A DNA stretch of 64,000 bases, from the NCBI RefSeq assembly GCF_000497575.1, contig NZ_APJI01000006.1, positions 1-64,000 on the forward strand, in the 5' to 3' direction. This document shows positions 1-64,000 of this stretch, piece after piece. The stretch is from Afipia sp. OHSU_II-C1. Its GTDB lineage: Bacteria > Pseudomonadota > Alphaproteobacteria > Rhizobiales > Xanthobacteraceae. The first letter of the stretch is position 1; every line of letters begins with the position of its first letter. Both the position numbers and the translations under genes were made by a program. A model generated the notes under the pieces. That model saw only the letters and a program-made list of their open reading frames with translations. It was not told the origin of the DNA and ran no database searches.

Positions 1-268
1 TGGAGCGCCGCAAGGCGATGCGCTTTCGGAATCCCATCGCCTCGCAAGCGATGCCGGAAGCGAAACGAACACAAGGTGCGCCTCGCGGCGCTCCATGCCC
101 CTCAAAGTTTGGGGCGCGAACGAGGCAGGCCTCGCGCGCGCTGTGAGGGGCAAAACTAAAAGCTCACCTCGCGCGATGCGCGAGAACGAATTCGCGTGGC
201 TGTTTGAAAATTGAATCGGAATACAATGTGACAAACGCTGTCACATCACACTCAATCGCCGTCCACCC
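1..268. other. Intergenic region at left edge, with inverted repeats
   Basis: No gene is supported here. Bases 1-11 and 85-95 form a perfect 11-bp inverted repeat. A short GCCCC/GGGGC hairpin follows near 97-116, and TGTGAC/GTCACA arms lie near 228-246. The region is downstream of the minus-strand J-domain gene, so the hairpins could help end its transcript, but no clear U-tract was seen. The left part may belong to a repeat or gene cut by the window edge. Confidence 0.4.
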
Positions 269-1279
269 TCACTCAAAATCCTTGCGCGGATTCATCGGAT
301 GCTGGTCGCGCCATTTCTCCATCAGCGCTTCGAGTTCCGCATCGTTGGCGTCAGGCAACACGATGCGGGTTGTGACGTACAGATCGCCGAACCCGTCGGC
401 ACCCGATGCACCCTTGATCGGCATCCCCTTGCCCTTGAGGCGAAACGTCCGGCCCGATGAGGTATTCTTCGGAATCGAAAGCTGCACCGCGCCGTCGAGC
501 GTCGGCACGCGCACCTTCGCGCCGAGGACGGCTTCGTACAGCGTGACCGGCAGATCGAGACGCAGATCGTTGCCGTCAATCTTGAAGTAAGGATGCGGCG
601 CGATGTTCACCGTGATCAGCACATCGCCGGGACGATGACCGGGCGCGGTTTCGCCCTGCCCCTTAAGGCGGATCTGCTGACCGGCGGCGACACCTGCCGG
701 AATCTTGACATTGAGTTCCTTGCCGGTCGGCAGACGGACACGCCGCGTCGCGCCGTTGATGGCCTCTTCAAGAGCGACCGTCATCGTAACGGCGACATCG
801 AGATCGGTGGCGAACGGCGTGTCGTACTCGAACGTGCTCGCGCCGCCGCGCGGTCCGCCGCCCATTCCGGCAGCGCCGGCCTGGCCGCCGAACATGCTCT
901 TGAGGATGTCCTCAAACGCGCCGCCGCTGGCGAAACCGCCTGCGCCGGGTCCACCCGGATGTCCGCCAGTGCGGAAGGAATATTCGAAGCCGCCCGGCCC
1001 CGCGCGGCGTCCGCCGCCGCCCCCGGGGAAGCCGCCCTCGAAACCCTGAAACTTCGGTTTGCCCTCGGCATCGATCTCGCCGCGATCGAACTGCTTGCGT
1101 TTGTCCTCGTCGCCGAGGATTTCGTTCGCCATGTTGAGTTCGGAAAAGCGTTCAGCCGCTTTGGGGTCGCCCTTGTTGGCATCGGGGTGGTGCTTCTTGG
1201 CGAGCTTGCGATAGGCGCTCTTGATCGCCGCAGCAGTGGCACCCCGCTGCACCCCCAGGACCTCATAGGGGTCGCGCAT
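269..1279 (-). CDS. DnaJ-class co-chaperone (CbpA-like, J domain plus C-terminal substrate domain)
   Basis: A 336-residue Hsp40 that should stimulate the DnaK ATPase and deliver unfolded clients. The J domain fills residues 1-70 with the HPD signature at 31-33. A Gly/Phe-rich linker with GGFPGGGGG and GGGPRGG runs to about 150. The DnaJ C-terminal beta-barrels follow to the end. The CxxCxGxG zinc finger of true DnaJ is absent, so this is a class II (CbpA/DjlA-type) Hsp40 and not the main dnaJ. The ATG at 1279 has an AAGGAGACC ribosome site just upstream. The next minus-strand gene ends 150 bp upstream, so it probably has its own promoter. Confidence 0.9.
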
Positions 1280-1429
1280 TCGTTCGGTCTCCTTACAGGA
1301 ATTCAGGTTCGGGCCGACCGGCCCTTTGCCCTGATGTGGTGTTTTCGTGACAATCCCGCAACGGGTTTCATCCGGAACGGTGTCGAAACTACAAACGTTG
1401 CGGCGGTTCTGGCCGGACGTTCAGGCGGC

Positions 1430-1945
1430 CTAGCTGCGCTTCCAGGGCTTCATGTTGCGGATTTCCCAGGGGCCCTTGCCCTGCTGGCAGGCCTCGCCTT
1501 GCAGCCAGCCTTCATTGGCACCGCGCACATAGCTGGCAAGGAAGTCCCGGCAAGTGCGCCCCTCGGACGTATATGTCGAGGCCAGCGGCGTGACCGACCC
1601 CCGCGCGCCGGTTTCGGGATTTTCCCAGGGCTGGCTGACGTCCTTCTGGCCGCGGGTCAGCACATCGGACGCGGCGTTGCGCGCCAGCGCGAGGTCGGCA
1701 TCGGTGAGGTTGGTGTCGTCGTGAGAGCGGATCATCGGGCCGATCGAGCCGGTGACGTCCGAAACATCGTCCTTTTTGGCGTCCTTGCCGAAGGGGCCCA
1801 TGCTGCATCCCCCGGCCGAGCAGCCGAGAGCCACCAGCACAGCAGCGGTGACAAGCCCGATCGGCGATAGGCCGCGGCTCTCGCGTACCCTATATAGGGA
1901 ACGCTCGATAACACGCTTGGCACGAAGAGGCGCCAGGGTACGCAA
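1430..1945 (-). CDS. Probable outer-membrane lipoprotein, RT0821/Lpp0805 surface-antigen type
   Basis: Residues 27-47 form a hydrophobic segment ending in a lipobox-like AGGC, so the product is probably a lipidated envelope protein. The mature part (about 120 residues) contains [10 protein letters not shown] and a C-terminal segment with Cys, Trp and GPWEI. This resembles the RT0821/Lpp0805 surface-protein family, whose function is unknown. The only in-frame NTG early enough to keep the signal peptide is TTG at 1945, 15 bp from the divergent pdxH start; the start is therefore uncertain. A perfect 12-bp palindrome with a TATATA core at 1888-1899 lies in the signal-peptide region and may be part of the pdxH promoter. 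Confidence 0.65.
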
Positions 1946-1960
1946 CCGGATACTCCAGAC

Positions 1961-2602
1961 ATGAACGGTCCGAACACCATCAAAACCCCAGGTGAGTTAA
2001 TTTCCGGTGATTTCACCGCGGCCGACGAGCCTTTTGGGCTGTTTGCGGTGTGGTTTGCCGAGGCGGTGAAGTCCGAACCGAACGATCCCAATGCCATGGC
2101 GCTGGCCACCGTGGACGGCGACGGGCTCCCGGACGTCCGGATGGTCCTGCTGAAGGGCTTTGATACCGCCGGTTTCGTGTTTTACAGCCATATCGACAGC
2201 GCCAAGGGCCGGGAGCTTGCCACTACCCCCAAGGCCGCGCTGCTGTTCCACTGGAAATCGCTGCGGCGGCAGGTCCGCATCCGCGGCGCCGTCAGCCGGG
2301 TCACCGACGCCGAGGCCGATGCCTATTTCGCGACCCGGCCGAAGCAGGCGCAGATCGGCGCCTGGGCCAGCAAACAGTCGCAGCCGCTGGAAAGCCGGAT
2401 GGCGTTCGAGAAAGCCATCGCGATCAATACCGCGAAGTACGCCATTGGCGAGGTCCCCCGCCCCCCCGGCTGGAGCGGATGGCGCATCACGCCGCAAGCG
2501 ATCGAATTCTGGCACGACCGCCCCTTCCGCCTGCACGACCGCATCGAATTCCGCCGCGCGGCACCCGATGCCGAATGGAGCAAGACGCGGCTCTATCCGT
2601 AA
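1961..2602 (+). CDS. pdxH: Pyridoxamine 5'-phosphate oxidase
   Basis: FMN-dependent oxidase that converts pyridoxine or pyridoxamine 5'-phosphate to pyridoxal 5'-phosphate, the last step of B6 synthesis and salvage. The 213-residue length is normal. Family features are visible in order: [49 protein letters not shown], and the C-terminal dimer domain [21 protein letters not shown] with the terminal RLYP. The gene is divergent from the lipoprotein gene and is followed after 43 bp by an SDR gene on the same strand. Confidence 0.96.
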
Positions 2603-2645
2603 CTGATGTCCTGAACGCTAACGCCCGAAGGCGAGACCCTCATTC

Positions 2646-3410
2646 ATGCCGACTTCAACTCCCGCCGACTCCAACGCGCCCAAGCGCACCTTGCTGCTGA
2701 CCGGCGCCAGCCGCGGCATCGGCCACGCCACCGTGATCCGCTTTTCCAGCGCAGGCTGGCGCGTCATCACCTGTTCGCGTCATCCGTTTCCCGAGCAATG
2801 CCCCTGGGACGCCGGCCCCGAAGATCATATCCAGGTCGACCTTTCCGATCACAAGGACACGGCACGCGCCATCGATGAAATCCGCGAGCGGCTCGAGGGC
2901 GGCGTACTGCATGCGCTGGTCAACAACGCAGCAATCTCGCCCAAGGGTGACGGCGGCGCGCGCATGGGATCGATCGACACCGATGTCGATGTCTGGAGCC
3001 ATGTGTTCCGCGTCAACTTCTTCGCGCCGGTGATGCTGGCACGCGGTCTGATTGAAGAGCTGAAAGCCGCGAAAGGATCGGTGGTCAACGTGACATCGAT
3101 CGCGGGCTCGCGCGTACATCCGTTCGCGGGCGCAGCCTATGCGACATCGAAAGCGGCGCTCGCTGCGCTGACGCGGGAGATGGCGTCGGACTTCGGCCGC
3201 GTCGGGGTGCGCGTCAACGCGATCGCACCGGGCGAGATCGACACGTCGATCCTGTCACCGGGCACCGACAAGATCGTTCACGAACAGATCCCGATGCACC
3301 GGCTCGGCACACCGGATGAAGTCGCGAAGATCATCTACGTGCTGTGCACCGAAACCAGTTCGTACGTGAACGGCGCCGAGATTCACATCAACGGCGGACA
3401 GCACGTGTAG
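2646..3410 (+). CDS. Short-chain dehydrogenase/reductase (SDR)
   Basis: A 254-residue classical SDR with the nucleotide-binding TGASRGIG at residues 19-26, NNAA near 97, the catalytic Ser in NVTSIAGS near 151, and YATSK (Tyr about 165). The C-terminal NGAEIHINGGQHV is typical. It should reduce or oxidise an alcohol/ketone with NAD(P)H; the substrate cannot be told. It sits 43 bp after pdxH and may be cotranscribed with it. A strong bidirectional terminator follows. Confidence 0.9.
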   Translation: MPTSTPADSNAPKRTLLLTGASRGIGHATVIRFSSAGWRVITCSRHPFPEQCPWDAGPEDHIQVDLSDHKDTARAIDEIRERLEGGVLHALVNNAAISPKGDGGARMGSIDTDVDVWSHVFRVNFFAPVMLARGLIEELKAAKGSVVNVTSIAGSRVHPFAGAAYATSKAALAALTREMASDFGRVGVRVNAIAPGEIDTSILSPGTDKIVHEQIPMHRLGTPDEVAKIIYVLCTETSSYVNGAEIHINGGQHV

Positions 3411-3424
3411 GCATCGACAAAAAG

Positions 3425-3452
3425 AAAGAGCGGAGCCGACGCCCCGCTCTTT
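3425..3452. terminator. Bidirectional intrinsic terminator between SDR and ohr
   Basis: Nine-bp arms AAAGAGCGG (3425-3433) and CCGCTCTTT (3444-3452) flank a 10-nt loop. A T-run follows on the plus side and an A-run precedes it, so it can end both the SDR and the convergent ohr transcript. Confidence 0.85.
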
Positions 3453-3471
3453 TGTTTGTCTCGCCGCAAAA

Positions 3472-3897
3472 TCAGACGACGTTGATCTTCACGTCGAGAT
3501 TGTTGCGGGTTGCGTTGGAGTACGGGCAGACCTGATGCGCGGTGGCAACCAGCTTCTCCGCGTCGGCACGAGCAACGCCCGGCAGCGCCACGGTCAGCGC
3601 GACATCGAGGCCGAAGCCGCCTTCCGAACGCGGGCCGATGCCCACATCAGCCGTAACCGTCGTATCCGCCGGCACTTTGACGCCGACCGTTCCCGAAACC
3701 GCCTTCATCGCGCCGATGAAACAGGCCGAATAGCCGGCCGCGAAAAGCTGCTCGGGATTGTTGCCCGGTCCGCCGCCGCCACCGAGTTCCTTCGGGGTCG
3801 CAAGATTGACCTGAAACGTGCCGTCCGTGGTCGAGGCTTTGCCATCGCGGCCGCCGGTTGCTGTGGCCTGGGTGCGATAAAGAACTTTGGTAGGCAT
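3472..3897 (-). CDS. ohr: Organic hydroperoxide resistance protein, Ohr/OsmC family
   Basis: A 141-residue thiol peroxidase that reduces organic and fatty-acid hydroperoxides, recycled by lipoylated proteins in characterised members. It opens with MPTKVLYRTQATATGGRDG and carries the first Cys region YSACFIGAMK and the second VCPYSNATRNN, the catalytic Cys pair of Ohr. The ATG at 3897 was preferred over upstream codons because AGGAG lies 7 bp ahead and Ohr proteins begin here. It is divergent from the MarR-type ohrR, with an 18-bp palindrome between them. Confidence 0.95.
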   Translation of the reverse strand: MPTKVLYRTQATATGGRDGKASTTDGTFQVNLATPKELGGGGGPGNNPEQLFAAGYSACFIGAMKAVSGTVGVKVPADTTVTADVGIGPRSEGGFGLDVALTVALPGVARADAEKLVATAHQVCPYSNATRNNLDVKINVV

Positions 3898-3979
3898 TGG
3901 ATTTTCTCCTGGGATTTCACTCGAAAAGCGGACCAACAACTCTGCGCTGCCTCCCGCCGGGGAACTGAACAAGGTCATT

Positions 3980-3997
3980 TATATCGTGCACGATATA
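3980..3997. promoter_or_regulatory. Candidate OhrR operator (18-bp perfect palindrome)
   Basis: TATATCGTGCACGATATA is a perfect palindrome in the ohr/ohrR intergenic region, 83 bp upstream of ohr and 113 bp upstream of ohrR. OhrR repressors bind such palindromes over divergent promoters. A second inverted repeat, GCGCGATT-C-AATCGCGC, lies at 4043-4059. Confidence 0.7.
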
Positions 3998-4109
3998 ATC
4001 GCGCAACCTATATTTTGAATGGCAGCCTTGCAAAAATGCGTTGCGCGATTCAATCGCGCGCGCCTTAAATAGATGTGATCCCTTGCTGAAACACTTTTGA
4101 GGACAGGCC

Positions 4110-4568
4110 ATGGCCGCCCGACCAACTGCGGACGATCTGCTGAAGATCGATAATTTCGTCTGCTTCGCCCTTTACTCGGCGGGGCACGCTTTCACACGGC
4201 TATACAAGGCCCTGCTCGACCCGCTGGGGCTGACCTATCCGCAGTATCTGGTGATGGCTGTGCTCTGGGAGAAAGACGGCAGAACGGTCGGCGAGATCGG
4301 CGAGAAGCTCTTGCTGGAATCGAGCACGCTCACTCCCCTGCTCAAACGGCTTGAAACCGCGGGCATGGTCCGCCGGACACGCGATCAGGACGACGAACGG
4401 GTTGTAAGAATTCAACTCACGCCTAAGGGCGCAGAGCTGAAGCAGAAGGCAATCGAGATTCCGCAAGCGATCGGCTGCTCTACCAACCTCACGATTCCCG
4501 AAGTGATGAAGCTGACCGCCGATATCAAGGCGCTGCGCGAAAAGCTGCTCGCCGCGCAGGCGGCGTAG
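4110..4568 (+). CDS. ohrR: MarR-family organic-peroxide sensor/repressor OhrR
   Basis: A 152-residue winged-helix repressor. Residues 14-24 ([11 protein letters not shown]) hold Cys18, the reactive cysteine conserved in OhrR. A second Cys at 123 suggests the two-cysteine type, which forms an intersubunit disulfide when oxidised. The wing and recognition helix are seen as [19 protein letters not shown] and [11 protein letters not shown]. It is divergent from ohr, as in most proteobacteria, and probably represses both genes through the palindrome at 3980-3997. It ends 1 bp before the convergent ku stop. Confidence 0.93.
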
Positions 4569-4569
4569 C

Positions 4570-5445
4570 TTAACCGGCCTTCCTCTGTCGCGCAGTCGAG
4601 CGGCCTGCCTTCTTCGCGGCGGGACGTGGCTCGGCTCGCGACGCGCGTACCGGACGCTGCGCGGGCGTCTTGCCCTTCAGACTCTGCTTCAGGGCATCCA
4701 TCAGGCTGATCACGTTGTCGGCCTTCGCCGGCTTCTCGACAGACTTGATGGTCTTGCCGGCTGCCTTCTGCTTGACCAGTGCTTTCAGCGCGTTTTCGTA
4801 CTCGTCCTCGAATTTTGAGGCGTCGAAGTTCGCGGCCTTGCTGTCGAGAATATGCGCGGCGAGCTCGACCATGTCCTTCGAGATTTTCGGCGTCTTGATA
4901 TCGGCGAAGTAGTCTTCCTCGCTGCGAACTTCATAGGCATAACGCAGCGTCGTTGCGAGCAAGCCCTTGCCGAGCGGCTCGATCGCCACGATACGTTCGC
5001 GATTTGATAAAACGACGCGGGCGAGCGCCACGCGATCCTGATCCTTCATCGCATCGCGGATCACCGCAAAGGCATCGAGGCCGGCATTGCCGTCCGGAAC
5101 CATGTAATAGGGACTGTCCAGATATCTGCGGTCGATCTCGTCGCGCGGGACGAAGTTGTCGATGTCGATGGTGTGGTTGCTCTCGAGCTGAACAGCTTCC
5201 AACTCTTCCTTCTCGATCTGGACGTACTCGCCCTTGCTGACTTCGTAGCCGCGGCCCTTCTGTTCTTTCTCGACCACTTCGCCGGTCTCGGAATCCACCA
5301 TCTGCTGCTTCAGCCGGTTTCCTGTCTCGGTGTTGATCATGTGAAAGCGGGTTCGTTCGACCGTGGTCGAGGCGGGATAGAGCGCCACCGGGCAAGTGAC
5401 CAGCGACAGCTTCAGCGAACCCTTCCAGTACGCACGCGGCAACAT
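4570..5445 (-). CDS. ku: Non-homologous end joining protein Ku
   Basis: Bacterial Ku homodimer ring that binds DNA double-strand ends and recruits LigD. The core runs from [16 protein letters not shown] to about residue 255, with [17 protein letters not shown] and [14 protein letters not shown]. The Lys/Arg/Ala-rich tail ([14 protein letters not shown]) is typical of Ku C-termini. The ATG at 5445 was chosen because a GGAGG site lies 5-9 bp upstream and it gives 291 residues, normal for Ku; an upstream in-frame start would add a non-conserved Gly/Ser/Cys stretch. It is divergent from ligD, with overlapping EcfG-like promoters between them. Confidence 0.95.
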
Positions 5446-5478
5446 CGGCGACCTCCAACTCAAACGCATACCCGGGAC

Positions 5479-5503
5479 GGAACCCCAACAGGAGCCGCAG
5501 GTT
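5479..5503 (+). promoter_or_regulatory. EcfG-type general-stress promoter candidate for ligD
   Basis: GGAAC at 5479-5483, 17 nt, then GTT at 5501-5503. This fits the alphaproteobacterial EcfG/RpoE2 pattern GGAAC-N16-nGTT, with a G in place of the usual C before GTT. It points toward ligD (start about 5580). Confidence 0.5.
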
Positions 5504-5511
5504 TTGGTTCC
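5487..5511 (-). promoter_or_regulatory. EcfG-type general-stress promoter candidate for ku
   Basis: On the minus strand, GGAAC (complement of 5507-5511), 17 nt, then GTT (complement of 5487-5489). It is a mirror image of the ligD motif and interlocks with it. The predicted transcript start would lie about 35 bp upstream of the ku ATG. Confidence 0.5.
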
Positions 5512-5579
5512 TGAACTCCCGCCTGGTGGCGCATGATACAATTGTTCCGCGTTTATTGCATCGTTGGGAATGCCTCGCC

Positions 5580-8237
5580 GTGGCCCAAAAAAAACTTAAG
5601 GTTTACCGAACAAAACGTGATTTCACCAAGACGGCCGAGCCGAGCGGCCGTACCCCTGTGGCGCCGGCCAAGGCGCGACGTTTTGTCATTCAGAAGCACG
5701 ATGCGACGCGGCTGCACTACGACCTGCGGCTGGAGTTCGGCGGCGTGTTCAAGTCATGGGCGGTCACGCGTGGCCCGTCCCTCGACCCGAAAGACAAGCG
5801 CCTGGCCGTCGAAGTGGAAGATCATCCGCTCGACTACGGCGATTTTGAAGGCACCATTCCCAAGGGCCAGTATGGCGGCGGCACCGTGATGATCTGGGAT
5901 CGCGGCTACTGGCTGTCGGACGATCCCGACCGCGGCTTCAAGAAAGGCGATCTCAAATTTGCGCTGGAAGGCGGCAAGCTCCACGGCGAATGGGTGCTGG
6001 TGCGGATGAAGCACGACCGCAACGGCGGCAAGCGGACCAACTGGCTGCTGATCAAGCACCGCGACGAATACGCCCGCGAAGGCAAGGCAAACAACATTCT
6101 CGACGACGACACGTCCGTCGCATCAAGCCGCACCATGGCCGAGATCGCGGCCGGCAAGGGCCGAGGTCCTACACCGTTCATGACACGGAAATCCAGGCGA
6201 GCGGATGCTGTGTGGGATTCGAACAAAGGTCTCGCGGCTGGCGAACGCAGCAAGAAGAACCCAACCAGGACGCCCGCTACAAAGGAGAAGCCTGCAGCCA
6301 AGAACGCAAAGGCAAATGCCGTTGCAAAGCTCCCTGATTTTATTGAACCGCAATTGTGCGCTTCGGTCGACAATCCTCCCTCCGGCGGCAACTGGGTGCA
6401 CGAGATCAAGTTTGACGGCTACCGGGTCCAGATGCGGATCGAGAACGGCGAAGTGACGCTGAGGACGCGCAAAGGTCTCGACTGGACCGGAAAATTCTCG
6501 GCGATCGCCAAACAGGCAGCGAAGCTTCCCGACGCCATCATCGACGGCGAGATCGTTGCGCTGGATCACGAAGGCCGTCCGAGTTTTGCCTCGTTACAGG
6601 CGGCGCTGTCCGACGAGAAGACGGATAATCTGATTTTCTTTGCGTTCGACCTCCTGTTCGCGGAAGGTGAAGATTTGCGGCCGCTTTCACTGTCGGAGCG
6701 CAAGAAACAACTGCGGCTCCTGCTCGATGGCAAGCGCAAGCGCGATGAAGGAACCATCCGCTACGTGGAGCATTTCGAATCCAACGGCAACGCCATCATG
6801 GAATCCGCGCGCGCGCTGTCGCTCGAGGGCATCGTGTCGAAGAAAGTCACAGCACCCTATCGCTCAGGACGCTCCGATAGCTGGACCAAGGCGAAGGTCC
6901 GCGCCGGACATGAGGTTGTGATCGGCGGGTGGAAAAGCAACGGCGGTAAATTCCGCTCGCTGATGGTTGGCGTGCCGCGCAACGGTCACCTCGCCTATGT
7001 CGGCGTCGTCGGCACAGGCTACGGACAGGCCACGGTCAAGCGGATCATGCCCGACCTGAAGGCCAACGCAGCGGCAAAAAGCCCCTTCGGCGGCGAAGGC
7101 GCGCCTAAAAAGACATCTGACATGCACTGGCTGAAACCGGAGCTCGTGGCCGAGATCGAGTTCGCCGGCTGGACCGGGGACAACATGGTCCGGCAGGCTG
7201 CGTTCAAGGGATTACGCAAGGACAAATCGGCAAGCGAGGTAACCGCAGACAAGCCCGCCAGGACGCATGTCGCGACGTTGTCCGCGAAGACGAACGGCAA
7301 GACTCCTGCCGCACGCGGCGCCGCCTCGCGCGGTGGCGACAACACCGTCATGGGCGTCACGATCTCCAATCCCGACAAGGCGATGTGGCCTGATGGCGGC
7401 GACGGCGAGCCTGTCACCAAGCTCGACCTCGCTCGCTACATGGAAGAGGTCGGCGACAAGCTGATCGCGCATATCAAGGGCCGGCCCTGCTCGATCATTC
7501 GCGCGCCCGATGGAATCGGCGGCGAGACCTTCTTTCAACGCCATGCCATGGCCGGCATGTCGAAATTGCTCGATCTGGTGAAGGTCTCCGGCGATAAAAA
7601 GCCGTATGTGCAGATCGATCGCGTCGAGGGTCTTGTCGCGGTGGCACAGATCGGCGGACTCGAACTGCATCCCTGGAACTGTGCACCGGATGAGCCCGAT
7701 GTGCCTGGACGGTTGGTGTTCGATCTCGATCCATCGCCCGATGTCGCATTCTCCGCTGTGGTCGACGCGGCACGCGAGATGCGCGAACGATTGACGGATC
7801 TCGGGCTGGAAAGCTTCTGCAAGACCACCGGCGGCAAAGGGCTGCATGTCGTCACCCCGCTGAAGGACGCGAAGAAGGACAGGATCGACTGGAAGACTGC
7901 CAAGGCGTTCGCCCAGGCGGTGTGTCAGCAGATGGCCGCGGATAGCCCCGAGCACTATCTGCTGAACATGTCGAAGAAGCAGCGCGAGGGCAAAATCTTC
8001 CTCGATTATCTGCGCAACGACCGCACGTCGACGGCAGTGGCGCCGCTGTCGCCGCGCGCACGCATCGGGGCGCCGGTGTCGATGCCAATGACATGGGCGC
8101 AGGTGCGCAGCGATCTCGATCCGATGAAATACACGCTGCGCACGGTGCCAGCACTGCTCGCGAAGACCAAGGCATGGGCCGACTACGACAGCGCCTCGCG
8201 GCCGATCAAGGCGGCGATTGCGAAGCTTGCGAAATAG
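5580..8237 (+). CDS. ligD: Multifunctional ATP-dependent DNA ligase LigD (phosphoesterase-ligase-polymerase)
   Basis: End-joining enzyme that trims, fills and seals Ku-bound ends. Numbered from GTG 5580 (885 residues): 3'-phosphoesterase domain about 34-150 with [19 protein letters not shown]-dependent ligase about 250-560 with the nucleotidyl Lys277 in HEIKFDGYR; primase-polymerase about 590-880 with metal-binding DLDPSPD near 717. The domain order matches Pseudomonas LigD. GTG 5580 was chosen because [15 protein letters not shown] is where the family begins; a GTG at 5526 would add 18 residues. The Lys/Ala/Pro-rich linker near 220-250 is low-complexity. It converges on corA, 14 bp away. Confidence 0.95.
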
Positions 8238-8251
8238 CTACGTGGCCAGAA

Positions 8252-9226
8252 TTACAGCCACCGCTTCCACTTGAAGAACAGATACGGCCCGATCGCCGCG
8301 ACAAGCATTGCGATGAGCGCGGATGGATAACCCCAAGGCTGCTCCAGTTCCGGCATCATCTTGAAGTTCATGCCGTAGATCGACGCGATCAGCGTCGGCG
8401 GCATCAGCACCACCGCCATCACCGAGAACAGCTTGATGATGTTGTTCTGCTCGAGATTGACAACGCCGAGCATGGCATCGAGCACAAAGGTGATCTTGTT
8501 CGACAGGTAAGAGGCGTGGTCCGTCAGCGATGACACGTCGCGCTGGAGCGTCTTAAACTGCGCCTTCTGTTCCTTGCTCCAGCGCCCGGCATCGGTCTCG
8601 ACCGTGACGAAGGAAATCAGCCGCCCGATCGAAACAAGGCTTTCACGGACCTTCGAGGTGAGATCGCCCTTCTTGCCGATGGTCAGCAGAATTTGAGAAT
8701 AGGTGCGCGCATGGCCGCGCTCGGCGGAAGGCTCGAAAATCTGCGACGAAACCGCATCTACATCAGCGCCGGCGCGCTCGAGAATATCAGCACAGCGATC
8801 AATCACGCCGTCGAGCAGTTCAAGCAGGACACCGTCGCCAGTAATGTTCGGCGAGCAGCTTCGCGCGAGTTTCGCCGCGATCAGCGAGAAGGGTTTCGGC
8901 TCGTCATACCGCACGGTGACAAGGCGATGATCGGTCAGGATGAACGTCACCGGCGTGGTGCGCGGGTTGCCTGAATCGGTTGCGCACATCAGGGTCGCCG
9001 TCATGTAGCGCGCGTTGTTTTCGATGTAGAGGCGGCTGGAAATCTCGATTTCCTGCATGTCTTCACGGGTTGGAATTTCGATTCCGACCAGCTTCTCGAC
9101 CGCCTTGTCCTCGCCGGGCGAAGGCGTCTTGAGATCGATCCAGATCGCATCCGGCGGCAGCGCTTCGGCCTCGACCTTGTCGAACTTCTTCAGGGAAGTT
9201 GAGGTAGGAACGAAGACCGACAACAT
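8252..9226 (-). CDS. corA: CorA-family divalent cation transporter (Mg2+/Co2+)
   Basis: A 324-residue homopentameric channel. The long cytoplasmic funnel domain is followed by two C-terminal transmembrane helices. The pore signature YGMNFKMMPELE links them, and the chain ends in the basic FKWKRWL. The ATG at 9226 has GGGAG 8-12 bp upstream and gives MLSVFVPTSTSL; the ninth codon upstream (9253) would add a basic segment. Magnesium uptake is the usual role, but CorA members also pass Co2+ or Ni2+, and some act as Zn2+ exporters. Confidence 0.9.
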   Translation of the reverse strand: MLSVFVPTSTSLKKFDKVEAEALPPDAIWIDLKTPSPGEDKAVEKLVGIEIPTREDMQEIEISSRLYIENNARYMTATLMCATDSGNPRTTPVTFILTDHRLVTVRYDEPKPFSLIAAKLARSCSPNITGDGVLLELLDGVIDRCADILERAGADVDAVSSQIFEPSAERGHARTYSQILLTIGKKGDLTSKVRESLVSIGRLISFVTVETDAGRWSKEQKAQFKTLQRDVSSLTDHASYLSNKITFVLDAMLGVVNLEQNNIIKLFSVMAVVLMPPTLIASIYGMNFKMMPELEQPWGYPSALIAMLVAAIGPYLFFKWKRWL

Positions 9227-9750
9227 AGGCGACTCCCGGAATCTCTTTCGCAACCACGTGTCGTCTATCTGCTCTCAAAGCGCAATCTCTCCGATTCCTG
9301 TGCGTCCGGCGACAAGACATACAACTGTCATACGGGACCAGAGCAACTTGCCCCGGCAATTCTCCCGGTGGCATGGCGCGAACGGCCGTGGCTGTTTATC
9401 GATCTCACAGACCGCATAACGAGGATGTGATCGATTTCCTAACGGGCAACCGCCTCATGGAAGCATCGATTCGCCGGACACCTAGGAAATGCCATTCCCC
9501 AAAAGGCCATTCGGGACGGGTCGGGAGGCCGGGAATCCACACCTTGCCAAGCCTTTGGGCAGCTCGCGGCCTAATCGCCCCTTCGCCTGAGGCGCAAATG
9601 CCACAGGTAGCGTGCTGCATGGCAAAACCGGCATGGAACGGCTGGAAAAACGACACGTTTCAGCGCAAATAAGGGGTAACGAAATCGGAAGCATCTTCCG
9701 GCTAGATTTGGTGTGAAGACACACCCCCGCGCCCATTTTGGAACTTCGGA
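9227..9750. other. Intergenic region between corA and L,D-transpeptidase
   Basis: No convincing gene was found in these 524 bases. The short ORFs on both strands have no family resemblance and no ribosome site. What is visible is an EcfG-like promoter at 9635-9659 and a 6-bp hairpin (CGGAAG-cat-CTTCCG) near 9687-9701 in the predicted leader of the downstream gene. The corA promoter must also lie here but was not recognised. Confidence 0.5.
9635..9659 (+). promoter_or_regulatory. EcfG-type general-stress promoter candidate for the L,D-transpeptidase
   Basis: GGAAC at 9635-9639 and CGTT at 9656-9659 are separated by 16 nt, an exact match to the GGAAC-N16-CGTT pattern of alphaproteobacterial EcfG. 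The next start codon downstream is at 9751, which implies a leader of about 85 nt. Confidence 0.55.
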
Positions 9751-10443
9751 ATGTCCTCGCTCGGCTCAAAAATTATCGTTCTCCTCGCGGGTCTTTCGCT
9801 CGCCGGTTGCATGCAGGCGACATCGGCCACTTACGAGAAGTCTCCGGAGGCGAGCCTGAAGCCTCGCGACAAGGAGCTTCTGGCCAAGGCGCGATATGAG
9901 AAGGTGCCGGTTGCGGAGCCGTTCCGGCGTGCGATCGTCAACTATCATCGCAAGGAATCGCCGGGCTCCATCGTCGTGGATTCCGACAATCATTACCTCT
10001 ATTACGTCCTCGATGGCGGCAAGGCGATCCGCTACGGCATCACCGTTGGCGAAGAAGCGCTCGCGTTCTCCGGCATCGCCCGCGTCGGCAACATGCAGGA
10101 GTGGCCGAAGTGGACCCCGACCGCGGACATCCACAAGCGCATCGAGGGCTTGCCGCAGTCGGTGCCCGGCGGCCCGGACAATCCGCTCGGCGCCCGTGCG
10201 CTCTATCTCTATCAGGGTAACCGCGACACGCTGTTCCGCATTCACGGCACCAACCAGCCGGAATATATCGGCGCATCGATTTCGTCGGGCTGCATCCGCA
10301 TGACCAACGAGGACGTGATCGACCTCTATAGCCGCGCCAAGCAGGGCACGGTGGTGGTGGTGCTCGATCCGAAGCAGGGTGACTCGCCCTACAATTCAAA
10401 GATGGCGCTGCAAGGCGCCGGCGGCGGAGCGGGTTCGTTCTAA
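9751..10443 (+). CDS. L,D-transpeptidase (YkuD domain), lipoprotein
   Basis: A 230-residue enzyme expected to form 3-3 peptidoglycan crosslinks or to anchor proteins to the wall. Residues 1-20 are a lipoprotein signal ending in LAGC, with Cys20 lipidated. The YkuD domain fills about 70-210, with the catalytic signature RIHGTN (His165) through SSGCIRMTN (nucleophile Cys181). The YLYYVLDGGKAIRYGI and WTPTADIHKR segments are typical of the alphaproteobacterial ErfK/YbiS group. An EcfG-like promoter lies about 90 bp upstream and a strong terminator follows. Confidence 0.93.
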   Translation: MSSLGSKIIVLLAGLSLAGCMQATSATYEKSPEASLKPRDKELLAKARYEKVPVAEPFRRAIVNYHRKESPGSIVVDSDNHYLYYVLDGGKAIRYGITVGEEALAFSGIARVGNMQEWPKWTPTADIHKRIEGLPQSVPGGPDNPLGARALYLYQGNRDTLFRIHGTNQPEYIGASISSGCIRMTNEDVIDLYSRAKQGTVVVVLDPKQGDSPYNSKMALQGAGGGAGSF

Positions 10444-10465
10444 GCTTCGCTGAATTAACCAGATC

Positions 10466-10494
10466 AAAAGCGCCGGTCAGTCCGGCGCTTTTTT
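10466..10494. terminator. Bidirectional intrinsic terminator
   Basis: Eleven-bp perfect arms at 10466-10476 and 10482-10492 with a 5-nt loop, flanked by A-run and T-run. It lies 22 bp after the L,D-transpeptidase stop and touches the stop codon of the convergent extensin-like gene, so it can serve both. Confidence 0.9.
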
Positions 10495-11494
10495 ATTGAG
10501 CGCCGCTCCGCCGGGACAACTTGCCACGCGGCTTCGCAGGCGCCGCCGGCTTGCCGTCATCGTCCTCTGAAGCGGCCTCCGGTGCGGCCTCGGATGGCTT
10601 TCCGGATGCTGCCTTCTCTTCCGCAGTCGGACGCGGCGGAGCTTCCTCGGGCCGCTCAGCCGGCATCAATGGCGCGATGGCCGGCAGCGGATCATAGACG
10701 CCCCACTGGCACAGTTTGTAGTTGCCGCGCCGTTGGGCCAGATCGAGATGGATGTGGTCCTCGTGATACCAGTCCGAACCCGGCCCAAGCACTGTGGTAA
10801 AACGTGTGCAGACCGAGGCCAGCACCTTCTCGCGAATGTCGCGTGACTCGGTGCGATCGGTCAGCGACAGCTTCCCGCCGTTTGCGAATGTCACGCCTCT
10901 GATGTCCAGCGCGTTGGCGAGTCCATGCTCCGAGAGCTTCGCGCCCCGGACACGGTTGCGGCCACGGCATTCGAAGGAATCGAAGTTGTCCAGCTCGCTG
11001 ATGGTCGTACCCAGCTTCGCCGCCAACGGCACCATGTCGGTGCGAATCCAGTCCGCAACCGCGGCAGCCATCGTACAGCGCAGGATTGCCGCAGGCTTCA
11101 GCGCCACCCGCTGGGTCGGAGACACCACAATCGCCTCAAGGCGCACAAGATCTTCACCGCCGCATCCGCCGGGGCCTTTGATGGCCGGAATCGAAGGCGC
11201 AATCGCGATATCTTCGGTCAGCGCCTTCCTGCAAGCCGACGGTTCAGGCGCCTTGGCCCCCGCGGGCTCTTGCGATGGCATCGCCTGACCGGCCGCGCCT
11301 CCCTCCGGCTCAACCGCGGAGGGCGCATCGGCAGGCCGCGGCCGCGGCAACGGCACATTGGCTCTTGCCTCCAGCGAAGCTGCGCAGGTAAGGACCACCG
11401 CCGACGCCAAAATAACGAGCACCGGCAGTAACCCGCCGGTGGCATGCCAGTCAGAAGGCCATTTGCGGGCCGCATGGTCCGCGCTAATGTTCAT
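10493..11494 (-). CDS. Extensin-like C-terminal domain protein (M15-type peptidase fold)
   Basis: A 333-residue exported or membrane-anchored protein. An N-terminal hydrophobic segment (residues 19-40, LLPVLVILASAVVLTCAAS) and a Pro/Ala/Glu-rich linker precede the extensin-like domain at about 88-265. The domain has Cys-rich ends, SEHGLANALDIRG and HEDHIHLDL, whose His and Asp residues match the zinc site of D-Ala-D-Ala carboxypeptidase-like folds. A low-complexity Pro/Ala/Lys tail follows. It probably cuts or binds peptidoglycan, which is inference. The ATG at 11494 has GAAGGG 6 bp upstream and was preferred over GTG 11515. Confidence 0.85.
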   Translation of the reverse strand: MNISADHAARKWPSDWHATGGLLPVLVILASAVVLTCAASLEARANVPLPRPRPADAPSAVEPEGGAAGQAMPSQEPAGAKAPEPSACRKALTEDIAIAPSIPAIKGPGGCGGEDLVRLEAIVVSPTQRVALKPAAILRCTMAAAVADWIRTDMVPLAAKLGTTISELDNFDSFECRGRNRVRGAKLSEHGLANALDIRGVTFANGGKLSLTDRTESRDIREKVLASVCTRFTTVLGPGSDWYHEDHIHLDLAQRRGNYKLCQWGVYDPLPAIAPLMPAERPEEAPPRPTAEEKAASGKPSEAAPEAASEDDDGKPAAPAKPRGKLSRRSGAQ

Positions 11495-11556
11495 TCCAAT
11501 CCCTTCGGGGAGCACAGATCACCGACAAAAAGAACGTCTTGAGGAGGGAATACCGA

Positions 11557-13185
11557 ATGCTTGGATTGATGCAAAATTGGCCCCTGTTGTGTCATCGGAT
11601 TATCGACCACGCAGCGGCGATTCACGGCAAGCAGGAAGTCGTGACGCGATCGGTCGAAGGGCCCATTCATCGCACCAATTATGCTGAAATTCGCGCGCGC
11701 GCCCTGAAAGTCGGCCAGCAGCTCGACAAGCACGGCATCAAGATCGGCGACCGCGTCGCCACCATCGCATGGAACACCTGGCGTCATCTCGAAGCATGGT
11801 ACGGCATCATGGGCATCGGCGCCATTTGCCATACCGTCAATCCGCGGCTGTTCCCGGATCAGATCGTCTGGATCGTCAATCATGCGCAGGACCGCATCAT
11901 GATGACCGATCTCACGTTCGTGCCGCTGCTGGAAAAAATCGCCGACCAGATGCCGTCCGTTGAACGCTACATCGTGTTCACCGACAAGGCTCACATGCCG
12001 CAGACCACGCTGAAGAACGTGATCTCCTATGAAGAGTGGATCGCCGAGGTCGATGGCAATTTCCAGTGGAAGGAGTTCGACGAGAACACCGCCGCCGCGA
12101 TGTGCTACACCTCCGGCACCACCGGCGATCCGAAGGGCGTGCTGTACTCGCATCGCTCGAATGTCCTCCACGCGCTGATGGCCAACAACACCGACGCACT
12201 CGGCACCCGCGCCAGCGACACCATGCTGCCGGTGGTGCCGCTGTTCCACGCCAACAGCTGGGGCATCGCGTTCTCCGCACCCACCATGGGCACCAAGCTG
12301 GTGATGCCGGGCGCCAAGCTCGACGGCGCGTCGGTCTATGAGCTGTTGTCCACCGAGAAGGTCACCTATACCGCCGGCGTGCCGACGGTGTGGCTGATGT
12401 TGCTGCAATACATGGCGGCCGAGAAGAAGACCCTGCCCGACCTCAAGGTCGTGATCTGCGGCGGATCGGCGATGCCGCGCTCCATGATCAAGGCATTCGT
12501 CGACATGGGATGCGAAGTCCGGCACGCCTGGGGTATGACCGAAATGAGCCCGATCGGTACGGTTGGCGCACTCAAGCCGCCGTTCGCGAATCTCACCGGC
12601 GAAGCAAGGCTCGATATCCTGCAGACACAGGGCTATCCGCCGTTCGCCGTGCAGATGAAGATCACCGACGATGCCGGCAAGGAACTGCCGTGGGACGGCA
12701 AGACTTTCGGCCGTCTCAAGGTGAGCGGACCGGCCGTCTCGAAGGCGTACTACCGCGTTGAGACGAATATTCTCGACGACAAGGGCTTCTTCGACACCGG
12801 CGACGTCGCGACCATCGACGCCGATGGCTATATGCGGATCACCGACCGCTCCAAGGATGTCATCAAGTCCGGCGGTGAGTGGATCTCATCGATCGACCTC
12901 GAAAACCTCGCGGTCGGCCATCCGAAGGTGCTGGAGGCCGCGGTGATCGGCGTCCATCATCCGAAGTGGGACGAGCGTCCGCTCTTGATCGTGCAGCTCA
13001 AGCCGGATCAGAAGGCGAACCGCGAAGAGATCCTGCAATACATGGACGGCAAGATCGCCAAGTGGTGGATGCCGGATGACGTGCAGTTCGTGGACGCCAT
13101 TCCGCATACCGCCACCGGCAAGATCCTGAAAACCGCGCTGCGCGACCAGTTCAAGGACTACTCGTTCCCGACCGCAGCGGCTTAA
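11557..13185 (+). CDS. Fatty-acid--CoA ligase (AMP-forming)
   Basis: A 542-residue ANL-superfamily enzyme that activates a fatty acid with ATP to acyl-CoA. It has the P-loop [18 protein letters not shown] near residues 185-202, the adenylate site [13 protein letters not shown] near 322-334, [30 protein letters not shown] split over two motifs near 412-440, and the catalytic Lys in [12 protein letters not shown]. The N-terminal [16 protein letters not shown] is typical of medium/long-chain alphaproteobacterial ligases. The ATG at 11557 has GAGGAGGG 8-15 bp upstream. It is divergent from the extensin-like gene and followed by a terminator. Confidence 0.93.
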
Positions 13186-13207
13186 GGTCGTCGGTCCGGC
13201 CCAACAG

Positions 13208-13232
13208 AATGCCCGGCCTTGTGCCGGGCATT
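13208..13232 (+). terminator. Intrinsic terminator after the acyl-CoA ligase
   Basis: Ten-bp arms AATGCCCGGC and GCCGGGCATT (13208-13217, 13223-13232) with a 5-nt loop, followed by TTTC. It begins 22 bp after the ligase stop codon. Confidence 0.8.
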
Positions 13233-13316
13233 TTCGTGACCGGTTCCCAAACGCGCTTCCCACTACCCCTGAAAATGCGTTAGTTGACCGGCGCGCCCGT
13301 TCAGTCCGGCGCCAGA

Positions 13317-14180
13317 ATGGACAATCAAGGCATGGCCCGCCGAATTGCTGCCGCATACCAGATGGAGCCAATCTCCGCCCTTGCGTCGTGGTCGCGACGC
13401 CTCGCGGTGTTTTCGCTGATCGCCTCCATCGTTGCGGTCGTCATCGTCAGGTTCGGCGTGCTCGACTTCAAGCCGGCGCTGACAACGCTCTTCGGTGCGC
13501 TCGCCTTCGCCGGTCTTTCGATTCTGGTTGGCCTCGCCGCCTTCGCAGCCATCTGGCAGAACGGTTCACGCGGCATGAGCCGCATCCTGCTGGCCTTCCT
13601 GATCGATGCGGCAATCCTCGCCTACCCCGCCTATCTCGCTTTCCAGTATCGCGCGCTGCCGGCAATTCACGACATCACCACCGACCCGATCGACCCGCCC
13701 CGGTTCGAGGCATTGGCCCGGCTGCGCGCAGGCGACGGGGCGAACCCCGCCGTCTACGCGGGTCTCTATTCAGCCGAACAGCAGCGCACCGCATATCCCG
13801 ACGTCGAGCCGATCAACATCGATGTGCCGGCGCAGAAGGCCTATGAGATGGCCCTGCGTCTGGTGAACCGGCACAAGTGGCTCGTGATCGACGAACGTCC
13901 ACCCTTGCCGCCCCAGCGGATCGGCCGCATCGAGGCGGTCGCGCGCACGCCGGTCATGGGTTTCCGCGAGGATGTTGCGATCCGCATCACGCCGGACGGC
14001 GACAGCGCCCGCGTCGATATGCGCTCATCGTCGCGCTATTTCGAGCACGACCTCGGCTCCAACGCGGCCCGCATCACCAAGTTCGCAGAGGAACTCAATG
14101 ATGCGGTGGATAATGCTCAGCCGGTCAAGAAGCTGATCACTCCGGCCAAGCCTCAGGCCAAGGGCGCGACCAAGCGATAG
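13317..14180 (+). CDS. DUF1499 domain protein with N-terminal membrane helices
   Basis: A 287-residue membrane protein of unknown function. Three hydrophobic helices lie at about 30-50, 60-85 and 90-115. The C-terminal DUF1499 domain (about 145-265) contains RIEAVARTPVMGFREDVAIRI split from the very typical RSSSRYFEHDLGSNAARI. The ATG at 13317 was chosen over TTG 13284; a further ATG at 13332 is possible. Its last 28 bp overlap the 3' end of the convergent MBL-hydrolase gene. Confidence 0.82.
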   Translation: MDNQGMARRIAAAYQMEPISALASWSRRLAVFSLIASIVAVVIVRFGVLDFKPALTTLFGALAFAGLSILVGLAAFAAIWQNGSRGMSRILLAFLIDAAILAYPAYLAFQYRALPAIHDITTDPIDPPRFEALARLRAGDGANPAVYAGLYSAEQQRTAYPDVEPINIDVPAQKAYEMALRLVNRHKWLVIDERPPLPPQRIGRIEAVARTPVMGFREDVAIRITPDGDSARVDMRSSSRYFEHDLGSNAARITKFAEELNDAVDNAQPVKKLITPAKPQAKGATKR

Positions 14181-15082
14181 GTGCCATCGATGGTGGGATC
14201 GCCGTCGGTCGCCACCACATTGCGCGCGACCAGATCTTCAAGGTGCGCCAGCACTGAATAGCCCGCCGCACCCATCAGCCGTGGATCGATACCTATATAG
14301 CTCGCGCGCACGATGGTCGGAATATCCGCCTCACCCTTGGCCAGCCGATACAAAATCGACTCTTCGCGCGCCTTGCGGTGGCGGATGAGGAATTTCACAA
14401 ACCGCACGGCGTCGGGAATTTCCGGACCGTGCCCGGAAAAGTAAAGCTGCTCGTCGCGACGGGTCAGTCGTTCGAGCGAGGCCATATAATCAACCATCGA
14501 TCCGTCCGGCGGCGCGACGATGGACGTCGACCAGCCCATGACATGATCACCCACGAACATCAGCTTGCGCTCGGTCCATGCGAAAGCCATGTGGTTGGCG
14601 GTGTGTCCCGGCGTCGCAACGGCCTCAAGCTGCCAGCCCTCCCCGGTGACGATCTCACCGTCCTTCAGGATCACGTCCGGACGGAAGCCGTAGTCCGCGC
14701 CGGATTCCGTCGGCGCAAGCTCGCTGCCGTGACGCGGACGCGAGGCGCGATGCGGCCCCTCGGCATAAACCGTCGCACCAGTCGCGGCCTTGAGACGCGG
14801 CGTGCCCGGCGAATGGTCCTTGTGGGTGTGGGTGAGAAAAATATGGGTCACGGTCTCGCCGCGCACCGCATCAAGCAGCGCCTGTATGTGGGCTTCGTCA
14901 GCGGGACCCGGATCGATGATGGCGACGTTGCCCCTGCCGACGATGTAGCTCACCGTTCCAGTGAACGTGAACGGGCTGGGATTGTTGCACAACACCCGCC
15001 GCACACCGGGAACGACTTCGTCCACGACGCCGGGCGCGAGAGGAAAATCCCGGTTGAACGGAATATCTTCGTTATCGCTCAA
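14153..15082 (-). CDS. MBL-fold metallo-hydrolase (LACTB2-like)
   Basis: A 309-residue metallo-beta-lactamase-fold hydrolase with the metal motif HTHKDHSPG near 109-117, the TPGHTANH motif near 190 and FVGDHVMGWS near 208. The C-terminal winged region is that of the LACTB2/glyoxalase-II-like group, seen next to acyl-CoA genes. The substrate may be a thioester or RNA; this is not determinable. The start is TTG at 15082 with GAGGG about 8 bp upstream. It lies 24 bp after the glutaryl-CoA dehydrogenase stop, so the two form an operon. Confidence 0.85.
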   Translation of the reverse strand: MSDNEDIPFNRDFPLAPGVVDEVVPGVRRVLCNNPSPFTFTGTVSYIVGRGNVAIIDPGPADEAHIQALLDAVRGETVTHIFLTHTHKDHSPGTPRLKAATGATVYAEGPHRASRPRHGSELAPTESGADYGFRPDVILKDGEIVTGEGWQLEAVATPGHTANHMAFAWTERKLMFVGDHVMGWSTSIVAPPDGSMVDYMASLERLTRRDEQLYFSGHGPEIPDAVRFVKFLIRHRKAREESILYRLAKGEADIPTIVRASYIGIDPRLMGAAGYSVLAHLEDLVARNVVATDGDPTIDGTYRLVAPLA

Positions 15083-15106
15083 GTTCAGCCCTCATCCGGC
15101 ACGGCG

Positions 15107-16321
15107 TTACGAGAACGCCTGAATGCCGGTGATGGCGCGTCCGAGGATGAGGGCGTGAATGTCGTGGGTGCCCTCGTAGGTGTTGACGGTCTCCAGGTTC
15201 TGCGCGTGGCGCATCACGTGATATTCGCTCGAAATGCCGTTGCCGCCGTGCATGTCGCGGGCCACGCGGGCGATGTCGAGCGCCTTGCCGCAGTTGTTGC
15301 GCTTCATGATCGAAATCATCTCGGGCGCCATCTTGCCCTCGTCCATCAGGCGGCCGACCCGCAGCGAACCCTGAAGGCCAAGCGCGATCTCGGTTTCCAT
15401 GTCGGCGAGCTTCTTCTGCACGAGCTGCGTCGCCGCCAGCGGCCGGCCGAACTGCTTGCGGTCGAGCGTGTACTGCCGCGCGCGCTGGAAGCAGTCTTCG
15501 GCGGCGCCCATCGCGCCCCACGAAATGCCGTAACGGGCGCGGTTGAGACAGCCGAACGGGCCTGCGAGGCCTGAGACATTCGGCAGCAGCGCGCTTTCCG
15601 GAACCACGACGCCGTCCATCACGATCTCACCGGTGATCGAGGCGCGCAGCGACAGCTTGCCGCCGACCTTCGGCGCGGACAGGCCCTTCATGCCCTTCTC
15701 GAGGATGAAGCCGCGGACCTTGTTGTCATGGGCGGCGGACTTCGCCCAGACCACGAATACGTCGGCGATCGGCGCGTTCGAAATCCACATCTTGGAGCCG
15801 GTGAGGCGATAGCCGTCCGCGACCTTCTCGGCCCGGGTCTTCATGCCGTCGGGATCGGAACCGGCATCGGGTTCGGTCAAACCGAAGCAGCCGACCCACT
15901 CGCCGGTGGCAAGCTTGGGCAGGTATTTCTTGCGCTGGGTTTCGTCGCCGTAAGCGTAGATCGGATACATCACCAGCGACGATTGCACGCTGTTCATCGA
16001 CCGATAGCCGGAATCGACGCGCTCGATCTCGCGCGCGACCAGGCCGTAAGCCACGTAGCTGGCGTTGGCGCAGCCATACTCTTCCGGCAGCGTCACGCCG
16101 ATCAGGCCGAGTTCACCCATCTCGTTGAAGATCGCGCGATCGGTTTTCTCTTCGACATACGCCTGCGTCACACGCGGCAGCAGCTTGTCCTGAGCGTAGG
16201 CGCGCGCCGTGTCGCGGATCATCCGCTCGTCCTCGGTCAGCTGCTCGTCCAGAAGGAACGGATCGTCCCACTGGAATGTCGCCTTGGCTGGCTTGTCCTT
16301 GGTCTGCGGGCGGGCACTCAT
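15107..16321 (-). CDS. gcdH: Glutaryl-CoA dehydrogenase (acyl-CoA dehydrogenase family)
   Basis: A 404-residue FAD enzyme that oxidatively decarboxylates glutaryl-CoA to crotonyl-CoA in lysine and tryptophan catabolism. The acyl-CoA dehydrogenase signature is seen as [13 protein letters not shown] and the catalytic Glu in [20 protein letters not shown]. The segment [16 protein letters not shown] and the [16 protein letters not shown] helix are characteristic of the glutaryl-CoA branch. It heads a two-gene unit with the MBL hydrolase. Confidence 0.92.
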
Positions 16322-16419
16322 GACAAAATCCTTTCAGCTTCAGTCTGCTGCTGTGAAATCACGATAAATCGTCGGCGTCAGGTTGCAAGCTCAAAACCTG
16401 TTCCCAGGCAGACGCGCAT

Positions 16420-17496
16420 CTAGCCTTCAAACGGCTCATTGGCGATAATTTCGATGCCGAAGCCGGAGAGGCCTTTGTAATCGTGAGCCGATGACGTGAG
16501 ATGCCGGATCGATGTCACGCCGAGATCGCGCAAAATCTGCGCGCCGACACCGACCTCACGCCATTGCCGATGACGGTCTGCTTCCGCCGAACTGTCTTCG
16601 GCAATCGGAGCAACGGGCACACCCGCAGCGCCATCGCGCAGATAGACCAGCACGCCGCTGCCGTTCTTCTTGAAGTGCTCGAGCGCGGCGTGAATCCGGC
16701 CCGATCCAAAGAATATATCCTTGGTGATGTTCGGCTTGTGAAAGCGCGTCAGCACATTCTGACCGTTGCCAACGCCCTTGTAGACGAAGGCGACATGATG
16801 GATCGGATCGAACGGCGAACGATAGGCATAGCCGTCCAACTGCCCGATCGGGCTGTCGACGGTGAAGGTCGAGACCCGCTCGATCAGCTTCTCACGCGCC
16901 TGCCGGTACGAGATCATGTCAGCGATGGTGACATGCTTGAGGTTGTGCTTTGCCGCGAACTGCACGACCTGCTCGCCCTTCATCACCGTGCCGTCGTCGT
17001 TCATCAGCTCGCTGATGACACCGACCGGCGGCAGATCGCACAGCTTGCAAAGATCGACCGCCGCTTCGGTATGACCGGAGCGCAGCAGGACACCGCCATC
17101 GCGCGCGATCAGCGGGAAGATGTGGCCGGGGCGCGCGAAGTCGCTGGCGCCCGCATTGGGATTGGCGAGGGCCCGGCAGCACACCGTGCGTTCTTCGGCC
17201 GAAATACCGGTGGTCATGCCGGGCTTGTAGTCGATCGAGACCGTGAAGGCGGTCGTGTGATTGGAGTCGTTATGCGCGACCATCGGATCGAGGCGAAGGC
17301 GACGCGCATTGTCAGCGGTGATCGGGGCGCAGACGATGCCCGAGGTGTGGCGGATGATGAAGGCCATCTTCTCCGCCGTGCAAAGCGTGGCGGCGACGAT
17401 CAGGTCGCCCTCGCCTTCACGGTCATCGTCGTCGGTCACCACGACGATTTCACCGGCGGAGAACGCCTTCAAAACTTCCGGAATAGGATGGGCCAT
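16420..17496 (-). CDS. ribB: 3,4-dihydroxy-2-butanone 4-phosphate synthase with degenerate cyclohydrolase II domain (RibBX type)
   Basis: A 358-residue protein. Residues 1-205 are the DHBP synthase that converts ribulose 5-phosphate to the four-carbon riboflavin precursor, with the acidic motif DDDDREGEGDL near 20 and the HTEAAVDL region. Residues 206-358 align with GTP cyclohydrolase II, but the zinc-binding Cys/His cluster (SECLTGD-type) is missing: RFHKPNITKDIFFGSGR stands in its place. Such proteins are called RibBX, and the second half is probably not a cyclohydrolase. The ATG at 17496 gives MAHPIPEVLKAFSAGE. No FMN riboswitch was recognised upstream. Confidence 0.9.
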   Translation of the reverse strand: MAHPIPEVLKAFSAGEIVVVTDDDDREGEGDLIVAATLCTAEKMAFIIRHTSGIVCAPITADNARRLRLDPMVAHNDSNHTTAFTVSIDYKPGMTTGISAEERTVCCRALANPNAGASDFARPGHIFPLIARDGGVLLRSGHTEAAVDLCKLCDLPPVGVISELMNDDGTVMKGEQVVQFAAKHNLKHVTIADMISYRQAREKLIERVSTFTVDSPIGQLDGYAYRSPFDPIHHVAFVYKGVGNGQNVLTRFHKPNITKDIFFGSGRIHAALEHFKKNGSGVLVYLRDGAAGVPVAPIAEDSSAEADRHRQWREVGVGAQILRDLGVTSIRHLTSSAHDYKGLSGFGIEIIANEPFEG

Positions 17497-17725
17497 AACG
17501 CGCTCTTGCTCTCGAAAAAGGGTGCAGATCGTATGGCGCAGGGCGCGGGCCCGCGCAACAGTCCCGTCCACATAGCCGTCATCCACCGGCCCTTGGCTGC
17601 CTGAAACGACAGATATGTCCCTGCCAACTCCGGGCAAGGGCCCCATTTCTCACACAGGGAGCGAATTTCGCAGTTTTAAACGAGGAAAGCTTCCGCATGG
17701 CGGAATGCGTCCGTCGAACGGCGCC

Positions 17726-19453
17726 TCAGGGCAGAACTTCGCGCCGCTCGCTTAAAAGGCCGTCCATCTCGGCGCGCTTCTCTTCGAGGAGGCCCTGATC
17801 GGCGGCGTCGATCACCTTGTAGAGTTCCGCGGCATCGGTGATACGGGTCACGGTCACATAGTCCGCACCGGCGGCATAAATATCCGGCACATCGGCCAGC
17901 AGGTCGGCGGTCGAGATGATCTTTGCGTCCGGATTCATCGACCGCACATGGCGGACCAGCTTCTCGTTGTTGGCGCCCTTCAGCAGGGAATCCGGTACGC
18001 TAAGAATAATGATCTCGGCCTTGCCGACCCCGGCATGCAGCAGGGTGTCGATGTTGCTGATGTCGCCATAAATGACGTGAATGCCGCGTGCGGTCAGCGT
18101 GCGAAACACATTCGGATTGAAGTCCACCACACTGATCTGGTCGAGCAGAGACTTGTTCTGGCGCTCGATCTCGCTGACCAGCGCGCTCGCCGCACGAAAG
18201 AAGCCAAGAATGACAATGCGCCGCGCCGCGCCATGGCCTCCTGCGTGTTCGCCGTCGGCGTTCTGGGTCTGATCGAGATCGCGAAATCCGATGCGCTTGA
18301 GCGCACCGATGGCCCATCGGGTGATCGGGTCGCTGCGCATGATCACAAAGGTTGAGAGAACCGCAAGGATCACGAATGCGAACGACGCCGCGCTGGATGT
18401 CTCTGCTGTGATATGCCCCGCCACGATTCCGGTCTGAATCACCACGAGCGAGAATTCGCTGATCTGCGCAAGGTTGAGCGCGGGCAGCAAGCTGGCGCGC
18501 AGTCCCTGCTTCATGAAGTAAAGCGGCAGGAACGTCGTGACGATACGACTCACCACCGTGAATACCGCGATGATCAGCGCCAGCGAGATGGTCGATGAAT
18601 TCGGAATGGGAATCGTCATCCCGAGCGCCACAAAGAACAGCGTGATGAAGAAGTCCCGCAGCGTGGTAACTTTCGCCGTGACGTCGAGCGCATAGGGAAA
18701 TGTCGAGAGCGACACGCCCGCCACGAGCGATCCCATTTCGCGCGACAGATGCAGGCGTTCGGCGACTTCGCCGATCAGAAAGCACCATGCCAGCGCACCG
18801 AGCATGACCAGTTCGGGACTGCGCGCAATCTGGTGAAATATCTTCGGCAGGACAAACCGGCTGAGGATCATCGCGGTCGCAACCAGCAGCCCAACGCGGC
18901 CGATCGACAACAAAACGATACTGATCTGCAAATCGGCGAGGCTGGGCTGCACTGCGAGAAACAGAATCGCAAAAATGTCCTGGAGGACCAGGACGCCGAG
19001 CGTGATCCGCCCCGGCAGCGTATCGAGTTCGCGTTTTTCGTAGAGCACCTTGACGATGATGACGGTGCTCGACAGCGCACAGGCCACCGTCAGATAAAGC
19101 GCGTCGAACTTGCCGCCCCCCAACGACATGCCGATGGCGACGAAGAATGCCGCCCCAAGCAGACAGGCGCCGATCAGCTGTCCGCCGGCAGCGAACAGGA
19201 TGACGCGGCCGGCCCGGATGATCTTCTTCAGGTCGATTTCCAGCCCGATCATGAACAGCATGAAGATCAGGCCGAGTTCGGAGATCGTGCTGATCGATTC
19301 CTGCGATTTGACCCAGCCCACGCCGTAGGGACCGATCACGAAACCGGCGACCAGATAGGCAAGAATCAGGGGCTGGCGGAAAAAATGCGCGCCAAGCCCC
19401 AGCACCCAGGCAAACAGGATCGAAAAGGTAATATCGCGAATAAGTTCGTGCAT
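17726..19453 (-). CDS. CPA2 cation:proton antiporter with TrkA-N domain (YbaL/KefB-like)
   Basis: A 575-residue inner-membrane antiporter. Twelve or so hydrophobic helices cover residues 1-390, including the DIFAILFLAV helix typical of CPA2. An RCK/TrkA-N domain at about 415-540 has RIVILGFFRAASALVSEI with a partly altered dinucleotide-binding glycine motif. It probably exchanges K+ or Na+ for H+ under nucleotide control. It lies 229 bp downstream of the ribB-like gene start on the same strand and appears to be a single-gene unit. Confidence 0.88.
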   Translation of the reverse strand: MHELIRDITFSILFAWVLGLGAHFFRQPLILAYLVAGFVIGPYGVGWVKSQESISTISELGLIFMLFMIGLEIDLKKIIRAGRVILFAAGGQLIGACLLGAAFFVAIGMSLGGGKFDALYLTVACALSSTVIIVKVLYEKRELDTLPGRITLGVLVLQDIFAILFLAVQPSLADLQISIVLLSIGRVGLLVATAMILSRFVLPKIFHQIARSPELVMLGALAWCFLIGEVAERLHLSREMGSLVAGVSLSTFPYALDVTAKVTTLRDFFITLFFVALGMTIPIPNSSTISLALIIAVFTVVSRIVTTFLPLYFMKQGLRASLLPALNLAQISEFSLVVIQTGIVAGHITAETSSAASFAFVILAVLSTFVIMRSDPITRWAIGALKRIGFRDLDQTQNADGEHAGGHGAARRIVILGFFRAASALVSEIERQNKSLLDQISVVDFNPNVFRTLTARGIHVIYGDISNIDTLLHAGVGKAEIIILSVPDSLLKGANNEKLVRHVRSMNPDAKIISTADLLADVPDIYAAGADYVTVTRITDAAELYKVIDAADQGLLEEKRAEMDGLLSERREVLP

Positions 19454-19789
19454 GCCCTCGGCCGGCTGGCAGCAATCAATAAAGGCTGAATCACCTTGTG
19501 TATAAGGGCCTGAATAACGTCATGAAAGCAATATCCGAGGCGCGATTTACGCAGCCCCGGACGCATCAATGACGACAGTTCGCCGCAGCCGTCTCATGCC
19601 ATGCCGCCGCGGAGCGATCACGCGCAAGCAGAAACATAGCGTCGCCTCTGTCGGAATCACACGGATGGTGTCCGTGATGTGACAATCGCTAAAAACACGC
19701 AGACCAGACCGGTCCCTCGGCTTGAATAACGGATCGGCCTGTATAGGTTCGTTCGGGCGCCGGGGGCTTCGGAGCAGTACAGGTTGGTC
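19454..19789. other. Intergenic region, divergent promoters
   Basis: These 336 bases separate the minus-strand antiporter from the plus-strand DUF2147 gene. No gene was recognised. A 6-bp hairpin (CACGGA-tggtg-TCCGTG, 19660-19676) is visible. Promoters of both genes should lie here but no confident -35/-10 pair was identified. Confidence 0.4.
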
Positions 19790-20236
19790 ATGAATTCGAA
19801 ATTGAATTTGATTTTGGCGCTGGTCTTTTTATTGAGCGGCTGGAACGCAGCGCAGGCAAACGACGAAGGATCGCCCACCGGCACCTGGCTGACCGAGAAG
19901 GGTGACGCCCGAATTCAGGTCTCCCAATGTGGAAGCTCCCTCTGTGGAAAGGTCGTCTGGCTGCGCGAGGCAATTGATCCCGCCACAGGCCGGCCGCAGA
20001 CCGACTCGAAAAACCCGAACGCCTCCCTCGCCACCCGGCCGATGATCGGTGTCCAGTTGTTTATCGGAATGAATCCTTCCGGCCCCGGCCGCTGGGCTGG
20101 CCGCATCTACAACGCCGACGACGGCGGGGTGTATGACAGCAAGATCGCCTGGATGGGCCCCAACACGCTCCGTGTCGAAGGCTGCCTCGGCGCGATTTGC
20201 GGCGGCGAAAATTGGACCAAGGTCGGCGGACGCTGA
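19790..20236 (+). CDS. DUF2147 domain-containing exported protein
   Basis: A 148-residue protein with a signal peptide at residues 1-23, likely cut after AAQA. The mature DUF2147 domain starts GTWLTEKGDARIQVSQCG. It has paired cysteines in CGSSLCGKVVW, the GRIYNADDGGVYDSKI motif and a second Cys pair in EGCLGAICGGENW. The family is periplasmic or secreted and of unknown function. The ATG at 19790 follows an in-frame TTG/GTC two codons earlier that is unlikely to be used. Confidence 0.87.
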   Translation: MNSKLNLILALVFLLSGWNAAQANDEGSPTGTWLTEKGDARIQVSQCGSSLCGKVVWLREAIDPATGRPQTDSKNPNASLATRPMIGVQLFIGMNPSGPGRWAGRIYNADDGGVYDSKIAWMGPNTLRVEGCLGAICGGENWTKVGGR

Positions 20237-20308
20237 TAGCAGCGTCAGTCGCCGCCCGAGAATTTGGCGACCCAAAAACGGAAAATATGTTTTATTTTCA
20301 GGGAGTTA

Positions 20309-20385
20309 TGGTCGGAGTGGCAGGATTTGAACCTGCGACCCCTGCGTCCCGAACGCAGTGCTCTACCGGGCTGAGCCACACTCCG
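20309..20385 (-). tRNA. tRNA-Pro (anticodon CGG)
   Basis: The minus strand folds into a cloverleaf. The acceptor stem is CGGAGTG/CACTCCG with discriminator A. The anticodon stem-loop CTGCG-TTCGGGA-CGCAG gives anticodon CGG, reading codon CCG. The T-arm is GCAGGTTCAAATCCTGC. The 3' CCA is encoded in the genome at 20309-20311, giving a 77-nt gene. Confidence 0.95.
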
Positions 20386-20481
20386 ACATGGGCGCCGGTA
20401 TAGCGTCGGCTCTCGCGAACCGCAAGAAGCTGTATAAGGATCAAATCCCTCAAAAAACGCCACGATGGCGCGGCTCTTGTG

Positions 20482-21468
20482 ATGAAACTTGGTTTGAACA
20501 CGGCAATTGTCCCCGCCGCCCGTGCAGCGGATACCGCTGCACGCTGCCTCGAAGGCGGCGGACTTGTCGCGTTTCCGACCGAGACGGTCTATGGGCTAGG
20601 CGTGGACGCCACCAATGCCCGCGCTGTGGCCCGGCTTTACGAGGCGAAGGGACGCCCGTCGTTCAATCCGCTCATCGCCCATGTCAACGATCTGCAAGCC
20701 GCAAAGCGGATCGCGCGTTTCGATGACAGGAGTCTACGCCTTGCAGAGGCGTTCTGGCCGGGACCGCTGACGCTGGTGCTGCCGAAAGCTCCGGGATGCC
20801 CGGTGTCAGATCTTGCCACCGCCGGACTCGAGACGGTTGCCGTTCGCGTTCCCGCACATCCGGTGGCGCATGAAATTTTACAGGCTTTCGGCAAGCCTAT
20901 TGTCGCGCCGTCAGCCAATATCTCGGGACATGTCTCGCCGACTACGGCAGAACACGTCTTCGGCGATCTTTCCGGCCGTATCGATCTCATTATCGACGGT
21001 GGACCGGTGTTGGTCGGCGTCGAATCCACCATTGTCGGCTGTTTTGAGACGCCGCTGCTGCTTCGGCCGGGCGGGCTTCCCCGCGAGGACATCGAGCGCG
21101 TGCTGGGCGGGAAACTTGCCCGGATGCCGGAGGACAACGGAGTTGCCGAAGCCCTTCCGCTGGCGCCGGGCATGCTGGCCTCGCACTATGCCCCTCGGAC
21201 CCCGGTCCGGCTCAATGCGCACCGGTTGGAAGCCGGCGAAGCGTTACTTGCGTTCGGGCCCAGCGCAATCCCCGGCTCTGAGCGGGCCAGCGTCATGAAT
21301 TTGTCGGAAGCCGGCGATCTGGTGGAAGCTGCCGCGAATCTTTTCAGTTATCTTCGCGAACTCGACGCGCGCGGCTCCCGCGCCATCGCGGTGATGGCGA
21401 TTCCGAATGAGGGTCTCGGCGAAGCCATCAACGATCGCCTGCAGCGCGCGGCCGTTCCGCGAAGCTGA
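20482..21468 (+). CDS. tsaC: L-threonylcarbamoyladenylate synthase (Sua5/YwlC type)
   Basis: A 328-residue enzyme that makes threonylcarbamoyl-AMP from threonine, bicarbonate and ATP for t6A37 of ANN-decoding tRNAs. The YrdC domain fills residues 10-205, with FPTETVYGLG near 31-40, KGRPSFNPLIAHV near 55-67 and PSANISGH near 145. The extra C-terminal Sua5 domain (about 220-328) distinguishes it from the short TsaC. The ATG at 20482 directly follows an in-frame GTG at 20479; either may be used. Confidence 0.93.
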   Translation: MKLGLNTAIVPAARAADTAARCLEGGGLVAFPTETVYGLGVDATNARAVARLYEAKGRPSFNPLIAHVNDLQAAKRIARFDDRSLRLAEAFWPGPLTLVLPKAPGCPVSDLATAGLETVAVRVPAHPVAHEILQAFGKPIVAPSANISGHVSPTTAEHVFGDLSGRIDLIIDGGPVLVGVESTIVGCFETPLLLRPGGLPREDIERVLGGKLARMPEDNGVAEALPLAPGMLASHYAPRTPVRLNAHRLEAGEALLAFGPSAIPGSERASVMNLSEAGDLVEAAANLFSYLRELDARGSRAIAVMAIPNEGLGEAINDRLQRAAVPRS

Positions 21469-21496
21469 TTGGGAAGAACAACAAAGAAGAACAAAG

Positions 21497-22924
21497 ATGA
21501 ATATCGTGCAGCCACCGCCCACCGTTCTGTCGCCCGAATTGCTGGCGCGCTTTGCCGCGATCGTTGGCGAGAAGTATGCGGTGACCGATCCGCACGACGC
21601 CGCCCCCTACCTCACCGAAGAGCGTGGGCTGTTTCAAGGCCACTCACCGCTGGTCCTTCGTCCGGGCTCGACCGCGGAAGTCTCCGCGATCTGCAAGCTC
21701 GCCACCGAGACGAGAACCGCGCTGGTGCCGCAGGGCGGTAACACGGGCCTCGTCGGCGGCCAGACGCCGCACAATGGCGAAGTGGTGATCTCGACACGGC
21801 GTCTCGACAATATCCGCGCCGTCGATACGCAGTCCAACGCGATGACCGTCGAGGCTGGCGTGATCCTCGCGAATGCACAGCAGCGCGCGACCGATGCCGA
21901 CCGGCTGTTTCCGCTCTCGCTCGGCGCGGAAGGAAGCTGCACCATCGGCGGCAACCTTTCCACCAACGCCGGTGGCATCGCCGCGCTGGCTTACGGCGTC
22001 GCCCGCGATCTCGTGCTCGGGCTCGAAGTCGTTCTCGCGGACGGGCGCATCATGCATGGCCTGTCGAGCCTGAAGAAAGACAACACGGGCTACGACCTGC
22101 GTGATCTCTTCATTGGCGCAGAGGGCACGCTCGGCATTATCACCGCTGCGACGCTGAAGATGTTTCCGAAGCCGCGTTCCGTCGAGACCGCGTTCGCTGC
22201 CATTGTCTCGCCGGAAGATGCGCTCACGCTGCTCGACATATCCCGCAGCATCGCCGCCGGAAGCCTGACCAGCTTCGAACTGATCCCGCAGATCGCCATC
22301 GACTTCGTGGTCAAGCACGGCCCTTCGATCCGCGCGCCGCTGGAGGGCCGGCATCCGTGGTACGTGCTGATGGAAATTTCATCACCGCGCGACGATGCCC
22401 GCGACACCATCGAAGCGATCCTCGGCAAGGGCATGGAGGACGGTATCGTGAACGACGCAGTGATCGCCGCGAACTTGGATCAGCGCAACGCGTTCTGGAA
22501 ACTGCGCGAGGTCATTTCGCCGGCGCAGAAGCCCGAAGGCGGCTCGATCAAGCACGACATCTCCGTCCCCGTCGCCGCCGTTCCGGAATTTCTGCGCGAA
22601 GCCGACGCCGCTGTGACCCAACTCATCCCCGGCGCCCGCCCGTTTGCGTTCGGTCATCTTGGCGACGGCAATATCCATTACAATGTGAGCCAGCCGATCG
22701 GAGCCGACATGGCGGAATATCTCGCGCGCTGGCACGACATGAACGATGCGGTGCATGCGGTCGTTGCAAAGCACGGCGGATCGATTTCCGCCGAGCATGG
22801 CATCGGTGTGCTGAAGCGCGATGAGCTGCCGCATGTCAAAGATCCCGTTGCGCTCGACATCATGCGGTCGATCAAACATCTACTCGATCCATTGAATATC
22901 ATGAACCCCGGCAAGGTGCTGTGA
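21497..22924 (+). CDS. FAD-linked D-2-hydroxyacid dehydrogenase (GlcD/D2HGDH-like)
   Basis: A 475-residue VAO-family flavoprotein. The FAD-binding half has PQGGNTGLVGGQTP near 78-91 and LSTNAGGIAALAYGVARDLVLG near 154-175 (two motifs). The C-terminal substrate half has FGHLGDGNIHYNV and AEHGIGVLKRDEL, whose His residues bind metal in D-2-hydroxyglutarate and D-lactate dehydrogenases. Oxidation of D-2-hydroxyglutarate or a similar D-hydroxyacid is likely, but the substrate is not fixed. The ATG at 21497 was chosen because upstream codons read as the end of the preceding gene in another frame. Its TGA overlaps the GTG of the following acetyltransferase. Confidence 0.88.
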   Translation: MNIVQPPPTVLSPELLARFAAIVGEKYAVTDPHDAAPYLTEERGLFQGHSPLVLRPGSTAEVSAICKLATETRTALVPQGGNTGLVGGQTPHNGEVVISTRRLDNIRAVDTQSNAMTVEAGVILANAQQRATDADRLFPLSLGAEGSCTIGGNLSTNAGGIAALAYGVARDLVLGLEVVLADGRIMHGLSSLKKDNTGYDLRDLFIGAEGTLGIITAATLKMFPKPRSVETAFAAIVSPEDALTLLDISRSIAAGSLTSFELIPQIAIDFVVKHGPSIRAPLEGRHPWYVLMEISSPRDDARDTIEAILGKGMEDGIVNDAVIAANLDQRNAFWKLREVISPAQKPEGGSIKHDISVPVAAVPEFLREADAAVTQLIPGARPFAFGHLGDGNIHYNVSQPIGADMAEYLARWHDMNDAVHAVVAKHGGSISAEHGIGVLKRDELPHVKDPVALDIMRSIKHLLDPLNIMNPGKVL

Positions 22925-23382
22925 CGGAATCATCGGCCGCGCCAAAGAGCAGCTTCGCGGTCACCACCGCCGAGGACGCAGATATCCCTGCGATTGTCGC
23001 GTTGTGGGAGCGGTGCGAACTGACGCGGCCGTGGAACGAACCCCAAGCCGATCTCGACCGCGCGCGCAAGAAACCCAATTCGGACGTTCTTGTCGCCCGC
23101 GACGGAAACACTATCGCCGCCACTGTGATGGTCGGGCACGACGGGCATCGCGGCTGGGTTTATTATGTCGCTGTGGACCCTGATCAACGCGAAAAAGGAT
23201 ACGGCCGCGCGATCATGACGGCAGCCGAGGACTGGCTCCGCGATCGCGGCGTCGAGAAACTCCAGTTGCTGGTCCGTGCAGACAACACACGCGTCCAGGC
23301 GTTCTACGAAACGCTCGACTATGAAGAGCAGGAGCGTGTCATCTACGCAAAGTGGCTTGATGGCCGCCCGATGACGCCGTGA
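22921..23382 (+). CDS. GNAT-family N-acetyltransferase (YpeA-like)
   Basis: A 153-residue acetyltransferase with the acetyl-CoA-binding motif VDPDQREKGYGRAIM near 84-98, followed by LRDRGVEKLQLLVRADNTRVQAFY over two adjacent strands. It matches the small YpeA group; the substrate is unknown. Start GTG 22921 overlaps the preceding stop as GTGA, which indicates translational coupling with the dehydrogenase gene. Confidence 0.88.
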   Translation: MTESSAAPKSSFAVTTAEDADIPAIVALWERCELTRPWNEPQADLDRARKKPNSDVLVARDGNTIAATVMVGHDGHRGWVYYVAVDPDQREKGYGRAIMTAAEDWLRDRGVEKLQLLVRADNTRVQAFYETLDYEEQERVIYAKWLDGRPMTP

Positions 23383-23415
23383 TCACGACTTTCGACAAGA
23401 ATTAAGGGCAACTGT

Positions 23416-24021
23416 ATGAGCGTGAGCGACCGCATTCGCATCAAGGACATCCGCCTGCTCTCCGACAACAAGTACAAGCTGCGATCAACGACCTTCGACT
23501 GGCGGCGCTCCAGCGGCGAATGGCAGACACAGCACCGGGAAACCTTCGATCGCGGCGATGGAGTGACGATCCTTCCCTACAATCTGGCGCAGCAAACCGT
23601 GATCCTGATCCGTCAGTTCCGCTATCCCACCTATGCCAATGGATATGACGGCCTGCTGGTCGAAGCACCGGCCGGTTCGCTCGACAATGCCGAGCCTGAA
23701 GCGCGCATCCGGTCCGAAGCGGAGGAGGAAATCGGCTATCGTCTTGGCCCGATCCGGAAGATCTTCGAGGCCTTCACAAGTCCGGGCGCGGTCACCGAAA
23801 AACTTCACTTCTTCATCGCCGAGTATCGGTCCGACATGAAGGTCGGAAACGGCGGCGGCCTTGCCCACGAAGGCGAAGACATCGAGACGCTGGAATTGCC
23901 GATCGCCGAGGCACTCGCCATGATCGCGGATGGCCGCATCGTCGACGCCAAGACGATCATGCTGCTGCAATACGCGGCGCTGAACATTTTTCGCGACGTG
24001 ACCGGCGCGAAGCACCTCTAG
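23416..24021 (+). CDS. NUDIX nucleoside-diphosphate-sugar hydrolase (NudK-like)
   Basis: A 201-residue Nudix enzyme. The box starts at GSLDNAEPEARIR and continues SEAEEEIGY, with the one-residue-shorter spacing found in E. coli NudK (GDP-mannose pyrophosphatase). The N-terminal YKLRSTTFDWRRSSGEW and the RQFRYPTY segment are also NudK-like. It probably cleaves GDP-mannose or ADP-ribose-type substrates. It lies 33 bp after the acetyltransferase gene, likely in the same operon. Confidence 0.88.
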   Translation: MSVSDRIRIKDIRLLSDNKYKLRSTTFDWRRSSGEWQTQHRETFDRGDGVTILPYNLAQQTVILIRQFRYPTYANGYDGLLVEAPAGSLDNAEPEARIRSEAEEEIGYRLGPIRKIFEAFTSPGAVTEKLHFFIAEYRSDMKVGNGGGLAHEGEDIETLELPIAEALAMIADGRIVDAKTIMLLQYAALNIFRDVTGAKHL

Positions 24022-24033
24022 AACAGCGAGCCT

Positions 24034-24810
24034 CTAAAACAAAGAGCCCTGCCCGTTGTCCTCTTCGGGTGCGGAGATCTTGAGCTTTCTTTGCGATTCC
24101 TTGGGTTGCTTGCGGGCCGCGGCCTCGGCGATGGCAATGTCCTCGTCGCTGCACGGCAGGATCAGGTCCGGGCTGTCATTGGCGACGCGGTTCACCGCGG
24201 TTGAGACCTCGTGCCAGACGAACGTCCCGGCCCGCGGCGCGACCAGCAACTCCAGCGCGGGCTCGAGATCGAGTTCATCGCCTCCAAGCCAGCGATCGAA
24301 ATCCCGCGGATCAATCGACACCGGGACGCGATCGTGCAGCACCGCCATCTCCGGGGCCGCCGCCGCCGTGACGATGGCCACGGTGTCGACTTCCTCGCCG
24401 TTCGGTCCCATCCAGGTTTCCGCAACTCCGGCAAAACCGATCGGTTCGCCGTCGCGCCGGCGGATAAGATGCGGCTGCTTGCGCGTAGGCGACGTTTTCC
24501 ACTCGTAGTATCCATCCGCCGGAAGTATGCACCGCCGCCGCCGGATGGCGTTGCGAAACGAGGGCTTCTCGAGAACGGTTTCGGCGCGCGCATTGATGAC
24601 GAGGGCGAACGTGCGCGGGTCCTTGGCCCATGACGGCAGAAAGCCCCACCGCATCAGGCGGAACTGGCGGACGCCGTTTTCGAGGATCACCACCGGCACC
24701 GGCTGGGTCGGAGCAACGTTATACCGGGGTGGAAAATTCGGCTGTTCGCGGTAGCCGAACAGCCTGCGCAGCGCCTCGGGAGATGATGTAATCAGGTATC
24801 GCCCGCACAT
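24034..24810 (-). CDS. SOS-response-associated peptidase (YedK/HMCES, abasic-site shield)
   Basis: A 258-residue SRAP protein that forms a covalent DNA-protein crosslink with abasic sites in single-stranded DNA. The start was placed at ATG 24810 because Cys2 after Met removal is the catalytic thiol: MCGRYLITS. The other conserved elements are RYNVAPTQ, MRWGFLPSWAKDP, INARAET, RCILPADGYYEW and VLHDRVPV, with the His near residue 160. The basic, Lys-rich C-terminal tail is not conserved. It converges on the NudK-like gene, 12 bp away. Confidence 0.94.
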   Translation of the reverse strand: MCGRYLITSSPEALRRLFGYREQPNFPPRYNVAPTQPVPVVILENGVRQFRLMRWGFLPSWAKDPRTFALVINARAETVLEKPSFRNAIRRRRCILPADGYYEWKTSPTRKQPHLIRRRDGEPIGFAGVAETWMGPNGEEVDTVAIVTAAAAPEMAVLHDRVPVSIDPRDFDRWLGGDELDLEPALELLVAPRAGTFVWHEVSTAVNRVANDSPDLILPCSDEDIAIAEAAARKQPKESQRKLKISAPEEDNGQGSLF

Positions 24811-24907
24811 AAAAAGACTCGGAAATGAAGCCGTGGCGGTGGAAAATGACATATAAGCGAAACTTGTTCAGCCACCTTTAACCTGCGGTGCCCAAACATC
24901 CAGCACG

Positions 24908-25438
24908 ATGTCGCATTCCGCCCTCCACGCCATGTCCCCCGCTGACGACGAGTGCGGCCCTTCAGACGCCCAGTTGGCCGATGACATGGCCGCCCGCGCC
25001 CAGCTGCTGAGCGACGCCAACATCAATCCCCGCACAGGCCTTGCCACCGATTACCTGAATCATTTCAACGAAGCGATCATGCTGCTGGAAATGATCCCCG
25101 ACATTCCCGAGTGCTTCGAGGACTTCCTCGGCTGGCAGCCGATGAGCTATCGCGAGCATTTCGCGGCCTCCAACTTCAAGGGCCGCGACCTTGCTATCAG
25201 TGCCTACGATTCGAGCGATCCCGCGGTCCGTGCCGAATTCGACAACATCACCTCCACCATGACCTCGATCCTGACCACGGTTGGAGACGCCATGCGCCAG
25301 GTGCGACATACCGAAACCCGCACCATCCTGGCCGAACAGGCCGCGGGCTGGGTCAAGCCGCTCGTCACCCTGGCAGGCTCCATGATCAACGGCAGCAGCA
25401 GCGATGCCGGTGACATCGACCAGATCATGAACCGCTGA
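24908..25438 (+). CDS. Conserved hypothetical protein
   Basis: A 176-residue soluble protein, mostly helical by composition, with no signal peptide. The segment LNHFNEAIMLLEMIPDIPE followed by FLGWQPMSYREHF looks conserved in related rhizobial proteins, but I do not recognise a named domain. It ends 2 bp before the Nudix gene, so the two are probably cotranscribed. Function unknown. Confidence 0.75.
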   Translation: MSHSALHAMSPADDECGPSDAQLADDMAARAQLLSDANINPRTGLATDYLNHFNEAIMLLEMIPDIPECFEDFLGWQPMSYREHFAASNFKGRDLAISAYDSSDPAVRAEFDNITSTMTSILTTVGDAMRQVRHTETRTILAEQAAGWVKPLVTLAGSMINGSSSDAGDIDQIMNR

Positions 25439-25440
25439 CC

Positions 25441-25869
25441 ATGACCGGCTTTTCCCATACCGGCCCCCGGCTCGCGGTCAGCGCCGGCATTTTCCGCGAC
25501 GGCAAGATCCTGCTGGTCCGCCGCGCCCGCGAACCGGCCAAGGGCGTCTACACCTTTCCCGGCGGCCGGGTCGAATTCGGTGAAAGCCTGCATGAGGCGC
25601 TGGCCCGGGAGGTCCGGGAGGAAACCGGCCTCGAGATCGAGATCGTGGGCCTTGTCGGCTACCGCGAGGCGCTGCCGCCCCGCACCGGCGGCCATGGCCA
25701 TTTCGTCATCCTGCCGTTCGCCGCCCGCTGGGTCGCCAATGACGTCGCGCTCAACGACGAACTGGACGACGCCCGCTGGCTCTCGCCCCAGACTGCCGTG
25801 GACGGCCTGCCGGTCACCCATGGGCTGAACGACACGATCCGGGCGGCGGCGGCCATGATGGGGCTTTAG
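25441..25869 (+). CDS. NUDIX hydrolase (MutT/ADP-ribose pyrophosphatase type)
   Basis: A 142-residue protein with a perfect Nudix box at residues 41-64 (GGRVEFGESLHEALAREV then REETGL). The short length suggests a nucleotide-cleaning or ADP-ribose pyrophosphatase role. It starts 2 bp after the upstream stop codon and is followed after 44 bp by a TIGR02301 gene. Confidence 0.9.
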   Translation: MTGFSHTGPRLAVSAGIFRDGKILLVRRAREPAKGVYTFPGGRVEFGESLHEALAREVREETGLEIEIVGLVGYREALPPRTGGHGHFVILPFAARWVANDVALNDELDDARWLSPQTAVDGLPVTHGLNDTIRAAAAMMGL

Positions 25870-25913
25870 CTCCGCCTTGCTTCCGGCCCGTTGAACGGGC
25901 ATATGCGGCCCTC

Positions 25914-26291
25914 ATGCTTAAGCGGATTTTCGCAGTTTTCCTGATGGCGGCACTGGCCGGGCCGGTTCCGGTCCGGGCCCAGGACGCGGCTGCGCCGTTC
26001 GACGGCGATCTCCAGCGGCTGGCCGAAATCCTCGGCACCCTGCATTACCTGCGGGGAATCTGCGGCACCAATGAAGGCCAGAAATGGCGCGCCGAAATGC
26101 AGGCGCTGGTCGATGCCGAGACACCTTCAGGCGACCGCCGCAGCCGGATGATCGCAAGCTTCAACCGCGGCTATAACGGGTTCCAGCAGACCTACCGTTC
26201 CTGCACCCCCGCCGCGAATGTCGCCATCCGCCGCTACCTCGAAGAAGGCTCGAAAATCTCGCGGGACCTGACGGCGCGTTACGCCAACTAA
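25914..26291 (+). CDS. TIGR02301 family exported protein
   Basis: A 125-residue protein with a signal peptide (residues 1-22, cut near VRAQ). The mature part has LAEILGTLHYLRGICG and SFNRGYNGFQQTYRSCTP, the two cysteine-bearing motifs of the alphaproteobacterial TIGR02301 family. The function is unknown and the location is probably periplasmic. It appears to end the 24.9-26.3 kb operon. Confidence 0.85.
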   Translation: MLKRIFAVFLMAALAGPVPVRAQDAAAPFDGDLQRLAEILGTLHYLRGICGTNEGQKWRAEMQALVDAETPSGDRRSRMIASFNRGYNGFQQTYRSCTPAANVAIRRYLEEGSKISRDLTARYAN

Positions 26292-26471
26292 ATTTCCGGT
26301 GGACAGTCTGCCGCAGCCCGACGGGGAATGCCTGAAATAACGCGATAACTTGAATTCGCGCCGTTAACCTTTCCTAAAGAACCGGCTCGCGGGCTCCGTC
26401 CTGCATGCTAATGCTCTGTGCAGTTTCAACGTGCAGTCCGCCCGGACGCGTTCCACAGGCAAATTGATTTC

Positions 26472-26738
26472 ATGTCGCATCCTTACCCATGGACGCCCGC
26501 TCACGGATTTTCGCCGGATCAGGATCAGAAGCGGGCGGCACTGAATTACCTCAACGAGGCATGGGCGGAAGCGCGTCACGACGGTGTCGACGGCGATTGC
26601 CTGGCGCAGGCCAGCCTGTTCGCCGCATTCGCCGAACTGGTCAGCACCTATGGCGAGGACGCCGTGGCGAAGTTCGTCGAAGGTCTCGCTGGCCGCATCC
26701 GCAGCGGCGAATTCTCGGTGGTCGAGTTCAAGCAGTAA
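26472..26738 (+). CDS. Small conserved hypothetical protein
   Basis: An 88-residue acidic, mainly helical protein beginning MSHPYPWTPAHGFSPDQ and ending in EFSVVEFKQ. It has no signal peptide or membrane segment. The ATG at 26472 gives a conserved-looking N-terminus; an in-frame start at 26418 would add 18 residues. Function unknown. Confidence 0.65.
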   Translation: MSHPYPWTPAHGFSPDQDQKRAALNYLNEAWAEARHDGVDGDCLAQASLFAAFAELVSTYGEDAVAKFVEGLAGRIRSGEFSVVEFKQ

Positions 26739-26820
26739 GACGCGGCTTTCGCCATCGTCGCTCCTGATTCAATTTTCAAACAACCCGCATAAACCACGCG
26801 CGCCATCGCCCCTGTTGTTA

Positions 26821-27250
26821 TGACGGCGCGGGGGCGCCCGAAGCTCTTTTTCGTTCCTCCCTCAAAATGAGGGCGCGCGGAACGCCGGATGCGCGAGCGC
26901 ATCCGCAGCCCCGTGTGCAAAAGTGAAAAGCACACGAGCGTAGTCGCCACGGTCACGCCGTTTGCATCCGGCGTTCCGCACGCGGTGGTGCTCCGGCTTG
27001 TTTCGTGCTCTCCCCGGCAACGCCCTCGGGCTGACGCCGTCGTCTCCGCGGTACTTTTCTCCTCCGGTCGGAGGTGAAAAGAGCAGACCGGATTTCGCAG
27101 GACCACACGACTTGGGCCGGCGCGGACGCGCGGACGTATAACGTGTCGCCACGTTAAACTCCCGCGCACAGCGTGGTTCGTCAGCGCTGGCTCGGATGAC
27201 TCACACGCCCTCTGTACGAGGAACGCGCCCTGTCACCATTGCTCGCGCCT
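26821..27250. repeat. Hairpin-rich repeat-like element of unknown function
   Basis: Several perfect stems are visible. CCCTCA/TGAGGG lies at 26859-26873. CGGATGCGC/GCGCATCCG lies at about 26885-26904 with a 2-nt loop. A 15-bp perfect inverted repeat pairs 26878-26892 with 26964-26978. GTGTGC/GCACAC lies at 26913-26935. An 11-pair stem with one mismatch lies at 27055-27080. The left arm of the 15-bp repeat overlaps the CGGATGCGC arm, so the two folds exclude each other. The borders given are approximate. Confidence 0.5.
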
Positions 27251-27460
27251 GACGCTGCCGCGCCACCGCATCCCGCCCCGCGTATCGTGACGATCGCGAA
27301 ACGCCCCTCATCAACGGGGCGGGACACGCCGAACATAAGAGAGGTCTGGAGGGCGGGGACACGTATCCCCATCACGAAATGTTTCGAGAGTCCGCCGTCA
27401 TTTGGGGGCGCGCGTCTTCGTGCGAGCCCGGAATCCACGGCCACTCAGGTGATTTTCGCG

Positions 27461-27505
27461 GTCATGGATTCCGGGCCTGCGCCAAGGGGCGCATCCCGGC
27501 ATGAC
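27461..27505. repeat. Palindromic intergenic repeat (GTCATG...CATGAC type)
   Basis: The ends GTCATG and CATGAC pair, as do CCGGGCCTGCGCC and GGCGCATCCCGG inside, around an AAGG loop. It belongs with the repeat at 36014-36100, which has the same GTCATG/CATGAC ends. Confidence 0.65.
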
Positions 27506-27533
27506 GGTGGGAAATTGCCATGCTCCATCCGGG

Positions 27534-28205
27534 CTACGCTGGCTTTGTGGTTCGCCTCCACAGCCAGCCGCTCACTACGACGGCGGCAAGCATGCCGACA
27601 AGCTGAGCGGCGATGAAGGCCAGCACGCCTGCCGGTGCGATTCCGGCGAATGTATCCGACAGCGAACGCGCAACTGTCACCGCTGGATTGGCAAACGACG
27701 TCGAAGCCGTGAACCAGTAGGCCGAGGTGATGTAGAGCCCGACTGCGTAAGGCACCGCCGACGGCGCACGCGCCACGCATCCCAGAATCGTCAGCAGCAG
27801 TCCGAACGTGGCGATACCCTCGGCGAACAATTGCCCGCCGCCCGAACGCACCGTGGCCGAAAACTGCCAGAGCGGCAGTTCAAACATCAGATGCGCCGCC
27901 CACACGCCTGCGATCCCGCCAATCACCTGCATCGCGATGTAAAGCGCGGCGGTCTTCCACGGCAGTTCGCCGCGCATGGCGAAGGCGATCGACACGGCGG
28001 GATTGAAATGTGCGCCCGAAATCGGGCCGAAGATCAGGATCAGAACGACGAGAATCGCACCGGTGGGCAAGGTGTTGCACAGGAGCGCGACGGCGGCGTT
28101 TCCACCCGCGAGCTTCTCCGCCATGATTCCAGAGCCCACGACCGCCGCCAGCAGAAACGCCGTGCCGAGCCATTCCACAAAGGCACGTTGTGCGAGTGAA
28201 GGCAT
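27534..28205 (-). CDS. aqpS: Aquaglyceroporin AqpS-type channel of the arsenic operon
   Basis: A 223-residue MIP-family channel with six hydrophobic helices and both pore loops: HFNPAVS near 63-69 and FANPAVT near 174-180. In Sinorhizobium an aquaporin of this kind replaces the ArsB pump and lets arsenite made by ArsC leave the cell. The same role is inferred here because the gene is last in arsR-arsI-arsC-aqpS and no arsB or acr3 is present. The ATG at 28205 overlaps the arsC stop by one base (TGATG). The longer in-frame ORF upstream is the arsC antiframe and was rejected. Confidence 0.9.
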   Translation of the reverse strand: MPSLAQRAFVEWLGTAFLLAAVVGSGIMAEKLAGGNAAVALLCNTLPTGAILVVLILIFGPISGAHFNPAVSIAFAMRGELPWKTAALYIAMQVIGGIAGVWAAHLMFELPLWQFSATVRSGGGQLFAEGIATFGLLLTILGCVARAPSAVPYAVGLYITSAYWFTASTSFANPAVTVARSLSDTFAGIAPAGVLAFIAAQLVGMLAAVVVSGWLWRRTTKPA

Positions 28206-28729
28206 CAGGACCGTTCGGGCGCTTTCGTGGCGCCGTCCATCTCGCCGATGTCCTTCAGTTTGTTGCGGAGAGCGAGTTCGTCGAGAGAGCGAATTGGAAG
28301 AGCAACGAAAATTGCGATGCGCTGATTGAGCAGCCGGTAGGCCTCCTTGAAGGCCATCGCGATCTCGGCGGGCGTGCCCGTCGCTTCCGCCGGATCGGGA
28401 ATGCCCCAATGCGCCGTCATCGGCTGCCCCGGCCAGATCGGGCACGACTCCGCCGCTGCGCTATCGCAGACGGTGAATACGAAATCGAACAAGGGCGCGC
28501 TGGGACGGGCAAACTCAGCCCATGACTTCGACCGAAAGCCGGACGTATCGTAACCGAGATTTTCCAGCAGCTTGATGGTCTCCGGATGAACCTGACCCTT
28601 GGGCTGGCTTCCGGCGCTGTAGGCGCGGAACTTGCCCGCGCCGATCCTGTTGAGGATCGCCTCGCCGATCACCGAGCGCGCGGAATTGCCGGTGCAAAGG
28701 AATAGGACGTTGTAGATATGGTCAGACAT
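28205..28729 (-). CDS. arsC: Arsenate reductase, low-molecular-weight phosphatase family
   Basis: A 174-residue cytoplasmic reductase of arsenate to arsenite. The phosphatase-like loop is CTGNSARS, with nucleophile Cys12 and Arg18. Two more cysteines in CDSAAAESCP (near 89 and 96) match the resolving pair of the thioredoxin-coupled type. The C-terminal half is longer than in B. subtilis ArsC but typical of rhizobial members. The ATG at 28729 lies 8 bp after the arsI stop. Confidence 0.93.
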   Translation of the reverse strand: MSDHIYNVLFLCTGNSARSVIGEAILNRIGAGKFRAYSAGSQPKGQVHPETIKLLENLGYDTSGFRSKSWAEFARPSAPLFDFVFTVCDSAAAESCPIWPGQPMTAHWGIPDPAEATGTPAEIAMAFKEAYRLLNQRIAIFVALPIRSLDELALRNKLKDIGEMDGATKAPERS

Positions 28730-28737
28730 GGCCGCCT

Positions 28738-29208
28738 CTAGCAACAGGCCGAAGCCGCAGCAGGCTTCATCTCCGGCGCACAACACGCCGATTTCTTCTC
28801 ATGCGCGATACGCGCCTCGTTCTCGCCAGTTCCGTCGCCGTAATTGGTGCTTTCACCCTTGGTGAGGAAAGTTTCCCAGGAGATTCCGGCCGGATCACCG
28901 ATCCACGATTTTTCCGACTTCGCGTAACAGCAGGCAGTGTCGCCCTGCTCGATAATCTCGCCACCGGCAACGCGAAGCCGTGCGTAAACCTCCTGCAGCT
29001 CCTCCGTGTCCTCCACCTGAATGCCGAGATGATCGAGCCCGGCTTCCCTGCCCCGCGCCGAAATCGCGAAGTTGACGCGCGGATCGTCCAGCATCCACTT
29101 CGCATAATCGGATTTTACGATCGAAGGCTGCGCGGCGAACAATGCCGAATAGAACCCGATCGATTGATTGAGGTCGTTGACGGCGACGTGAACATGCAGA
29201 CGTTTCAT
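28738..29208 (-). CDS. arsI: ArsI/CadI-type glyoxalase-fold protein (organoarsenical C-As lyase)
   Basis: A 156-residue vicinal-oxygen-chelate protein. Candidate Fe(II) ligands are His5 or His7, His60 and Glu112. The vicinal pair Cys93-Cys94 in DTACCYAKSEK is the trivalent-organoarsenical site that defines ArsI. A Cys-rich tail follows with CC pairs at 142-143 and 155-156, which could bind As(III) or another soft metal. The expected reaction is O2-dependent demethylation of methylarsenite. Such proteins are also labelled cadmium-induced CadI. The ATG at 29208 has AGGAG 7-11 bp upstream. Confidence 0.88.
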   Translation of the reverse strand: MKRLHVHVAVNDLNQSIGFYSALFAAQPSIVKSDYAKWMLDDPRVNFAISARGREAGLDHLGIQVEDTEELQEVYARLRVAGGEIIEQGDTACCYAKSEKSWIGDPAGISWETFLTKGESTNYGDGTGENEARIAHEKKSACCAPEMKPAAASACC

Positions 29209-29224
29209 GGGATCGCTCCTTCTT

Positions 29225-29572
29225 TTAAGCAGATACCCTGGTGCGCTTGCGCACGGGCTTGCAGGCGACAGCGGGAGCGCATTCGACCGCCCCGCCGCAG
29301 CAGTTTTCGGTGAGATATCCGATCAGACCGTTCATGGTGTCGAACTGGGCCGCGTAGATCATCGAACGGCCGTCGCGGCGAACCGTGACAAGGCCTGCTT
29401 CGCGCAACCGGTCGAGATGAAACGTGAGGGCATTGGGAGACAGGCCGAGATCCGCGGCAATCTCGCCCGCGGGCATCCCGTCGGGCCCCGCCTGCACCAG
29501 CAGGCGATAGGCATCCAGCCTGTTCTCTTGCGAAAGGGCGGCCAGCGCCGCGAGGATATCGGGCTTGTTCAT
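29225..29572 (-). CDS. arsR: ArsR-family arsenite-responsive repressor
   Basis: A 115-residue winged-helix repressor heading the arsenic operon. The DNA-binding part is ADLGLSPNALTFHLDRLREAG with a beta-wing VTVRRDGRSMIY (two segments, residues 40-73). Cys91, Cys92 and Cys98 have the spacing of the C-terminal As(III) site of Acidithiobacillus ferrooxidans ArsR, and a fourth Cys is at 104. The classical CxC in the recognition helix is absent. Two near-identical inverted repeats upstream are its probable operators. Confidence 0.93.
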   Translation of the reverse strand: MNKPDILAALAALSQENRLDAYRLLVQAGPDGMPAGEIAADLGLSPNALTFHLDRLREAGLVTVRRDGRSMIYAAQFDTMNGLIGYLTENCCGGAVECAPAVACKPVRKRTRVSA

Positions 29573-29594
29573 ATTTCAACGATTATTGAAATAT
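29571..29594. promoter_or_regulatory. ArsR operator 1 (proximal)
   Basis: Perfect 9-bp arms ATATTTCAA and TTGAAATAT flank a 6-nt CGATTA centre. The site overlaps the first bases of the arsR start codon, so bound repressor would block both transcription and access to the gene start. Confidence 0.75.
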
Positions 29595-29612
29595 TTTCGC
29601 CGGCGCAAGAGA

Positions 29613-29634
29613 TATTTCAATGATTGTTGAAATA
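29613..29634. promoter_or_regulatory. ArsR operator 2 (distal)
   Basis: Perfect 8-bp arms TATTTCAA and TTGAAATA flank TGATTG. It is nearly the same as operator 1 and lies about 41 bp away centre to centre, close to four helical turns, which would place both sites on one DNA face. Confidence 0.72.
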
Positions 29635-29839
29635 AGATGAAAAAGGCAATCAGACGGACCTTCGACGTCGATAAACTTCGTTGACTCAGCGTGACGATCA
29701 ATCCGCCGGTGACAACGTCACTTCTGCCTTATTCACGCGAACTGGCGCGATTTGCGGGCAATAAATCGATAGCTATCCGCGCTGGAAAGGCGCACAGTCA
29801 ACTCATGCCAAACCATCAGGTTGCCGCAGAGCGCTTCTC

Positions 29840-30109
29840 ATGATCACGAGAACGCGGCGGGAGACGGTCACCTTCAAACATCCGGCGCGCATCAAGGGCA
29901 TTGAACGCCTGCTTCCGGCTGGCGCTTATGAAATCGTGACCGACGAAGAAATGATCGAAGGCCTGTCCTTTCCGAGCTTTCGGCGCGTCGCCACCATGAT
30001 CATGGTGCCGGGCGCACCGCCGCATCATCACTCGATGGAAATGATCGCCATCGGTTCGGTCGATCTTGCCGACGCGCAGCATCGGGACGCGGTGGCGCCA
30101 AATGTCTGA
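29840..30109 (+). CDS. Small conserved hypothetical protein
   Basis: An 89-residue protein with RRETVTFKHPARIKGIERLL and a MEMIAIGSVDLADAQHRD ending. It has no signal peptide. The composition (GAYEIVTDEEMIEGLSF) suggests a small beta-barrel. It overlaps the next gene by 8 bp, so the pair is translationally coupled. I do not recognise a family. Confidence 0.6.
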   Translation: MITRTRRETVTFKHPARIKGIERLLPAGAYEIVTDEEMIEGLSFPSFRRVATMIMVPGAPPHHHSMEMIAIGSVDLADAQHRDAVAPNV

Positions 30110-30398
30110 CGATCCCGTTGATCTCGATTCCCGGCGCGGTATGGCAGCGCAGAAAGCGACGGGACTGCGGCGCATTCTCGCCGACGCCGAGAGCCACGCA
30201 GCCGTCCTGCGCGAGCGGCAGCTTCAGATCGAGACGGAGTTGCTCGACACGGATGCAACATCGTGGCCCGAAGCGGCGGCGAAGGCGCGTTACATTCTGA
30301 ATCTCTATTACGCAACGCTGGGTGTCCACGATACGCACCACCGCGATCTGGTCGCCTCGGTCCTCAAGGATTTCGCGCGGCTCGACAGCGAAAGCTGA
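30102..30398 (+). CDS. Small hypothetical protein, coupled to the upstream gene
   Basis: A 98-residue mostly helical protein (RRILADAESHAAVLRERQL, then a YILNLYYATLG segment). Its ATG at 30102 lies inside the end of the preceding gene, whose TGA is at 30107-30109. It has no signal peptide or named domain. An alternative start at 30066 would lengthen the overlap. Confidence 0.55.
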   Translation: MSDDPVDLDSRRGMAAQKATGLRRILADAESHAAVLRERQLQIETELLDTDATSWPEAAAKARYILNLYYATLGVHDTHHRDLVASVLKDFARLDSES

Positions 30399-30483
30399 CT
30401 ACTCTTTCCACCTCGATTGTTTTCCGCGAACGATTGATCCTGAAACTTCATTGAGACGTTCGGCGGGAACGGGAGGACTATGC

Positions 30484-30687
30484 ATGCTTGATATGACAAC
30501 GAAAGAGCTCTCGTCGCGGCACGTCAAACCGGAAGAGGCGCTTCGGCTTGGCGTCGTTTCGGGATGGTACACCACCAAGATGAGCGGGACGTTCGTCACC
30601 GGTCCCCATGCCACCCATGCCGACGCCCTGCTCAAGATCGCGGAACTGAATCCGCCCCCGCCGCTTGTCGCAAAGCGCAAATCGTAA
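30484..30687 (+). CDS. Small hypothetical protein
   Basis: A 67-residue protein with a good ribosome site (GGGAGGA 8 bp before the ATG at 30484). It reads MLDMTTKELSSRHVKPEEAL and ends PPPPLVAKRKS. Its position just upstream of a histidine-kinase gene (26 bp gap) suggests cotranscription. Function unknown. Confidence 0.6.
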   Translation: MLDMTTKELSSRHVKPEEALRLGVVSGWYTTKMSGTFVTGPHATHADALLKIAELNPPPPLVAKRKS

Positions 30688-30713
30688 GGCGCGGCCGAAA
30701 CACCGGATAATTC

Positions 30714-31442
30714 ATGAGCACTGAGCGGCATCTCGCCCCGCTGCGCGACGTCGAGGACGAAAACGACCAGCTTCGGCAACTGCTCATTCAGGCAGGTGTC
30801 GAAGCTCATGCCCATGTTGTCGCCGCGAAACTTCAGACCGTCCTGATCGGCGAGCTTCATCACCGGGTGAAGAACATGCTGGCGATTGCCTCGGCGATCG
30901 CCTCGCAAAGCCTGCGCGAAGCCACCGGCGTCGAGGCGGCGGCAAAGACCATCGCCAGCCGTCTGGCCGCGCTCGGCGTGTCCCACGATCTTCTCATTCG
31001 CGAGAGCTGGACCGGCGCGGGCTGCCGCTCGCTGATCGAAAACGCAATCCTCGCGTTCCAGACCGAGGGGCTGGCGCAGTTCACGATCACCGGCGAGAAC
31101 GTGGCCGTGTCATCGGGACCTGCGGTCGGATTGTCGATGGTCATCCACGAGCTCTGCACCAACGCGCTAAAATACGGCGCGCTGTCGGTGCCGGGCGGCC
31201 GCGTCTCGATCAGATGGTCGGTCGATGCCGAGGCGGAACGCTTCACCCTCGAATGGAAGGAAAGCGGCGGGCCGGCGGTGACCGAACCGAAGCAGAAGAA
31301 TTTCGGCAGCCGGTTCATCGAGCAGGCGCTGCCCGGCCAGCTTCAGGGCGAGGCGCGGCTGATTTTCGATCCGGCCGGTCTCGTTTGCCACGTCAATATT
31401 CCGGTGACGTCGTTGCAGGAGCCGGTGATCGCACTGGTTTAA
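30714..31442 (+). CDS. HWE-family sensor histidine kinase (no sensor domain)
   Basis: A 242-residue cytoplasmic kinase with only a dimerisation/phosphotransfer and an ATPase domain. The H-box is GELHHRVKNMLAIAS, with phospho-His about residue 50. The N-box is HELCTNALKYGALS and the later WKESGG matches the W-x-E motif that gives the HWE family its name. There is no PAS, GAF or membrane segment, so the input must come from a partner or from the small proteins encoded upstream. HWE kinases often feed the alphaproteobacterial general stress response; a link here is inference. Confidence 0.85.
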   Translation: MSTERHLAPLRDVEDENDQLRQLLIQAGVEAHAHVVAAKLQTVLIGELHHRVKNMLAIASAIASQSLREATGVEAAAKTIASRLAALGVSHDLLIRESWTGAGCRSLIENAILAFQTEGLAQFTITGENVAVSSGPAVGLSMVIHELCTNALKYGALSVPGGRVSIRWSVDAEAERFTLEWKESGGPAVTEPKQKNFGSRFIEQALPGQLQGEARLIFDPAGLVCHVNIPVTSLQEPVIALV

Positions 31443-31458
31443 CACGTCAAACAACAGG

Positions 31459-31476
31459 CCCGGCATCGATGCCGGG
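31459..31476. repeat. 18-bp perfect palindrome in intergenic gap
   Basis: CCCGGCATCGATGCCGGG lies between the kinase gene and the transglutaminase gene. It may be a short remnant of the palindromic repeat family with CCGGGATGAC ends, or a weak terminator; there is no T-run. Confidence 0.55.
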
Positions 31477-31505
31477 ATGACCTTCACACACATGATTGGA
31501 AACAC

Positions 31506-32318
31506 GTGACTGGAATCAAGATTCGCGTCGGCTACGAGATGATCTACGATTTTCCGCAGGCCACGCCGATGATTATGGTGCTGGGCACGCACTTCACGCG
31601 CGCGTCGGATGTCATCACCCCCGATTTTCTCACCACGACCCCGCCGGTGCCGATCACGCCCTATCGCGACATTTTCGGCAACTGGTGCAGCCGCATGGTC
31701 GCGCCGCCGGGACGGATTCGCCTTTTCGCCGATGGACTGGTCCGCGACAGCGGCGTGCCGGATGTCGCCGTCACATCGGCGATCCAGCACGCGGTGGAGG
31801 ATCTGCCGCCGGACACGCTGGTCTATCTGCTGGGCAGCCGGTACTGCGAAACGGATCGCCTGTCGGACATCGCGTGGAAGCAGTTTGAAAACACCGCGCC
31901 GGGCTGGGCGCGCGTTCAGGCGATCTGCGATTTCGTTCATCGCCGCATCAAATTCGGCTACGAGCATGCGCGCGCGACCATGACGGCGTTCGAGGTTTAC
32001 AACGAAGGCAAGGGCGTCTGCCGCGACTACGCGCATCTCGCCATCGCGCTCTGCCGCTGCATGAATATTCCGGCGCGCTACTGCACCGGCTACCTCAGCG
32101 ACATCGGCACGCCGAAACCGTGGGTGGGAGATTTCGCCGGCTGGTTCGAAGCCTATATCGGCGGCCACTGGCACATGTTCGATCCCCGCAACAATGTGCC
32201 GCGGATCGGCCGCGTGCTGATCGCGCAGGGCCGCGACGCGTCCGACGTTCCGATCACACAGACATTCGGACCGAATGAGCTGATCAGCTTCAAGGTCTGG
32301 ACCGATGAAGTTGAGTGA
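31506..32318 (+). CDS. Transglutaminase-like superfamily protein
   Basis: A 270-residue protein with a transglutaminase core at about 130-250: catalytic Cys in GKGVCRDYAHLAIALCR, His in GGHWHMFDPR with the following Asp. It has the bacterial N-terminal beta domain (residues 1-110) and no signal peptide. Members act as cysteine proteases or amidases; the target here is unknown. The start is GTG 31506; the following terminator-like hairpin serves the opposite strand. Confidence 0.85.
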   Translation: MTGIKIRVGYEMIYDFPQATPMIMVLGTHFTRASDVITPDFLTTTPPVPITPYRDIFGNWCSRMVAPPGRIRLFADGLVRDSGVPDVAVTSAIQHAVEDLPPDTLVYLLGSRYCETDRLSDIAWKQFENTAPGWARVQAICDFVHRRIKFGYEHARATMTAFEVYNEGKGVCRDYAHLAIALCRCMNIPARYCTGYLSDIGTPKPWVGDFAGWFEAYIGGHWHMFDPRNNVPRIGRVLIAQGRDASDVPITQTFGPNELISFKVWTDEVE

Positions 32319-32361
32319 GGCGGCTTGCGATCCTGATTGATGGATTTCGCGAAAACAAAAA

Positions 32362-32381
32362 CCCCGGCATCGCTGCCGGGG
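32362..32381 (-). terminator. Intrinsic terminator for dihydroorotase
   Basis: CCCCGGCA/TGCCGGGG arms with a 4-nt TCGC loop. On the minus strand the hairpin is followed by TTTTTGTTTT, so it ends the dihydroorotase transcript 23 bp after its stop codon. Confidence 0.8.
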
Positions 32382-32403
32382 CGTTGTTCGGTAGCTCTTC
32401 AGA

Positions 32404-33738
32404 TCACGCCTTCAGCGTCTCCAGAAACCGCACCGTCTCGCCGGTCGACGGGGTTGCGACCTCGCCCTGCCACATCACGCGCTTGCCGCGCACGAAGGTG
32501 CCGACCGGCCAGCCCTTCACCTTCACACCGTCATACGGCGTCCAGCCCGCGCGCGAGGCGATCCACTTGTCGGTGATGGTTTCCTCGCGCTTCATGTCCA
32601 CGACGGTGAAGTCGGCGTCGTAACCGGCGGCGATGCGGCCCTTGCACGCGATGTTGAACAGCCGCGCCGGGCCGGCGCTGGTGAGATCGACAAAGCGCGC
32701 AAGCGACAGCCGTCCGGCGTTGACGTGATCGAGCATGATCGGCACCAGCGTCTGCACGCCGGTCATGCCGGACGGCGAAGCCGGATAGACCTTGTCCTTT
32801 TCTTCCAGCGTATGCGGCGCGTGATCGGAGCCGAGCACATCGACAATGCCCTGCTCGATGCCGCGCCAGATGCCGTCGCGGTGACTTGCATCGCGCACCG
32901 GCGGATTCATCTGCGCCTTGGTGCCGAGCCGTTCATACGCTTCGGGCCCTGCGAGGGTGAGATGATGTGGCGTCGCCTCGCAGGTAGCGACATCCTTGTG
33001 GTCGCGCAGGTATTCGATTTCCTGCTTGGTCGAGATGTGCAGCACATGGATGCGCTTGCCGGTCTCGCGCGCGAGATTGACGAGGCGTTGCGTCGCGATC
33101 AGCGCGGCATCCTCGTCGCGCCACACCGGATGCGAGCGCGGATCGCCCTCGATGCGCAGATGCTTGCGATCGTTGAGGCGGTACTCGTCCTCGGCGTGAA
33201 ATGCGGCGCGGCGGCGGATCACCTTGAAGATGCGGCGCAGGCTGTCGTCGTCCTCCACCAGCAGCGAGCCGGTCGATGAGCCGATAAACACTTTCACGCC
33301 CGCGCAGCCCGGCGCGCGCTCGAGATCCGGCAGGTGATTGACGTTCTCGCGGGTGCCGCCGATGAAGAATGCGAAGTCGCAGTGCATCCGGTGATGCCCG
33401 GCCTTCACCTTCGCGGTGAAGGCTTCCTCGGTCACGGTCAGCGGATTGGTGTTCGGCATCTCGAACACGGCGGTGACGCCGCCGAGCACCGCGCTGCGCG
33501 AGCCGGTTTCGAGGTCTTCCTTGTGGGTGAGGCCCGGCTCGCGGAAATGCACCTGGGTGTCCATCACGCCGGGCAGGATGTGCAGGCCCTTGCAGTCGAT
33601 CACCTCGCCCGCGCTCGCCCCAGCGAGCGACCCGATCGCCGCGATCCGCCCGTCGGAGATGCCGATATCCCGCACCCCCTCGCCGTCCTGATTGACCACG
33701 CTGCCGGATTTTAGAATCACATCAAATGTCTGGGCCAA
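32404..33738 (-). CDS. pyrC: Dihydroorotase (PyrC/AllB-type, class I)
   Basis: A 444-residue zinc amidohydrolase that cyclises carbamoyl-aspartate to dihydroorotate in pyrimidine synthesis. It shows the metal motif VHFREPGLTHKED near 63-75, a FIGSSTGSLLVED loop, HISTKQEIEYL, TPHHLTL and the SDHAPHT Asp site near 320. The TTG at 33738 was inferred as start because it matches the family N-terminus (AQTFDVILKSG) and gives a normal length. The ORF stays open upstream, but that region is the antisense of ygfZ. An allantoinase/hydantoinase role is less likely. Confidence 0.88.
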   Translation of the reverse strand: MAQTFDVILKSGSVVNQDGEGVRDIGISDGRIAAIGSLAGASAGEVIDCKGLHILPGVMDTQVHFREPGLTHKEDLETGSRSAVLGGVTAVFEMPNTNPLTVTEEAFTAKVKAGHHRMHCDFAFFIGGTRENVNHLPDLERAPGCAGVKVFIGSSTGSLLVEDDDSLRRIFKVIRRRAAFHAEDEYRLNDRKHLRIEGDPRSHPVWRDEDAALIATQRLVNLARETGKRIHVLHISTKQEIEYLRDHKDVATCEATPHHLTLAGPEAYERLGTKAQMNPPVRDASHRDGIWRGIEQGIVDVLGSDHAPHTLEEKDKVYPASPSGMTGVQTLVPIMLDHVNAGRLSLARFVDLTSAGPARLFNIACKGRIAAGYDADFTVVDMKREETITDKWIASRAGWTPYDGVKVKGWPVGTFVRGKRVMWQGEVATPSTGETVRFLETLKA

Positions 33739-33879
33739 TGCTCGAAACTCGTCTGGTGGCGGGGCTGGATGGAGGCCATGCAGGCCTTGTTGTCGGCAGT
33801 TTAGCGCCTTAGGTTGCGGTGTAACAACCAAGCGGGGCGCATATCCCCACAGAACGCCGGGAATATCCGAGAAAACCTT

Positions 33880-34761
33880 ATGAAAGCAGCGTTTCTGCCC
33901 GACCGCGGCGTCGTCAAAGTGAGCGGCGAAGATGCGAGGGCATTCCTCGACGGACTGATCACCACCAATGTGGAACTGGTGCGGCCCGGTGTGGCCCGGT
34001 TCGGCGCGCTTCTGACGCCGCAGGGCAAGATCATCGTGGATTTTCTTGTCACCGAAGCGCCGGAATCCCATGGCGGCGGCTTCGTGTTCGATTGCCCGCT
34101 GGCGCTCGCGCAAACCTTCGCCACCAAACTCGGATTCTACAAGCTGCGGAAGAAAGTCACCGTCGACAACCTGTCGTCGCAGCTCGGCGTGATGGCGGTG
34201 TGGGACGGCGCCCCGGCGACGAAGCCCGACCTTGCGTTTGAAGACCCGCGCGACCCGCAGCTTGGCTGGCGCGTTTTCGTGCCCGACGATCTCGTCGACG
34301 AAACAGCGGCCGCCATCGGCGCGGACGTGACCGAGAGCGACGCCTTTGAGGCGCACCGCATCGCCTGCGGCATTCCGCGCGGCGGAGTCGACTTCATCTA
34401 CAGCGACGCCTTCCCGCACGAGACCAACATGGACCGCCTGCACGGCGTCGATTTCGACAAGGGCTGCTATATCGGCCAGGAGGTCGTCTCCCGCATGCAG
34501 CATCGCGGCACCGCCCGGACGCGGACGGTCCGCGTCCGGCTCGGCAGTTCGGTGCCGGAAATCGGTCTGCCGGTGACGGCGGGCGACAAGGCCGTCGGCA
34601 CCATGGGTTCGTCGGCGAACGGCGTGGGCCTCGCGCTGCTGCGCACCGACCGCGTTGCCGATGCACTCGAGGCCGGATTGCCGCTGACCGCAGGCGGGCT
34701 CCCGATCAGCCTCGTCTCGGCTGATGACGTGAAGGCCGCGCCGAAGCAGGCCTCCGCATGA
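33880..34761 (+). CDS. ygfZ: YgfZ/GcvT-fold tRNA-modification/Fe-S cluster factor
   Basis: A 293-residue folate-binding protein of the YgfZ family, used for Fe-S enzymes such as MiaB. The signature FDKGCYIGQEVVSRMQHRG lies at about 190-208, with the conserved Cys in KGCYIGQE. Fold-specific GEDARAFLDGLITTNV is at the N-terminus. Start ATG 33880. Its stop overlaps the ATG of the tag gene by 4 bp, so ygfZ, tag and an HD gene form a coupled operon. Confidence 0.9.
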   Translation: MKAAFLPDRGVVKVSGEDARAFLDGLITTNVELVRPGVARFGALLTPQGKIIVDFLVTEAPESHGGGFVFDCPLALAQTFATKLGFYKLRKKVTVDNLSSQLGVMAVWDGAPATKPDLAFEDPRDPQLGWRVFVPDDLVDETAAAIGADVTESDAFEAHRIACGIPRGGVDFIYSDAFPHETNMDRLHGVDFDKGCYIGQEVVSRMQHRGTARTRTVRVRLGSSVPEIGLPVTAGDKAVGTMGSSANGVGLALLRTDRVADALEAGLPLTAGGLPISLVSADDVKAAPKQASA

Positions 34762-35381
34762 AAAGCGCGCGCCTGCATGACGATGGGCTGGTGCGCTGCC
34801 CATGGCCGGGCGAAGACCCGCTCTACATGGCCTATCACGACACCGAATGGGGCGTGCCGGACTACGACGACCGCGCGCTGTTCGAGAAACTGATCCTCGA
34901 CGGATTTCAGGCCGGGCTGTCGTGGATCACCATCCTGCGCAAGCGCGACAACTTCCGAAAGGCGTTCGACGATTTCGAGCCGTCGAAGATCGTGCGCTAC
35001 AGCGACAAGAAGATCGCCGCGCTGATGAATGACGCCGGGATCGTGCGCAACCGCGCCAAGATCGAAGGCACCGTCAACAGCGCCAAGGCCTATCTGAAGA
35101 TCATGGAGGAAGGTCCGGGTTTTTCCGCCTTCCTGTGGGACTTCGTCGACGGCAAGCCGAAGATCAACAATTTCAAGACCACGGCCTCGGTGCCTGCATC
35201 GACGCCTGTTTCCATCAAGATGTCGAAAGAGCTGGTCGCGCGCGGGTTCAAGTTCGTCGGACCGACCATCGTTTACGCCTTCATGCAGGCCACCGGCATG
35301 GTCAACGACCATCTCGTCGCGTGCCATTGCCACGAGACGTGCAGCAAGCTGAAGAAGCCGGTGCGCGTAAAGTCCAAATGA
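34758..35381 (+). CDS. tag: DNA-3-methyladenine glycosylase I
   Basis: A 207-residue base-excision repair glycosylase that removes 3-methyladenine. Conserved parts are RCPWPGEDPLYMAYHDTEWG (Cys and His zinc ligands), FEKLILDGFQAGLSWITIL, and the C-terminal HLVACHCHE with Cys and His. It starts inside the end of ygfZ (ATGA overlap) and overlaps the next gene the same way. Confidence 0.95.
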   Translation: MKSARLHDDGLVRCPWPGEDPLYMAYHDTEWGVPDYDDRALFEKLILDGFQAGLSWITILRKRDNFRKAFDDFEPSKIVRYSDKKIAALMNDAGIVRNRAKIEGTVNSAKAYLKIMEEGPGFSAFLWDFVDGKPKINNFKTTASVPASTPVSIKMSKELVARGFKFVGPTIVYAFMQATGMVNDHLVACHCHETCSKLKKPVRVKSK

Positions 35382-35992
35382 CCACGAAGAAACCATCCCC
35401 GTCCAAGGCGGGACGCGCCTGGCAGCGGATGCTGTCGGGCCGCCGTCTCGATCTGCTCGATCCCTCGCCGCTGGACATCGAGATCGAGGACATCGCGCAC
35501 GGCCTTGCACGGGTTGCGCGCTGGAACGGACAGACCCACGGTGCGCACATCTTCTCGGTGGCGCAGCACACGCTGCTGGTCGAGGCCGTGTTGCGTCAGC
35601 ATACCCCGCGCGTCGATCATCGTGTGCGGCTGGCGGCGATGCTGCACGACGCGCCGGAATACGTGATCGGCGACATGATCTCACCGTTCAAGGCGGTGAT
35701 CGGAGGATCATACAAGGTCGTCGAGAAGCGGCTGCTGTCGGCGATCCACATCCGCTTCGGCCTGCCCGCGACCCTGCCGGCCGAGATCGAGCAGCAGATC
35801 AAGGCCGCCGACATGGGCGCGGCCTATCTCGAAGCGACGCATCTTGCCGGCTTCGCGCAGGCCGAAGCCAAACGCCTGTTCGGCCGCGATCCCAAGCTGC
35901 CTGCGGCGACCGAAAAAGACTATGTGACGCCATGGTCGGCCGGGCGCGCCGAAAAGCAGTTTCTCGCGCGATTCAAGGCGCTGCTAGGCTGA
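35378..35992 (+). CDS. HD-domain phosphohydrolase (YfbR-like)
   Basis: A 204-residue metal-dependent phosphohydrolase of the HD superfamily. HGAHIFSVAQHTLL gives the first His near 55-61, and MLHDAPEYVIGDMISP supplies the HD pair near 89-90; a later Asp (AADMGAAYLEATH) completes the site. The group includes nucleoside 5'-monophosphate phosphatases. Start ATG 35378 overlaps the tag stop, so it is the third gene of the operon. Confidence 0.88.
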   Translation: MTTKKPSPSKAGRAWQRMLSGRRLDLLDPSPLDIEIEDIAHGLARVARWNGQTHGAHIFSVAQHTLLVEAVLRQHTPRVDHRVRLAAMLHDAPEYVIGDMISPFKAVIGGSYKVVEKRLLSAIHIRFGLPATLPAEIEQQIKAADMGAAYLEATHLAGFAQAEAKRLFGRDPKLPAATEKDYVTPWSAGRAEKQFLARFKALLG

Positions 35993-36013
35993 CCGCTTGC
36001 ATTCATGTTCACC

Positions 36014-36100
36014 GTCATGGCCGGGTTTATCCCCGGCCATCCACGTCTTGATCGCAGTGCAACGAAAGACGTGGATGCCCGGAACAAGGCCGGGCATGAC
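36014..36100. repeat. Palindromic intergenic repeat (GTCATG...CATGAC)
   Basis: An 87-bp imperfect palindrome: the GTCATGGCCGGG end pairs with CCGGGCATGAC, and CCACGTCTT pairs with AAGACGTGG nearer the centre. It follows the HD gene and could form a terminator-like hairpin in either direction. Confidence 0.75.
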
Positions 36101-36188
36101 GAACGAGAGATCAGCGGTTTCAATTCCAATCCTGTAATGGCGGTTTGGCGACAGCAGGCATATACTCGTGCGGAACATAAGGACCGCC

Positions 36189-36695
36189 ATGATTCACGTC
36201 TGCTCGCTTGCCGCCCTGCCCGCCACCGTCGAAGCCACCGGCGCGCAACACATCCTCACCGTGATGGCCAATGTCGCCCAGGTGGTGCGCCCGCCGTCGG
36301 TGCTGGAAGCCAATCATCTGCGCATCCAGATGGACGACATCAACGAGCCTGCACAGGGTTTCGTCGCGCCGTCGCATGAACATGTCGAACAGGCGCTGAC
36401 TTTCATCCGCAGGTGGGATCGCGCCGCGCCGATGGTCATTCACTGCTATGCCGGAATCAGCCGCTCCACCGCGAGCGCATTCATGGCGGCCTGCGCGCTC
36501 AATCCGCACCGGGATGAAACCTCCATCGCGCGGCAGATCCGCTCGGCATCGCCGAGCGCCTATCCGAACCGGCTGATCGTCACGCTGGCGGACGAGGTGC
36601 TCGGGCGCGACGGACGCATGGTCCGCGCGCTCGATGCCATGGGTCCGGGCAACATGACCATCGAGGGCCGGCCGTTCCGTGTGGACCTCGAATGA
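36189..36695 (+). CDS. Protein tyrosine phosphatase-like protein
   Basis: A 168-residue dual-specificity-like phosphatase. The P-loop is VIHCYAGISRSTAS, with nucleophile Cys86 and Arg92; a DD-containing loop IQMDDINEPAQG near 47-58 could supply the general acid. The substrate is unknown. The ATG at 36189 has AAGGA at a good distance and was preferred over GTG 36168. Confidence 0.88.
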   Translation: MIHVCSLAALPATVEATGAQHILTVMANVAQVVRPPSVLEANHLRIQMDDINEPAQGFVAPSHEHVEQALTFIRRWDRAAPMVIHCYAGISRSTASAFMAACALNPHRDETSIARQIRSASPSAYPNRLIVTLADEVLGRDGRMVRALDAMGPGNMTIEGRPFRVDLE

Positions 36696-36702
36696 GATCC
36701 CT

Positions 36703-36775
36703 CATTGCGAGCGAAGCGAAGCAATCCATAGCAACGGAAAGACTGGATTGCTTCGTCGCTGCGCTCCTCGCAATG
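36703..36775. repeat. Palindromic intergenic repeat (CATTGCGAGCGAAGCGAAG type)
   Basis: The left end CATTGCGAGCGAAGCGAAG and the right end CTTCGTCGCTGCGCTCCTCGCAATG are near inverse copies. The same family occurs at 55740-55792 and 63485-63564. Here it lies between the phosphatase gene and the NadQ-like gene. Confidence 0.8.
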
Positions 36776-36791
36776 ACGGGGCTTTTGCATC

Positions 36792-37790
36792 ATGAACGAT
36801 AAAGTCCTCACACCGATCGAGATCGGCCTGACGGCGGCCATCGTGTCGATCGACGGCAACGAACCGTCGATTCTGACCGCCTCCGGCGGCGACGGCGACG
36901 AGCTCGAAGGCTTGCCGTTCGGCCCGTTCGACGCGGTCGCTCATCGCACGCTGGAAATCGGCCTGCGCTCATGGGTGGAGGAGCAGACCGGCCTGCGCCT
37001 TGGCTATGTCGAACAGCTTTACACATTCGGCGACCGCGGCCGCCATGCCCAGCGCAGCGACACCGACGCCCATGTCGCCTCGGTCGGCTATCTCGCGCTG
37101 ACCCGCGCCGCAGACAGCACCTCGAAGCCGCAGGTGGCGGGCGCGACCTTCAAGCCATGGTACCGCTACTTTCCGTGGGAAGACTGGCGCGACGAGCGCC
37201 CGGCGATGATCGAGAAGGAGATCCTTCCCGCGCTTGAGGACTGGGCGGCGCAGTCCGAAAAGCCGGATACCGCCCGCGCGCTGGCACGCGGCGACCGCGT
37301 CCGGCTTTACTTCGGCACCCATGATTTTCATAGCGTTGGGGCGCAGTGGGATGAAGAGCGTGTGCTCGACCGCTATGAACTGCTCTACGAGGCCGGGCTG
37401 ATCGAGGAATCCCGCCGCGACGGGCGTCCCGCCGCACTGGCGCGCAAGACACTGCCGGCGCTCGGCTCGCCGATGCGGTTCGACCACCGCCGGATTCTCG
37501 CCACCGCCATCGCGCGGCTGCGCGCCAAGCTGAAATATCGCCCGGTGGTGTTTGAACTTCTGCCGCCGGAGTTCACACTAACCGAATTGCAGCGGACCGT
37601 GGAGGCCATCTCGGGGCGTCACTTGCACAAGCAGAATTTCCGCCGTCTGGTGGAGGCCGGTGCGCTGGTCGAACCGACCGGCGAAATGTCGACCCAGACC
37701 GGCGGACGCCCGGCGGCGCTGTTTCGTTTTCGTCGCGAAGTATTGCAGGAACGGCCCGCGCCCGGATTGCGGGTAAGGGGACGACGCTAG
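36792..37790 (+). CDS. nadQ: NadQ-type Nudix-HTH transcriptional regulator of NAD synthesis
   Basis: A 332-residue regulator. The N-terminal Nudix fold (about 1-150) keeps the overall pattern, but the catalytic box is altered (RSWVEEQTGL instead of REUxEExGU), as expected for an effector-sensing domain. The C-terminal winged-helix portion (about 255-320) has TLTELQRTVEAISGRHL and TGGRPAALFRFRREV. The fold is that of NrtR/COG4111 proteins, known in alphaproteobacteria as NadQ. nadA, nadB and nadC lie 7-11 kb away in this window, with matching operators upstream of nadA, which supports the name. Confidence 0.85.
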   Translation: MNDKVLTPIEIGLTAAIVSIDGNEPSILTASGGDGDELEGLPFGPFDAVAHRTLEIGLRSWVEEQTGLRLGYVEQLYTFGDRGRHAQRSDTDAHVASVGYLALTRAADSTSKPQVAGATFKPWYRYFPWEDWRDERPAMIEKEILPALEDWAAQSEKPDTARALARGDRVRLYFGTHDFHSVGAQWDEERVLDRYELLYEAGLIEESRRDGRPAALARKTLPALGSPMRFDHRRILATAIARLRAKLKYRPVVFELLPPEFTLTELQRTVEAISGRHLHKQNFRRLVEAGALVEPTGEMSTQTGGRPAALFRFRREVLQERPAPGLRVRGRR

Positions 37791-37832
37791 AATGAGGTGA
37801 GAATGGGGAGCCAGAGCGCGGCATCGGTACAG

Positions 37833-37943
37833 CCTCACCTCTCCCGTGGGGAGAGGTCGACGCGCGAAGCGCGGCGGGTGAGGGCGTACGCTCTCACGAC
37901 AGATTCTACGCCCTCACCCCAACCCTCTCCCCACGGGAGAGGG
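37833..37943. repeat. Palindromic repeat (CTCTCCCC/GGGGAGAG type)
   Basis: Two hairpin units face each other: CTCTCCCGTGGGGAGAG on the left and CTCTCCCCACGGGAGAG on the right, joined by GGGTGAGGG/CCCTCACCC arms. It lies between nadQ and the DUF2339 gene. Related copies are at 45689-45800 and, more distantly, 48341-48478. Confidence 0.8.
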
Positions 37944-38082
37944 AGCCCCGCCACACCAGTATCGACACAGGCATTCCAATTCAAACGGATCAGTCCCCAG
38001 AAGTTGATAGGCCACTAAGCGGCAAAGAATTTTTCGCGCGATCCGAAAGCCCTCGCTGAGGCGGATCGCGCAAGGAGGATCG

Positions 38083-40764
38083 ATGGAATTTATTGCGCTC
38101 GTTCTTGCCATCATCGCGATCGGCATTGCCCGCAACGTGACCATGCGCTCGAAAGAAATGGAGGCGCGGCTGTCCCTGCTCGAAGCCTCGCTCGCGGGCG
38201 GCGCGCGTCCATCGACAATCAGAACGGATGCGCCGATCGCTCCGCCGATCGTGCCCGAAACGGCAACGCCTGAATCAGCCGAACGGGCCGCGTCGACTCC
38301 GCCGCCGCTGCCGCCAGCCGGATCGCGCTATCGGGAGACGGTGGACGGCGACATTCCTGAAACACCCGCTGAACCTGCCGCACAGGCTGGCCCCGGCTTC
38401 GAGGAGCGCATCGGCACCCGCTGGGTGGTCTGGGTCGGCGGACTGACGCTCGCGCTCGGCGGCGTCTTCCTGGTCAAGTATTCCATCGAAGCCGGACTGC
38501 TCGGCCCCGAGGTGCGTGTGCTGCTCGGCGGCCTGTTCGCGCTCGGCCTGCTCGCCGTCGGTGAGTTCGCACGGCGCAAGGAGAGCCTGTCGTCGATCGC
38601 ACCGCTGCCGATTGCCAACATCCCGGCGATCCTGACCGCAGCCGGAACGGCGGTCGCATTCGCCACCGTTTATGCATCCTACGCGCTCTACGGTTTTCTC
38701 GCACCTCCTGTCGCCTTCGTCCTGCTCGGCGCGGTCGCGCTCGGCACCCTCGCCGCCGCGCTCTTGCACGGCCCGGCGCTTGCTGGCCTCGGCGTTGTCG
38801 GCGCGTTCGTGACGCCGGTGCTGGTGGCGTCGGACAAGACGGACTACTGGGCGCTCTATATCTATATCTCCATCGTCACTGCAGCCGCCTTCGGCCTTGC
38901 ACGCATTCGCCTGTGGCGCTGGCTGGCCGTCACCACGATTGTTTTCGGCGCGCTCTGGATGCTGTTCGACATCGCACGTGCCAATACGCTTGGCCCGCAT
39001 GCGTTCGATATGATTGTGAGCTTCGCACTGGCCGCGGTGCTGGTGGTCGCAGGATTCATGTTCGGCCCGTCGGCGGATCAAGGCCAGGTCGAGCCTGTAT
39101 CGTCGATATCGCTCGCGGTGTTCCTGTTCGGCGCCACGGCGCTGGTGCTCGGCCACAATCACGCCGATGCGGCGATGATCGTGTTCGCGCTGCTGGTCGC
39201 GGCGACTTTCGCGATTGCATGGCGGGCGGAGAGCGCGACCGGCACGATCGGCGCCGCCGCGCTGTTCGTCTTCGCGGTGTTTGCCGAATGGGCGATCCGC
39301 GCCAATCCAGAACTCACCGTAATGCCCGGCGGCGCAATGCCCGGCATCGGCACGCGCGCCGACGAAGGCTCGATCAGCATGCATCTCATCGCGGCGGCGG
39401 GTTTCGGCGCAGCGTTTGGCGCAGCGGGTTTCCTGGCGCAGGGCCGCTCCGTCAGCGCGATCATTCCGGTGATCTGGGCGGCGGCCGGCGTGTTCACACC
39501 GCTGGCACTGCTGGTCGCTCTTTACGCGCGCATCGCGCATCTGGATCGGTCGATCCCGTTCGCGATCATCGCCATTGCAGTCGCCGGCGCATTCGCCGCG
39601 GCGACCGAACTCCTGACCAAGCGCGATACGCGTCCCGGCCAGATGATTGCAACCGCCCTGTTCGCCACCGGCACGCTGGCAGCGCTGGCGCTGGCGTTTA
39701 CGTTCGCGCTGGAAAAAGGCTGGCTCACCATCGCGCTCGCGCTGATGTCGCTCGGCACCGCATGGATCTCCATGAAGCGGCCGATTCCGTTCCTGCGCTC
39801 GCTTGCCGCGATCCTCGCCGGCATCGTGGTGCTGCGGACCGGCCACGATCCACGCATCGTGGGCAATGACCTCGGCACCACGCCGATCTTCAACTGGCTG
39901 CTGCTTGGCTATGGCATTCCGGCGGCCTCATTCTGGCTCGGCTCTTACTTCCTGCGCCGCCGCGGCGACGATGGCCCGCTGCGCAGCCTAGAAGCCGCCG
40001 CGATCCTGTTCACGGTGCTGCTCGCCTTCACCGAAATCCGCCACTATATCAACAACGGCAACATCTACAGCCGGTCGTCGGATCTGATCGAGATCGGCCT
40101 GCAGGTCTGCGTCGCACTGGCGATGGCGATCGGACTGGAGCGGCTGCGCATCCGCACTGGCAGCGTCATCCACAACGCGGGCGCGCTGCTGCTGACATGG
40201 TTCGCGGGCCTCGCAATTCTGTTCGGATTGTTCTTCATCGCGAACCCGGCGATCTGGAAGATCGAGATCGCAGGCACGTTCATCAATCCGCTGATCCTCG
40301 GCTACGCGCTTCCGGCGATCCTCGCGCTGCTGCTGTCCTATGCCGTGGCCGGACGCCGCGCGGCGGCCTATACCAACACCATCGCGGCCGGTTCGCTCGT
40401 TCTTGCCCTGGCCTGGATCACGCTGGAGATCCGCCGCCTCTATCACGGGCCGTTCCTGGACAGCTTCCGCACCTTCGACGCCGAGCAGTACACCTATTCG
40501 GTGGCGTGGCTGGTGTTCGGCGTGGTGCTGCTGGGCATTGGCCTGCTGCTGCCGTCGCAGCGCGCGCGCCTTGCGTCGGCTGTCATGATCGGCGTCACCG
40601 TGCTCAAGGTGTTCCTGATCGACATGTCGAACCTGACCGGCGCCTACCGCGCGTTCTCGTTCATCGGTCTCGGCCTTGTTCTGGTCGCGATCGGGTGGCT
40701 GTACCAGCGTATCCTGTTCAGGCAGACGCGGCCGCCTGCGCAGGAGCCGGCTGCCGGTGCCTGA
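38083..40764 (+). CDS. DUF2339 large polytopic membrane protein
   Basis: An 893-residue inner-membrane protein with more than 20 hydrophobic helices after a short cytoplasmic coiled-coil/Pro-rich N-terminus (residues 1-105). It carries the family hallmark EERIGTRWVVWVGGLTLALGG (two adjacent motifs near 108-128) and ends in FLIDMSNLTGAYRAFSFIGLG, typical of DUF2339. The family function is unknown. The ATG at 38083 has AAGGAGG 6-12 bp upstream. Confidence 0.9.
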   Translation: MEFIALVLAIIAIGIARNVTMRSKEMEARLSLLEASLAGGARPSTIRTDAPIAPPIVPETATPESAERAASTPPPLPPAGSRYRETVDGDIPETPAEPAAQAGPGFEERIGTRWVVWVGGLTLALGGVFLVKYSIEAGLLGPEVRVLLGGLFALGLLAVGEFARRKESLSSIAPLPIANIPAILTAAGTAVAFATVYASYALYGFLAPPVAFVLLGAVALGTLAAALLHGPALAGLGVVGAFVTPVLVASDKTDYWALYIYISIVTAAAFGLARIRLWRWLAVTTIVFGALWMLFDIARANTLGPHAFDMIVSFALAAVLVVAGFMFGPSADQGQVEPVSSISLAVFLFGATALVLGHNHADAAMIVFALLVAATFAIAWRAESATGTIGAAALFVFAVFAEWAIRANPELTVMPGGAMPGIGTRADEGSISMHLIAAAGFGAAFGAAGFLAQGRSVSAIIPVIWAAAGVFTPLALLVALYARIAHLDRSIPFAIIAIAVAGAFAAATELLTKRDTRPGQMIATALFATGTLAALALAFTFALEKGWLTIALALMSLGTAWISMKRPIPFLRSLAAILAGIVVLRTGHDPRIVGNDLGTTPIFNWLLLGYGIPAASFWLGSYFLRRRGDDGPLRSLEAAAILFTVLLAFTEIRHYINNGNIYSRSSDLIEIGLQVCVALAMAIGLERLRIRTGSVIHNAGALLLTWFAGLAILFGLFFIANPAIWKIEIAGTFINPLILGYALPAILALLLSYAVAGRRAAAYTNTIAAGSLVLALAWITLEIRRLYHGPFLDSFRTFDAEQYTYSVAWLVFGVVLLGIGLLLPSQRARLASAVMIGVTVLKVFLIDMSNLTGAYRAFSFIGLGLVLVAIGWLYQRILFRQTRPPAQEPAAGA

Positions 40765-40808
40765 CCATGCTCTTTGCGGTTTAGAGAGCCAAGGCTTAGA
40801 TAGAAGGT

Positions 40809-41384
40809 ATGGCAAGACCCCGTACCTTCGATCCCGATGACGTTCTGGATATCGCGCGCGACATTTTCTGGCGCAAAGGTTTCCGCGGCACATCGCTTGA
40901 AGACATCACCGCCGAGAGCGGACTGACCAAGCCCAGTCTCTACGCGGCTTTCGGGGACAAGAACGGACTGTTCCTGAAAGTGCTCGACCGCTATCACGAC
41001 AGGCTGATCGTGCGGGCCGAAAAGGCGCTGGCGCAGGGACCATCCGCGCGCGAGGCGATCTCGAAATGGCTGGACAGCTTCGTGCCATCCTGTTCGGGCA
41101 GCAAGGGCACGCGGGGCTGCCTTTCGATCAATACAGCGTCGGAAGGTCTGACCGATCACACCGACGTGGTTGCGAGCATCGGCCGTTTCAACGGGCGGCT
41201 CGAACACCTGATCCAGCAGCGCCTCGAGGCCGGCCGCGCTGAATTTTCCAGAGATTTCAATCCGAAGACCGCGACATACTTCGTGATGACCGTTTATCAC
41301 GGGCTGATGGCGATGGCCCGTCAGGCGCCGAGCGCGGCCAATGTCAGAGCAGCCATCCAGACTGCGATGTCGTCGCTCGCTTGA
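40809..41384 (+). CDS. TetR/AcrR-family transcriptional regulator
   Basis: A 191-residue repressor. The HTH is TSLEDITAESGLTKPSLYAAFGDKNGLF (two motifs, about 29-56). The C-terminal ligand domain contains a cysteine-bearing SGSKGTRGCLSINTASE loop near 95-110, found in regulators that sense electrophiles or acrylate-like molecules. It sits 63 bp upstream of an MDR oxidoreductase, and a 32-bp inverted repeat between them is its probable operator. Confidence 0.9.
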   Translation: MARPRTFDPDDVLDIARDIFWRKGFRGTSLEDITAESGLTKPSLYAAFGDKNGLFLKVLDRYHDRLIVRAEKALAQGPSAREAISKWLDSFVPSCSGSKGTRGCLSINTASEGLTDHTDVVASIGRFNGRLEHLIQQRLEAGRAEFSRDFNPKTATYFVMTVYHGLMAMARQAPSAANVRAAIQTAMSSLA

Positions 41385-41392
41385 CTCGCCGA

Positions 41393-41424
41393 CTTCATTA
41401 TATACTTTGAAGTACATAATGAAG
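41393..41424. promoter_or_regulatory. Candidate TetR operator upstream of the MDR gene
   Basis: Thirteen-bp arms CTTCATTATATAC and GTACATAATGAAG match at 12 of 13 positions around a 6-nt TTTGAA centre. It lies between the TetR-type regulator stop (41384) and the oxidoreductase start (41448). Confidence 0.7.
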
Positions 41425-41447
41425 TTGACAGATCGAGGAGACCATCC

Positions 41448-42422
41448 GTGAAAGCCATTCAGCTCCAGGCATTCGGCAACCCCGCCGAAGCCGTGAAACT
41501 CGCCGACATTCCCGATGTGGGAGATCCCGCTTCAAATGAAGTGATCGCGGCCGTCGAAGCCTCCCCGATCAACGCCACCGATCTTTTGATCATGGCGGGA
41601 CGCTACGGATATCTGCCGCCGCTGCCGGCCGTCATGGGCGTCGAAGGTGTCGCGCGCGTGATTGCCGTCGGCTCGAACGTCAAGCACCTCAAGGAAGGCG
41701 ACCGGACTCTCATTCCGTGGCTGCAGCCGACATGGACCGAGCGGGTCAAGCTGTCGGCGTCATGGCTGCGTCCGTTGCCGAAGGCCGATATCCAGCAGTT
41801 GTCGATGCTCGGCATCAATCCTGCGACGGCCTATTTGCTGCTGACCGATATCGTCAAGGTACCGCGCGGCGGCTGGGTGATTCAGAACGGCGCGAATTCG
41901 TCCACGGCGCGCGCGCTGATTCCGATCGCGAAATCTCTCGGCATCAAGACGGTGAACGTGGTCCGGCGGCCTGAGGTCGTCGACGAGATCAAGGCGCTCG
42001 GCGGCGACGTCGTGCTGGTCGATGGGCCGGATCTGGCAAAGCGTGTGGCAGCCGAGACCGGCAAGGCGCCGATTCCGCTGGCCATCGACATGGTCGCCGA
42101 TACCTCGACCGCCAATCTCATGAACTGCCTTGCGCCGGACGGCGTGCTGGTTTTCTACAGCGCGATGAGTGGCAAGCCGTTTGTCGGCCCCGCCCAGCCG
42201 ATGATCTTCAAGAACATTTCGCTGCGCGGATTCTGGCTCGGCCACTGGTTCAAGACCGCAACCGACGACAAGCTGGTGCCCATGTACGAGCATCTGGCGG
42301 GCATGATCGCTTCTGGCGCCATCACGGCACCCGTCGCCGCCACCTACAGCTTCGACAAGTTTCCGGAAGCCATCGCGAAAGCCGCGAAGTTCAGCGGCAA
42401 GATCATCCTCACACCGAACTGA
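41448..42422 (+). CDS. Zinc-containing/MDR-family alcohol dehydrogenase or quinone reductase
   Basis: A 324-residue medium-chain reductase. The GroES-like half holds EASPINATDLLIMAGRYG; the Rossmann half holds QNGANSSTARALIPIAKSLG in place of the usual GGVG dinucleotide motif. It lacks a structural zinc Cys cluster, so it is closer to enoyl-reductase/quinone-oxidoreductase types. Control by the upstream TetR regulator suggests an inducible detoxification role, which is inference. Confidence 0.85.
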   Translation: MKAIQLQAFGNPAEAVKLADIPDVGDPASNEVIAAVEASPINATDLLIMAGRYGYLPPLPAVMGVEGVARVIAVGSNVKHLKEGDRTLIPWLQPTWTERVKLSASWLRPLPKADIQQLSMLGINPATAYLLLTDIVKVPRGGWVIQNGANSSTARALIPIAKSLGIKTVNVVRRPEVVDEIKALGGDVVLVDGPDLAKRVAAETGKAPIPLAIDMVADTSTANLMNCLAPDGVLVFYSAMSGKPFVGPAQPMIFKNISLRGFWLGHWFKTATDDKLVPMYEHLAGMIASGAITAPVAATYSFDKFPEAIAKAAKFSGKIILTPN

Positions 42423-42429
42423 AGACCAT

Positions 42430-42452
42430 GATGCCGCGCTCAGCGCGGCATC
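42430..42452. terminator. GC-rich hairpin between convergent genes
   Basis: Ten-bp perfect arms GATGCCGCGC and GCGCGGCATC with a TCA loop, located between the stop codons of the MDR gene and the exported hypothetical gene. There is no T-run, so it is terminator-like but not a classical intrinsic terminator. Confidence 0.45.
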
Positions 42453-42454
42453 GC

Positions 42455-42997
42455 TTACTCGCTGGCGGAGCGGCGCAGCTCAAGCGCCGGTTCGCTGCGA
42501 ACCGAAGCCGGACGCACCTCGGCACGCGGGGTTGCATCCGCCGACTGGGTCACACCGGGCGCACGCAGCGAGCGCGGACGCGAGATCGAGCGCGCGAGGA
42601 ACACGCGCGCATTGCCGTGCTTGCGGAAATCGCAATAGGCGAAGCCCATGCCCGACACGGAGCCGCGGAAGCTGACATTGTCGGTCTTGTTCAGGTTGAA
42701 GCACGGCTCGAAGGGAATGCCCTTGATCGATGCGCAGATCTGCTGGCCGCGCACCTGAAGCGTGTTGGACGGCAGCCGCATGTGACGGGTCTCGCCGGCA
42801 CCGCTGAACTGCACCGCGCCTGCCGCCGCGCCGTCATTGGTGATCTTGCCGACGCCCTTGGTGCCGTCGAAGCAGGTGAAGGCGAACATCTTGTTCGCCA
42901 CGAACTTGCGCGCTTCGTCCGCGTTCAGGGTTTCAGCGAACACCGGCGCTGCAACCGAACCGGCAAGCAGGGCTCCAAGAACGATGCGCACGAGCAT
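42455..42997 (-). CDS. Exported hypothetical protein
   Basis: A 180-residue protein with a clear signal peptide (residues 1-21, MLVRIVLGALLAGSVAAPVFA). The mature part has FVANKMFAFTCFDGTKGVGKI and paired cysteines (CASIKGIPFEPC) that may form a disulfide. A low-complexity Arg/Ser/Pro tail follows. The family is not recognised, and the location is probably periplasmic. Confidence 0.75.
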   Translation of the reverse strand: MLVRIVLGALLAGSVAAPVFAETLNADEARKFVANKMFAFTCFDGTKGVGKITNDGAAAGAVQFSGAGETRHMRLPSNTLQVRGQQICASIKGIPFEPCFNLNKTDNVSFRGSVSGMGFAYCDFRKHGNARVFLARSISRPRSLRAPGVTQSADATPRAEVRPASVRSEPALELRRSASE

Positions 42998-43137
42998 GCG
43001 GACTACTCCAACTGACTGAACTGCGGATCATGAAAACCCACCGGGCCGAGCGCCCGGCGGTTTACCCCTTAACCCGCTGATTACCATACCAACCATGGCA
43101 ACATTGGAGCACCATGGTTTGTAAAGTCTGAACATCC

Positions 43138-44124
43138 TCAGGAAATTCTCACCACCGTTCGGCCGCGAAGCTGGCCGGCGAGAATTTTCGGGCCAGCGTC
43201 GAAGACATCGGCAAGACCGATTTCCTTAGTCATTTCAGCAAGTTTGGCATGATCGAGGTCCTTCGCCAGGCGCTCCCAGGCAGCCTTGCGCGGGCCAATC
43301 GGACACATCACGGAATCGATGCCCAAAAGGCACACCCCGCGCAAAATGAATGGAGCGACCGACGACGGCAGATCCATACCGCCGGCAAGACCGCATGCGG
43401 CGATGGCGCCGCCGTACTTCGTCATCGAGAGCAGATTCGCCAGCGTGGTCGATCCGACGCTGTCGATGCCGCCGGCCCAGCGCTCCTTGCCGAGCGGCTT
43501 GCCCGGTGCCGACAACTCGTTGCGGTCGATGATCTCGGTTGCGCCAAGGCCGCGCAGGTAGTCATGCTCGGCAGCGCGTCCGGTCGATGCGATGACCTGG
43601 AAGCCGAGCTTGGAGAGCAGCGCCACCGCGACCGATCCGACGCCACCGGCTGCGCCGGTGACGATCACCGGGCCGTCCTTCGGTGTGAGGCCGTGCTTCT
43701 CCAGCGCCAGCACCGACAGCATCGCGGTGAAGCCCGCGGTGCCGATCGCCATCGCTTCGCGCGTGGTCATGCCGTCCGGCAAACGCACCAGCCAGTCACC
43801 CTTGACCCGCGCCTTCTCGGCGTAGGCGCCGAGATGAGTTTCACCGAGACCCCAGCCCGTCGAGACGACCTTGTCGCCGGCCTTCCAGCCCGCATGCGAT
43901 GACGCCAGAACCGTGCCCGCGAAATCGACACCGGCGATCATCGGAAAGCGGCGCACCACCGGCGACTTGCCGGTGATCGCGAGTCCGTCCTTGTAGTTCA
44001 CGGTGGACCATTCGACCGCGACGGTGACGTCGCCGTCCATCAGTTCCGCCTCGTCGAACTGCGTCAGCGCCGCCGTGGTGCCCTTTTCAGCCTTGTCGAT
44101 TCTGACTGCCTTGAACGTTGCCAA
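43138..44124 (-). CDS. acuI: Acrylyl-CoA reductase-like MDR oxidoreductase (AcuI/YhdH)
   Basis: A 328-residue NADPH-dependent reductase of the YhdH/AcuI group, which reduces acrylyl-CoA and other toxic enoyl compounds. It shows [49 protein letters not shown] and a C-terminal [18 protein letters not shown]. The start TTG at 44124 has GGAGAG 6-11 bp upstream. It is divergent from nadA, with 420 bp between. Confidence 0.85.
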
Positions 44125-44308
44125 CTTTTCTCTCCGTCTTTTCTTGTGCGGTTGAAATCCGGCCCCCTGATTGGCGGCTCCGGTCCGCTTTGCCAAGCCC
44201 CTTCCGGCGTGATCCGCGAGAAGCGGGAAGCGGTTTTCGGCGAAGATCGTGCCCGCAGCGAAAATAAGTCCGCAGCCACCGTCACATCGCTGAGCGGCCC
44301 GCGGACGC

Positions 44309-44331
44309 ATTCCCGCCATGCGGGAATTTTT
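44309..44331 (+). terminator. Orphan terminator-like hairpin in the nadA upstream region
   Basis: Eight-bp arms ATTCCCGC and GCGGGAAT with a CAT loop, followed by TTTTTC on the plus strand. No plus-strand gene ends just upstream, so it may end a small RNA, a leader, or read-through. Confidence 0.5.
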
Positions 44332-44377
44332 CGGCATGCCTCTGGCGAGGCTCCGGATGACCTGCTATATTAGTTTT

Positions 44378-44389
44378 GCTCGATATGAG
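44378..44389. promoter_or_regulatory. NadQ operator 1 candidate (distal)
   Basis: The core GCTCGATATGAG has the same GCTC-N3-ATGAG layout as the proximal site, with partly matching flanks TTTT/AATAA. It lies about 128 bp upstream of the second site. Confidence 0.5.
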
Positions 44390-44497
44390 AATAAGTAACG
44401 ATCTCGCGAGCGAAGGAACGCCGGCAGATTCAGTCCGTCGTCCTTCAAAGGAGCCCGAGTTTGGAACGCCGGCCCAAAAGGCCGGATTTCTCAAGGC

Positions 44498-44526
44498 CCT
44501 AATATGCTCAAAATGAGTATATTAGG
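44498..44526. promoter_or_regulatory. NadQ operator 2 candidate (proximal)
   Basis: Twelve-bp arms CCTAATATGCTC and GAGTATATTAGG with one mismatch around a 5-nt AAAAT centre. The site ends 18 bp before the nadA start, a position where a bound regulator would block expression. Confidence 0.65.
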
Positions 44527-44544
44527 CGATACAAGGAGGCTGCA

Positions 44545-45657
44545 ATGCCGATCTCAGGAATTTACGGTCCCGACGATTTCGGGAATCCGGTCCACCACCA
44601 GCCGGTCGGTGTCACCCGTCCGCTCCTCACCGACGCGGACCGCGCGCGCGCATTGCCGATGCCGTCGCTGGAATGGACGCCCGAGGTCGAGCGCGCCACC
44701 GCGCATCTCTACGCCAAGGTGAAGAACGTCATTCCCGAGATCGAGTGGCCGTTCATGGCGCCTTACGTCAAGGCGATCAACGATCTGAAGAAGCAGCGCA
44801 ACGCGGTGATCCTGGCGCACAACTACCAGACCGCGGAAATCTTCCACTGCGTGGCCGACATCGGCGGCGACTCGCTGCAGCTCGCGCGCGAGGCGACGAA
44901 GGTGAAGGAGAAAGTCATCGTCCAGTGCGGCGTGCACTTCATGGCCGAGACCTCCAAGATCCTGAACCCCGACAAGACCGTGCTAATTCCGGATTCGCGC
45001 GCCGGCTGCTCGCTGGCCTCAAGCATCACGAGCGCGGACGTGCGCCTGTTGCGTGAGCGCTTCCCCGGCGTGCCGGTGGTGGCCTATGTCAACACGTCCG
45101 CCGACGTGAAGGCGGAGGTCGACATCTGCTGCACGTCGTCCAACGCCGTGCAGGTGGTGGAGAGCCTCAACGCCGACACCGTGATCTTCCTGCCGGACCA
45201 GTATCTGGCGAAGTACGTCGCCTCGAAGACAACGGTGAAGATCATCGCGTGGAAGGGCGCGTGCGAAGTGCACGAGCGCTTCACCGGCGACGAACTGCGC
45301 ACCTATCGCGAGGCCGACCCGTCCGTGCAGATCATCGCACACCCCGAATGCCCGCCCGATGTGATCGCCGAAGCGGACTTCACCGGTTCGACCGCGCACA
45401 TGATCGACTGGGTGCGCAAGCATCAGCCGAAGCGCATCGTCATGGTCACCGAATGCTCGATGGCGGACAACGTGCAGGCCGAACTGCCGAACGTCGAGTT
45501 CGTCAAGCCGTGCAACCTGTGCCCGCACATGAAGCGCATCACGCTGCCGAAGATTCTCGACAGCCTTGTCTACATGCGTGAGGAAGTGACCATCGATCCC
45601 GCGATCATCGGCAAGGCCCGGCGCTCGGTGGAGCGCATGATCAATCTGAAGAACTGA
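44545..45657 (+). CDS. nadA: Quinolinate synthase A
   Basis: A 370-residue [4Fe-4S] enzyme that condenses iminoaspartate with dihydroxyacetone phosphate to quinolinate, the first dedicated step of NAD synthesis with NadB. It shows [31 protein letters not shown], the CCTSSNAV Cys region and [12 protein letters not shown], giving the three cluster cysteines. The ATG at 44545 has AAGGAGG 6-12 bp upstream. It heads nadA-nadB-nadC, although a palindromic repeat separates nadA from nadB. Confidence 0.96.
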
Positions 45658-45688
45658 GAGGCGTGGCTTTTGCAAACTGTTCTGCGTT

Positions 45689-45800
45689 CACCTCTTCCCG
45701 TTGGGGAGAGGTCGGCGCGTAGCGCCGGGTGAGGGGGTTCGGTGCTCATGACTATTTATCGAGCCCCCTCACCCCAACCCTCTCCCCCAAGGGGAGAGGG
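45689..45800. repeat. Palindromic repeat between nadA and nadB
   Basis: Same family as 37833-37943: a CTCTTCCCGTTGGGGAGAGG unit and a CCCTCTCCCCCAAGGGGAGAGG unit in inverse orientation, joined by GGGTGAGGGGG/CCCCCTCACCCC. It is transcribed if nadA and nadB form one message. Confidence 0.8.
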
Positions 45801-45829
45801 AGCACATAGTGCCGGTAGGTAGGGCAAAC

Positions 45830-47431
45830 ATGACAACATCCCCTTCTCACAATCTCTCGCAGTCTTCCGACATCATCATCGTCGGCGGCGGACTCGCGGG
45901 CCTGTTCTGCGCGCTGAAACTCGCGCCCCGCCCCGTCACCGTAATTTCCGCCGCGCCGCTCGGCGAAGGCGCGTCCAGCGCATGGGCACAGGGCGGCATC
46001 GCGGCGGCCGTTGCCGAAGGCGACAGCGCCGAAGCTCATGCCGCAGATACGATTGCGGTGGGCGGCGGCATCGTCGACGAAGACGTCGCGCTCGGACTCG
46101 CCCGCGAAGCCGGTGCGCGCATCCACGATCTTCTGCAATACGGGGTGCCATTCGACCGCGACCTCGAGGGCAGGCTCGCGGTCGGCCGCGAAGCCGCGCA
46201 CTCGGCACGCCGCATCGTTCACGTCCAGGGCGATCGCGCCGGCAAGGCCATCATCGCGGCGCTGATCGACGCCGTGCGCAAGACGCCGTCGATCCGCGTG
46301 ATCGAGGGTTACACTGCCGAAGCGCTGCTGACCGGGGGCGATGCGGTCACCGGATTGCAGATGCGCAAGGCGGGCGATACGGCAGCCGCGCCGGTGATGG
46401 TGCCCTTACGCGCCATCGTGCTGGCCACCGGCGGCATCGGACATCTGTATGCGGTGACAACGAATCCGGCCGAAGCCTGCGGATCGGGTCTGGCAATTGC
46501 CGCGCGCGCCGGCGCAATCATTGCCGATCCGGAATTCGTGCAGTTTCATCCCACGGCGCTCAATGTCGGCCGCGATCCCGCGCCGCTGGCGACCGAAGCG
46601 CTGCGCGGCGAAGGCGCTACACTGGTCAACGGCAAGGGCGAGCGCTTCATGCTGGCGCGCGATCCGCTGGCAGAACTTGCACCGCGCGACATTGTCGCGC
46701 GCGGGGTGTTCGCGGAAATCGCGGCCGGACGCGGCGCATTTCTGGATGCAACAAAAGCGCTCGGCGCGAGCTTCGCGACAAAATTCCCGACGGTGTATGC
46801 AAGCTGCATCGCGGCAGGCATCGATCCGGCGAAGCAACCCATCCCGATTGCGCCCGCTGCGCACTATCACATGGGCGGCATCGCGGTCGATCATCACGGC
46901 CGCACCTCGCTGAAAGGGCTCTGGGCCGGCGGCGAAGTCTCATCCACCGGCGCGCATGGCGCCAACCGCCTCGCCTCCAATTCGCTGCTGGAAGCCGTGG
47001 TCTATGCTGCGCGCATTGCCGACGACATCAACGGCAATCCCCTCGCCGCGGCAGGGAGTCCGCGCGACGGGATGATCTCGCGCAACAGTGCGATGCCGCC
47101 GCTCCGCGAGGCCAATCTGCGGGAAATGATGAGCTCGCATGTCGGCGTGGTCCGCGACGGCGACCGGATGATGGACGCAATCCAGACATTCGCAGTGATC
47201 GAGCAGACCACCGGCAACATCGCGCTGCGCAACATGGCGACCACCGCGCTGATCGTGGCGGCCTCCGCCTGGTCACGGCGAGAAAGCCGCGGCGCGCATT
47301 TCCGGTCCGATTGTCCGGCGGAAGATCCGGCGCAGCGGCATCGCACGATGACGACACTCGATGAGGCGCGTAATATCGCGGCATCGATGACCGAGGCCGC
47401 GCCTCGCAAACGCACTTCGACTGGAGCCTGA
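45830..47431 (+). CDS. nadB: L-aspartate oxidase
   Basis: A 533-residue FAD enzyme that oxidises aspartate to iminoaspartate, the substrate of NadA. The dinucleotide motif [13 protein letters not shown] lies near 14-26; [25 protein letters not shown], and [25 protein letters not shown] (two motifs) are typical of the family. The ATG at 45830 was preferred over GTG 45809. nadC follows after 3 bp. Confidence 0.95.
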
Positions 47432-47434
47432 CCC

Positions 47435-48328
47435 TTGAGTATCAGCGACGTCCTCAATCCCGCCGCCCTGATGCATCCGGACGCATTCCTGTCGCCGCTG
47501 ACCATCGACGATGCGATCGCGCGCGCGCTTGCCGAGGATCTCGGCCGCGCCGGCGATGTCACATCGGTTGCGACCATCCCGCCCGCGGTTCATGCCCATG
47601 CGGTTCTTGTCGCGCGGCAGGCTGGTGTGATCGCGGGGCTGCCGCTGGCCGTGGCGGTGTTTCAGCGCCTGTCGCCCAACATCAACATTCAGGCTCATGT
47701 GCGGGACGGCAACGCCGTCGCCAAGGGCGTCAACGTGCTGACGATCTCGGGCCCGGCGCGCGCCGTGCTCGCAGGAGAGCGCACCGCGCTGAATTTTGTC
47801 GGGCGCCTGTCCGGTGTCGCGACACTTACATCGGATTACATCCGCCATGCCGGCGTGACCAAAATGCGGGTCTGCGACACCCGCAAGACCACGCCGGGAC
47901 TGCGTGCGCTGGAAAAATATGCCGTGCGCTGCGGCGGCGGTTTCAACCACCGCTTCGGTCTCGACGACGCCGTTCTGATCAAGGACAACCACATCGCGGT
48001 GGCGGGCGGCGTCAAAGCCGTGCTGGAGCGCGCACGCGCGCATGTCGGTCATCTGGTCAAGATCGAGATTGAGGTCGATACGCTCGATCAGTTGCGCGAG
48101 GTGCTGGCGACCGGCCTTGCAGACGTGGTGATGCTCGACAACATGGACATCCCGACCCTGCGCGAGGCGGTCGCGATCACCGATAGACGCGTGGTGCTGG
48201 AAGTGTCCGGCGGCGTGACGCTGGCGTCGATCGGCGAGATCGCCAAGACCGGCGTGGATTATGTGTCAGCCGGCGCGCTGACGCATTCGGCGCCGAACTT
48301 CGATGTCGCGCTGGATATTGATGCGTAG
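47435..48328 (+). CDS. nadC: Nicotinate-nucleotide pyrophosphorylase (carboxylating)
   Basis: A 297-residue quinolinate phosphoribosyltransferase that makes nicotinate mononucleotide. It has [65 protein letters not shown] and [23 protein letters not shown] split over two motifs. The start is TTG 47435 with GGAG about 12 bp upstream, 3 bp after nadB; an internal ATG at 47471 would remove conserved residues. Confidence 0.95.
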
Positions 48329-48340
48329 GATTCTTCTTAT

Positions 48341-48478
48341 CCCTCCCCCTTGTGGGGAGGGTGGCGCGTTGGGAGCGAAGCGAACAATGCGTCGGGTGGG
48401 GAAAGCTCCCACCGCGTGCGATGACCCCCCACCCCGGCCTCCGCTTCGCTCGGCCGACCCTCCCCGCAAGGGGGAGGG
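48341..48478. repeat. Palindromic repeat after nadC (CCCTCCCC type)
   Basis: The ends CCCTCCCCCTTGTGGGGAGGGTGG and CCCTCCCCGCAAGGGGGAGGG pair, and inner GGAGCGAAGCGAAC/CTTCGCTCGG parts are partly inverse. It lies between the convergent nadC and SleB-like genes, and shares the CCCTCCCC core with the glyS/DUF559 repeats. Confidence 0.78.
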
Positions 48479-48506
48479 AAAAATGCAGACGTCGATGTGT
48501 TGACTA

Positions 48507-49961
48507 CTACTTCCCGCTCGACATCTCAGCCGAACTCTTGGCCGCTTCGGCCAGCTTGGCGGAGATCGCCGCGGTCTCCGCAGCGGTGCCCCAGGTCGGC
48601 GCATCCTTGCCGTCGCCCCAGGCGCGCGGACGATAGAAGGTATGTACGCCGTACTTGTACATCTTCTTCATCTCGTTGACCCATGACGGGCGCACCCAGT
48701 AGGCGTGATAGTGCGTGGACTTGCCGACTTCCGGCAGCCACAGCCGCCCGTCGAGGCTTTCGCGAGCGATTTTCTTCGCGCGCTCCCACATATCCGGCTC
48801 CTTCACCACATCGCGGATGCCGTCGCAGGCGAAGGTGAACTGGCAGGACAGATGGCGGTGCGAATTCTGGTACACGACGCCGCACACCGTGCTCGGATAG
48901 TAGCCGGAGAACGCGCGGTTCAGCACCACCTGCGCCACCGCGATCTGCCCGCGCACCGCTTCGCCGCGCGCTTCGAAGTAGATCGCATCGGTCAGGCACT
49001 TTTCGGACTTCGCGCGCGACTTGGCGTCGAGGCCGAGGCGTTCCGCCGGTGTCCGCGGCCGCTGGTTCTCGCCGGTGACTTCGCCCTTGCTGGCGACGCT
49101 TTCGCCGCCGGTTGACGGAGCTGAAGACTGGTTCGGCGCCGCCGCCGGCATTTTCATGTCCGGATCGATTCCCGGAATCACGATCACCGGTTCTTCGCCG
49201 GGCTGCCAGCGTTCAAGCGATCCGCTGGTCACGCCGAGCGAGGAATTGCCGAAGAACAGGGTCGCGGTCTGGAACGAGAAGCCGTCGCGGTTGAGTTCCG
49301 GCTCGGCCGCAGCGCTCTCTTCGCTGCCCGATGAAGGAGCACCGGCGTTCAATGGATGATCGGCCGGGATGTTTTGCAGCGAGACGGATGATTCATACTG
49401 CGGCAGGCGCGGCGCATTCAGCGCGGCTTCAAGCTCGGCATCGAGCGGCGCCGATGCATTCACCGCCGGAGTATCGGCCTCTGCGGTTTTCGCGCCGCGC
49501 ACCGACGCATTCGAATTCGGCTGATCCTGCTCGGGCTGCGGCGCGGCAACAGGTGCGGCCACTTCAGGAACGTAAAGCGGAAGCCGGTCGCCCTTCGACG
49601 AGCGCACGACTTTCGGGAAATCCGACTTTTGCAGCGGACGCAGCACCGGCCCAAGCGGATCGCGGCTGACGGAGCCGGTGAAATCCACGCCCGTGCTGTC
49701 GAGGCTGGCCAGACGATAGGTGGCTGTTTCGCGGGTATTGGTGCCGATCGGGCGGGGCAGATTGAACGAGGCGACCTGCAACATGCGGCGCGACGATGCG
49801 AAGATGTATTCCTGCCAGCGCTCGGCGACGCCGGGCTGGCGCGCCAGCAGTGACGCGAGATCCTGATAGCCGATTTCGGTCGGGCTCACTGTCAGGAGAC
49901 AGAGAACAAAGCCGAAGGGCGCGAACCGCGCGCCCTTCGACCCGTTACGCAACACAGACAT
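48507..49961 (-). CDS. SleB-type cell wall hydrolase with long N-terminal region
   Basis: A 484-residue protein. The N-terminus is hydrophobic (residues 10-30, signal or anchor), followed by a long Pro/Ala/Glu/Ser-rich segment to about 330. The SleB/CwlJ domain starts at CLTDAIYFEARGEAVRGQ with its catalytic Glu and continues through VVLNRAFSGYYPSTVCGVVYQ and HYHAYWVRPSW. It should cut peptidoglycan as a lytic transglycosylase or amidase. The ATG at 49961 was preferred over a GTG at 50009, but the ribosome site is weak. Confidence 0.85.
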   Translation of the reverse strand: MSVLRNGSKGARFAPFGFVLCLLTVSPTEIGYQDLASLLARQPGVAERWQEYIFASSRRMLQVASFNLPRPIGTNTRETATYRLASLDSTGVDFTGSVSRDPLGPVLRPLQKSDFPKVVRSSKGDRLPLYVPEVAAPVAAPQPEQDQPNSNASVRGAKTAEADTPAVNASAPLDAELEAALNAPRLPQYESSVSLQNIPADHPLNAGAPSSGSEESAAAEPELNRDGFSFQTATLFFGNSSLGVTSGSLERWQPGEEPVIVIPGIDPDMKMPAAAPNQSSAPSTGGESVASKGEVTGENQRPRTPAERLGLDAKSRAKSEKCLTDAIYFEARGEAVRGQIAVAQVVLNRAFSGYYPSTVCGVVYQNSHRHLSCQFTFACDGIRDVVKEPDMWERAKKIARESLDGRLWLPEVGKSTHYHAYWVRPSWVNEMKKMYKYGVHTFYRPRAWGDGKDAPTWGTAAETAAISAKLAEAAKSSAEMSSGK

Positions 49962-50414
49962 CGATACGCTCACGCAACTAACGCTTATACACACGCAACC
50001 GAACCGCACGTTCAGTGCAATTCGATCAATTTCGTTGGTATCGAATTAAAGTTGCCGGGGGGTTAATCGCCGCGTCCCGCGCGCCACACGCAAGCGCGTG
50101 CCTGAAAACGCGCGATCACATCGAAAGCCTTGGTAAACAGCGTCTCCAGCAAGGTGGTAAAGATCGCGTCAACAAAATGAGTGAACGCAAATTGACGCGG
50201 CTCCGCGGGACAGCCAAGACTCGCATCGATGGCGCCGCACCCACAATGTCGTCCCCGCGAAAGCGGGGACCCATAACCACCAAAGGTCGTGGTCATCAAA
50301 GAAAGAGCGACACGAACATCACACGTGGGGTCGAAGACTCAGGGAGTATCGGTTCCCGCTTTCGCGGGGACGACACTCGTTATGGAGTCACTCAATCCGT
50401 GATCGCCAGCGAAC
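49962..50414. other. Intergenic region with palindromic repeat
   Basis: No gene was recognised in these 453 bases. They hold the promoter region of the SleB-like gene on the right of its start and a 127-bp palindromic repeat at 50248-50374 that follows the ppdK stop codon. Confidence 0.5.
50248..50374. repeat. Palindromic repeat (GTCGTCCCCGCGAAAGCGG type)
   Basis: The two ends are inverse copies of a GTCGTCCCCGCGAAAGCGG-type unit over about 22 bp. The first 33 bp are identical to the first 33 bp of the repeat at 55608-55728, while the centres differ. Confidence 0.82.
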
Positions 50415-53285
<2,871 letters not shown>

Positions 53286-53462
53286 GGCTTCCAGACGCTG
53301 CATGAGTGAAACGGCAGCGGCGTTACACCACGGTTGCCCGGCGGGGCGCAAGCGGCTCCCGGCGGATATCCGCGTTTTCGATCACGGACGGTTACAGATT
53401 GTTACAGGAACGGGCAAATGGTTAGGTTTTGCGTCCACCCTGTAACAATCTGAAATATTCCG

Positions 53463-53606
53463 TTACTTAATGATACCCAATCCGATGATCCCGACCAGGA
53501 TCAGATAGATCGCAACGATGAAATTCAGCAGCCGCGGCATGACGAGAATCAGCACACCCGCGATGAGAGCGACGATGGGCTGAATGTTGGCGACGCTGAT
53601 GGACAT
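53463..53606 (-). CDS. DUF3096 small membrane protein
   Basis: A 47-residue protein reading MSISVANIQPIVALIAG and ending IIGLGIIK, with two hydrophobic helices joined by MPRLLNF. This matches the DUF3096 family of very small membrane proteins, whose function is unknown. A GGGAG site lies 7 bp before the ATG at 53606. Confidence 0.8.
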   Translation of the reverse strand: MSISVANIQPIVALIAGVLILVMPRLLNFIVAIYLILVGIIGLGIIK

Positions 53607-53923
53607 ATGAATCTCCCGGCATGGATGGAAAGGACAAACGGCAGGACGAACACGAATCGAAAAAGGAATTTATCCTTGTCTCGCGCATCGCAACAGCCAA
53701 CGGCTGCGACAAGCGGTGAGTTCCATAACGATTCAAACTTCCATTGCGCACAGCCGCGTCACCTCCACGAAAATGCCTTGGTGAAATCACAGTCCCGCGG
53801 GAACGATGATCGGCAAAGGCGATTGTCACCGCTGGTTGATCGGCCTGTGCCGGTTTCCGAGCGTGATTGACGTGAGCGAGCCGCTCTGCGCGATCAGGCT
53901 CCTTGTCAATTGAGGAGAAAGCC
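53607..53923. other. Intergenic region between DUF3096 and DUF1236 genes
   Basis: These 317 bases separate two divergent small genes. No further gene, repeat or clear promoter was recognised; the plus-strand reading frame here lacks family resemblance. Confidence 0.4.
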
Positions 53924-54283
53924 ATGCGTAATCCCCTTCTGGCAGCAGCGCTGCTGGCCACCGCCACGGCGATGCCGCTCGCGGCCGAGGCCCAGCAGCG
54001 CATCATTGTCGAGGAAGGCGTGACAACCGGCCTCGCACCCGGCGTCGGCATCATCACCGAGGATGAACGTCCGCGTTTCCGTCAGTATATCGTTGAGGAG
54101 CGTGTGCCGTCATATGCGATCGAGTCGCCGGTGCGCGTCGGCACTATTCTGCCGGAAAGCGGCGTGACCTACTACGACGTGCCGCAGCAATACGGCGCGA
54201 CCAGCTATCGCTACACGGTGGTGAACGATCGCCCGATCCTGGTCGAGCCGCGGACGCGGCGCGTGATGCAGGTGATCGATTAA
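53924..54283 (+). CDS. DUF1236 exported protein
   Basis: A 119-residue protein with a signal peptide (residues 1-23, cut at AEAQ). The mature DUF1236 domain is seen as RFRQYIVEERVPSYAI, VGTILPESGVTYYDVP, and the RYTVVNDRPILVEPRTRRV terminal motif. It is probably periplasmic; the function is unknown. A GGAGAA site precedes the ATG at 53924 by 6-11 bp. A hairpin terminator follows. Confidence 0.88.
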   Translation: MRNPLLAAALLATATAMPLAAEAQQRIIVEEGVTTGLAPGVGIITEDERPRFRQYIVEERVPSYAIESPVRVGTILPESGVTYYDVPQQYGATSYRYTVVNDRPILVEPRTRRVMQVID

Positions 54284-54345
54284 AACCGGCTTCAGCCTCG
54301 TTTGAGCCGGAAGGGTCGTCCCCGCCGCTCCCGCTCAAACAAAAC

Positions 54346-54377
54346 AGCCCCGCTTCGGCTTTTCGCCGGGCGGGGCT
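54346..54377. terminator. Terminator-like hairpin between convergent genes
   Basis: AGCCCCGC and GCGGGGCT arms (54346-54353, 54370-54377) with an inner TTCGGC/GCCGG stem, followed by TCTTTC. It lies between the DUF1236 and the duplicated hypothetical gene. Confidence 0.65.
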
Positions 54378-54392
54378 TCTTTCGTGACGCCG

Positions 54393-55496
54393 TTACGATC
54401 CCTGCAGGATCGACAGAATGCTGTTGGTGGATTTGTAACTCTGCAGGACGTTGTCGCGGAATGACGGGCTCCAGCCCGATGCCTGCCGCTCTTCATCGCT
54501 CATTGCGGAATAACTCTGCAGAATGCCGAGGCTCAATTGCGTGGGATCGCCGGTCTGCTGGCTCTGCTTGAGTGAGGCGAGGATGTTCGCACGGGTGCGC
54601 GAATCCAGTTCCTTCTTCGCCGCGTAGATTTCCTGGTTCGAGAACTTCTGGTCCTGATTGAGCGTGATCGCCGACAGGGATCGATTGTCGAACGACGAGA
54701 AATCCACGAGCTGACCAAACTTGCGTTTCGGGTCGTAGATCAGTTCCGTCTTGTTTTCGGCAGCCAGTTTGGCCTGCGCATCGAGCGCCGCGCGGGCATC
54801 GGTCGCGACCGTGGTGAATGTCTTGGTCGTTCCCGCCGGGGCGCCGTCAGGATATTTCGCCAGATAAGCGCCGACCGGATCGCCCGACACGCTCGGCGCG
54901 ATATCCGGCTTCTGCTTCGCGGCCTCATAACCTTTCAGCACGGCGGCGCGCTGCGTCGCCCAGGTGGTTGTCGCCTTTTCCTCGGCGCTTGCCCCGTCGA
55001 GATAATCCAGCGCGGCCTTGTAGACCACGGTGTAATTTCTGGTCATCGACGTCGCCGCGGCGGCGGGCGCAAGCGCGGCATTAAAGCGGCCGGTCAGCTC
55101 CTGCGACGCGACGCTCTGCTCGTCGGCCGTGAACTTGCCGGCGCTGTTGGTGGCGATGGCGAACAGCGAGCGGCGATCCAGCGACGACAGATCGATCGTG
55201 GTTTTTCCGTCCGTGGTCAGCGGACCACTGACCTTCGCCGCCGCATAGAGCCTGTCGAGCGCCGTGCGGGCGTCGTTCGTGACCGTCGTAAAATCAGGCG
55301 TCGCCGCTTCGCTGGCCAGCTTGGCCTTGGCGGCGTCGGACAGCGTCAGATTGGTGGCCGCGTTGGGATCAAGCGGGGTGCTGTTGCCTGCATCCGCTGC
55401 ATTGAGCGCATCGGCAAGCGACGGCTGCGTGGCGGCGGCGCGCGCATAGGCGGAGCCGTACTGGGCGTAAGGGTTGTAGCCGTTGATCGATGTCAT
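54393..55496 (-). CDS. Hypothetical protein with internal duplication
   Basis: A 367-residue protein with no signal peptide, starting MTSINGYNPYAQYGSAY. Two segments repeat each other: residues 69-140 (FTTVTNDARTALD, SSLDRRSLFAIATNSAGKF, DEQSVASQEL) and about 229-312 (FTTVATDARAALD, SSFDNRSLSAITLNQDQKF, NQEIYAAKKEL). The Asp/Asn-rich loops resemble Ca-binding EF-hand-like loops, but without a clear consensus. The C-terminus (QSYSAMSDEERQASGW, ILSILQGS) is polar and helical. I do not recognise the family. Confidence 0.7.
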   Translation of the reverse strand: MTSINGYNPYAQYGSAYARAAATQPSLADALNAADAGNSTPLDPNAATNLTLSDAAKAKLASEAATPDFTTVTNDARTALDRLYAAAKVSGPLTTDGKTTIDLSSLDRRSLFAIATNSAGKFTADEQSVASQELTGRFNAALAPAAAATSMTRNYTVVYKAALDYLDGASAEEKATTTWATQRAAVLKGYEAAKQKPDIAPSVSGDPVGAYLAKYPDGAPAGTTKTFTTVATDARAALDAQAKLAAENKTELIYDPKRKFGQLVDFSSFDNRSLSAITLNQDQKFSNQEIYAAKKELDSRTRANILASLKQSQQTGDPTQLSLGILQSYSAMSDEERQASGWSPSFRDNVLQSYKSTNSILSILQGS

Positions 55497-55607
55497 GCGG
55501 GTCCCGGCCTTCGCTAACGGCTGTTAACGGAAGTTACCGGAACCTTACAGAACATGGTTAACGGGGGGTAAACGGCGAAGGCGAGAGGGGCAGCGTTTAC
55601 CCACCGG

Positions 55608-55728
55608 GTCGTCCCCGCGAAAGCGGGGACCCATAACCACTGACCGCTCAGTTGGGCAGGTCGGTTGGACGTACTCGTTTAATGTCGCTTCGACAGGGAA
55701 TATGGGTCCCGGCCTTCGCCGGGACGAC
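55608..55728. repeat. Palindromic repeat (GTCGTCCCCGCGAAAGCGG type), copy 2
   Basis: The first 33 bp are identical to 50248-50280. The right end, GGGTCCCGGCCTTCGCCGGGACGAC, is a more distant inverse version. Internal sequence differs from copy 1. Confidence 0.8.
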
Positions 55729-55739
55729 CAGATCGGCGT

Positions 55740-55792
55740 CATTGCGAGCGAAGCGAAGACGCGCGTAAACGCGCTAATGGCTCCTCGCAATG
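55740..55792. repeat. Palindromic repeat (CATTGCGAGCGAAGCGAAG type), copy 2
   Basis: A 53-bp shortened copy of the repeat at 36703-36775: CATTGCGAGCGAAGCGAAG on the left, GCTCCTCGCAATG on the right, with CGCG stems between. Confidence 0.75.
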
Positions 55793-55808
55793 ACGATCAG
55801 AATCCCGC

Positions 55809-58082
55809 TCAGTCCTGGATCTTCGAGAAATCCGCCACCGCGCGCGTCGCTTCGCGAATCTCGTTCAGCAGCTTCAGACGATTCTCGCGCACCTTCGCGT
55901 CGTCGTCGTTCACCTTCACCTTGTCGAAGAAGGCATCGACCGCCGGACGCAGCTTGGCCATCGCCGTCATCGCGGACGCGAAGTCTTCCTTGGCGACGGC
56001 AGCGCCTGCCTCGGTCTTCACCTGCGCGATGGCGGCGGCGAGCGCCTTCTCCTCATCGAGCTTGTAGAGCGACGCATCCGGCGCACCGTCAAACTTGCGC
56101 TTGTCCTTCTTCTCCTCGATGGCAAGGATATTGGACGCGCGCTTGGTGCCGGCGAGCAGGTTCTTGCCGTCGTCACTGTCGAGGAATTTGCCCAGCGCCT
56201 CAACACGGCGCACGACCATCAGAAGATCATCCTGACCTTCAAGCGCGAACACCGCGTCCACCAGATCATGCCGCGCGCCCTGATCGCGAAGCTGAACTTT
56301 CAGGCGGTCGGCGAAGAAGGCGAGGAGATCAGGCACCAACTTAGGCTCGATGGCCTTCGGACGAGGATTCACCAAGTCAATATTTCCGTCCGCATCCTTC
56401 ACAGAATCAAAAACAGTCGTCATTTCATAAATCTGCTCATGAATGACTTGCTGATGAGAGCTTGCAACAACGGCCAGCGGCAGCCGTATTCCATTTTCCA
56501 ATAGTAAACGGATGACGCCCAAAGCCGCACGGCGCAATGCAAACGGGTCTTTCGATCCCGTCGGCTTTTCATCGATCGACCAGAAGCCCGTCAGAATGTC
56601 GAGCTTGTCCGCCAGCGCAACGGCGATGGCGACCGGATCGGTCGGCACGCGGTCGGCAGGTCCCTGCGGCTTGTAGTGATCCTCAATTGCCGCCGCGACG
56701 GACGCATCTTCGCCCTGCGCCAGCGCGTAGTATTTGCCCATCAGGCCCTGCACTTCGGGGAATTCGCCGACGACTTCAGTCAGCAAATCCGCCTTCGCAA
56801 GCTGCGCGGCGCGCTTGGTCTTCGACACATCAGCGCCGACCAATGGCGCGATCTCGGCGGCGAGCCGCTCGATGCGCGCGATGCGCTCCGCCTGCGTGCC
56901 GAGCTTTTCATGGAACACGATCTGCGAAAACTTCGGCAGCCGGTCTTCGAGTTTGGTCTTCAGGTCCGTCTCGTAGAAGAACTTCGCGTCCGACAGGCGC
57001 GCGCGGATGACGCGCTCGTTGCCCGCGACGATGGCCTTGCCGCCGTCGGAGGCCTCGATGTTCGAGACGAGGATGAATTTCGGCGCAAGTCTGCTCCCCT
57101 CCCCCTTCCGGGGAGGGGTCAGGGGTGGGGGTCCGTCGCGCACCGGATCTTGTTGCTCACCCCCCTCCCCAACCCTCCCCCGCAGGGGGGGAGGGAGTGA
57201 GGGATCGCGAACAACGAAGCACTTCTGGTTATTGCGAATGGTGGCGCGGATCACTTCGCCGGGGATCGACAAAAATTCTTCGTCAAACGAGCCCATCAGC
57301 ACCACCGGCCATTCGACCAGACCCGCGACTTCATCGAGCAGCACCTGATCCTCGACCAGTTCAAAGCCCTGCGCGAACGCCAGTTCCTTGGCGTCCTCGA
57401 GGATGATGTTCTTGCGGCGCTCGGGATCGAGCACGACCTTCGCGGCTTCCAGCTTCGACACATAGTCGTCGAAGCGGCGCACGGTGATTTCACCGGGCGC
57501 CATGAAACGATGTCCGCGCGTGGTTTGCCCGGCCTCGATGCCGGCGACGTCGAACTTCACGACGTCCGGCTCTTCGGTTTCCGGACCGAAGGTCGCGATG
57601 ATCGAATGCAGCGGGCGCACCCAGGTCAGCGCGCCGTTTCGCGCGGAGCGTTCGCCCCAGCGCATCTGCTTGGGCCACGGGAAAGTGCGGATGATCAGCG
57701 GAATGATTTCCGCGATCACGTCGATGGCGGGACGGCCCTCTTTTTCCAGAAGCGCGATATAGAAATCGCCCTTTGGATCTCGCTGGATCTTCGCTTCATC
57801 GAGCGACTTGAGACCGGCGGCTTTCAGGAAGCCCTGCACGGCAGCGTCAGGCGCGCCAACCTTCGGGCCCTTGCGCTCCTGCTTGAGGTCCGGCTGGCGC
57901 TGCGGAATGCCGTGCACGGTGAGCGCGAGACGTCGCGGCGTCACGAATGCCTTTGCGCCTTCATAGACGAGGCCTTCGGCGACCAGCTTGTCGGTCACCA
58001 TCTTGCGCAGGTCATCCGCCGCCTTCGCCTGCATGCGCGCGGGAATTTCTTCGGAGAACAGTTCGAGGAGAAGATCGGGCAT
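55809..58082 (-). CDS. glyS: Glycine--tRNA ligase beta subunit, carrying an in-frame palindromic repeat
   Basis: A 757-residue tRNA-binding beta subunit of the heterotetrameric glycyl-tRNA synthetase. Typical parts are [87 protein letters not shown] (two motifs) and a C-terminal anticodon-binding region. Residues about 293-333 are foreign: Pro/Gly/Arg/Glu-rich and encoded by a palindromic repeat (57094-57197). The conserved text resumes at [16 protein letters not shown]. The extra segment makes the protein longer than the usual 690-720 residues. The frame is intact, so the product may well be functional. Confidence 0.93.
57094..57197. repeat. 104-bp palindromic element inserted in glyS
   Basis: Two facing units of about 40 bp (57094-57133 and 57158-57197) with a 24-bp spacer. 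The left unit matches the DUF559-flanking 40-bp repeat at 38 of 40 positions. The right unit is a diverged inverse copy. The element is read through in frame and encodes about 35-39 residues. Confidence 0.85.
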
Positions 58083-58096
58083 CGGCTTTCTGTTCT

Positions 58097-58516
58097 CTAC
58101 GCCCCTCCCCCCGCTTGCGGCGGGGAGGGCTCGGGGTTTGCCAATAACTCCCCTCCCCCTTGCGGGGAGGGGTCGGGGGTGGGGGTCAGCGCATTCTGAA
58201 TAACAGCAAGCACGCCTTCGATGTTGCTCAACACGTCATGGTTCCAGAAACGCAAGACTCGATATCCTCTCTCTTCGATCTGCCGCGTCCGGTGCATATC
58301 AGCCGCGTTCTCCGCGTGCTGACCGCCATCCAGTTCGATGACAATCTTTGCGCGCCGGCTGGCAAAATCCGCGATGAACGGACCAATCAAAGCCTGACGC
58401 CGGAAATGCGAGCCGCTCAGCGCAATGTCATGCCGAAGCCGATGCCATAGCACCCGCTCGGCTTCGGTCGGCTGTGCGCGCATGCGATGCGCGAACTGTC
58501 GCTGACGATCATCCAT
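58097..58516 (-). CDS. DUF559 domain endonuclease-like protein (VSR/PD-(D/E)XK fold) between glyQ and glyS
   Basis: A 139-residue protein. [20 protein letters not shown] leads to [19 protein letters not shown] and a PD-(D/E)XK-type core: [20 protein letters not shown], with Asp, Glu and Asp as likely metal ligands, then [14 protein letters not shown]. This is DUF559, related to very-short-patch repair nucleases. The last 30 residues ([12 protein letters not shown] and [12 protein letters not shown]) are encoded by palindromic repeat. The gene splits the glyQ-glyS pair, and perfect 40-bp inverted repeats bound it. The ATG at 58516 was chosen; the longer upstream ORF overlaps glyQ and was rejected. 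Confidence 0.82.
58148..58187 (+). repeat. 40-bp inverted repeat, left copy
   Basis: It begins CTCCCCTCCCCCTTGCGGGG and ends GTGGGGGTC. It is inside the 3' part of the DUF559 coding sequence. It is identical to the inverse of 58552-58591 and matches 57094-57133 in glyS at 38 of 40 bases. A related, shorter unit is at 58101-58136. Confidence 0.9.
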
Positions 58517-58551
58517 AGTCCGCGATTGAAGCACATAGGCCAATGCCTGTG

Positions 58552-58591
58552 GACCCCCACCCCCGACCCCTCCCCGCAAGGGGGAGGGGAG
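58552..58591 (-). repeat. 40-bp inverted repeat, right copy
   Basis: It reads GACCCCCACCCCCGACCCC and on into CTCCCCGCAAGGGGG. It lies between the glyQ stop (58609) and the DUF559 start (58516), upstream of the DUF559 ATG. Confidence 0.9.
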
Positions 58592-58608
58592 CATAGGCAT
58601 CGCGCCTC

Positions 58609-59541
58609 TCACGCCGCCCTTCCCGCTTCGGTGTGCACCCAAGCTTCGCCGCATGCCTTGGCGAGTTCGCGCACGCGCAGGATGTAGCTCTGCCGCTCGG
58701 TAACCGAGATCACGCCGCGCGCATCGAGAAGATTGAACACATGGCTGGCCTTGATGCACTGGTCGTAAGCCGGCAGCGCCATCAGATGCGCCTCGCGCTT
58801 GCCATCCTTCCATCCTGCATCGAGATATTTCCTGCAGGCGCTTTCCGCCATCTTGAACTGCTCGAACAGCATCGCAGTGTCGGAGTGCTCGAAATTGTGC
58901 CGCGAATATTCCTGCTCGGCCTGCAGGAACACATCGCCGTACGTGACCTTCTCGTCACCCTCGCGACCGTTGAAATTGAGGTCGTAAACGCGGTCGACGC
59001 CCTGCACATACATCGCAAGACGCTCAAGGCCGTAGGTGAGTTCGCCAGCGACCGGCGCGCATTCGACGCCCGCAACCTGCTGGAAGTAGGTGAACTGCGA
59101 GACTTCCATGCCGTCGCACCAGCATTCCCAGCCGAGGCCCCATGCGCCGAGTGTCGGGCTTTCCCAGTCGTCCTCAACGAAGCGCACATCGTGCAGATGC
59201 AGATCGACGCCGATGGCCTCGAGCGACTTGAGATACAGATCCTGAAGGTCCGGCGGCGACGGCTTCAGGATCACCTGAAACTGGTAGTAGTGCTGCAAGC
59301 GGTTCGGGTTCTCGCCGTAGCGGCCATCCTTCGGACGGCGCGACGGCTGCACATAGGCGGCGTTCCAGCGCTTCGGGCCGAGCGCGCGCAATGTCGTCGC
59401 CGGATGGAACGTGCCCGCGCCGACTTCCATGTCGTAGGGCTGCAGGATGACGCAGCCATGGTCGGCCCAATAGCGCTGCAATGTCAGGATCAGGCCCTGA
59501 AACGAGCGCTCGGGCCGCATGTGCGGAGGCAGGGAATCCAT
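58609..59541 (-). CDS. glyQ: Glycine--tRNA ligase alpha subunit
   Basis: A 310-residue catalytic subunit that activates glycine and loads tRNA-Gly with GlyS. It shows [73 protein letters not shown] and [20 protein letters not shown], all family motifs. The ATG at 59541 has a weak ribosome site. In most bacteria glyS follows directly; here a DUF559 element separates the two. Confidence 0.96.
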
Positions 59542-59802
59542 CGGAAATCTTCAAGCGTTGGAAAGGGGTGATTTGCGCGCGGACCGTATCGGCGCAGGCT
59601 AACGGAATCAAGGCGATAGCCCACCCTGATGCGGATTCCTACCTGAATTGGTGCGATTTTAGCGATCCTCCGAACGCCGGTTTAACCGCCCCGGCAAGCC
59701 GCCTTCCCGCGTCCGCACTTCGTTAGCAACTGCCCCCTAGCAATGGCTCCATTGCAACCAACGGCCGGGGAAAACCGGCGGTGCTGTTCGACAGGGACGA
59801 CA

Positions 59803-59889
59803 ATGATTGCCTTTCAGGTTCTGGCCGCCGCGGCCATCATGGCCGCACTTTGCATCATGACCATCAACGACGTGCGCAGGCACGGCTGA
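59803..59889 (+). CDS. Possible 28-residue membrane peptide
   Basis: MIAFQVLAAAAIMAALCIM followed by TINDVRRHG. A single hydrophobic helix with a basic end fits a small inner-membrane peptide. AGGGAC lies 6-11 bp before the ATG. It could also be a chance ORF. Confidence 0.4.
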   Translation: MIAFQVLAAAAIMAALCIMTINDVRRHG

Positions 59890-59901
59890 TTTCAGGACAG
59901 A

Positions 59902-60087
59902 CTAACCCGGCCTGTAGGTCCCGGTGTCGGGATCGCGGCGCAGCTTGGGCATGCTTTCCTGCTCGGCAGGCTTCGCCTTGCGCGCGTCATCGAGCTCACG
60001 GTTGATGCGCTTGCCTTCGCGCACCGCAAGGCGCACCAACGCTGCGCCACCCAGAATTCCGGCAGCGATCAAAATCAGCGGCGGCAT
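59902..60087 (-). CDS. Small membrane-anchored hypothetical protein
   Basis: A 61-residue protein: one N-terminal hydrophobic helix (MPPLILIAAGILGGAALVRLA) then a charged tail ending DPDTGTYRPG. The ATG at 60087 has GGGAG 9 bp upstream. It lies 15 bp after the S49 peptidase stop and is probably cotranscribed. Function unknown. Confidence 0.7.
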   Translation of the reverse strand: MPPLILIAAGILGGAALVRLAVREGKRINRELDDARKAKPAEQESMPKLRRDPDTGTYRPG

Positions 60088-60102
60088 GATCGGTCTCCCG
60101 TC

Positions 60103-60990
60103 CTACAATCCGTAACGCGCCCAGATCGCGCGCTCTTCCAGCGCCGAGATCAGGTCCTCTGAAAATCCCGGAAAACCCGGCAGCGCCGCTCCTGCACCGG
60201 GCTTGCGGCCCGCGAGCCCGGAGAGAAGCCCCGCCGCCGGCGCAATCACCGGCGTCTGCACCTTCTCGCCATAGCGCGCGCGCAGCACCGTGCGCAGGTC
60301 GCCGAGCGCATCCGCAAGACCGAGTTTCACCGCGCGCTCGCCGGCCCAGTATTCGCCGGTGAACAGATAGTCGCCCTCGCCTTTCAAGCGCGCGCCGCGG
60401 CTGTCCTTCACCAGCGTGATGAAGGTGTCGTGAATCTCGCGCTGGATCGCCTTCAGCCGCGCGACGTCGTCGGGATTTTCAGGAAGAAACGGATCGAGCT
60501 GCGACTTGTTCTCGCCGGACGTATAGACCCTGCGTTCGATGCCGACCTTCTTGATAAGATCGACGAAGCCGAACGTGCCGCCGACCACGCCGATCGAACC
60601 GACGATGGAGGATGGATCGCAGAAAATCTCGTCGCCCGCGCAGGCGATCATGTAACCACCCGATGCCGCGACATCCTCGACGAACACCAGCACCCGCAGC
60701 TTCTTCTCGGCGGCGAGCTGGCGGATGCGCTGATAGATCTGCCGCGACTGCACCGGCGAGCCGCCCGGCGAATTGATCACCAGCGCGACGGCTTTCGCGC
60801 CCTTGGTCGAGAACGCCCGCTCCAGCGTCCGGGATACACCCGCCAGCGACATGCCCGGCCGCAGCGGCGTCACCGCGCCGATCACGCCGGACAGGCGCAC
60901 AACCGGCACCACCGCTTCGCCGCGCCAGCGCGCCGGCAGCAAGTTTTTCAACCTCTCGGCAAAGTGACCGCCGCCGTCATTCTCAGCCAT
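60103..60990 (-). CDS. S49-family serine peptidase (SppA/SohB-like)
   Basis: A 295-residue peptidase. The nucleophile Ser is in VEDVAASGGYMIACAGDEI near 125-140 and the catalytic Lys in the following region ending TSGENKSQLDPFLP. Typical SPGGSPVQS and SIGVVGGTFGF motifs are present. No clear signal peptide or membrane helix is visible from the chosen start, unlike SppA; it may act in the cytoplasm or be loosely membrane-bound. The ATG at 60990 has AAGGACG at a good distance. Confidence 0.88.
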   Translation of the reverse strand: MAENDGGGHFAERLKNLLPARWRGEAVVPVVRLSGVIGAVTPLRPGMSLAGVSRTLERAFSTKGAKAVALVINSPGGSPVQSRQIYQRIRQLAAEKKLRVLVFVEDVAASGGYMIACAGDEIFCDPSSIVGSIGVVGGTFGFVDLIKKVGIERRVYTSGENKSQLDPFLPENPDDVARLKAIQREIHDTFITLVKDSRGARLKGEGDYLFTGEYWAGERAVKLGLADALGDLRTVLRARYGEKVQTPVIAPAAGLLSGLAGRKPGAGAALPGFPGFSEDLISALEERAIWARYGL

Positions 60991-61224
60991 GAAACGTCCT
61001 TCATCTTCACGGTTTATTATTCGGTAACTGGCATCAGGAGCCAACAGCACATTGAGCAAACGTTAAGCACGTCTTTTGTGCCGAAAATGCGTGCTAAGGG
61101 TCTGATCTGACGCGCTTTCCTTGAGCTTTCGCCATTGTCGGCGGAGCGCGCCCAAGAAACTGGAACGCACTTTGCTTTGCAACAGATACGCAGGCTGCAA
61201 CGCCGCAGCCACTAAGGTGCAGAA

Positions 61225-61323
61225 ATGAAGATTTACCTCCTGATCCTTTTGATTGGCGCCCTTTTCGCCGCCATCCACTTCACCCAGACACCCGAAACCG
61301 AGCCAAAGCGGGTAACCCAATAA
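61225..61323 (+). CDS. Possible 32-residue membrane peptide
   Basis: MKIYLLILLIGALFAAIHFT followed by QTPETEPKRVTQ: one hydrophobic helix and a short polar end. AAGGTG lies 6-11 bp before the ATG. The pattern is believable but no family was recognised. Confidence 0.45.
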   Translation: MKIYLLILLIGALFAAIHFTQTPETEPKRVTQ

Positions 61324-61347
61324 GCAGGCAGCCTGCCTGCTGAGCGT

Positions 61348-62133
61348 TCAGCGGGTTACCTTCGCCAGCGGCAGAGCGGCTTTCCCGCCGAGGACAGCCT
61401 GAGCCTCGCGACCCGCCTTCCCATCCATATCGAGCAAGACCAGGCCGGGATGCAGCGCCATCGGCGCCCGCCCGCCCTTGATCGCGTTTACCAGCACGCG
61501 GATGGCCGGTGTCCCCGGACCCGGATGGACCGGCAGGATTTCGATGCTGCCGAACCCCCGCCCCAGCGCCGCCAGCACCTCGGCCAGTCCATCCGCCCGC
61601 CAGATCAGCGTCAGCACGCCGCCGGATTTGAGCATCCGCCGCGCCGCATGAGTCCAGGTCGCGAGCGTATCGGCCGCGGCCACATGCGCGGATTGCCGCG
61701 CCGGGTCCGGCGACGCCCGATGTCGGGCGGCATCGTTGAACGGCGGATTCATCAGGACACCATCGGCCGTATCGGGACCGAGGCCGGACACGGCGAAGAC
61801 ATCCGCGCTCGCGGTCACGTCGAATGTCAGCACCTGCGCGGCGATCTTGTTCGCCTCGGCATTGATCCGCGCCAGCGCCGCAAGCGTTTCGTCGATCTCC
61901 GTGAGCACCAGATCGAGCCCGGCGACGCGATGGGCCACGCAAAGTCCCGCCGTCCCGACACCCGCGCCGAACTCCACCACGCGATCGCCCGGTTGCGCCG
62001 GTGTCGCCGCGGCGAGCAGGACCGCATCATGACCCGCGCGGTGTCCGCGCCTTGGCTGGCGCAGCCGCAACTGGCCATCGAGAAACATGTCCTCGGTCAC
62101 ATCCGGAATGTCAGTCGGGGCGGGGTCAGTCAT
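61348..62133 (-). CDS. tRNA1(Val) adenine-N6 methyltransferase-like (TrmN6/YfiC) protein
   Basis: A 261-residue class I SAM methyltransferase. The SAM-binding motif is VVEFGAGVGTAGLC near 54-67 and the catalytic NPPF tetrad (GVLMNPPFND) near 132-141 marks an N6-adenine or N-methyltransferase. The family modifies A37 of tRNA-Val. It starts inside the end of the DUF2007 gene (8-bp overlap), so the two are coupled. Confidence 0.85.
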   Translation of the reverse strand: MTDPAPTDIPDVTEDMFLDGQLRLRQPRRGHRAGHDAVLLAAATPAQPGDRVVEFGAGVGTAGLCVAHRVAGLDLVLTEIDETLAALARINAEANKIAAQVLTFDVTASADVFAVSGLGPDTADGVLMNPPFNDAARHRASPDPARQSAHVAAADTLATWTHAARRMLKSGGVLTLIWRADGLAEVLAALGRGFGSIEILPVHPGPGTPAIRVLVNAIKGGRAPMALHPGLVLLDMDGKAGREAQAVLGGKAALPLAKVTR

Positions 62134-62353
62134 CGTCCCGCAGTTCATGAGCCAGACCCGCGTCGGTGAGCAGGCGGCGCGCGGCAACAGCATCGTCCTC
62201 ATGGACCAGGATGCGCCGCGGCAGCACGCCCAGTGATCCGTCCATGATGCTCATGTTAGTGTCGAGCACGAGGTGGTGGATATTGGCGCCATCCAGCAAC
62301 GCGCCTACCGCGGACACCAGCACCGCATCGTTGGTCCGCACCAATTCCTTCAA
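62126..62353 (-). CDS. DUF2007 domain protein (putative signal-transducing protein)
   Basis: A 75-residue small protein: MKELVRTNDAVLVSAVGALLDG, HHLVLDTNMSIMDGSLGVLPRRI, LVHEDDAVAARRLL (motifs in order), matching the DUF2007 fold. The start is TTG 62353 with GGAGG 9-13 bp upstream. Function unknown. Confidence 0.85.
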   Translation of the reverse strand: MKELVRTNDAVLVSAVGALLDGANIHHLVLDTNMSIMDGSLGVLPRRILVHEDDAVAARRLLTDAGLAHELRDDD

Positions 62354-62459
62354 AACAGCCGCCTCCAGCGGTTGGAACGGGTTAGGTGGTCCGTTCGTTG
62401 CTCTTGCCGCATCGCACGGCAGTTTCTATTGTGGCCTTACATTCATCCGGAGACCGGAC

Positions 62460-63470
62460 GTGGCGGTTATTGTACCCTTTGAGAGCCACTCGACGCCATC
62501 GATAGATCGGTTGGTTGAGCTTGTTGCGCCCGATATGGAGCGCGTCAACAGCACGATTCTGTCGCGCACCGGCTCGGAAGTGACGATGATCCCCGAGGTC
62601 GCCAACCACCTGATTTCGTCGGGCGGCAAGCGGCTGCGCCCGATGCTGACGCTCGCGATGGCCAACCTCACCGGCTACACCGGCGAGGGCCATATCAAGC
62701 TCGCCGCCGCCGTGGAATTCATGCACACCGCGACGCTGCTCCATGACGACGTGGTGGACGAAAGCGAATTGCGGCGAGGCAAGCTGTCGGCGCGAATGCT
62801 GTGGGGTAACGAGGCCAGCGTGCTGGTCGGCGACTTCCTGCTCGGCCAGGCCTTCCGCATGATGGTCGAGGTCGGCTCGCTGCGCGCGCTCGACATTCTC
62901 TCCTCCGCCGCCGCCACCATCGCCGAAGGCGAAGTGATGCAGCTCGCGGCGGCAAAGAACACCGCGACCACCGAAGACGAATACCTCGCCGTCATTCGCG
63001 GCAAGACCGCCGAACTGTTCGCTGCCGCCTCCGAGGTTGGCCCGGTGATCGCGAACCGCCCCAAGGCGGAACAGACGGCGTCCCGTTCCTTCGGCATGAA
63101 TCTCGGCATCGCTTTCCAGCTGATCGACGACGTGCTGGACTACGGCGGCAAGGCCGCCAAGCTCGGCAAGAACGTCGGCGACGATTTCCGCGAAGGCAAG
63201 ATCACGCTTCCGGTTGTGCTTGCCTTCCGGCGCGGCAACGACGCCGAGCGCGAATTCTGGATCAGAACGCTTGAAAAGGGCGAGATTGGCGACGGCGATC
63301 TCGATCACGCCATCGGTCTGATGACCAAGCATCGCACTCTGGAAGACACGATGAGCCGCGCGCAGCATTACGGCGCGATGGCGGTCGATGCGCTGGCGCT
63401 GTTCCCGCCGTCACCGATGAAGACTGCGCTCGAGCAGGTCGTCGCGTTCTGTCTGGCAAGATCGCACTGA
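62460..63470 (+). CDS. ispB: Polyprenyl diphosphate synthase (octaprenyl/decaprenyl, IspB-type)
   Basis: A 336-residue trans-prenyltransferase that builds the ubiquinone side chain. It shows GGKRLRPMLTLAMA, the first aspartate motif LLHDDVVDESELRRG, KTAELFAAASEVG, and the second QLIDDVLDYGGKAAKLGKNVGDDFREGK (two motifs). The start GTG at 62460 has GGAG about 8 bp upstream. It is divergent from the DUF2007 gene. Chain length (8 or 10 isoprenes) cannot be read. Confidence 0.92.
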   Translation: MAVIVPFESHSTPSIDRLVELVAPDMERVNSTILSRTGSEVTMIPEVANHLISSGGKRLRPMLTLAMANLTGYTGEGHIKLAAAVEFMHTATLLHDDVVDESELRRGKLSARMLWGNEASVLVGDFLLGQAFRMMVEVGSLRALDILSSAAATIAEGEVMQLAAAKNTATTEDEYLAVIRGKTAELFAAASEVGPVIANRPKAEQTASRSFGMNLGIAFQLIDDVLDYGGKAAKLGKNVGDDFREGKITLPVVLAFRRGNDAEREFWIRTLEKGEIGDGDLDHAIGLMTKHRTLEDTMSRAQHYGAMAVDALALFPPSPMKTALEQVVAFCLARSH

Positions 63471-63484
63471 AGCCACTCTTTCGT

Positions 63485-63564
63485 CATTGCACGCGAAGCA
63501 ATCCAGCAGGAATGCGCCGCATCCAAGAAGCTGGATTGCTTCGTCGCTAACGCTCCTCGCAATG
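63485..63564. repeat. Palindromic repeat (CATTGCGAGCGAAGC type), copy 3
   Basis: The left end CATTGCACGCGAAGCAATCCAGC pairs with GCTGGATTGCTTCGTCGC and CGCTCCTCGCAATG on the right. It lies between the convergent ispB and ispE genes and shares its ends with 36703-36775. Confidence 0.78.
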
Positions 63565-63577
63565 ACAGAAAATTATG

Positions 63578-64000
63578 TCAGCTCAGCACGCCGGCGTGAA
63601 CCCACCATGCCGGATATGCGCGCGCGATCAGTTGCGCAGCGGCACGCGCATCGGCTTCACTTGCAAATATCGCAAAGCATGTCGCGCCCGATCCTGACAT
63701 GCGGGCAAGCCGAACGCCGTCCGTTTCGCGCAGCGCCTGGAGCACATCGCCGATAATCGGCTCGACCTTCAATGCAGGCTTTTCGAGATCGTTGGTGCCA
63801 TGTCCAATCGCCTCGATCCACGCATCGAATGACGCGCCGTCCTCCGGCCAGCCCCGCGACAGCATCACATCACCGATACCGGCAAGAAGTTCGCCCTTGC
63901 CGAGACCGAGCGCTGTGAACACATCCTTGGTGGCAACGCCGACGCGCGGATTGACCATCACGCACGGCATCGCGGGAATATCCAGCATCGACAGATTCTC
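63578..64000 (-). CDS. ispE: 4-diphosphocytidyl-2-C-methyl-D-erythritol kinase, C-terminal part (runs off the window)
   Basis: The reading frame is open to the window edge, so the N-terminus is missing; the 140 or so codons present are the C-terminal half of a GHMP kinase. Evidence includes PRVGVATKDVFTALGLGKG, the NDLEKPALKVEPIIGD segment and the GHMP motif RMSGSGATCFAIFASEADA. It is the fourth enzyme of the MEP isoprenoid route. It converges on ispB, and both serve isoprenoid supply. Confidence 0.9.
   Translation of the reverse strand, partial: ENLSMLDIPAMPCVMVNPRVGVATKDVFTALGLGKGELLAGIGDVMLSRGWPEDGASFDAWIEAIGHGTNDLEKPALKVEPIIGDVLQALRETDGVRLARMSGSGATCFAIFASEADARAAAQLIARAYPAWWVHAGVLS

Follow-up and report, generated by a model that had tools for sequence, protein, structure and literature searches.

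Between glyQ and glyS of Afipia sp. OHSU_II-C1 lies a small gene of the DUF559 family enclosed by two perfect inverted repeats, and the question raised by this locus is whether gene and repeats form one mobile unit, whether the gene travels as a passenger with repeats that are spread by something else, or whether it is a host nuclease with its own control elements. Here, the window means the whole stretch of 64,000 nucleotides that was analysed. The original prediction, made from the window alone, regarded the locus as a minimal mobile-type unit of nuclease and repeats, and this overall reading is supported below: three tests set against it, concerning empty sites, DUF559 genes without repeats and repeats without DUF559 genes, were run and none overturned it. 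We think it probable that this locus represents a widespread unit of two parts, namely a DUF559 nuclease between ends of the BoxC/PIT/TM kind, in whose spreading the nuclease would play a part.

Repeats of this kind were reportedly re-described under the name PIT by Hoyne et al. in 2000. According to Holder et al. (2015; PMC4666352), triplex repeats were noted in E. coli since the 1990s, again in 2000 and in 2015; BoxC/PIT/TM repeats are present in E. coli and more than 260 genomes, an E. coli consensus and a rule that pairs type A with type B are given, and the repeats are described as orphans, with no mobility genes found around the triplex motif. Among fourteen open-access papers found to mention DUF559, none was on triplex repeats as far as titles and abstract openings go; subscription papers and preprints are outside this scope.

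The DUF559 Locus between glyQ and glyS

The arm on the 3′ side of the gene (58148-58187, plus strand) and that on the 5′ side (58552-58591, minus strand) are 100% complementary over 40 nt and separated by a 364 nt spacer, so that the perfect inverse copies announced in the original prediction are exact. When the 40-mer arm was searched with at most 3 mismatches, it was found at 3 places in the window and at none in 100 dinucleotide shuffles. The flanking host genes, both called as ORFs on the minus strand, are glyQ (58609-59541) and glyS (55809-58082). The ORF of the DUF559 (YcjD-like, PD-(D/E)XK) nuclease gene is located at 58097-58516 on the minus strand, and its assignment draws on the ORF call, Pfam, an AlphaFold2 model and dN/dS; a longer reading on the same strand starts at the ATG at 58600 and gives 167 aa. 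The PF04480 (DUF559) match covers residues 32-138 of this longer reading with an E-value of 4.6e-34 and 117 bits against a cut-off of 20.6, which confirms the predicted identity of the enclosed protein. The ORF stops at 58097, and its final 29 codons are formed by the downstream repeat and the stretch past it, close to the 30 repeat-supplied codons that had been claimed. Four DUF559 matches were found in the window genome by the family search.

In addition, a hairpin is situated outside the element at 58103-58129. From a comparison by eye with the ends in related species, it is a probable scar of an earlier occupant, since it looks like the end of another DUF559 element type that those species carry at this site. 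This third hairpin, the mirror tails of the repeats, the four gene-less pairs elsewhere in the window and the in-frame pair within glyS (all described below) were absent from the original prediction.

The Nuclease

The AlphaFold2 model of the DUF559 domain has a mean pLDDT of 88.9. With this model, Foldseek retrieved 3hrl (a gonococcal DUF559-like structure, E 4.9e-6), 3r3p (the homing endonuclease I-Bth0305I, E 1.1e-4) and, more weakly, the Vsr structure 1vsr (E 0.016), while the sequence profile search of the PDB gave 3hrl at 3.7e-37 and 3r3p at E 1.2e-4. Residues E16, D45, E56, D58 and H62 are invariant in 22 sequences. By its modelled fold and conserved acidic residues, the window protein is classed as a PD-(D/E)XK nuclease of the Vsr/EDxHD type with predicted activity; YcjD is likewise handled as a PD-(D/E)XK member in PMC1189080. 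Moreover, dN/dS ranges from 0.05 to 0.16 over nine pairs, which indicates that the nuclease is under purifying selection.

Several other assignments were rejected. Membership of a defence system is not meaningfully indicated by PADLOC, which gave only DpdF (E 0.021) and Hhe (E 0.024). In NCBIfam, PRK09767 reached 75.7 bits against a cut-off of 218 and vsr only E 0.093, and PDB matches to enterotoxin B subunits (E 0.24 or worse) are attributed to chance. In PHROGs one family matches, to which no function is assigned there. A single query with the window's protein against 72,556 plasmid records gave matches in 38, several of them being very large replicons; DUF559 does not look like common plasmid cargo.

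Association of DUF559 Genes with Inverted Repeats

The repeat score compares the 400 nt on the left of the domain with the right-hand 400 nt in reverse complement, with thresholds of ≥15 and ≥20. In the genus set of 29 genomes there are 49 matches above 110 bits (short DUF559), 0 to 5 per genome; the genus also holds long DUF559 genes (50-73 bits, in 27/29 genomes) and three fragments. Among the short loci, 46/48 score at least 15 and 37/48 at least 20 (L028 was left out as it lies at a contig end), against 5/188 and 0 for the shifted controls; the genes in relatives are thus mostly flanked, not mostly bare, as one of the refutation tests had asked. As for the two misses, L013 is a decayed copy in which repeats are still visible, and L060 is cut 116 bases after the domain. 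The long paralogs reach 15 at 1 of the 21 tested and the fragments at 0/3; the long paralog (L015, L035-L042, L073-L084) is perhaps a domesticated relative.

Beyond the genus, 32/42 loci of the alphaproteobacterial class sample are flanked (3/45 skipped; controls 0/163), as are 13/20 of the phylum sample (controls 2/80) and 11/14 further phylum loci (2/16 skipped; controls 0/56), and only 1/7 of the weak DUF559 matches (3 skipped; controls 1/28). These class and phylum loci are the best matches together with 20 and 16 further loci taken by hand. In the named loci (the best 80 listed, of which 78 were scored), 59 reached 15 and one, L242, was dropped as a run of N, leaving 58/77 flanked with controls at 3/439; two named loci are duplicates (L249 of the training locus L120, L268 of L057). 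Among the labels of the flanked named loci are Planctomycetota, Chlamydiae, Chloroflexi, Spirochaetes, Nitrospirae, Deltaproteobacteria and FCPU426. Inverted-repeat scores of 20, 47 and 25 were obtained for two Deinococcus loci and one Azospirillum locus, hand-picked from the 38 plasmid records. Outside the genus, roughly one strong-match locus in four is without a detectable matching pair.

With 300-nt flanks and anchoring on genes, other ORFs of the same loci reach 0/5 and 0/24, and DUF559 itself 45/46 and 52/70. Scores of at least 15 are also obtained in direct orientation at 16/48 genus, 19/42 class and 14/20 phylum loci; this is expected, since the ends are palindromic hairpins, of which some loci contain multiple copies, and it means that the inverted score alone is not orientation-specific.

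Two individual cases may be described. In two Deinococcus species (L325, L326), DUF559 is found at different points of the hpa gene cluster, with inverted repeats each time and tails apparently on the outer side. In Legionella anisa (L224), the inverted repeats are about 140 bp long, and the loop of the triplex hairpin seems to hold an insertion of a few tens of bases.

Structure of the Ends

Read from outside to inside, an end starts with a pyrimidine arm, which a small loop joins to a purine arm; a turn or second hairpin then leads to a G-rich tail. The linker before the tail is either a turn of 2-3 nt or a free-sequence hairpin, and even within a single element this hairpin can have a different sequence at each end. 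The tail mirrors the purine arm, A or T facing A, as in GGGGGAGGG-TCA-GGGAGGGGG for a short linker and GGGGAGAAGG-hairpin-GGATGAGGGG for a hairpin linker. In the window, the motif occupies 58150-58185 in the 3′-side repeat, with the hairpin outside and the mirror tail inside, and 58554-58589 in the 5′-side repeat. The original description of the repeats as hairpins is therefore right as to the hairpin, but they are not plain hairpins, each of them adding a mirror-symmetric G-rich tail.

Watson–Crick pairing of the tail with the pyrimidine arm would call for a direct match between tail and purine arm, and a third strand for a mirror match. With one matching rule for both orientations and identical ends removed beforehand, mirror exceeded direct match by 26:1 in the genus (45 ties), 64:6 in the class and phylum set (36 ties) and 49:5 in the named set (46 ties); the ties are many because the purine arm itself is nearly symmetric. 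The tail match was 7.5-8.5, against a mean of 4.5-5.0 for shuffled tails. By this sequence design, the ends are class II motifs of the BoxC/PIT/TM kind, with a putative intrastrand-triplex fold.

In L150 and L146, the purine arm is broken by a C, and a T stands at the matching place in the mirror tail. Under the third-strand pairing rule, a T opposite a C interruption may preserve a contact. A G-quadruplex from the same G runs is also possible. For the E. coli version, PMC4666352 reports the triplex fold as an in vitro structure, whereas the in vivo footprint gave a stable triplex no support.

Ten ends taken from genus and class loci served to build a covariance model, which was applied to 72 named loci; the remaining eight of the 80 were short, N-rich or edge-cut, and one of the 72 (L249) is identical to a training locus. 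Among 208 hits, 162 are full-length. The 79 kb that lie no more than 400 nt from the DUF559 domain contain 151 of these and the other 225 kb contain 11, so that the motif density near the domain is about 39-fold higher; at least one motif is near the domain in 61/72 loci. The tail of the innermost motif faces the gene on 91/107 sides, and on both sides in 38/46 loci, while several named loci have a second motif further out, facing away. Two alignments for a wide covariance model were dropped, A1 because MAFFT misaligned the pyrimidine arm and A2 because this arm was misaligned in three rows.

Empty and Occupied Sites

The glyQ-glyS interval is empty (1-6 bp) in 18/28 genomes and occupied (498-566 bp) in 10/28, G019 being left out of the count as no glyQ was found in it. 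Empty sites are thus plentiful, and the possibility that none would ever be found is refuted. Sorted by eye, the occupants are of type A in G000, G012, G022 and G023, of type A′ in G003, G018 and G025, and of type D in G002, G014 and G021. Apparent scars of other types remain in some of the flanks, 58103-58129 in the window among them. Parsimony needs eight changes on 27 tips, and empty and occupied alleles coexist at one site.

Target-site duplications at the element borders, which the original prediction had proposed to look for, did not appear in short form: over 81 loci scoring at least 20, the mean longest abutting match is 2.62 nt against 2.69 nt expected from permuted flanks. In a test for long direct duplications, 9 of 160 loci reach a score of 15, and among these only L031 (94 bp) and L049 (64 bp) give the impression of target duplication. 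These two loci represent one gene end in two genomes, and in both a type A element stands between direct duplications of the neighbouring gene's end; at the L031 site (1211-1964, in G007), the close relatives G006 and G027 are without the element.

The ycjD Locus of E. coli

In E. coli K-12, ycjD (1351407-1351760, minus strand; PRK09767) is a DUF559 gene with an E-value of 1.4e-49. The published table places TMECO no. 9 at 1351204-1351239, which is 167 bp downstream of the ycjD stop, and a decayed TM-like hairpin, CCCTCGCTCTTTCAGGGAGAGGG, overlaps the 3′ end of the gene (12.3 bits, E 0.064; region L321 6203-6761). Given 18 TM sites in the chromosome, the closeness of ycjD and a TM has a chance probability of about 0.003; ycjD is the only DUF559 gene seen beside a K-12 TM site. 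The family search's own control reported no E. coli, so this control misses ycjD; in the plasmid set, two chromosome-sized E. coli records each have one place matching the window's protein. At least 80% of the ycjD stretch is present in 3364/5426 E. coli genomes. In two strains without it, regulator and efflux genes are located beside fabI, and these are taken to be the eef operon described in PMC12817139.

Repeat Type and Repeat Number

The type of the ends follows the nuclease. In 47 genus loci, protein identity correlates with repeat similarity (Mantel rho 0.31; 0/2000 permutations reach it), and at 39/40 loci with a paralog in the same genome, the repeat is nearer to that of the closest nuclease elsewhere than to that of any paralog of its own genome. 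This match partly reflects shared descent, since some of the loci are orthologous; when only nuclease pairs with less than 55% identity are taken, a weak correlation is left (rho 0.09).

The number of repeats likewise tracks the number of nucleases, as the original prediction had proposed to examine. Model hits per genus genome, which are lower bounds with at most 150 candidates scored, correlate with the number of short DUF559 genes (Spearman 0.81, 0.79 after subtracting two per gene, and 0.77 in the 23 more complete genomes), and phylogenetic contrasts on the glyQ/glyS tree (27 tips; G019 and G021 left out) give r = 0.71 with p = 3.6e-5, 22/25 informative contrasts agreeing. Nine genus genomes without short DUF559 have 0, 0, 0, 0, 0, 3, 4, 7 and 13 repeats, against 0 to 87 after subtraction in the twenty with it; at least 80 hits were found in the window genome. 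In 120 phylum genomes, the repeat is present in 23/25 with DUF559 of at least 50 bits and in 10/95 others (Fisher p 8e-15), in a table counted by hand from two listings, assumed from their agreeing handles to cover identical sets of genomes; the repeat counts here are also lower bounds, at most 57 candidates being scored and several genomes reaching 57. In both sets, then, repeats are not equally common without DUF559. Two phylum genomes with DUF559 gave no model hit. In the ten genomes that have the repeat and no strong DUF559 match, the repeats either outlive the gene or come from another source. G070, G165 and G170 have 22-46 triplex repeats and no listed DUF559 match, and their repeats may be orphans or the work of another enzyme.

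These results bear on the alternative that survives best, according to which the repeats are an independent family, multiplied by another spreader or through replication slippage, while recombination between repeats brings in DUF559 genes as passengers. It can point to the 10/95 phylum genomes that have repeats without a strong DUF559 match, to K-12, where ycjD is the only DUF559 gene seen beside one of 18 TM sites, to the lack of short target duplications, and to the nested scars at glyQ-glyS, which fit recombination between repeats. However, both ends are mostly of related type and this type follows the nuclease clade (39/40), neither of which a passenger needs, and repeat number rises with nuclease number even in phylogenetic contrasts. 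We regard the passenger explanation as unlikely, and prefer a unit in which nuclease and ends belong together.

Pairs without a Gene

Four triplex pairs without a gene are present elsewhere in the window, some of their single arms being weak (E up to 0.044). Two inverted triplex pairs, at 45691-45800 and 37838-37943, have the same asymmetric ends, with a CGG..CCG-type hairpin linker at one end and a short linker at the other, and look like the type A/type B pairing of E. coli TM. A triplex-like inverted pair is located at 48341-48478. The fourth, at 57094-57204, is in frame within the glyS coding sequence and has two short linkers, which shows that the type A/type B rule is not general here. 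Across 28 genomes, the glyS site contains only 30 bp in 19, a gene-less pair or its visible start, in two families, in 7, and a different short insert in the two remaining ones. The glyS pair (window; L085-L112) is placed after KCFVV, and the two pair families occur at the same codons in different species.

The gene-less pairs are also relevant to an alternative that we consider even less likely than a passenger origin. Here DUF559 would be a host nuclease for Vsr-like repair or the processing of non-B DNA, the flanking repeats would be its cis-acting control, and the dispersed copies would be substrates that are tolerated or removed; a form in which the flanking repeats serve as terminators or attenuators for self-limiting expression is just as doubtful. 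Strong purifying selection (dN/dS 0.05-0.16) and the few matching plasmid records (38/72,556) agree with a host function, as does the Caulobacter DUF559 protein VsrA, which in PMC12907096 is tied to DNA damage in cells without cytosine methyltransferase and is proposed to be a mismatch endonuclease with a role in mismatch repair. Nevertheless, a host nuclease is at odds with a patchy presence in which sites can be empty and a genome can have as many as 5 short copies, gene-less pairs have the same end design as those with the gene, and copy number rises, not falls, with nuclease number.

Proposed Mechanism and Its Meaning

Returning to the two-part unit, from the association and its breadth, the mirror ends, the match between repeat type and nuclease clade, the tracking of numbers and the presence or absence at fixed sites, we infer that the nuclease itself moves the repeats. 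First of all, the nuclease would recognise the fold of its own ends in single-stranded DNA, that is, the hairpin with the third strand folded back on it. It would then cut this fold, possibly where single-stranded DNA is exposed at the replication fork, and as the break is repaired, the unit, or a gene-less pair with similar ends, could be copied to a new place or an empty allele. In this way DUF559 might play for these ends the role that TnpA-REP (RAYT) plays for REP/REPIN, the enzyme and the DNA structure both being unrelated. Such homing-like copying by break and repair seems likelier than cut-and-paste, because short target duplications are lacking and direct duplications of 64 and 94 bp are found. 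In the wider form, which we favour with some reserve, DUF559/YcjD proteins would be the dedicated enzymes of BoxC/PIT/TM, making up a multi-phylum mobility system with triplex ends and a Vsr-like PD-(D/E)XK nuclease as its sole enzyme, which would spread the unit and gene-less pairs through structure-specific cutting followed by repair, with a separate triplex variant for every nuclease clade.

DUF559 thus becomes a candidate spreader for BoxC repeats, whose origin and enzyme have lacked explanation. DUF559 itself is still named for its unknown function, and joining it with BoxC makes both questions testable. If the reading is true, a non-HUH enzyme joins those that may spread short palindromic repeats, the covarying ends give intrastrand triplexes biological weight, and there is a suggestion of why some predicted proteins have repeat-like tails, as the window DUF559 does (13 residues).

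Comparison with Known Systems

Four systems are close enough to be compared with the unit. With REP/REPIN and RAYT, REPtrons and TIRtrons (PMC3733652), it has in common a lone enzyme gene between inverted structured repeats, and, as in REP/REPIN, gene-less inverted pairs with ends of the enzyme-gene kind are found here. The difference is that RAYT is an HUH/Y1 enzyme and the window enzyme a PD-(D/E)XK DUF559 protein, and that the repeat adds a mirror tail. No Y1_Tnp (PF01797) match was found in the window genome, where RAYT is accordingly rejected as mobiliser; across the genus, 26/29 genomes are without a match and 3/29 have one. Within 8 nt outside the ends, GTAG in the REP sense was found at 0/92 genus ends, and its complement CTAC at 8/92. 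That RAYT/TnpA-REP or another transposase moves the palindromes, with DUF559 incidental, is very improbable, for although the layout is like that of REPtrons and 3/29 genus genomes have a Y1_Tnp match, the Y1_Tnp family that was searched is absent from the window genome, which contains at least 80 repeat hits, and from 25 further genomes of the genus, and the RAYT version is close to refuted. The likeness to REPIN/RAYT drawn in the original prediction, which had itself named a different enzyme, holds as an analogy. The unit is placed outside REP/RAYT and classical insertion sequences because defining features of each were looked for and not found in it, and so far nothing marks it as a homing endonuclease; by analogy, it would work most like REP/RAYT, its closest counterpart, without being a member.

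With I-Bth0305I and Vsr, the window DUF559 shares a catalytic fold according to the profile and structure searches. I-Bth0305I (PDB 3r3p) is an EDxHD-type homing endonuclease; in contrast to it, the window gene is free-standing between triplex repeats, no intron or intein host was noticed around it, and several clades occur per genome.

The YcjD locus belongs to the same DUF559 family, but in K-12 one intact TM is nearby and the element looks decayed. Finally, BoxC/PIT/TM has the same class II design (5′ pyrimidine, purine, reverse-Hoogsteen tail) and a very similar consensus, as well as inverted pairs in which an end with a CCG-type linker is joined to one with a TTA-type linker, as is also the case here. 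It differs in that most of the DUF559 genes tested here are framed by the motif, and that many of the linkers are hairpins of free sequence.
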